Source: a virus. Taken from it: a DNA stretch of 23,879 bases. Position numbers and translations under genes: made by a program. The notes beneath the pieces were generated by a model. It did not search any database and was not told where the DNA came from. It saw only the letters and a list, made by a program, of their open reading frames with translations. Location of the stretch: IMG/VR virus record IMGVR_UViG_3300020187_000218, positions 1 through 23,879 of that record; one strand, 5' to 3'. This document shows positions 1-23,879 of this stretch, piece after piece; within the stretch, counting starts at the first letter, position 1; every line of letters begins with the position of its first letter.

Positions 1-1
1 T

Positions 2-841
2 GCAGGAAATATTGCTATTGGATTGAATGCTTTGTATTCAAACACAGCCAGTTCTCTAAATGTTGCGATTGGAACAGGTGCATTAGATGCATTAAATATA
101 GGTTCAGGCAACGGATACAATGTTGCCGTTGGAGACCAAGCAGGTGGAGCAGTAACCACAGGCGTTCAAAACACATTTGTAGGTGGTCTTGCAGGTAATA
201 CTGTAACAACAGGCTCCAAGAATACCATCATCGGTCGCTACAACGGCAACCAAGGCGGCTTAGACATCCGCACCGCAAGCAACAACATCGTCTTGTCAGA
301 TGGTGATGGTAATCCTAGAGTTCGTGTGGATAGTAGTGGTCGCGTTCTAGTGGGTACTACTAATATAGCCAATCTCGCCTCCGCTACTCCTAATGTTGTC
401 ACTGACGAATCCTTTGGTATTAATAATGGGACTAACATTGCCGCAATTGGTGTAGACCGTATTAACTTCAATGTAGCCAACTACTATGTTTTAAACGCAG
501 CAGCAACAGGTGTAAAACTTGTAAACGGTGCAACCTCTTGGACAACTCAATCAGATGAAAACTCTAAAGAAAACATCGTTGAATTAAGTAGTGCTTTAAC
601 CGCTGTAAACGCCATGCGGTGTGTTCGCTATAACTTAAAATCTCAAACTCCAGATGATGTTAAAATAGGATTCATAGCCCAAGATTGGCAGTCTAGCTAT
701 CCTGAAGTAGTAGCTACCGATACTGACGGAACTCTAGGCATGAACTACACAGAAACCATCCCAGTTTTACTTAAAGCCATCCAAGAGCAACAAGCCTTGA
801 TTGAATCATTAACCGCAAGAATAGAAACCCTAGAAGGATAA
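2..841 (+). CDS. Tail fibre/tailspike C-terminal part with S74 intramolecular chaperone (5' partial)
   Basis: The frame is open to the left edge, so the N-terminus is missing. The first ~80 residues carry YadA-head-like repeats (NVAIGTGAL, NVAVGDQAG, NTFVGGLAG, NTIIGRYNG), which typically build trimeric beta-rich fibre shafts. The last ~95 residues match the peptidase S74 (chaperone of endosialidase) pattern: a SDENSKENI motif with the Ser-Asp expected at the self-cleavage site, a GFIAQDW block, and a final coiled-coil stretch (PVLLKAIQEQQALIESLTARIETLEG region). In this family the C-terminal domain trimerises the fibre and then cuts itself off. The role is host-receptor binding at the virion tail. 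The gene starts a run of tail genes and is followed 6 nt later by a small gene. The fibre class is secure; the receptor is unknown. Confidence 0.88.
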   Translation, partial: AGNIAIGLNALYSNTASSLNVAIGTGALDALNIGSGNGYNVAVGDQAGGAVTTGVQNTFVGGLAGNTVTTGSKNTIIGRYNGNQGGLDIRTASNNIVLSDGDGNPRVRVDSSGRVLVGTTNIANLASATPNVVTDESFGINNGTNIAAIGVDRINFNVANYYVLNAAATGVKLVNGATSWTTQSDENSKENIVELSSALTAVNAMRCVRYNLKSQTPDDVKIGFIAQDWQSSYPEVVATDTDGTLGMNYTETIPVLLKAIQEQQALIESLTARIETLEG

Positions 842-847
842 ATAATT

Positions 848-1105
848 ATGAGTGAAGAAACAGTAGAACGTACAACAGAACAACTAGCATCTGATTACAC
901 AGCAATGGGTCACAGCATTGCACTTATTACAGACATCATCGCAGGTAATGTAATGGCAGAAAATGATGCCGAAGACCGTCAGGATTGTGTGGATAGAAAC
1001 GTAGCACACCTAGAGCTTATGAAAGCTAAAACTGATTGGGGTAGCGAGAGCATGACAGCTACTAACTCAGCAATTAGTGCAGGTAACGGATACACAGCAT
1101 CTTAG
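848..1105 (+). CDS. Small acidic phage protein downstream of tail fibre, unknown function
   Basis: An 85-residue acidic protein starting at ATG 848 with a GAAGGA ribosome-binding sequence 12 nt upstream. No domain is recognised. The N-terminal half looks helical (EETVERTTEQLASDYTAMGH), and the C-terminus is rich in Ser, Ala, Thr and Gly. It sits directly behind the tail fibre gene, a place often occupied by fibre-assembly chaperones or small fibre-associated proteins, so that role is possible but rests on position alone. Confidence 0.7.
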   Translation: MSEETVERTTEQLASDYTAMGHSIALITDIIAGNVMAENDAEDRQDCVDRNVAHLELMKAKTDWGSESMTATNSAISAGNGYTAS

Positions 1106-1116
1106 AGGAGTTAATC

Positions 1117-1437
1117 ATGGCAGTAACTTGGAACATCACAAACTTAGAATATACCAACGACTCTGACAAGGGCGTAGTTCATGCCGCATGGTCTGCAACA
1201 GATTCAGAAGTAGTCGGCGAAGTCACTCACACAGGCACAGTATCGGGCATGGAGTCCTATACGCCAGATGCAAGCGCAGACGGTTATGTAGCTTGGGATT
1301 CGCTTGACGAGGCTACAGTAGCAGGGTGGATAAAAACCACACTAGGCTCAGATGAAGTTACTCGCGTTGAAGCAAAGGTAGCCGCTCAGATTGCAGAGTC
1401 TAAAGCGCCTTCAACGTCTTGGGGAGTAGCGTGGTAA
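1117..1437 (+). CDS. Conserved phage hypothetical protein, beta-rich (tail-fibre-region type)
   Basis: 106 residues, ATG at 1117 with a strong AGAGGAG site. The opening pattern (MAVTWNITNLEYTN) followed by a beta-rich middle and a helical end (DEATVAGWIKTTLGSDEVTRVEAKVAAQI) resembles a small family I recall from the fibre region of T7-like and marine podophages, where it is annotated as hypothetical. No enzymatic motif is visible. It lies between two other small genes in the fibre block and overlaps the next gene by one base (TAATG), which suggests translational coupling. Confidence 0.72.
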   Translation: MAVTWNITNLEYTNDSDKGVVHAAWSATDSEVVGEVTHTGTVSGMESYTPDASADGYVAWDSLDEATVAGWIKTTLGSDEVTRVEAKVAAQIAESKAPSTSWGVAW

Positions 1438-1598
1438 TGGATTATTTAATTGATGTGTATGTACTTGCGACTTCCGTTGTAAGCATTGCTTCTATTATTT
1501 GTGATTACACCGACACACCGAAAGACAATATTTTTGTGGCAAAGGCCTATGCCATCCTAGAAAGGTTTGCTTTCTTGGGAAACAAGGCTAAACAGTAA
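1437..1598 (+). CDS. Small one-TM phage membrane protein with TPKD motif (putative holin-like)
   Basis: A 53-residue gene that starts at ATG 1437 inside the stop codon of the previous gene (TAATG) and ends at 1598. It has one hydrophobic segment (residues ~4-22, LIDVYVLATSVVSIASIIC), then DYTDTPKD, then a second amphipathic segment ending GNKAKQ. Short phage proteins with a single TM helix, a (P)TPKD motif and a terminal GKAK/NKAKQ are common next to fibre genes and are sometimes annotated as holin or hypothetical membrane protein. This phage has a better holin candidate at 17911, so the role here is open. Confidence 0.72.
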   Translation: MDYLIDVYVLATSVVSIASIICDYTDTPKDNIFVAKAYAILERFAFLGNKAKQ

Positions 1599-1623
1599 AC
1601 TTTAACCATTTGGAGTAACAACG

Positions 1624-1839
1624 ATGAGCGAGAAAAAAACGACACTCATTACTGTTGACGACGTTGAATACAACCTCGAAGACATGAGCGATGAGCAAAA
1701 GATATATGTCCGTCACTGTGCAAGCCTTAACGGCAAGATGGAGTCTGCGCGGTTCAACCTAGATCAACTGGTTGGCGGTCATGAATACTTTTACGGTCTT
1801 CTAAAGAATTCTCTTACGGCTGACGCTGTAGCAGAGTAA
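1624..1839 (+). CDS. Small phage protein of DUF6447-like type
   Basis: 71 residues from ATG 1624, preceded by TTGGAGT. The N-terminus TLITVDDVEYNLEDMSDEQK reads as 'I-T-V-(D/N)-x-x-x-Y-x-L-(D/E)-x-(L/M)-(S/T)-(D/E)-E', followed by a helical region (residues ~28-60). This is the pattern I associate with the DUF6447 family of small phage proteins. Their function is unknown. It precedes the large beta-rich tail protein by 12 nt and is probably co-expressed with the fibre cluster. Confidence 0.75.
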   Translation: MSEKKTTLITVDDVEYNLEDMSDEQKIYVRHCASLNGKMESARFNLDQLVGGHEYFYGLLKNSLTADAVAE

Positions 1840-1851
1840 GGAAACATATCT

Positions 1852-3324
1852 ATGGCGCTTGTTGCTCTTGAATTGCCTGCTGGCATCTACAATCACGGAA
1901 CAGAACTAGATTCAACGGGTCGTTGGATTGATGGCAACTTTATACGTTGGCAGAACGGTTCTGTGCGCCCGATTGGTGGGTGGACAACACGTAAGGCAGG
2001 GGCAACAGCGGCAGCGCCACGCGGCATGGTTTCTTGGGTTGATCATTCCGAGGTAACACACATTGCTGTTGGCACGTACAACAAGCTGTACGCGCTAAAC
2101 CAAGGCTCTGCGGTACAAGATATTACGCCTTCCGGTCTCACTTCTGGGTCAGAGGATGCAAACGCTAACTACGGGTTCGGCGGTCAGACCTATGGTAATG
2201 ACGCCTATGGCTATCCGCGTGATGCGGCTGTACCTGATCCAGTAACAACCTGGTCTTTAGATAGCTTTGGACAGTATTTAATTGCGTGTTCATCGGATGA
2301 CGGCAAGGTCTACGAGTGGCAGCTAAGTACATCAACTGCTGCGGCGTTGTTGTCAAATGCCCCAGTAAATAACAGCGCTATTATGGTAACCGATGAGCGC
2401 TTTGTCTTTTGTCTAGGCGCAGGCGGTAATCCGCAAAAGGTTGCTTGGTCTGATCGTGAAAACAATAACCAGTGGACGCCATCAACAACAAACCAAGCCG
2501 GTGATATCGAATTACAGACAACTGGCGAAATCATGTGCGGCGTTCGCGTTAAAGGGTCTGCATTATTATTAACAACCCTTGATGCACACACTGCAACCTA
2601 TGCTGGCCCTCCGTTTGTCTACAGTTTTGAGCGTGTTGGCAGTTCGTGTGGCATCGTATCTCGTCAGGCAGCCATCGCCGTTGACCAGGGCGCGTTCTGG
2701 ATGGGAACAGGTGGCTTTTATCAGTACAACGGTAACGCCGTACAAGAGATGCAGTGCGATGTGCTAGATCATGTCTTTACAAGCCTTAACACTGCGCAAA
2801 GATCAAAGGTATGTGCAATCCACAATAGTCAGTTTGGTGAAATTTGGTGGTTCTACCCATCAGGTGACTCAAACGAAAACAACCGTTACGTTGTCTATGA
2901 TTATAAGGAAGGCCACTGGAACATCGGTACGTTATCCCGTACGACAGGCGTTGATTTAGGCGCGTTTAGATCACCTCTGTGGTTTGATGCCTCTGGTAAC
3001 CTTTATAACCATGAGTTTGGTTACACCCACGACTCTGCTCCGTATTTAGAGTCTGGCCCTATCACAATGGGCGCTGGAGACAATGTTATGCGTGTCAATG
3101 AGATTATTCCAGATGAGGGAACGCAGGGCGAGGTTAGCTTAACCTTTAAGACGCGATTTTATCCAAATGGTGATGAGACAAGCCACGGGCCGTTTACACT
3201 TGGCAACCCAACCGGCGCAAGATTTCAGGGGCGTCAGGTCAGGATGCTCATTAACGGCTCAGAGCTTAATAATTGGCGTGCTGGCAAGATGCGTCTCAAT
3301 GTCATCGAGGGCGGTAGGCGTTGA
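1852..3324 (+). CDS. Large beta-rich tail/adaptor protein (P22 gp10-like or tail-hub family)
   Basis: 490 residues, ATG 1852 with AAGGA upstream. The N-terminus (LPAGIYNHGTELDSTGRWIDGNFIRW, then GSVRPIGGW) is a recognisable signature of large beta-rich proteins in podoviruses and marine phages, where a GRW.D..xxR(F/W) and P.GGW block opens a beta-propeller-like domain. Repeated short beta motifs (HIAVGTYNKLYAL, YLIACSSDDGKVYEW, FVFCLGAGGNPQKVAWSD) fit blades of such a fold. Homologues are usually called tail protein, tail hub or DNA-stabilisation protein. I infer a tail accessory or adaptor role, consistent with its place between fibre and fibre-repeat genes. The exact position in the virion cannot be told from sequence. 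Confidence 0.75.
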   Translation: MALVALELPAGIYNHGTELDSTGRWIDGNFIRWQNGSVRPIGGWTTRKAGATAAAPRGMVSWVDHSEVTHIAVGTYNKLYALNQGSAVQDITPSGLTSGSEDANANYGFGGQTYGNDAYGYPRDAAVPDPVTTWSLDSFGQYLIACSSDDGKVYEWQLSTSTAAALLSNAPVNNSAIMVTDERFVFCLGAGGNPQKVAWSDRENNNQWTPSTTNQAGDIELQTTGEIMCGVRVKGSALLLTTLDAHTATYAGPPFVYSFERVGSSCGIVSRQAAIAVDQGAFWMGTGGFYQYNGNAVQEMQCDVLDHVFTSLNTAQRSKVCAIHNSQFGEIWWFYPSGDSNENNRYVVYDYKEGHWNIGTLSRTTGVDLGAFRSPLWFDASGNLYNHEFGYTHDSAPYLESGPITMGAGDNVMRVNEIIPDEGTQGEVSLTFKTRFYPNGDETSHGPFTLGNPTGARFQGRQVRMLINGSELNNWRAGKMRLNVIEGGRR

Positions 3325-3956
3325 GTGCGCAGCTACCCCAACCAATTGGCGATGATTGGAAGATATGGGGTAAACGTCTTGTTGATGGCCTCTTAGTGGC
3401 CCAATCACAGCTAAAATATTACCTCTCTGGGGATTCTGCGGCGCTAGAGGGCATTATGCTGTGGGATCGCTCTGGTTACCCCGTAATTTCTAAAGATAAC
3501 GCGTATCGACAAGTCTTAATGCAGGGCGGTTGCGGTCACTTTGTAGCAACTGCAACTCAAACCCCTTCACAGGCAAATACGGCCTATGCTGTAACGTTTA
3601 ACAGCGCAACATCAGCCGACGGATTAGCGATTAACGGGTCGGACGCAACAAAGATCGACGTAACAGAATCCGGTGTTTTAAACATTGATGTGACAGCGCA
3701 GGCAACGTCTTCATCAAGCTATACAGGGTATCTTTGGATCAACGTCAACGGAACCGATGGCTTTGCAGTAAAACAGGCCGTTAATGGTGATGGCGTAATA
3801 GCCCATACAGCCGTTGTAAGCGTAACCGCTGGTCAGTATATAAAAGTAATGTACGCGGCCTCTAACACGGGTTTAACGCTGCCCTACACAGCGGCATCAA
3901 GTCCTATACCAGCAATACCTGCGGTGCAGGTGTCAATGAGTCGATGTAAGCAGTAA
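3321..3956 (+). CDS. Phage tail/neck-associated protein with C-terminal beta-sandwich-like domain
   Basis: 211 residues starting at TTG 3321, overlapping the preceding stop by 4 nt (TTGA). No ATG is available near the frame's start, so the TTG start is favoured. The first ~70 residues include WDRSGYPVISKDNAYRQVLMQGG, a stretch I associate with short phage proteins encoded next to tail-adaptor genes. Residues ~80-205 look like a beta-rich jelly-roll or C1q-like domain (SYTGYLWINVNGTDGFAVKQ, then VSVTAGQYIKVMYAASNTG), with Ser/Thr-rich linkers. Such domains act in oligomerisation or surface binding. A decoration or receptor-binding role is inference. Confidence 0.66.
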   Translation: MSAQLPQPIGDDWKIWGKRLVDGLLVAQSQLKYYLSGDSAALEGIMLWDRSGYPVISKDNAYRQVLMQGGCGHFVATATQTPSQANTAYAVTFNSATSADGLAINGSDATKIDVTESGVLNIDVTAQATSSSSYTGYLWINVNGTDGFAVKQAVNGDGVIAHTAVVSVTAGQYIKVMYAASNTGLTLPYTAASSPIPAIPAVQVSMSRCKQ

Positions 3957-4321
3957 TGAATCTACACGAAGAGCTTTTACGGTGCAGACCTTGGATAGAG
4001 AGTGCGCTGGAGCATTCTGGTGGCACGCATTTATTCGCAGATATTGTGCAGGGTATTGTCAGTGGGCGTATGCAGTTCTGGCCTGCAGAAGAGGGCTGTG
4101 CTGTGACTGAAATTATCATCTTTCCGCAGAAAAAGATTTTTCATGTTTTTTTAGCTGGGGGTGAAAAGGGGCAGATCGTTGATATGAATGATTCAGCCGT
4201 TGAATTTGCTAAAGCAGCAGGTTGTTCGGGAATGACCATTGCTGGGCGTAAAGGTTGGTCAAGGGTTCTTAAAGACAAAGGGTGGACAGAGGCGTTCACC
4301 ACACTATCAAGGGAAATTTAA
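3956..4321 (+). CDS. Conserved phage protein with possible GNAT-like fold
   Basis: 121 residues, ATG 3956 overlapping the previous stop by one base (TAATG). The pattern THLFADIVQGIVSGRMQFWP, then TEIIIFPQKKIFHVFLAGG, then AVEFAKAAGCSGMTIAGRKGW, then VLKDKGW resembles a short phage family whose beta-alpha order recalls GNAT acetyltransferases, with GRKGWSRVLKDKGW in the position of the C-terminal substrate-side strand. A clear acetyl-CoA P-loop (Q/RxxGxG/A) is not visible, so catalysis is doubtful. In other phages this family sits between tail-adaptor and fibre-repeat genes, as here, which argues for a morphogenesis role. Confidence 0.65.
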   Translation: MNLHEELLRCRPWIESALEHSGGTHLFADIVQGIVSGRMQFWPAEEGCAVTEIIIFPQKKIFHVFLAGGEKGQIVDMNDSAVEFAKAAGCSGMTIAGRKGWSRVLKDKGWTEAFTTLSREI

Positions 4322-4322
4322 T

Positions 4323-6281
4323 ATGTCAGGTGGAAAAGGCGGTAGCCAAACATCACAAGTAGAAATTCCACAATGGATACAGCAGCCATCAATAAGAAAC
4401 ATGGCGCGCGCAGAGGCCTTGCAAAAGGTTGGCTATATGCCGTACATGGGGCCAGATGTTGCAGGTTTAACATCACCGCAACAACAGGCGATGCAAGCAA
4501 ATATTGATGCAGCCTCTGCCTTTGGGTTAGTTGATCCTGGAATGAGTGCAACAGACGGTATGCCGCAAACATCGCAGTTTGGCGGTATCTCTGGTTACTC
4601 ATCCTACCCTATGTATCAGGAGGCAGTAGATAATTATGAGGCTACAAGCCCTGGTCAAGCGCGTCAATACAATAACCTATTTGTCAATCCTCAAAGTGGT
4701 CTTGGTGGCACTACTGGCACGGGCATGATGGGTGGTGGCATTAACAGTGGCGGTCAAAACAACTCAGGTGCTGGCAGTCACACAGGCGATCCAGGCGATG
4801 TTGGTCAATTTACCGCGTTTGACCCTACACAATATTCAATTTCTGATGCAAATCCTTACGGTGTGAGTTTTACAGCGCAAGCACCTGATATGACAGGTTA
4901 CATCACTGCTGACCAGTTAGATCAGCGTCTGATGGCAATGCAACCTACTGCACCGCAAGATATGTCTGGTTATACAACAACTGAACAATTAAATAACGCG
5001 TTAAGTGGGCTACCTACCTATCAGCCACAAGATTTATCTGGCTATGCTCGCACAACTGACTTGTATGATGACAGTCAATTGCGTCAGGATATTAACTCTA
5101 GATTTAGCAATGTTAATGCTTTTGATCCGTCTAACCTACAAGCACAAATTACATCTAATCAGCAGGGTCTTGCGAACTTACCTGCTGCACAAGCACCTGA
5201 CTTATCAGGCTACGCAACAACCAATGATTTGACAAGTGCGATCTCTGGCATACCAAGCTACCAAGCTCCTGATTTATCAAATTATGCAACGACAGAGCAG
5301 CTAAACAATAGATTTGAAGCGTTTGATCCTATGTCATCGATGCCTGATCTAAGCAATTATGCGCAAATGTCTGATTTATATGATGACAGTCAATTGCGAG
5401 GTGACATAAATAGTCGTTTTGAAACATTTAATCCTGACGTAACGATGCCCGATCTTTCTAACTATGCAACAACTGAAAGCGTCAATAACCGTTTTAGTAA
5501 TTTGTCACAGTATGATGATAGCGCTTTAAGAGAAGACATCAACAATCGGTTTAGTAACCTGCCCACATATCAAGCGCCTGATCTTAGCGGATATGCGACG
5601 AGTGAGCAGTTAAATACAGCAATTGCTGGCGTTCCTCAATTTGACCCAAGCAGCATTGATCTTTCTGGTTATGCAACATCGCAAGATTTAAACTCTGCAA
5701 TTAGTGGTTTGCCGACTTACCAGGCTCCCGATCTTAGCAACTATGCGCAAATGTCTGATCTGTATAATGACACTCAGTTACGGCAGGACATGAATACCCG
5801 ATTTAGTAACTTGCCCACTTACCAAGCGCCCGACCTAAGTAATTATGCGACTAATGATGCGTTATCTACTGCACTGCAGGGCATAAACCAATACGATGAC
5901 ACACAGTTACGACAAGACATTAACAATCGGTTCAGTAATTTACCGACCTATCAAGCACCTGACTTAAGCGGTTATGCAACGACTCAAAGCGTTAATAATC
6001 AGTTTAACAATTTGTCGCAATTTGACCCCAGCGGATTACAGAACCAAATTAATACAAATCAACAAGCGATCAGTAACCTTCCGTCATACCAAGCACCCGA
6101 TTTAGGAAACTATGCAACAAAAGATCAGCTTATAGGTCTTCTGTCAGATATTGGCACATCCTCAACGGGCGTTAACCCCTCGTTATATTCTGACCCAAAT
6201 CTTGGGCAAAACAATGCAACGGTAACCCCTGTAAAGGCAACGACAAAAAAGAAAGTTAGCACAAAAAAAGGAGCTAGATAA
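4323..6281 (+). CDS. Long repeat-rich virion fibre protein with 13 'PDLSGYAT' units
   Basis: 652 residues from ATG 4323. An in-frame extension upstream exists but would overlap the preceding gene by 83 nt and is not needed. The N-terminus (SGGKGGSQTSQVEIPQWIQQPSI, followed by an ALQ..G(Y)MPYMGPDVAGLTSPQQQAM segment) is a head-side anchor pattern seen in marine podophage proteins. A Gly/Asn/Ser-rich linker (~residues 120-165) leads into a long repeat array at residues ~188-603. The tail is Lys-rich (TKKKVSTKKGAR). The array suggests an elongated fibre or needle in the neck or tail. It overlaps the next gene by one base, and both share Gly-rich linkers and repeats, so they may assemble together. 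Confidence 0.75.
   Translation: MSGGKGGSQTSQVEIPQWIQQPSIRNMARAEALQKVGYMPYMGPDVAGLTSPQQQAMQANIDAASAFGLVDPGMSATDGMPQTSQFGGISGYSSYPMYQEAVDNYEATSPGQARQYNNLFVNPQSGLGGTTGTGMMGGGINSGGQNNSGAGSHTGDPGDVGQFTAFDPTQYSISDANPYGVSFTAQAPDMTGYITADQLDQRLMAMQPTAPQDMSGYTTTEQLNNALSGLPTYQPQDLSGYARTTDLYDDSQLRQDINSRFSNVNAFDPSNLQAQITSNQQGLANLPAAQAPDLSGYATTNDLTSAISGIPSYQAPDLSNYATTEQLNNRFEAFDPMSSMPDLSNYAQMSDLYDDSQLRGDINSRFETFNPDVTMPDLSNYATTESVNNRFSNLSQYDDSALREDINNRFSNLPTYQAPDLSGYATSEQLNTAIAGVPQFDPSSIDLSGYATSQDLNSAISGLPTYQAPDLSNYAQMSDLYNDTQLRQDMNTRFSNLPTYQAPDLSNYATNDALSTALQGINQYDDTQLRQDINNRFSNLPTYQAPDLSGYATTQSVNNQFNNLSQFDPSGLQNQINTNQQAISNLPSYQAPDLGNYATKDQLIGLLSDIGTSSTGVNPSLYSDPNLGQNNATVTPVKATTKKKVSTKKGAR
4884..6131 (+). 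repeat. Degenerate protein-coding repeats, 13 units of [P/Q/I]D(L/M)(S/T/G)xYxTxxxL
   Basis: Thirteen copies of the core PDLSGYAT/PDLSNYAQ followed by a short helix-like segment ending in L/V. They alternate with five copies of a (L)YDDSQLRQDINSRF-type segment and with linkers reading SNLPTYQA. Repeat lengths vary (about 22-50 residues), so the array expanded in blocks and then diverged. Codon usage differs between copies, which argues against very recent duplication. Confidence 0.85.
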
Positions 6282-8260
6282 TGGCTAATGGTGGCGCTAC
6301 AGGCGTAATGAACCAAAGAGTGCAAGGTCAAAATAATGGTTTGCAAGTAATGAATAAAGGCAGCACTGCACCAAGACAACTCTCACCGATGAAACAGCTA
6401 ACAGGAAACGATAAGCAAATTGGTAGTAGTCTTTTCTCTGATCCGCATTTAGGACAAGTAGGGCAAGACGTACCACCAATGCCAGGCGGCGGTATCCCTA
6501 ATAATGTGCCTTTGCCTCCTTACAGCGGCAATGGAAACCCTCAACCAAACACAGCCCCAACCAGTGGCGCAACGACGCAAGGGCAACGAGCGCCTAGTAT
6601 CTTTAGTTCAAGCGCACAAGGTATTAACGATGCAATGGCTGGTGCGCGTAATGAGATGAATTATTTGCCAATGGGAATACAATCTCAAGGCTATAATGCA
6701 TCGCAAGCAGGCGCAAAGGGCGTTAACGGCGCAAGAACATTTGGCCGTGGTTATAGCGCTGCAGGTAGTGTAGGGCAGGGGTATACAGCATCAGGAACAT
6801 CTGGTGAAGGCTATCAAGCCGCTGGCGCTTCTGGTCGTGGATTTGATGCAGCAGGCGTTGACTCGCAAGGATTTAAAGGAGCAGGCGTAGGCTCGCAAGG
6901 TTACAATCCACAGAACGCAAGTAGCTACGGTGTTAGCGGAAGAATGTTAGGTGGAGGGCCGAACGTCAGCGCAAGAGACGTTAATGCAGATCGCATTGTT
7001 GACGCGGATATCGGGCGTTACATGAACCCTTACAATGACGAGGTGGTTAATAGAACCCTTGGTGATTTAGACGAGGCAAGACGGTTGCAGATGGGTCAAG
7101 CTGGGGCCAACGCTACCGCAAGCGGCGCATTTGGCGGTTCACGGCACGCACTAAGAGAGTCAGAGACAAACAGCAGCTTCTTTGATCAAGCAGCACGTAC
7201 AGCCGCAGGGTTACGTCAGCAGGGCTTCAATCAGGCGCAGGGCATGGCGCAGCAAGATATTGCTAACAAGATGCAGTCTGATTTAGCGAACCAGGGCGCC
7301 TCACTGCAGGCCGATACAACAACTGCTAACATTGCACAGCAACGTAATCTTGCAGATCAGTCAACGGATTTGCGGTCACAAGAGTTCAGCGCAGGAGCAA
7401 AGAATCAGGCAGAGTTTGCAAATCAGGCGGCACAAAATCAGGCAGGACAATTTGCAGCAGCAGCGGCTAATCAGGCAGCACAGCAGACTTCTGCACAGGA
7501 TCAACAGGCTCGTCAGTTTAGCTCGGCAGCGGCTAACCAAGCGGCACAACAGCGGTCATCTCAGTTACAGCAGGCACGACAGTTTGGCGCACAAGCAGGT
7601 AATACTTCTGATCTTGCTAATCAGGCCTCATTAAACCAAGCACGACAGTTTGGTGCTGGGGCGCGTAATACAGCAGGTTTAGCTAATCAGGCAGCATTAA
7701 ATGCGGCAGGTCAGTTTGGTGCGCAGGCGTTAAATACTTCATCGTTAGCAAACCAAGCAGCAAGGAATCAAGCAGGTCAATTTGGAGCGCAAGCCTTTAA
7801 CACTGCAAACCTTGCAAATCAGGCATCAACAAACCAAGCAAACCAGTTTAGTGCAAATGCCGGAAATACTGCTCGACTTGCCAATCAGGCGGCCTCTAAC
7901 CGTGCTAATGAGTTTAATATCGGGCAGAATCAAGCGGCCCAAATGGCTAATCAAGCGGCTGGATTGGCTGGATCACAACAGCGCCTATCATCCGGTAATC
8001 AGTTAGGTAATTTAGCTAATTTAGGCTTTGGAATGGGTCAAACCCTTAGCGGTAACTTAGCACAGGACGGCGCAATGAAACAGGGTCTTAATCAGCTACT
8101 CATTGATGCGGTTAAGAACCAGTTTAACCAGCGTTCACAAGCGCCTTATCAGTCCATTGGATTGCTCTCTCAGGCTCTTGGTGCATCACCTGTTCCGCAG
8201 ACTACGACAACGACTAAACAGCCTGGTCTGTTTGATTATTTAACCCTAGCAGCGAGTTAA
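6281..8260 (+). CDS. Internal virion/ejection-type protein with Gly-rich and 22-residue helical repeats
   Basis: 659 residues, ATG 6281 in the stop of the previous gene and behind a strong AAAAAAAGGAG site. Order: disordered Gly/Asn/Pro-rich N-terminus, a Gly-aromatic decapeptide array (residues ~138-207), and a conserved-looking core (MNPYNDEVVNRTLGDLDEARRLQMGQAGANATASGAFGGSRHALRE region) that I recognise from large hypothetical proteins of marine podoviruses. Next come eight 22-residue Ala/Gln/Asn-rich repeats (368-543) and a short C-terminal region. Long Ala/Gln-rich helical proteins in this gene position are usually injected or structural. I infer an ejection or inner-core protein. Confidence 0.72.
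   Translation: MANGGATGVMNQRVQGQNNGLQVMNKGSTAPRQLSPMKQLTGNDKQIGSSLFSDPHLGQVGQDVPPMPGGGIPNNVPLPPYSGNGNPQPNTAPTSGATTQGQRAPSIFSSSAQGINDAMAGARNEMNYLPMGIQSQGYNASQAGAKGVNGARTFGRGYSAAGSVGQGYTASGTSGEGYQAAGASGRGFDAAGVDSQGFKGAGVGSQGYNPQNASSYGVSGRMLGGGPNVSARDVNADRIVDADIGRYMNPYNDEVVNRTLGDLDEARRLQMGQAGANATASGAFGGSRHALRESETNSSFFDQAARTAAGLRQQGFNQAQGMAQQDIANKMQSDLANQGASLQADTTTANIAQQRNLADQSTDLRSQEFSAGAKNQAEFANQAAQNQAGQFAAAAANQAAQQTSAQDQQARQFSSAAANQAAQQRSSQLQQARQFGAQAGNTSDLANQASLNQARQFGAGARNTAGLANQAALNAAGQFGAQALNTSSLANQAARNQAGQFGAQAFNTANLANQASTNQANQFSANAGNTARLANQAASNRANEFNIGQNQAAQMANQAAGLAGSQQRLSSGNQLGNLANLGFGMGQTLSGNLAQDGAMKQGLNQLLIDAVKNQFNQRSQAPYQSIGLLSQALGASPVPQTTTTTKQPGLFDYLTLAAS
6692..6901 (+). repeat. 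Gly-aromatic decapeptide repeats
   Basis: After a 20-residue first unit come five exact-length decapeptides, each (Y/F)xxxGxxxxG: YSAAGSVGQG, YTASGTSGEG, YQAAGASGRG, FDAAGVDSQG, FKGAGVGSQG. The 30-bp phase is kept without indels. The Gly-aromatic spacing resembles flexible or self-associating low-complexity segments, but the function is unknown. Confidence 0.85.
7382..7909 (+). repeat. Eight perfect-length 22-residue (66-bp) tandem repeats
   Basis: Residues 368-543 divide exactly into eight 22-residue units with no indel, each beginning (Q/E)F and reading roughly QFGAxAxNTxxLANQAxxNQAx. A partial, degenerate ninth unit follows (EFNIGQNQAAQMANQAAG). 22 residues equals two hendecads, a periodicity expected for right-handed or straight helical coiled coils. 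Sequence identity between units is moderate, with the frame kept and third positions diverged. Confidence 0.9.
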
Positions 8261-8264
8261 CAGT

Positions 8265-8660
8265 ATGTTTGATTTTTTATCTGGCGAGAATATTGAGCAA
8301 GAAGCAGAAATGGCAAAAAAGATTGCTCAGAACAAAGAAATGATGGCCGCAGAGCTTAGAGCGCAAATGGTTGCACCAAAACCGGATTTTGCACTACCTG
8401 ATGTACCTGTGCCAGAAGCGCCACAGACATTTATGGATCAAATGCAGCCCTACATGGATAAGATCGGTAAGGGCGCTCAGTCATTTGCTCATCAGGGCTT
8501 TGTTAGCCCTAACATTGCGCCAGTACAGCGTGGCGGTGGCGTCATGCAGCCACAACATCAACAAACGATTCCGTATGGTCAGGGCATTGTTGCGCAAATG
8601 GACAAGGGCGATAACAAGAGCGATGTTATTCAACTAATTATGAAAATGATGGGAGGCTAG
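8265..8660 (+). CDS. Small virion-region protein, helical N-terminus, unknown function
   Basis: 131 residues from ATG 8265, four bases after the previous stop. Residues 8-37 form a charged helix (ENIEQEAEMAKKIAQNKEMMAAELRAQMV), followed by a Pro-rich segment (PKPDFALPDVPVPEAPQ) and a Gly/Gln-rich stretch. It ends in a short hydrophobic, Met-rich helix (VIQLIMKMMGG). No known domain. It lies between two probable internal-virion genes and is read in the same direction with almost no spacing, so it is likely part of the same morphogenesis set. Confidence 0.68.
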   Translation: MFDFLSGENIEQEAEMAKKIAQNKEMMAAELRAQMVAPKPDFALPDVPVPEAPQTFMDQMQPYMDKIGKGAQSFAHQGFVSPNIAPVQRGGGVMQPQHQQTIPYGQGIVAQMDKGDNKSDVIQLIMKMMGG

Positions 8661-8661
8661 A

Positions 8662-9774
8662 ATGCCTGATAATGAAATGGGCCTACTTGATCGGTTAGGT
8701 AAAGGAATAAAAGAGTTCCGCGCAGACCCAGAGCGCATGGCAAGATTGCAAATGGGCCTAAACTCTATGCGGTTAAACCCTGATCAGGGCATTGCAGCGT
8801 CTGCAGCTAATACCATTCAGCAGGCGCAAGAGCGCAGGCAAAGCGGTATAGATGCTGCTGCAACGATGAAGTTTCTGCAATCAAGAGCAGCGACTGATCC
8901 AATGGCGTCGCAAGCATTAGGAGCCATCCAAGCAAACCCAGGTATGGTAAAAGACATCATGGGCGCATACTTGTCTGGGCAATTTAAGTCACCGCACATG
9001 AACAAAAACATTGGCTCTGTGCAGACCGCCCAAGAAGACATGCCTGCTTACGATATTAAAGCTGGTGACCAATTTACCTATGAATATGACCCGAATGCTA
9101 ACGGAGGGTTTAGTTTGATCAAGCTAGGCGGTAGAGGCACGACTAACCAAGAGCAAGCGCAAATGGACAGTGACGCTGTTTTAAGACAGTCGGACATTGC
9201 GGCGGCGCGTAGTCAAGCTAAAGAGTATTTTGGTAGATATGATGCGGCTACCAGTCAAATTACCTCATTACGTCAAGCAAGAAAGTTAATTGAAGAAGGC
9301 GCTGAAACCGGCTGGATTAAACAGCATTTGCCGACATTTAAAGCAAACACCCAATTACTGCGAAATGTAGCTAATGAAATGGGTATTGATATTATTAACT
9401 CCGCGACGTTTGGTGCGCTAAGTGCTACAGAATTAAAACTAGCGTTGTCTACTGGCTTTCCGCAGGGCTTAAACAGATCGCAAACCCTAAAATACATCGA
9501 TGAAAAAATTGCAGCGCAAGACAAGTTTAGGCGTGAACTACTTAAGAAAACTAATCGGCTTAACTCTGGTATTGGCCTGACAGAGTGGACAAGAGAGGTA
9601 ATGGAGCAAGAGGAACTTGAATATCAAGTAGCTGCTGTACCGCAAAACAATCCTAAATTAATAGCACTTGCTGAAAAGAAAAGCACCCCGACAACGCCTA
9701 TTTCGCCGCAGTATATTTGGGATCGCATGAATTACGCACAGCGCAAGGCATTTATGGATCAGGAGCAGCAATGA
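8662..9774 (+). CDS. Probable internal virion/ejection protein
   Basis: 370 residues, ATG 8662 with a strong GGGAGG site. The N-terminus (GLLDRLGKGIKEFRADPERMARLQMGLNSMRLNPDQGIAASAANTIQQAQERR) is a pattern I associate with large hypothetical proteins encoded in series with ejection-type proteins of marine podophages. The middle (residues ~165-300) is strongly helical and includes AARSQAKEYFGRYDAATSQI and an ATELKLALSTGFPQGLNRSQT segment. No catalytic motif seen. The stop overlaps the next start (ATGA at 9771-9774), so the pair is translationally coupled. Injection-protein function is inferred from neighbourhood and composition. Confidence 0.7.
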   Translation: MPDNEMGLLDRLGKGIKEFRADPERMARLQMGLNSMRLNPDQGIAASAANTIQQAQERRQSGIDAAATMKFLQSRAATDPMASQALGAIQANPGMVKDIMGAYLSGQFKSPHMNKNIGSVQTAQEDMPAYDIKAGDQFTYEYDPNANGGFSLIKLGGRGTTNQEQAQMDSDAVLRQSDIAAARSQAKEYFGRYDAATSQITSLRQARKLIEEGAETGWIKQHLPTFKANTQLLRNVANEMGIDIINSATFGALSATELKLALSTGFPQGLNRSQTLKYIDEKIAAQDKFRRELLKKTNRLNSGIGLTEWTREVMEQEELEYQVAAVPQNNPKLIALAEKKSTPTTPISPQYIWDRMNYAQRKAFMDQEQQ

Positions 9775-11756
9775 ATACACAGGATGAGATATTAGCCTCT
9801 TTGGATTTAGGTCTTGGCGATGACACTGAAGCTGCACAGCAGCCGCAGGGTAATTACTATGGAAATTTAGGTCGTACTGCCGTTGGACAGGGGTTTTTGC
9901 TTGGCTTTGGTGATGAGCTTGAGGCTGGTTTTAGTGCAGCAATGTCAAGATTTTCAGATGATCCTAAAACGTACAAAGAAATCAGAGATGGTGTACGTCA
10001 GCAGTTAAAACAGTTTCAGGCGCAAAACCCTAAAACAGCAATTACTAGCGAGATTGTTGGCGGTTTGATACCTACGGTAGCGATGATGATCGCAACACCA
10101 TTAACTGGAGGGTCAAGCGGTGCAGCGGCAACTGCTAATGCAGGTCGCATGATGGGGGTAGCTAAAAGAGCATTAAATGCCGCGCCAGTAAGTGCAGGTG
10201 CAGGACTTGGTTACTCAGAAGCTGATCTGACAGAGGGTAATGTAAGTGGTGCAGTTTTAGATACAGCTATTGGTGGATTAGCAGGTGTTCTTGGCTCTGA
10301 GGGACTACGGCAAGCGGCAAAAGCGGCAGGTGGTAGTTACAAATCTTTTAATACGTTTATCAGAAATAAGTACGGTAATGAGTACGTTGGGCCTGTGTCA
10401 GAATATCTTAATAAGTTACGAAGCAGAACAGGAAAAAGTATTGAGGAAACAATTGAGGACATTAAAAACGGCGGCGTAATGGCTGAAGATGATGCGCTGC
10501 CAGCAAGCTTACGTGGCATTGCATCTGAAGGTGGAGAGGCTGCTGGGGACATAAAAATTGCAGCCAAGGGTCGTGTAGATCAAACGATGGGGCAGGCTCG
10601 TGACGAGGTAAGAACCGCTTTAGCGCCAGGAGTGTCAGGAACAAATGTTGCGCTGGCTCAAAAACGTGCCAATCAAGAGTTAAAAGACTATCAAGGCGAC
10701 GAGTACGGCGCCATTTACGCCGATGCGCCAAAGCTTGCGGAGCCTGTTAAGCAAAAAATGTTTGGTCAGCTAAGAGTGAACACTAGACTACGCCGCTCGA
10801 TGGAAGAGCTTTACGAAGCCGAGGCAGGAAATAATCCTAACCTAAAACCGTTGTTTGGCGATAAAGTTGACCCAAAAACTGGAAAAACATACTTTGCCTT
10901 TAAACGCGAGCCAACCCTAAAAGACGCAGAGCAAGTTAGGCAGATTCTTAAGGAAATGGAGTCTAATAAATATGCAGGCTCTAATCCTAGCCCAGCCATT
11001 GCTGTTGAGTTAGGTGAGGCGGAGTCAGTTTTAAAAAAAGCTCTTGACAAGGCCAGTCCAAGACTTGCGTTAAACCGTGAAAATTATTCTGCACGTGTAG
11101 CTTTTGACAATGCATTTAAGTTAGGCAAGCAATCGCAAGGCGCTAGCAGTGATGATCTTGCCAACATATTGGATGATTTAAATCCTGATGAGGTTAAAGC
11201 GTTTAGAGCAGGATATTACCAAACAGTTAAACGAGCGCTATCTGACAGAAAAGGGTCATTCCCGGCACAAGCTGGAGGACTTGATAGAGCAAAGTCTGGG
11301 CCAAACGAAATCATGAAGACTATTTTGCCTGAAGATCAAGCTGACAGTGCGATTGCAGCATTGGCTCGTGCAGGTCGAGCGCAACAAAACAACGCAGCAA
11401 TTAAGCCTGCGGGTAACTCAATGACGCAATTTACTAATGAGGCCACTAAAGAAATGGGCGCGGTTGGCAAGGTCGCGGCTATTAGTGAGGCGTTAGCTAT
11501 GCCTTCCCCTGGCAATGTTAGTCGTGCTGCGGTGGCTTTGACACCAGAAGACCTTGGGTTAAATAATGAACAAAAACGCAAAGTGGTTGAAATTTTATTT
11601 TCAGAAAACCCTGATTTAGTACGTGCCGCTTTAACTGATGAGACAGCCTTTGGTGTGCTAAACCAAAAAGTGATTAACATTGCGAACCGCTTAATGCAGG
11701 GCGCTGACAATGTTGTGCAGCGACAAGCCCCTGCTGGTCTTATAGAAAACCTTTAA
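9771..11756 (+). CDS. Large internal virion/ejection-type protein with Gly/Ala hydrophobic segments
   Basis: 661 residues from ATG 9771 (an upstream in-frame start would run back into the 370-residue gene). The signature GRTAVGQGFLLGFGDELEAGF, then YKEIRDGVRQQLKQFQAQNPKTAITSEIVGGL, is a common phage pattern usually annotated as hypothetical or internal protein. Residues ~100-185 hold Gly/Ala-rich hydrophobic stretches (SEIVGGLIPTVAMMIATPLTGG and VLDTAIGGLAGVLGS) that could insert in a membrane. The rest is helical and charged (~190-600). Together with the two preceding large proteins it may form the set expelled with DNA to bridge the cell envelope. That is inference by analogy with T7 and P22 ejection proteins. 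Confidence 0.72.
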   Translation: MNTQDEILASLDLGLGDDTEAAQQPQGNYYGNLGRTAVGQGFLLGFGDELEAGFSAAMSRFSDDPKTYKEIRDGVRQQLKQFQAQNPKTAITSEIVGGLIPTVAMMIATPLTGGSSGAAATANAGRMMGVAKRALNAAPVSAGAGLGYSEADLTEGNVSGAVLDTAIGGLAGVLGSEGLRQAAKAAGGSYKSFNTFIRNKYGNEYVGPVSEYLNKLRSRTGKSIEETIEDIKNGGVMAEDDALPASLRGIASEGGEAAGDIKIAAKGRVDQTMGQARDEVRTALAPGVSGTNVALAQKRANQELKDYQGDEYGAIYADAPKLAEPVKQKMFGQLRVNTRLRRSMEELYEAEAGNNPNLKPLFGDKVDPKTGKTYFAFKREPTLKDAEQVRQILKEMESNKYAGSNPSPAIAVELGEAESVLKKALDKASPRLALNRENYSARVAFDNAFKLGKQSQGASSDDLANILDDLNPDEVKAFRAGYYQTVKRALSDRKGSFPAQAGGLDRAKSGPNEIMKTILPEDQADSAIAALARAGRAQQNNAAIKPAGNSMTQFTNEATKEMGAVGKVAAISEALAMPSPGNVSRAAVALTPEDLGLNNEQKRKVVEILFSENPDLVRAALTDETAFGVLNQKVINIANRLMQGADNVVQRQAPAGLIENL

Positions 11757-11773
11757 ATAATCCTTCTTACTGC

Positions 11774-11791
11774 ACCGCTTTAACTGGCGGT
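11774..11791 (+). terminator. Weak hairpin before the portal gene (attenuator or processing site)
   Basis: In the 55-nt gap between 11757 and 11811, ACCGC (11774-11778) pairs with GCGGT (11787-11791) around an 8-nt loop, followed by a short U-rich stretch (TCTTTCT). The stem is only 5 bp and the U tract is broken, so full termination is doubtful. It may attenuate transcription or protect an mRNA end. Confidence 0.3.
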
Positions 11792-11811
11792 CTTTCTCGT
11801 GGAAAAAATAT

Positions 11812-13899
11812 ATGGAACTTAAAAAGCTAACAGAAGACGACATCAAGTCAATTGCAGCGGATGCGGTGGACAACGCAGAAGATTTTGTAAACTCAGAGCT
11901 GGTAGATGATCGACTTAAAGCGCAGCGATACTATGACGGTAAGGTTGATATTGGCGAGGAAGAGGGCCGAAGTCGGGTTGTGTCAACCAAGATACGCGAC
12001 AAGATACGGGCCATAAAGCCAAGTTTGATGCGTGTTTTTCTGTCAACTGATAAGCCGGTTGAATTTGCTCCTACAGGGCGCGAGGACGCGCAGTTTGCTG
12101 AACAGGCCACTAAGTACGTTAACTACAAGTTTAATACGTTAGGCGGCTACAGTGTGCTGTCTGATGTCTTTGCTGATTCACTCCTAAAGAAGTGCGGTGT
12201 TGTTAAGTGCTATTGGAATATTGAGAAAGAAAGCGAGACGTTTGATCACCAAGACCTTCCTGATGAGGAGTTTAGCTTAATTGTTAACGATCCGCGTGTT
12301 GAGGTCATTAAGCACGAAGAGATCATCGAGATGGATGTTGATGACATGGGCGTTGAGTACCAGCGCACAATGCATAACGTCAAAGTGTCTGTCACCGAAG
12401 AGTACGGTGATCTATGTATTGAGAGCCTACCACCGGAAGAGTTCTTTATATCCTCAGAGGCCACTAATTTAGACGATGCCTATGCTGTTGTTCATAAGCG
12501 CGAGATGCGAGTAGGTGACCTGGTTGCAATGGGTTATGACTTTGATGTCGTGTCTGAATTAACTGGTAATGACACTGATAACTTTTCAGATGAAGAGCGA
12601 TTTGAGCGTCAGAACTTTAGTTTAGATGATGATGAGCAGCCTTTAGACCCCACAATGCGAAAGGTCGTTGTGTCTGAGGTCTACATGAAGATTGACGTTG
12701 ACGGCACTGGCGTACCTGTCATGCACAAGATACTGCTTGGTGGCGGTTCTGATGAGTTGCTTGATTATGAGCCGTGGGGTGACCTACCGTTTGCCGTGTT
12801 TCAGCATGATCCGGAACCGCATACGTGGGTCGGTAACTCTCTTGCAGATATTCTCTTTTCGGAACAAGACGCAGCAACAGCAATGCTCCGTGGCGTCCTC
12901 GATAACGTGGCACTAACCAATAACCCTCGCACCGAGATTGTTGAGGGCATGGTCAATGTAGATGACTTCCTCAATAACGAGATTGGCGGTGTTGTCAGAA
13001 CAAAAGCCGGAGGCTCAGTTACGCCTTTGACCGTTCCATTTGTCGCAGGTCAGACACTTTCTGCTGTCGAGTATTTTGATGCTCAAATTGATCAAAAAAC
13101 AGGCGTATCTGCTGCTTCATCCGGTCTTGACCCTAATGCACTACAGAACACCACTGCAACGGCTGTTAATGCCACTGTGCAGGGCGCGGCGAGTCAAATC
13201 GAGGTAATGGCTAGGAACCTAGCTGAAGGCGGTGTAACGCAATTATTTAAGCTTATGCTGAAGCTAACAATTGAGAACTGCGACAAAGCCGAAATGATGG
13301 CAGTCGGTGGTAATGACTACATGCCCGTTGACCCACGGTCTTGGAATAAAGAAATGGATGTCACGGTCAATGTTGGCTTAGGAACTGGCAGAGAGGGTGA
13401 GCGCCTAGCAGCCCTACAACAAGCTTTAGACATGCAGGTTCAAATTTTCACTAATTACGGTGTCGGTAACGGCTTAGTTGGCATGACTGAAATTAGAAAC
13501 ACCCTTGCAGATATGTTAGCAATGGGCGGTCTGCGCAATGTAAACCGTTACTTTAGACCAATGGACGCTGAAACAGAGATGATGCTACAGCAGCAAGCAC
13601 AAGCGCAGCAGGGTCAGGAGCCGATGGATCAGGCAGCAGCGTACTTGCAAGCCGAGCAAATGAAGGCGCAGTCTAAAGCACAGACTGATATGGCAAAACT
13701 ACAAATTGATGCACAAAAGGCGCTTGCACAGGATGACAGAGAGCGCGACCAGATGGATCAGGATTTGCTTGTTAAGGCTGCCGAGATTTATGGCAAGTAT
13801 CAGTCCAATGTAGACGTAGCTGGCGTTAAACAAGCGCAGGCGATGCCTAGATACCCAGCACAATCACCTGTCCAGGCAGTTACTGGAGGTAGATTCTGA
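11812..13899 (+). CDS. Portal protein (head-to-tail connector)
   Basis: 695 residues, ATG 11812; length close to P22-type portals (~725). The N-terminal region (RYYDGKVDIGEEEGRSRVVSTKIRDKIRAIKPSLMRVF) and the later block YEPWGDLPFAVFQHDPEPHTWVGNSLADILFSEQDAATAMLRGVLDN followed by NNPRTEIVEGMVNVDDFLNNEIGGVVR match the portal pattern of P22-like and marine podophages, including the long stem/wing helix. A Gln/Ala/Met-rich helical C-terminus (~580-660) fits the barrel or crown helix that extends into the capsid. The portal forms a dodecameric ring at one vertex, nucleates capsid assembly, binds terminase and passes DNA. Its place just before a scaffold and a capsid gene supports the call. Confidence 0.88.
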   Translation: MELKKLTEDDIKSIAADAVDNAEDFVNSELVDDRLKAQRYYDGKVDIGEEEGRSRVVSTKIRDKIRAIKPSLMRVFLSTDKPVEFAPTGREDAQFAEQATKYVNYKFNTLGGYSVLSDVFADSLLKKCGVVKCYWNIEKESETFDHQDLPDEEFSLIVNDPRVEVIKHEEIIEMDVDDMGVEYQRTMHNVKVSVTEEYGDLCIESLPPEEFFISSEATNLDDAYAVVHKREMRVGDLVAMGYDFDVVSELTGNDTDNFSDEERFERQNFSLDDDEQPLDPTMRKVVVSEVYMKIDVDGTGVPVMHKILLGGGSDELLDYEPWGDLPFAVFQHDPEPHTWVGNSLADILFSEQDAATAMLRGVLDNVALTNNPRTEIVEGMVNVDDFLNNEIGGVVRTKAGGSVTPLTVPFVAGQTLSAVEYFDAQIDQKTGVSAASSGLDPNALQNTTATAVNATVQGAASQIEVMARNLAEGGVTQLFKLMLKLTIENCDKAEMMAVGGNDYMPVDPRSWNKEMDVTVNVGLGTGREGERLAALQQALDMQVQIFTNYGVGNGLVGMTEIRNTLADMLAMGGLRNVNRYFRPMDAETEMMLQQQAQAQQGQEPMDQAAAYLQAEQMKAQSKAQTDMAKLQIDAQKALAQDDRERDQMDQDLLVKAAEIYGKYQSNVDVAGVKQAQAMPRYPAQSPVQAVTGGRF

Positions 13900-14147
13900 A
13901 CAATAAAGAAAAAGCTCAACGATACCTACGTTTAGAAAAAGATGACGTATTCCAAGAGCTTTTAAAGGATGTCAGAGATGACGCAGTAAGCGTCTTTCTG
14001 GAGCAGTCTCGTAACGACGAGGCGATACAACGGGCGCGTGATTTAATTGATGCGCTAAACACAATCGAGACCAAGATCAACTCCATTAAGATGGCCGATC
14101 TTGTCGATGACAAAAGGAAAACAGTACCGTGGAAACGACTGAAGTAA
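13896..14147 (+). CDS. Small head-assembly-region protein with apparent CTG start
   Basis: 83 residues (LNNKEKAQRYLRLEKDD..., ending DDKRKTVPWKRLK), almost entirely charged alpha helix. The frame has no ATG, GTG or TTG at its 5' end. The best start is CTG 13896, overlapping the portal TGA as CTGA and lying 6 nt after a perfect GGAGG at 13885-13889. The stop (14145-14147) overlaps the scaffold gene by 19 nt. Codon composition and direction fit the flanking genes. Small helical genes often sit between portal and scaffold in podophages. The function is unknown; assembly or connector help is a guess. Confidence 0.68.
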   Translation: MNNKEKAQRYLRLEKDDVFQELLKDVRDDAVSVFLEQSRNDEAIQRARDLIDALNTIETKINSIKMADLVDDKRKTVPWKRLK

Positions 14148-15100
14148 CAATGGACGGCAGCATTGAATCTGCCGCAGAGGCACTACTAACGCCAACTGAA
14201 ACTGAAGCTGCAGAGGTTGTAGAAGAGGAGACCCAAGAGGTTGAATCTGAAGAGACTGAAGTAGACGATGAGCCAGAGCTAGAGGCCTCGCAAGATGAAG
14301 ACGAACAAGACGACATTACCGAGGACGATGACGAAGAAATCGACGCCGTTCAGGAGGAGCAGTCCTACACTGTCAAGATTGATGGTCAGGAACGGGCTGT
14401 AACCCTCGACGAACTCAAGCAAGGATTTTCGGGTCAACAGTATGTCCAAAAAGGGATGCAAGAAAATGCTCAAATGCGCAAGCAAGCCGAGCAGGTTTAT
14501 AACGCCCTTTTAGAATCTCGTCAGCAGGTGACTGAACTTTATCAGCAACTGCAAAATGGTGGCGCTGCTCGTCAGCCTGTCAAACCAGACCTTGCAATGT
14601 TAGACACCGATCCAATCGGGTATGTTGAAGCAAATGCGCGGTATGAAAATGACATGTCGGCCTATCAGCAAGAGATGCAACAAATGCAACGGGTGCAACA
14701 GGAACAGGTACACGCACAGAATCTAGCACTTGAAGCTCATCGTTCACAAGAAATGTCTAAACTCCTAGATATCATGCCAGACCTTAAAGACCCTGATAAG
14801 GGTAAGGTTATGCGTGAGCAGATGTTGAATGTGGGTAATGAGTACGGTTATTCGCCGCAAGAAATTTCGGCAATAGTTGATCATCGTGCTATACGCGTTC
14901 TGGATGATGCCAGACGGTATCGCGAAATAGTTGCCAATAAATCCAAGGCCGTTGAAAAGGCATCTCAGAAAAAGAGAACGCAGCCATTAAAAGCAGGGTC
15001 GAAAAAAGTAAATTTATCGCAGAAAGAGCTTCGGACTAAACAGAAACGACTTAGAAACAGCGGCTCAATTGATGATGCTGTTGCATTGTTATTGGGCTAA
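14129..15100 (+). CDS. Scaffolding protein
   Basis: 323 residues from GTG 14129, with AAAGGA upstream; a downstream ATG (14150) is the alternative start. The first ~75 residues are extremely acidic and unstructured. Residues ~83-105 read QSYTVKIDGQERAVTLDELKQGF, a pattern typical of podophage scaffolds. The centre is coiled-coil, Gln/Met-rich (AQMRKQAEQVYNALLES and YENDMSAYQQEMQQMQRVQQEQ), and the C-terminal ~55 residues are strongly basic (KKRTQPLKAGSKK and KELRTKQKRLR), as expected for the capsid-binding end of a scaffold. It lies between portal and major capsid genes. It should occupy the procapsid interior and leave on maturation. Confidence 0.86.
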   Translation: METTEVTMDGSIESAAEALLTPTETEAAEVVEEETQEVESEETEVDDEPELEASQDEDEQDDITEDDDEEIDAVQEEQSYTVKIDGQERAVTLDELKQGFSGQQYVQKGMQENAQMRKQAEQVYNALLESRQQVTELYQQLQNGGAARQPVKPDLAMLDTDPIGYVEANARYENDMSAYQQEMQQMQRVQQEQVHAQNLALEAHRSQEMSKLLDIMPDLKDPDKGKVMREQMLNVGNEYGYSPQEISAIVDHRAIRVLDDARRYREIVANKSKAVEKASQKKRTQPLKAGSKKVNLSQKELRTKQKRLRNSGSIDDAVALLLG

Positions 15101-15125
15101 TTTAACTTGATTTGAGGAAATAAAA

Positions 15126-16085
15126 ATGGCACAGCCAAGTAATACTTTTGACAGCTATGATGGGGCTAATTCCATCCGTGAAGACCTCTCTGGTGTAATT
15201 GAAAACGTATCACCTGAAGAGACTCCTTTTTACTCAGCATGTAAGAAGACCAAAGCAAGCAACACTCTGCATGAGTGGCAGACTGATGCTTTACGCGCAG
15301 CCGGAGCTAATGCTCACATTGAAGGTGATGCAACAACTGCTGAAGCACGTACTGCAACAACTCGTCTTGGTAACTACAGCCAAATCTTTAAGAATTCTGT
15401 AGTAATACCTGACACAGACGCTGGTCTGAACAAGGCAGGAAAGGCATCAGAAATGGCTTATCAGGTCGTTAAGGTCGCTAAAGAGCAAAAATTAGACATA
15501 GAATTGGCCCTGTTTGCTAACAACGCTAAGGTAGCTGGTAATGCTACTACTGCGCGTGAGTTAGCCGGTGTTCCAACTTGGATGACTACTAACGACAGCT
15601 TTGCTTCTGGCAACTCTGGTGCTGCTCCTACTGGTGATGGTTCTGATGCTAGAACTGACGACGGTACTCCACGAGCGCTAACCCAAGCTATCTTTGATGA
15701 CGTTATGGAAGATATTTGGACTGCCGGTGGAAAGCCAGACACTGTTTACCTATCTCCTTTTCAGATGAACAAGGCTCTTGGCTTTACTGGTAACAACAAC
15801 CAGCGTTCAACTGTACAGGCTGGTGACAGCAAAGTTGTTAAGTCGTTAGACGTATATGTTACGCCTTGGGGTACGGTTGAATTCCAGCCAAGCCGCTTGA
15901 TCCGTGGCCGTGATGTATTCATTTGTCAGAACGACATGTGGAACGTAGCTGTATTGCGTCCAACTAAGAATGTAGAACTAGCTAAATCTGGCGATAACAC
16001 TACTCGCCAGGTAGTGACAGAATTGACTCTTGTTTCTAAGAACGAAGCAGCGTCAGGCATCATCTGTGATTTAACTACTTCTTAA
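15126..16085 (+). CDS. Major capsid protein, SU10-like family
   Basis: 319 residues, ATG 15126 with GAGGA 8 nt upstream. The sequence NTFDSYDGANSIREDLSGVIENVSPEETPFYSACKKTKASNTLHEWQTDAL is a textbook start of the SU10 major capsid family (PF17236 type). It is followed by a basic, low-charge middle and a C-terminal beta region ending VTELTLVSKNEAASGIICDL. The coat fold is HK97-like in that family. The product would be the most abundant virion protein. A hairpin terminator lies 16 nt after the stop, as often seen behind highly expressed capsid genes. The size and the neighbours (scaffold before, tiny basic protein after) fit. Confidence 0.9.
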   Translation: MAQPSNTFDSYDGANSIREDLSGVIENVSPEETPFYSACKKTKASNTLHEWQTDALRAAGANAHIEGDATTAEARTATTRLGNYSQIFKNSVVIPDTDAGLNKAGKASEMAYQVVKVAKEQKLDIELALFANNAKVAGNATTARELAGVPTWMTTNDSFASGNSGAAPTGDGSDARTDDGTPRALTQAIFDDVMEDIWTAGGKPDTVYLSPFQMNKALGFTGNNNQRSTVQAGDSKVVKSLDVYVTPWGTVEFQPSRLIRGRDVFICQNDMWNVAVLRPTKNVELAKSGDNTTRQVVTELTLVSKNEAASGIICDLTTS

Positions 16086-16100
16086 TTGTTGTAACTAAAG

Positions 16101-16128
16101 CCTCACCCTTTCGAGGGTGGGGTTTTTT
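16101..16128 (+). terminator. Rho-independent terminator after the major capsid gene
   Basis: CCTCACCCT (16101-16109) pairs with AGGGTGGGG (16114-16122) through a TTCG tetraloop, with one G-T wobble, followed by six T residues. It sits 16 nt after the capsid stop. Downstream lysis genes are on the same strand, so it probably works as a partial terminator that lowers their expression. Confidence 0.88.
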
Positions 16129-16152
16129 ATTGGAGTTTTAAAGGAAATTAAT

Positions 16153-16254
16153 ATGCCAATAGTCAACGGTAAAAAATACGCTTACACCAAGGCAGGCAAG
16201 GCTGCTGCTGCAAAGGCGAAAAAAGCACCAGCTAAAAAGAAAAGGAAAAAGTAA
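16153..16254 (+). CDS. Tiny Lys/Ala-rich basic protein (histone-H1-like tail)
   Basis: 33 residues from ATG 16153, with AAGGA 8 nt upstream: MPIVNGKKYAYTKAGKAAAA, then a Lys/Ala/Pro tail with 14 Lys in total and one Arg. The VNGKKYAYTKAGK start recurs in very short phage proteins next to capsid genes, where the function is unknown. The base-rich tail would bind nucleic acid or acidic scaffold. The stop overlaps the next gene (TAATG), suggesting coupling. Real despite its size, because of the ribosome site, coupling and the familiar motif. Confidence 0.72.
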   Translation: MPIVNGKKYAYTKAGKAAAAKAKKAPAKKKRKK

Positions 16255-16538
16255 TGCTGATTAAAGAAAAGATTATCCCTACAGAAAAGGGAATCGAAAT
16301 TCACAAACAGTATAACAACAATGTCTATCTTGACGAGGTTAAGGAAATGCGCAAGCAGGGCGTTGGCATGACAGGAGAGAATCGTCTTGTTGGCAGAATA
16401 CCTGTTCACTTGGTTGCTCAATGGATGAAAGAGGCCGGAGTTAGTTGGTCTGATAACGAGGCCAAGAAAGATCTCATTCACAAGAAGATGCTGTCAGGCG
16501 AATTTGATGCATTCCGAGTCTGGAAAGGAAAATACTAA
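16254..16538 (+). CDS. Conserved phage hypothetical protein, between capsid and lysis genes
   Basis: 94 residues, ATG 16254. It has a beta-rich start (MLIKEKIIPTEKGIEIHKQYNNNVYLDEVKEMRKQG) and a helical block (LVGRIPVHLVAQWMKEAGVSWSDNEAKKDLIHKKMLSGEFDAFRVW). The phrase GRIPVHLVAxWMKEAGV is one I recall from podophage genes lying after the major capsid gene, always without function. No active-site pattern is visible. It overlaps both its neighbours by one base (TAATG at each end), so it is part of a tightly coupled operon with the basic peptide and the coiled-coil/TM protein. Confidence 0.7.
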   Translation: MLIKEKIIPTEKGIEIHKQYNNNVYLDEVKEMRKQGVGMTGENRLVGRIPVHLVAQWMKEAGVSWSDNEAKKDLIHKKMLSGEFDAFRVWKGKY

Positions 16539-16720
16539 TGCCAGAAGTTAACGAGTCGCTGATTCGCCTTGAGATGCATGAAAAGCAGTGTTTAGAGCGT
16601 TACGAAGGTATACAGCGCTCGTTAAACGAGGGCAAAACTAGGTTCGATCGAATGGACAAAATGATTATGGCGATGTACCCCTTTGTTATAGCTGCTATTG
16701 CTGCAGCAAAATGGCTTTAA
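16538..16720 (+). CDS. Small coiled-coil protein with C-terminal TM helix (XhlA-like, possible holin or partner)
   Basis: 60 residues from ATG 16538 in a TAATG overlap. Residues 1-40 are an amphipathic charged helix (SLIRLEMHEKQCLERYEGIQRSLNEGKTRFDRMDKM). Residues 43-58 are a hydrophobic TM segment (MAMYPFVIAAIAAAKWL). This arrangement (long N-terminal coiled coil, one C-terminal TM, no signal peptide) is like XhlA-type haemolysin or holin helpers. It is placed immediately before the endolysin. Whether it forms holes or only tethers endolysin is not clear. Confidence 0.66.
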   Translation: MPEVNESLIRLEMHEKQCLERYEGIQRSLNEGKTRFDRMDKMIMAMYPFVIAAIAAAKWL

Positions 16721-16721
16721 T

Positions 16722-17075
16722 ATGGGTAAATTCAAATATTTTAAAATAGAAGACTTTGACTGCCAGGAGACCGGCAAGAACGAAATGTCAGAGGAGTTTA
16801 TACACCGGCTAGACCAATTGCGCGAAAAGTGCGGATTTCCTTTTTACGTAACCAGCGGTTACAGAAGTCCTAATCATAGTTTAGAAAAAGTAAAAAAAAT
16901 GCCTGGAACGCACGCGCAAGGGTTGGCCTGCGATATTTATGTCAACGGCGGTAGACAGAGAATGCAGATCGTAAAGCAGGCGTGCGCAATGGGGTTTAAC
17001 GGTATAGGCGTTAGTAAGGCGTTTGTACATGTCGATATGCGGGACAGCGACAAGTCTGTCCTGTGGTGTTATTAA
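16722..17075 (+). CDS. Endolysin: M15-family zinc peptidase (D-Ala-D-Ala carboxypeptidase/L-Ala-D-Glu peptidase type)
   Basis: 117 residues from ATG 16722, two bases after the previous stop; an in-frame start 24 nt earlier would overlap the upstream gene. The conserved order of the M15 family is intact: YVTSGYRSP at 42-50 (substrate-side SGYRS), PGTHAQGLACD with His64 and Asp71 as zinc ligands, and HVD with His103 as the third ligand and Asp105 next to it. It should cut peptide cross-links of peptidoglycan after the holin opens the inner membrane. There is no signal peptide, so export depends on the holin. Placement among small membrane genes completes a lysis module. Confidence 0.9.
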   Translation: MGKFKYFKIEDFDCQETGKNEMSEEFIHRLDQLREKCGFPFYVTSGYRSPNHSLEKVKKMPGTHAQGLACDIYVNGGRQRMQIVKQACAMGFNGIGVSKAFVHVDMRDSDKSVLWCY

Positions 17076-17088
17076 CAGGAGCAAAACA

Positions 17089-17397
17089 ATGAGTGAGAAT
17101 ACTGTATCCATCCCGACGTGGGCATTGCCGTTTGTAATCTCTGGTCTAGGTGTTGCGATTGCCTATGGCTCTAGTATGGCTCAGGCAGAGGCTACAAAAT
17201 CAGAAGTTGAAAGAGTTGAAAAGGCTGTCGTTGAGGTTATAAAAGAATCTAACGCTAACGGTCGCGCAGTAGCTTTAAATTCTCAGGCTATACAACAAAT
17301 AGCAAAAGGATTAGCCGATCAGCAAGAGACAGCTAAAGCAAGCGATGAGAAGTTAGCGCAGCTTATAACAATCATGCTAGAACAGAAAAAACAGTGA
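17089..17397 (+). CDS. Membrane-anchored coiled-coil protein of the lysis block (i-spanin-like or holin helper)
   Basis: 102 residues from ATG 17089, with AGGAG 6 nt upstream. Residues ~9-32 form a TM helix (PTWALPFVISGLGVAIAYGSS), followed by a long heptad helix with strong charge alternation to the C-terminus (residues ~38-100). This is the shape expected for an inner-membrane spanin (Rz-like), with the coiled coil in the periplasm. No matching outer-membrane lipoprotein with a lipobox is seen nearby, so a complete two-component spanin is not shown. The GTG start of the next gene overlaps its stop. Confidence 0.66.
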   Translation: MSENTVSIPTWALPFVISGLGVAIAYGSSMAQAEATKSEVERVEKAVVEVIKESNANGRAVALNSQAIQQIAKGLADQQETAKASDEKLAQLITIMLEQKKQ

Positions 17398-17585
17398 GAA
17401 TGGTCTTTGCTTTACTCTTCTTTATCAACGGAGAAGCTGATGAGAGCAAGACACGTTACTACGTTAACAAACACGCGTGTGTTTATATGTGTCAAGAGTT
17501 AGCTAGACCCTCGCGAAAGTATGAAACTGTTGACTGTGTTTGCAAAGTGACTTGGGTTGATAATTCAACACGAGTTATAAAGTGA
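17394..17585 (+). CDS. Small Cys-containing putatively exported protein, copy 1 of tandem pair
   Basis: 63 residues from GTG 17394 (GTGA overlap with the previous stop); ATG 17400 is an alternative. The hydrophobic N-terminus (MVFALLFFING) could be a short signal or TM. The mature part has four Cys (residues ~29, 33, 48 and 50) and ends VCKVTWVDNSTRVI. It looks paralogous to the next gene in length, hydrophobic start and C-terminal (V/T)KWVD-like block. Position among lysis genes suggests an envelope role. Not a known spanin family; lacks an obvious lipobox. Confidence 0.6.
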   Translation: MRMVFALLFFINGEADESKTRYYVNKHACVYMCQELARPSRKYETVDCVCKVTWVDNSTRVIK

Positions 17586-17794
17586 AGACCCTTGTGTTTG
17601 TTCTGATGATTCAGACAATTAACAATAATTATGTAGAGTCTACTCAGGAGTATGCCTTCTTTCGTGACCTGAACCGGTGCATCTACTTCAGTGAGCTAAT
17701 AGCAAAGCAGATAAAATTTAACGAATATTTGCCTATTACTTCCTACTGTGTAACGAAGTGGGTAGACCCAGAAGAGACGGTCATTTTTGAATGA
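17582..17794 (+). CDS. Small putatively exported protein, copy 2 of tandem pair
   Basis: 70 residues from GTG 17582 (GTGA overlap with the previous stop). It starts with a hydrophobic segment (MKTLVFVLMIQTI), then a helical stretch with Cys (LNRCIYFSELIAKQIKFNEYL), ending SYCVTKWVDPEETVIF. It shares length, N-terminal hydrophobic segment and the final Cys-x(3)-(T/K)WVD-x(3-4)-(T/R)VI pattern with the preceding gene, so the two probably arose by duplication. Envelope function is inferred from position only. Confidence 0.6.
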   Translation: MKTLVFVLMIQTINNNYVESTQEYAFFRDLNRCIYFSELIAKQIKFNEYLPITSYCVTKWVDPEETVIFE

Positions 17795-17892
17795 GTAATT
17801 TTGATTATAAAGACAAAGATGAATGGAAGGCTTTGATTTTTACTATTGTGTTTTTTGGCGTTGGTTTTAGTTCACTTTTGTGGATAGATTAA
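17791..17892 (+). CDS. 33-residue single-TM peptide in the lysis block
   Basis: ATG 17791 overlaps the previous stop (ATGA), and the frame ends at 17892. It starts MSNFDYKDKDEWKALIF. Residues ~13-31 are a TM helix (WKALIFTIVFFGVGFSSLLW) after a charged N-terminus. Coupling and a composition typical of very small membrane proteins support it. It might modulate the holin or endolysin, but no family is recognised. Confidence 0.5.
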   Translation: MSNFDYKDKDEWKALIFTIVFFGVGFSSLLWID

Positions 17893-17910
17893 TCTTGAAA
17901 AGGAATAAAA

Positions 17911-18276
17911 ATGCTTGAACAATTAATTGCGCCTGTTACTGGGTTGTTAGAGAAATTCATTCCATCGGCAGATGAGGCTAATCGGTTAGCGCATGAAATA
18001 GCCACGATAAGTGAAAAACAGCATCAAGAAATTATGCTACAACAAATAGAACTGGCAAAAATCGAAGCTAATGGCAGTTTTTTACAGCGTTCTTGGCGGC
18101 CAATGATAGGGCATTGTTGTTGGGTTGGATTAGCTTATAACGTCATTTTAAGTCCTTTTTTGGGCATCTGGTTACCCGTTCCAGAGATACAATCTGACCT
18201 ACTTTATCCGGTGCTTTTAGGCATGTTAGGCATGTCTGGAATTAGGGGTTATGAGAAGGTCAAAGGCAAAGCGTAA
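17911..18276 (+). CDS. Holin of the 3-TM superfamily
   Basis: 121 residues from ATG 17911, with AAGGA 8 nt upstream. The N-terminal ~55 residues are a charged amphipathic helix (ADEANRLAHEIATISEKQHQEIMLQQIELAKIEANG). The motif RSWRPMIGHCCWVGLAYNVILSPFL (~60-84) and the second hydrophobic block (LLYPVLLGMLGMSGIRGYEKVKG, ~97-119) match the Holin_3TMs pattern (W-R-P-x-(I/L)-G ... LGxxGxRxYEK). Family function is inner-membrane permeabilisation, letting the M15 endolysin reach the wall. It is the last late gene before the attachment site. Confidence 0.88.
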   Translation: MLEQLIAPVTGLLEKFIPSADEANRLAHEIATISEKQHQEIMLQQIELAKIEANGSFLQRSWRPMIGHCCWVGLAYNVILSPFLGIWLPVPEIQSDLLYPVLLGMLGMSGIRGYEKVKGKA

Positions 18277-18284
18277 ATTTAGCG

Positions 18285-18306
18285 TCACCGACCATTCACC
18301 GACCAT
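18285..18306 (+). repeat. Arm-type repeats, left pair (TCACCGACCAT x2)
   Basis: Two identical copies of TCACCGACCAT start at 18285 and 18296, an exact 11-bp period, about one helical turn. The same word returns near 18489 and 18500. Spacing and location on both sides of the core fit binding sites for the Int N-terminal arm domain. Confidence 0.75.
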
Positions 18307-18334
18307 ATAGGCTGTTTTAAGGGTATTTTAATTG

Positions 18335-18347
18335 TAAGCTATTGATT
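18335..18347 (-). promoter_or_regulatory. IHF-binding consensus site in attP
   Basis: TAAGCTATTGATT matches the reverse of the IHF consensus WATCAANNNNTTR at every fixed position. It lies between the left arm repeats and the core, where IHF bends DNA in lambda-type intasomes. The flanking AT-rich sequence (ATTTTAATTG) supports bending. Confidence 0.6.
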
Positions 18348-18361
18348 TTAAACAAGTTAAA

Positions 18362-18389
18362 TGGGGTGGACGACGGGGATTGAACCCGT
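18362..18389 (-). other. tRNA 3'-end fragment (T arm, acceptor strand, CCA), His-like, attP core
   Basis: Read on the - strand this is T-stem ACGGG, loop TTCAATC, T-stem CCCGT, acceptor strand CGTCCAC, then C and CCA. The T stem pairs perfectly. A C at the discriminator position points to tRNA-His, which carries C73 in bacteria. No 5' half of a tRNA is present next to it, so it is not a functional tRNA gene. Phage integrases often recombine in this part of tRNA genes so that the host tRNA is restored. Confidence 0.8.
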
Positions 18390-18402
18390 TCCAATGACGG
18401 TG

Positions 18403-18420
18403 AGTGTCGGCCAGTGTCGG
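18403..18420 (+). repeat. AGTGTCGG direct repeats beside attP core
   Basis: Two copies of AGTGTCGG, at 18403-18410 and 18413-18420, with a 10-bp period, lie 14 bp from the tRNA fragment. They differ from the CACCGACCA arm repeats and may be Xis or additional Int sites. The reading is based on position and periodicity only. Confidence 0.5.
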
Positions 18421-18488
18421 CTACAGACCGCATGAATACTGACTTCTTATTTTTCTAAACCTACACTCAGCGACATTAACCGCATATC

Positions 18489-18509
18489 CACCGACCATTT
18501 CACCGACCA
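18489..18509 (+). repeat. Arm-type repeats, right pair (CACCGACCA x2)
   Basis: CACCGACCAT at 18489-18498 and TCACCGACCA at 18500-18509, 12 bp apart start to start. The second copy contains the integrase stop codon (TCA on this strand). The sequence is the same as the left pair, 200 bp away across the core. Confidence 0.7.
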
Positions 18510-19585
18510 CGCAGGGGTTTATGCTCGGTTCCTGGTAGCGGTTCAAACTGCGAAAAATCCTTGTCAGATGCGTACTCGTCTATCCACTCGGCGTAGGTTC
18601 TTAAAAACACGGCAGTAGAATGACCTAGCTGTTTTGCAGCTAAAGGTGGTAACACGCCTTTTGATAGTAACTCAGCGGCTCTTGTGTGCCTGCAGGTGTA
18701 AGGTATTCGGTAATGAATTTGTTTGCGTTTATGAGCCTTTTCCCAGGCTCGATTAAATCGCCTAGTATCCTTATAAAAACTACCATTTTCATTAACAAAG
18801 AAATAAGGGCTATCAATTCTCATAGGCATCATTTTCATGGCCTTTCTTACCCATAGCGGCACATAGACCTTTCTACGGTGTCCTGTCTTGGTAGACTCAA
18901 CTAGCTTTCCTCTTACTATCTGTTGGTGAACGTGCCAGTGTTCGCCATCAAAGTCATTTCTAAGCAGTCCTTTAATCTCCCCAGGGCGAAAGCCACACCC
19001 AAACAGAAGAGCAAAGTAAACATAAACATCACCCGTTAGGCATGACATTATCTTGTCACGCTCAACTGGCGTGTAGCGTTCTATTGGTTTAGTTTGTGCT
19101 TTTTTAGTTTTGATGATTGCTGCTGGATTTGGAAACACCTCGGCATAGTCAAGAACGCCACGCAATGGCCCAAGCGCGTTGTCACGAGTCTTGCTAGACG
19201 CATCTATACGACTAAGAGCCAGTTTAATCTCACGCGTGGTAATAGAGGCGCAGGGCTTCTTGCCAAACAGCGGTATCCAATATTTATTTAAAATGTTGAG
19301 GTAGCCTAGCTTTGTGGAGTGCTTGCCTTGATGAGTCTCAAGATATTCTTGAGCCATGCTGTAAAAAGATTGCAGGTGGGTAGGGTACTCTTCTTCCTCA
19401 AACGCCAGGCCAAGCCGAAACTTAACCTCTAGATCGTCTCGGTATTTTTTTACGCGCTTAACATCAGCCGCATTGTTGGAGTTGGCCGTAACGATCTCTT
19501 GGTAGACAAGCTTGCCTTGCTGCCAGATTCTGATTTGCAGCCCATTTCCGCGAGGTCTGATTCCTGTGGGGAACTTCTTATCCAT
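18500..19585 (-). CDS. int: Tyrosine-recombinase integrase
   Basis: 361 residues, ATG at 19585. Residues 7-30 (TGIRPRGNGLQIRIWQQGKL) form an arm-binding domain of the DUF3596/Min27 type. Residues ~68-155 form the core-binding SAM-like domain. The catalytic domain has Arg200 (CGFRPGEIKGL), Lys233 in the beta-hairpin (TKTGHRRKV), Tyr296-Thr-Cys-Arg299-His300 (the usual HxxR with His replaced by Tyr, as in several phage integrases), His322 (LGH) and nucleophile Tyr331 (RTYAEW). It should catalyse attP x attB exchange. The gene ends inside the right arm repeats of attP. Its start is overlapped by the upstream excisionase gene. Confidence 0.95.
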   Translation of the reverse strand: MDKKFPTGIRPRGNGLQIRIWQQGKLVYQEIVTANSNNAADVKRVKKYRDDLEVKFRLGLAFEEEEYPTHLQSFYSMAQEYLETHQGKHSTKLGYLNILNKYWIPLFGKKPCASITTREIKLALSRIDASSKTRDNALGPLRGVLDYAEVFPNPAAIIKTKKAQTKPIERYTPVERDKIMSCLTGDVYVYFALLFGCGFRPGEIKGLLRNDFDGEHWHVHQQIVRGKLVESTKTGHRRKVYVPLWVRKAMKMMPMRIDSPYFFVNENGSFYKDTRRFNRAWEKAHKRKQIHYRIPYTCRHTRAAELLSKGVLPPLAAKQLGHSTAVFLRTYAEWIDEYASDKDFSQFEPLPGTEHKPLRGR

Positions 19586-19731
19586 CGCTCAAATTCCTCT
19601 GTGTCGATCATTGTTGTGCGACCAATTACATAATAATGAACGCCCTTTGTCCAATGGCGCTGCATCCAACCCTGTACCGTCGAGGCTTTTACCCCGTGAT
19701 CATTCGCAAATTTTGTTTTATTAAGCAGCAT
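19450..19731 (-). CDS. xis: Excisionase / recombination directionality factor
   Basis: 93 residues from ATG 19731, with AAGG 7 nt upstream; GTG 19737 is an alternative. The first ~50 residues carry the winged-helix excisionase pattern: NKTKFANDHGVKASTVQGWMQRHWTKGVHYYVIGRTTMIDTEEFERWI, where the HTH (KASTVQGWMQRHW) is followed by the H-Y-x-V-x-G-(R/K)-T-x-x-I wing. The last ~40 residues overlap the integrase gene by 136 nt in another frame and look low-complexity. Xis bends attP DNA and steers Int toward excision. Order xis-int on one transcript is typical of lambdoid phages. Confidence 0.82.
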   Translation of the reverse strand: MLLNKTKFANDHGVKASTVQGWMQRHWTKGVHYYVIGRTTMIDTEEFERWIRSSPQESDLAEMGCKSESGSKASLSTKRSLRPTPTMRLMLSA

Positions 19732-19942
19732 CGGCACACCTTAAAGAATACTCTGCTATGTGCGTCTCGCCATGCCGTGTTGGCACTTGCTTTCTGCGTG
19801 ACTCAACTTTATGACCAAGGCCAATTAGCTCGTGTACGCGCGCCGAAAGTCGATAGCAGCCAAACAAATCTTGCGCCTCTTTGCTCGTTAAACTTTGTCC
19901 CGACTCCAAATACTTAAGAATTTGATTACGTTGTGATTTCAT
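19721..19942 (-). CDS. Helix-turn-helix protein (HTH_39-like)
   Basis: 73 residues from ATG 19942. The sequence QRNQILKYLESGQSLTSKEAQDLFGCYRLSARVHELIGLGHKVESR is the usual layout of the small HTH_39 family: two helices, a recognition helix with (C)xRLxARIxEL, then a beta wing and a short tail (GETHIAEYSL). These proteins are common in recombination operons of Gram-negative phages and may regulate or assist DNA processing. It overlaps the excisionase start region by 11 nt, and its start overlaps the preceding tiny gene (ATGA). Confidence 0.8.
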   Translation of the reverse strand: MKSQRNQILKYLESGQSLTSKEAQDLFGCYRLSARVHELIGLGHKVESRRKQVPTRHGETHIAEYSLRCADAA

Positions 19943-20025
19943 TTTTTACCTCTCAAAGTGTCATAACAATCAATTAGTGTTGCTACTAAAAATGCTACTA
20001 AAAAAAGCGCCATAAAATATTCCAT
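19939..20025 (-). CDS. 28-residue single-TM peptide
   Basis: ATG at 20025 with a strong AAAGGAG site 6 nt upstream; the frame ends at 19939-19941 in an ATGA overlap with the HTH gene. It is one hydrophobic helix (MALFLVAFLVATLIDCYDTL) with a basic C-terminus (LRGKK). A functional ribosome site and coupling support translation, but no family is recognised. Small membrane peptides of early phage operons sometimes affect the host envelope or superinfection. Confidence 0.55.
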   Translation of the reverse strand: MEYFMALFLVAFLVATLIDCYDTLRGKK

Positions 20026-20080
20026 TATCTTCTCCTTTAAGTGGCGCGTTGGTTCCGGTGCGCCAAGCCGGTTAGGGGTT

Positions 20081-20353
20081 CTAGAAGGGTATATCCTCAT
20101 CTAACTGGGCAATGCTCATATCGTTAACAGATGACTTAACCTGTTGTACGCCATTGTTGTGAGCCTGCTCCTTAGCCGTGTAGCTAAATTTCATGTATTT
20201 AGCACCAGCCTTGCTTGTGTTAATCCATCCACTAACCCAGTAGTCAGTGCCATTAATCATTGCTGACCCCTTGTAATCTGGGTGGCTATCGGTTTCCTTT
20301 TTGTCGTTTTTAAACAACGCGCCTTCATTATCTTTTTGCTCATACTCGCTCAT
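20081..20353 (-). CDS. ssDNA-binding-like protein with SSB C-terminal tip
   Basis: 90 residues, ATG 20353 in an ATGA overlap. GALFKNDKKETDSHPDYKGSAMINGTDYWVSGWINTSKAGAKYMKFSY looks like a small OB-like beta barrel, a pattern common in phage and plasmid hypothetical proteins. The last residues, LDEDIPF, match the conserved acidic tip of bacterial SSB (DDDIPF), which docks RecO, RecQ, PriA, DNA primase and other partners. It is preceded by a short linker (VKSSVNDMSIAQ). Likely a DNA-binding or SSB-mimicking protein in recombination or replication. It lies next to a putative annealing protein in the same operon. The OB fold is inference; the tip is seen directly. Confidence 0.72.
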   Translation of the reverse strand: MSEYEQKDNEGALFKNDKKETDSHPDYKGSAMINGTDYWVSGWINTSKAGAKYMKFSYTAKEQAHNNGVQQVKSSVNDMSIAQLDEDIPF

Positions 20354-20532
20354 GCTACTTTTTCCCTTTTTTGTCTACACTTGTTAAAAAATAAATCCTC
20401 GTCGAAATAGGCGTTTGGGCCAGCAGTAAATAAATCACAAAACACCTCCGCGCCGCGTAACTCCGCAAGCTCTACCTCTGCGATTGCACTTAATTCAGAA
20501 AGATGTATATGGTGTTTCTTTTCATCTTCCAT
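20350..20532 (-). CDS. Small acidic early protein, unknown function
   Basis: 60 residues from ATG 20532, with GGGGAAA upstream. Mostly helical (HLSELSAIAEVELAELRGAEVFCDLF), then FTAGPNAYFDEDLFFNKCRQKREKVA. No domain found. Its stop overlaps the start of the SSB-like gene (ATGA), so the pair is translationally coupled and may act together. Confidence 0.65.
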   Translation of the reverse strand: MEDEKKHHIHLSELSAIAEVELAELRGAEVFCDLFTAGPNAYFDEDLFFNKCRQKREKVA

Positions 20533-20551
20533 AGGTTTCCCCTTTAGTTAG

Positions 20552-21154
20552 TTAAATTGCTTCTGAGACAAAGATTCCTGCCTCGCGAAATTGAGATGTT
20601 TTCATGGTGGCAAGCTCTTTGGTTGTAAACATGCCTCCCTTCGATGGTGCACGCCAAATTGATCGCTGCTGCTCTTCATTTAGGGTTAGCCACTCTTCTG
20701 CTGCAGTGTCAAAATCATCACAGGCCAACGCGTCTTTAATTGCCGCAATTGTTCCTAAATGCTCACGGGCTGATGCGTTGTAAGTTAAAAGCTGTTCTTG
20801 CGCATTTATCTCGGTCTGCTGAATAATGGCGTCTGAAACCTCATTGGCTGATGCGTACTCTGTACCTGCAAAGCCTACTGATGCCAACGCTCTACCGATT
20901 GCTGATGTCTCGCAATTTTCAAGCGCGGAGGTTTTATTGATGTTGCTACTGCCTCGCAACTCTTCAGCGTAGCCAGTGCCTCTGATGCGGCCATCAGAAT
21001 CTTTAATCGTAGATTTAATAACAACCAGATTCCCATCTTTGATAAGGTCAGTTTCAATAGCCCATCCTTTGTGTGCGGCTGATGAGTGAAATTCATTAAC
21101 TCTCAGGGCCACGGTTTTGTAGTCATTTTTATGGATTTTTATTATGCCGTTCAT
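20552..21154 (-). CDS. Putative single-strand annealing/recombination protein (ETSAIGRALA family)
   Basis: 200 residues from ATG 21154, with GAGGTG upstream; a GTG 24 nt earlier is possible but would overlap the preceding gene more. Residues ~10-60 contain NDYKTVALRVNEFH, then a beta sheet with VVIKSTIKDSDGRIRGTGYAEE. Next is NKTSALENCETSAIGRALASVGFAGTEYASANEV (~74-107). The ETSAIGRAL(A)xxG pattern is shared by Erf/Rad52-like annealing protein families and other phage recombination proteins. The C-terminus is helical. I infer a DNA annealing or repair role beside the SSB-like gene. An Erf or Sak assignment would need structure comparison. Confidence 0.6.
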   Translation of the reverse strand: MNGIIKIHKNDYKTVALRVNEFHSSAAHKGWAIETDLIKDGNLVVIKSTIKDSDGRIRGTGYAEELRGSSNINKTSALENCETSAIGRALASVGFAGTEYASANEVSDAIIQQTEINAQEQLLTYNASAREHLGTIAAIKDALACDDFDTAAEEWLTLNEEQQRSIWRAPSKGGMFTTKELATMKTSQFREAGIFVSEAI

Positions 21155-21378
21155 TCGCAACACCTCGCTGACTCGCACTCGCCTAAAGCAAACGCATCAC
21201 CATAGCCCTCGTGATACTCAACCGATGCACAAAATTGATCTGCATCTCTAAAATTAAAGTAATCAGCCTGGCCTCTTAGGTACTCTGGACTTTTAGTGTT
21301 TGTAGCAGTCGTTAACGAACTCTCTAAATTTGATATAAGGTCTTCGGCAGTAAATTTAAAAGTTTCTAAAATATCCAT
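21151..21378 (-). CDS. Early-operon hypothetical protein
   Basis: 75 residues, ATG 21378. A helical N-terminus (ILETFKFTAEDLISNLESSL) precedes RGQADYFNFRDADQFCASVEYHEGYGDAFALGE, and it ends in a Cys-rich tip (CESARCCE) with four Cys in all. No family recognised. It overlaps the following gene by four bases (ATGA), so it is coupled to the putative annealing protein. Confidence 0.62.
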   Translation of the reverse strand: MDILETFKFTAEDLISNLESSLTTATNTKSPEYLRGQADYFNFRDADQFCASVEYHEGYGDAFALGECESARCCE

Positions 21379-21380
21379 GA

Positions 21381-21719
21381 TTAGCTCCTATGCTCAATAA
21401 TTCGTTCGGCATAAGTCGTTAGCTGATCAAATACAAGCTCACCTAGTGCGTTAAAATCTTTTTCTGCAACTGCCTGAACTAATGCGCTTTCTAAATTCTC
21501 TTGGGCAATAGCGTTTTGCTTATGCTCAAAGATTCCAACAACTGGCCCAGTAAACGGCCCAGTAAATCCGTCAACGCTCATTGCTTCCCACAAGATAATA
21601 GGGTCTTTAAGTGTATTAACGATTTCATCGATTGACGGTTGCATTTCTTGTTCAAAAACGTAGTCGTCATCTGGTGGATTAACGCGATTAGGATTGTCTA
21701 GCCATTGAAAATGATTCAT
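21381..21719 (-). CDS. First gene of the leftward early operon, unknown function
   Basis: 112 residues from ATG 21719, with AGGGG 7 nt upstream. It is acidic with a Pro/Asn-rich start (MNHFQWLDNPNRVNPPDDDYVFEQ), a middle with a tandem-like FTGPFTGPVVG, and a helical C-terminus (QENLESALVQAVAEKDFNALGELVFDQLTTYAERIIEH). No recognised domain. Directly follows the putative leftward promoter and operator, so it would be the earliest protein made when the repressor is lifted. Confidence 0.65.
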   Translation of the reverse strand: MNHFQWLDNPNRVNPPDDDYVFEQEMQPSIDEIVNTLKDPIILWEAMSVDGFTGPFTGPVVGIFEHKQNAIAQENLESALVQAVAEKDFNALGELVFDQLTTYAERIIEHRS

Positions 21720-21775
21720 GTTTATTCCCCTGGTTGTTGCTAAAAATGCATCACTAAATGTGTGCGATTTATTGT

Positions 21776-21804
21776 AGATTACACACTATATGTGTAAATT
21801 GCAA
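21776..21804 (-). promoter_or_regulatory. Putative leftward early promoter (P_L-like)
   Basis: On the - strand, TTGCAA (21799-21804) and TAATCT (21776-21781) are separated by exactly 17 nt. The gap is filled by the inverted repeat at 21779-21797, so a bound repressor would block RNA polymerase. It would drive the operon from 21719 down to int. Boxes match sigma-70 at 4 of 6 and about 4 of 6 positions. Confidence 0.5.
21779..21797. promoter_or_regulatory. Operator candidate in P_L: perfect 7-bp inverted repeat
   Basis: TTACACACTATATGTGTAA: arms TTACACA and TGTGTAA are fully complementary around CTATA. The inner word ACAC-N5-GTGT (21783-21795) recurs near the Cro-like gene and, with one change, at the repressor promoter. 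Its place between the -10 and -35 boxes supports an operator. Confidence 0.62.
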
Positions 21805-21923
21805 ACAATTATAAGGTTTATTTTTTTATGATAATTAGTAATACTAATGGTTTTATTTGCCCACAAATTGTGTTAGGCTAATCGAAATTGCATTGCAAGC
21901 TGTACAAAAAAGGAGCTGTATTG

Positions 21924-22061
21924 ATGGAGAGGGAGTTAGATATTGTACAGAATATTGATGAGGATGAATGCTTAGAAATTATTGAAGCGCTTACTTTGAG
22001 TCAAGATACGCCTCAAGCATTGAAACAACTTTTTGAAATTCGTCTTCAGACTGAAGATTAA
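21924..22061 (+). CDS. 45-residue acidic peptide overlapping the repressor 3' end on the opposite strand
   Basis: ATG 21924 lies after AAAAAAGGAG at a good distance; the stop is at 22059-22061. The product is a charged helix (MERELDIVQNIDEDECLEII, then LSQDTPQALKQLFEIRLQTED). Its last 71 nt are antisense to the end of the repressor gene (21991). The ribosome site and helix pattern argue for translation; the overlap and short length argue against. If real, its transcript would also be antisense to repressor mRNA. Confidence 0.42.
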   Translation: MERELDIVQNIDEDECLEIIEALTLSQDTPQALKQLFEIRLQTED

Positions 22062-22338
22062 TTTTATTTAACAGTTTAAAAAGATTTTTCTGATTGGGTG
22101 ACAGGTTTGATAGCTTTTTAGAATAGCCGTCATCTAGACCTAGCAAATATCCTGGCGTAACGCCTAATACCTCAGCAAAAGTGATCGCTACTTCGACAGG
22201 AAGCTGTCGCGTTCCTTGCTCGTAATTCGATATTCTCGCCGGTAAAATTGTACCGTTAGTTTTTTTGGACAGACCGGTTAATGACAGACCAGCATTTACT
22301 CTGGCTGCCTGCAGTCGTTTGCCTGATAGTTCTTTCAC
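21991..22338 (-). CDS. XRE-family repressor (CI-like, no peptidase domain)
   Basis: 115 residues from GTG 22338, with AGGAG 6 nt upstream. The HTH is clear: SGKRLQAARVNAGLSLTGLSKKTNGTILPARISNYEQGTRQLPVEVAITFAEVLGVTPGYLLGLDDG, with recognition helix around PARISNYEQGTR. The C-terminal ~45 residues (LSNLSPNQKNLFKLLNKINLQSEDEFQKVVSMLEAYL) are helical, probably for dimerisation. There is no S24 peptidase domain, so RecA-stimulated self-cleavage is not expected. It lies between divergent early operons and has its own promoter overlapped by inverted repeats, which suggests self-regulation. Confidence 0.85.
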   Translation of the reverse strand: MKELSGKRLQAARVNAGLSLTGLSKKTNGTILPARISNYEQGTRQLPVEVAITFAEVLGVTPGYLLGLDDGYSKKLSNLSPNQKNLFKLLNKINLQSEDEFQKVVSMLEAYLDSK

Positions 22339-22358
22339 ATATTTCTCCTAATGCACAG

Positions 22359-22387
22359 AATATACACGTATTGCGTATTTGACGCAA
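22359..22387 (-). promoter_or_regulatory. Putative repressor promoter overlapping operator
   Basis: On the - strand, TTGCGT (22382-22387) and TATATT (22359-22364) are 17 nt apart. The -10 matches sigma-70 at 5 of 6 positions. It lies 20 nt upstream of the repressor start. The region between the boxes is covered by two overlapping repeats, consistent with repressor or Cro control. Confidence 0.6.
22364..22387. promoter_or_regulatory. Operator candidates at the repressor promoter
   Basis: Two overlapping elements: ACACGTATTGCGT (22364-22376), one change from the ACAC-N5-GTGT word, and the perfect inverted repeat TTGCGTATTTGACGCAA (22371-22387, arms TTGCGT and ACGCAA). Either could bind the XRE or Cro dimer. 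Both lie inside the repressor promoter. Confidence 0.5.
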
Positions 22388-22464
22388 TGACTTGCGGTTA
22401 TTTAACTGTAAAAATGAACGAATATTCATGTTTGTTTAGCAAGTTAATTGTATTTGCATAGCAC

Positions 22465-22477
22465 ACACATAACGTGT
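22465..22477. promoter_or_regulatory. Operator/promoter candidate for the Cro-like gene
   Basis: ACACATAACGTGT has the ACAC-N5-GTGT architecture of the P_L operator and lies 11 nt before the Cro-like start. It covers a possible -10 (TAACGT, 22470-22475) with TTGTAT 16 nt upstream. The promoter match is weak, the operator similarity better. Confidence 0.45.
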
Positions 22478-22488
22478 ACGATGCGTAA

Positions 22489-22686
22489 ATGATTACTTTC
22501 CAGCAGTACCTCACAAAACATGGTGACAGCTTGTCATCAGAAAAACTGTCAATTAAACCTCGGCGCGCAGCGGCTTATCGGCGCGGTGAGAGAATGCCCA
22601 GGCCAAAAGACATTCCTCGTTTTATTACACTTGCTGAAGGTGAACTCTCTTTGCAGTCTTTTTTTGCTGTGGCTGATGATGAGTAA
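22489..22686 (+). CDS. cro: Cro-like HTH regulator
   Basis: 65 residues from ATG 22489. The sequence ITFQQYLTKHGDSLSSEKLSIKPRRAAAYRRGERMPRPKDIPRFITLAEGELSLQSF is a compact Cro/YdaS-type HTH in which LSIKPRRAAAYRRGERMP is the turn and recognition helix. Divergent orientation to the repressor and position ahead of the replication gene fit a Cro role, switching off early promoters and allowing lytic growth. No Shine-Dalgarno is visible; the message may be nearly leaderless. Its end overlaps the replication gene. Confidence 0.72.
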   Translation: MITFQQYLTKHGDSLSSEKLSIKPRRAAAYRRGERMPRPKDIPRFITLAEGELSLQSFFAVADDE

Positions 22687-23449
22687 GATGCTTGTCGCTC
22701 CTTTAGAGGCATTGACTGATCCAGAGCTTACGGATCAAGAAAGGCGCGTGCTGTTTGCATTGTTTTCTTATCGGGGAAAGGTCACTGATTTAGTTTGGCC
22801 GACCAGAGAGCAGATTGGCGAAAGGGCGAACATAAAAGATCTTGTCAGGGTTGGTAAGGTTACCTCATCGCTCTGTAAAAAAGGCTGGCTAGAGAAGTGG
22901 AAGAAGGGTTTTTCCGGCCACATGACATACAAAATTACCTTTCCAGAACGCCTTGAGACGGTAGAAGACACTGCAAGACAGCATGATACGTTACAAGACA
23001 CTCCATTAGAGGCAGATTATGCCTCCTCGTTAGAGGCAGATTATGCCTCCCATTCGAGGCAGATTATGCCCAGTGCATTAAACAAACCAAATAAACAAAC
23101 CAATAACCTGTACAAGAAGATCGATCTTACTCAGTTTGGTGATGATTGCTTAATCGATCAGTACAAAGAATTCATTGATCACCGAATCAATTTAAAGGCG
23201 CCGTTAACGCAGCACTCGTTTGAACGATTTTTATTTGCTGTAAGGGGCTGTGTAAGTCAGCTAGACCTTGATCCTAAATTTGTGATTACCGAGACTATTG
23301 ATGCTGGGTGGAAGTCCTGCAAGCCGGAATGGATGTCAAATCGATTAGCCAAAAACAGGCGCAGCGGAAACCAGGGTAAGCCTGATTCAATTAGATCGGC
23401 AAACATTGTTGACAAGCTCACCGATAGAGGCTGGGCCTATGAAGCATGA
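22676..23449 (+). CDS. Replication initiator (phage O-like) with winged-helix N-terminus
   Basis: 257 residues from ATG 22676; 22679 and 22688 are alternative starts and all overlap or abut the Cro-like stop. Residues ~14-95 form a winged helix (LTDQERRVLFALFSYRG, TREQIGERANI, VTSSLCKKGWLEKW, GHMTYKITFP), the DNA-binding domain of O/DnaD-type initiators. A low-complexity linker (~100-145) is encoded by the iteron region. The C-terminal part (YKEFIDHRINLKAPLTQHSFERFLFAVR, then ITETIDAGWKSCKPEWM) resembles the phage-O/DnaD helical domain that contacts helicase or its loader. It would bind the origin inside its own gene, as lambda O does. Confidence 0.78.
   Translation: MMSKMLVAPLEALTDPELTDQERRVLFALFSYRGKVTDLVWPTREQIGERANIKDLVRVGKVTSSLCKKGWLEKWKKGFSGHMTYKITFPERLETVEDTARQHDTLQDTPLEADYASSLEADYASHSRQIMPSALNKPNKQTNNLYKKIDLTQFGDDCLIDQYKEFIDHRINLKAPLTQHSFERFLFAVRGCVSQLDLDPKFVITETIDAGWKSCKPEWMSNRLAKNRRSGNQGKPDSIRSANIVDKLTDRGWAYEA
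23009..23070 (+). repeat. Three iterons inside the initiator gene (probable replication origin)
   Basis: GAGGCAGATTATGCCTCC occurs at 23009-23026 and 23033-23050, and its first 15 bases again at 23056-23070. Each full copy is an inverted repeat (GAGGCA-GATTA-TGCCTC). Start-to-start distances are 24 and 23 bp, so the third copy is in another codon frame and encodes different residues. Conservation is therefore at DNA level, as for lambda ori iterons in O. Confidence 0.85.
23079..23103 (+). repeat. Tandem AT-rich 12-mer next to iterons (possible DNA-unwinding element)
   Basis: TAAACAAACCAA is repeated exactly at 23079-23090 and 23092-23103, with a 13-bp period, eight bases after the last iteron. 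13 is not a multiple of 3, so the protein repeat is not maintained. AT-rich 13-mer spacing next to iterons is typical of unwinding regions of initiator-type origins. Confidence 0.6.
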
Positions 23450-23693
23450 AACCAAATACATAAAGTTTGTTGGTGATGATGATCGTTTTGCTCTTAACGT
23501 CAGCTACAGCTATGTGACGATCTCTGAGCGAACGAAGATACCAATTAACACGGTTAAAGATCGTTTAAGTCGAAAGATGGAGTTTAGTGAACAGGATTTA
23601 ATTGCGCGAAAAAAGCCAGCCAAAAAAGCGCCAATATTTGAAACCCCAGAAGAGGCTGTTTCTGCGAAATGGCTAAAGGTGGCTTTGCGATGA
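23439..23693 (+). CDS. Small HTH-like early protein
   Basis: 84 residues from ATG 23439, overlapping the replication gene by 11 nt. The core VTISERTKIPINTVKDRLSRKMEFSEQDLI looks like a helix-turn-helix (ISERTKIPINTVKDRLSRK), preceded by short beta segments (KYIKFVGDDDRFALN) and followed by a Lys/Pro-rich linker. Likely a DNA-binding regulator or accessory replication factor. No family recognised with certainty. Confidence 0.6.
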   Translation: MKHETKYIKFVGDDDRFALNVSYSYVTISERTKIPINTVKDRLSRKMEFSEQDLIARKKPAKKAPIFETPEEAVSAKWLKVALR

Positions 23694-23860
23694 GTGTTGA
23701 TGAGGCAATTGCAAGGGTCAAGCTGATGAACTCGCTGGGGGAAGATGCTTTTATCTGCGAAAAATTTGGTGGAGAGCTTTGTGTTTTGTCCGAGGATACA
23801 AAAAAGCTATTGGTTAATCGTAATGCGCAACTTATTGAGATTTGCAGGGTGGCCCGATGA
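23690..23860 (+). CDS. Small early protein, unknown function
   Basis: 56 residues from ATG 23690 (ATGA overlap), chosen over an in-frame upstream ATG at 23669 that would overlap the previous gene by 25 nt. Sequence: an N-terminal helix (DEAIARVKLMNSLGEDAF), two Cys, and a hydrophobic middle. It is coupled at both ends by ATGA overlaps, so it belongs to the replication operon. No domain recognised. Confidence 0.6.
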   Translation: MSVDEAIARVKLMNSLGEDAFICEKFGGELCVLSEDTKKLLVNRNAQLIEICRVAR

Positions 23861-23879
23861 GTGAGCTTGGCTTAAAGCG
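23857..23879 (+). CDS. Start of next early gene (3' partial)
   Basis: ATG 23857 overlaps the stop of the preceding gene (ATGA) and reads MSELGLK before the window ends. Only seven complete codons are visible. The coupling pattern and context support a start, but the product cannot be named. Confidence 0.5.

Follow-up and report, generated by a model that had tools for sequence, protein, structure and literature searches.

In phage lambda, the replication origin lies inside the O gene and is made up of four iterons of 18 bp and an adjoining AT-rich stretch (PMC3349717, PMC7466680), and initiator genes bearing repeats in their own linker are known for lambda and the Stx phages (PMC7466680, PMC3349717). 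According to earlier work cited in PMC7466680, unwinding and in vitro replication in lambda can proceed with just the two iterons that adjoin the AT-rich tract. A related arrangement occurs in RepA_N plasmids such as pSK41, where central binding boxes in rep encode the linker between the N-terminal DNA-binding and the C-terminal domains (PMC5703833).

We analysed a stretch of viral DNA of 23,879 nucleotides (the window) and found that its segment 23009-23107 is very probably a lambda-type replication origin, situated inside the initiator gene of the same, probably temperate, phage; dimers of the initiator would bind the iterons, the AT-rich tract would melt and host DnaB would be brought in. 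The repeats, a constraint at the DNA level, a conserved layout, the domain plan of the protein and the lack of matches to known loader families were all computed here, and from them we infer the origin activity of 23009-23107. This kind of origin is already known, and the window phage offers a further example, which has a specificity word of its own and may lack a loader protein.

As in lambda and the Stx phages P27 and 933W, the initiator of the window family has its DNA-binding domain at the N terminus, and its gene carries inverted-repeat iterons in its middle part and an AT-rich tract by the last iteron; the family also shares with lambda the order CI/Cro/O and a downstream nin-like region, and its three to four iterons of 17 bp compare with four of 18 bp in lambda. 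However, the iteron word and the initiator sequence of lambda are not those of the window family, and O is followed by P in lambda but by a small HTH gene or a NinB-type gene here. The RepA_N elements likewise place binding boxes in the linker-coding part of rep, although they are plasmids, form a family of low-GC Gram-positive bacteria, have their copy number set by antisense RNA and showed no detectable sequence relation to the window initiator.

The O-like initiator and its surroundings

The gene harbouring the repeats had been called O-like in a preliminary description made from the sequence, and profile searches bear this out. Its product matches PHROG_678 ('replication initiation O-like') with E=2.9e-11 over residues 7-229 of 253, as well as PHROG_391 (E=7.6e-6), and that of its relative L092 matches PHROG_678 with E=2e-13. 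We place the protein among the PHROG_678 O-like initiators on the basis of this match over most of its length and of its winged helix-turn-helix, linker and C-terminal domain plan. Phage_rep_O (PF04492), the family of lambda O proper, gave no Pfam match above cut-off in the window protein and was seen below threshold in a single distant relative, L025. The start context of the gene is the same in 13 close homologues. The gene, its predicted domains and its upstream neighbours are as follows:

22679..23449 (about), + strand: O-like replication initiator gene, with an alternative ATG at 22676; the family alignment begins at 22688
22688..22951, + strand: winged helix-turn-helix domain, codons 1-88 (AlphaFold2 secondary structure and confidence)
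22952..23101, + strand: disordered linker, codons 89-138, encoded by the iterons and the AT-rich tract
23111..23368, + strand: helical C-terminal domain, codons 142-227 (about; AlphaFold2 model and motifs of the family alignment)
22489..22686, + strand: small gene in the cro position (assigned by position), directly upstream of and overlapping the O start
21991..22338, - strand: CI-position HTH repressor, divergent (HTH_3, E=5e-10; PHROG repressors)

The AlphaFold2 model, built from 20 family sequences, assigns pLDDT values below 50 to linker residues 89-127 and 129-138. Codons 108-129 correspond to the three iterons and codons 130-140 to the AT-rich tract, so that neither extends much beyond the disordered linker. 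The winged helix-turn-helix domain, with a predicted recognition helix at residues 52-64, is the presumed reader of the iterons. Its Foldseek matches are winged helix-turn-helix proteins, including the plasmid initiators 4pt7 and 5kbj, all of them weak (E>0.005), and HTH_36 is sub-threshold in the window initiator and clear in distant relatives. The C-terminal domain contains the invariant motifs F..R...K..L.Q and TI.AGW......W...R and had no fold match in the PDB, and searching solved structures with the initiator sequence gave nothing significant. PHROG_6451 ('primosomal protein') matches L092 weakly (E=3.8e-5), with neither a Pfam nor a PDB fold match for a DnaT-like C-terminal domain.

Gene content points to an early region like that of lambda, in a phage that has an integrase and whose portal and capsid are of the SU10 type. 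The O-like gene lies directly after the CI/Cro-like pair, whose cro-position member (22489..22686) has no family match, and in relatives the region continues with NinB-, NinG-, Q- and terminase-like genes. At 11812-13899, 15126-16085 and 18500-19585 of the window, SU10-type portal and major capsid proteins occur alongside an integrase in a genome that also has a CI-like repressor, which suggests a temperate-looking SU10-type phage group. Two long reading frames (4239-6281 and 6281-8260) encode strongly repetitive protein, with repeats like 'LSNYATTEQLNNRF' and 'NQAARNQAGQFGAQA', and their products are probably virion or tail proteins. Directly after O there is a small HTH gene (23448-23693), also present in L002, where it gives a weak repressor match, and missing in L004 and G011.

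Iterons and AT-rich tract

The repeats and the adjoining tract occupy the following positions:

23009..23025, no strand assigned: iteron 1, GAGGCAGATTATGCCTC, with 6-bp inverted arms
23033..23049, no strand assigned: iteron 2, GAGGCAGATTATGCCTC, identical to iteron 1
23056..23072, no strand assigned: iteron 3, GAGGCAGATTATGCCCA, in a shifted reading frame
23075..23107, + strand: AT-rich, A/C-biased tract GCATTAAACAAACCAAATAAACAAACCAATAAC, candidate DNA unwinding element

As the preliminary description had proposed, there are three copies, starting at 23009, 23033 and 23056 and thus spaced by 24 and then 23 bp from start to start, and the third lies in a different frame (0, 0 and 2 relative to the O-like gene). 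It had also built every copy on the inverted repeat GAGGCA-GATTA-TGCCTC; this 17-bp word is complete in copies 1 and 2, whereas the right arm of copy 3 is degenerate, ending in CA instead of TC (a CCCA terminus), which breaks the outer two arm pairs. Copies 1 and 2 share 21 identical bp, TTAGAGGCAGATTATGCCTCC, and 15 bases, GAGGCAGATTATGCC, are common to all three copies, the third included. With up to three mismatches allowed, none of 100 shuffles reached five matches to this 15-mer (0.6 expected), and for an exact 15-mer found three times in any 60 bp of the window, the crude expectation is about 6e-11. The iteron word was not found outside the three sites in the remainder of the window or the record. 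A candidate fourth site near the gene start, TTAGAGGCA (22698-22711), was dropped, since the LEA peptide of the relatives uses other codons there.

The functional unit exceeds the 23009-23070 interval originally delimited and reaches through the AT-rich tract to about 23107. By nearest-neighbour energy, the window tract is the least stable 40 bp of the gene (rank 1 of 719); the tract takes this lowest rank only in the window and in L019, and ranks 6th to 46th of about 700 in the others. In every close-family gene, a tract of the GCATTAAACAAACC type, with an AT content of 69-75%, begins 19-20 bp past the first base of the last iteron; the distance is 19 bp in L092. Several inverted-repeat iterons within the initiator gene and an AT-rich tract beside the last of them, the elements by which a lambda-type origin is recognised, are thus both present. 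Mapping of the origin by GC skew, suggested in the preliminary description, failed: there was no origin signal across the window fragment, where skew is uninformative because it follows the coding strand.

Conservation among relatives and constraint on the DNA word

Scans of viral contigs yielded 12 close relatives beyond the window, and one further relative, L087/L092 in record G011, was reached through the AT-rich tract pattern; L005, L010, L011, L014-L016 and L021 duplicate, or nearly duplicate, other relatives. Absence of the repeats from relatives had been named beforehand as an outcome that would speak against an origin. Instead, all 13 close relatives carry three to four iterons at the same linker position, and in each of them one or more copies lie out of frame. 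Close to the AT-rich tract, successive iterons follow each other in steps of 23-24 bp, whereas in members with four iterons the copy farthest from the tract lies at a variable distance (27, 36, 45 or 51 bp), so that the constant spacing of the window family concerns the same tract-proximal copies as the sufficient pair of lambda. Throughout the close family, CCCA or CCCG forms the end of the last iteron. At the terminal site of L012/L013 (L012 2856-2873), a different perfect palindrome, GGGTC-AATTA-GACCC, stands where others have GAGG...CCCA.

While the layout persists, the word changes from record to record: it is GAGGCAGATTATGCCTC in the window, L001 and L002, GAGGTCGAATCCACCTC in L003, GAGGTCAAATTAGCCTC in L012 and GGGGCAGAATCCGCCCC in L092. 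Iterons are more similar within a genome than between genomes (0.83 vs 0.76, p=0.001). A broader iteron pattern retrieved 53 stretches from IMG/VR, and only members of the window's O-like family had two or more sites, for which reason single-site stretches were taken as chance matches. We found no relative of the initiator in cellular genomes, no close relative in phage and plasmid collections and, at the sensitivity used, none among 50,697 annotated phage records.

Within the iterons it is the DNA word, and not the peptide, that is under constraint, as the preliminary description had surmised from the frame of the third copy. When codons were permuted within each gene, leaving the protein unchanged, none of 1000 permutations of the window gene had as many out-of-frame 9-mer repeats as observed (18, vs 1.0 expected), and all 14 close-family genes exceeded this null (p<=0.004). 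Codon choice is frozen in the sites: among eight representatives, Glu is encoded by GAG in 17/17 cases inside sites vs 45/105 in the rest of the gene (p=4e-6), and Arg by AGG in 13/13 vs 22/126 (p=2e-9), Fisher p-values that overstate independence because the relatives share kinship. The LEA peptide at the gene start serves as a natural control, as its codons vary freely among relatives. Linker peptides also differ across relatives, with GAGG-N9-CCTC mostly kept. Covariation between the arms (position 5/13) was not significant (p=0.10), because the outer arm bases hardly vary, and so fails as proof of palindromic recognition; binding of a dimer to the palindrome is therefore argued from symmetry and from the analogy with lambda.

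More distant O-like genes share mainly the C-terminal motif, and most of them have linker repeats with unrelated words. By the codon-permutation test these repeats are significant in L023, L024, L025 and L030, with words such as ACCC-N6-GGGT in L023, ACCCC-GGGGT types in L024, the CCAGCACC type in L025 and CCCCAAAGTGCAGA in L030; in L026 and L029 the repeats are all in frame, and in L027 and L028 they are not significant. Among named phages, Pseudomonas vB_Pae_U7, Vibrio pA2SJ1 and Erwinia Pavtok have significant out-of-frame linker repeats, and Aggregatibacter S1249 has linker repeats that are significant in frame only. These four likewise combine an HTH with a repeat-bearing linker, although their repeat words are unrelated to those of the window family. 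In all, it is common for O-like phage genes to carry repeats of their own in the part that encodes the linker.

Probable origin activity, alternative functions and helicase recruitment

In the mechanism that we propose, the N-terminal winged-helix domain would bind each inverted-repeat iteron as a dimer, and with all three iterons, spaced by about two helical turns, occupied in this way, the DNA would be wrapped by the protein. Wrapping would strain the adjoining AT-rich tract until it opens, and the C-terminal domain would then deliver the host DnaB helicase to the opened strand. Every step after recognition of the binding sites is one that we infer. The layout, the AT-rich tract at a fixed distance, the disordered linker and the changing word all favour the earlier suggestion of an origin like that of lambda inside O, with a specificity of its own.

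Other explanations of the repeats have to be weighed against this one. That they are a LEADYAS peptide motif selected as protein, with the likeness of the DNA a mere by-product, would agree with the in-frame position of copies 1 and 2, which both encode LEADYAS, and with the in-frame-only repeats of some distant relatives (L026, L029 and S1249). Yet copy 3, being in frame 2, encodes SRQIMPS, an out-of-frame copy also occurs in every close relative, and the repeats disappear upon codon permutations that preserve the protein. Since, moreover, codons are frozen in the sites and free for the same LEA peptide elsewhere, linker peptides vary while GAGG-N9-CCTC mostly persists, and the peptide encoded by the sites is predicted to be disordered, we hold selection on the peptide to be extremely improbable. 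A role as hairpins in single-stranded DNA or mRNA, either as a priming signal or in translational control, seems very improbable. As single-stranded DNA, GAGGCAGATTATGCCTC does fold at -5.2 kcal/mol, better than all shuffles; however, the homologous L003 word, GAGGTCGAATCCACCTC, folds weakly (-1.8 kcal/mol), and C5/A13 in many copies of the relatives breaks the fifth hairpin pair while both half-sites can still be recognised, both of which make action as a hairpin less likely. Nor does the non-significant arm covariation favour hairpins, and Rfam gave no family match.

Symmetric sites together with a winged helix-turn-helix protein are also typical of operators, and the CI- and Cro-position genes are just upstream of the O-like gene, so that the sites might instead serve transcription, as operators of the initiator or of the CI/Cro-position proteins. 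We consider this very improbable as a replacement for an origin, because the sites are located mid-gene, about 320 bp downstream of the gene start and outside the CI/Cro intergenic region (22339-22488), because the iteron word is unique to them in the record, and because copy number, regular spacing and the adjoining AT-rich tract suit an origin. Autoregulation by the initiator could coexist with origin function. A promoter scan of the region gave fewer promoter-like sites than shuffles did, and we therefore make no claim of transcriptional activation.

In the O/P replication module of the lambda type, a P-type helicase loader is encoded next to O. Lambda P (PF06992) was absent from 12 family records, including the almost complete G011, and the DnaC/IstB (PF01695) and DnaB/DnaB_C (PF03796) profiles matched nothing in the record of the window or in the family records tested. 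Comparison of its first and last reading frames with the window indicates that G011 (34,964 bp) begins just past the capsid gene and ends within it, and it is probably an almost complete genome because both of its ends fall at this gene; its reading frames, ten of which were scanned against PHROGs, included no recognisable helicase, primase or loader. This differs from S1249, with a P-like loader directly after O, and from vB_Pae_U7, where a primase/helicase occupies that place, neither of which was detected in the window family. As no phage helicase or recognised loader was detected, O, with host factors, probably recruits the host helicase and handles this step alone, although the window family may possess divergent or small loaders that escaped detection.

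A more specific and rather doubtful proposal is that of a lambda-type origin without any helicase or loader encoded by the phage, in which the O-like C-terminal domain, with its invariant TI.AGW......W...R, would recruit host DnaB directly or through host DnaC or DciA, one protein of 250 residues doing the work of both O and P, and in which a swap in the predicted recognition helix would track iteron base 13, hinting at a specificity code. In window-type proteins and in L092, residue 54 is Arg and residue 58 is Val or Cys, and every iteron copy has G at position 13; the other lineages combine Arg58 with Ala or Ser as residue 54, and their iterons mostly have A at position 13, with G in two copies of L012. 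The Arg54/Arg58 swap thus appears to track base 13 (G vs mostly A), which we regard as a lead only. In a family tree made without the linker and the recognition helix, the deep branches were not resolved, and one and two origins of the Arg54 state were not distinguished.

For an uncultured phage group that lacks annotated initiator relatives at the sensitivity used, the locus supplies a candidate origin together with the protein that presumably reads it. Its family is a natural series in which the layout is fixed and the binding word changes with the reader, useful for studying how initiators choose their origin, and, if it is true that no P protein is needed, it would be a minimal lambda-type replication system.

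The almost complete relative G011 also contains extra gene regions (L092 coordinates 12531-14160 and 2862-5773). Within its nin-like region, one gene reads like that of a DNA methyltransferase and another is PAPS reductase-like. By eye, a further pair of adjacent genes, of 378 and 592 aa, resembles FecR-type and CHASE2-type signalling proteins.
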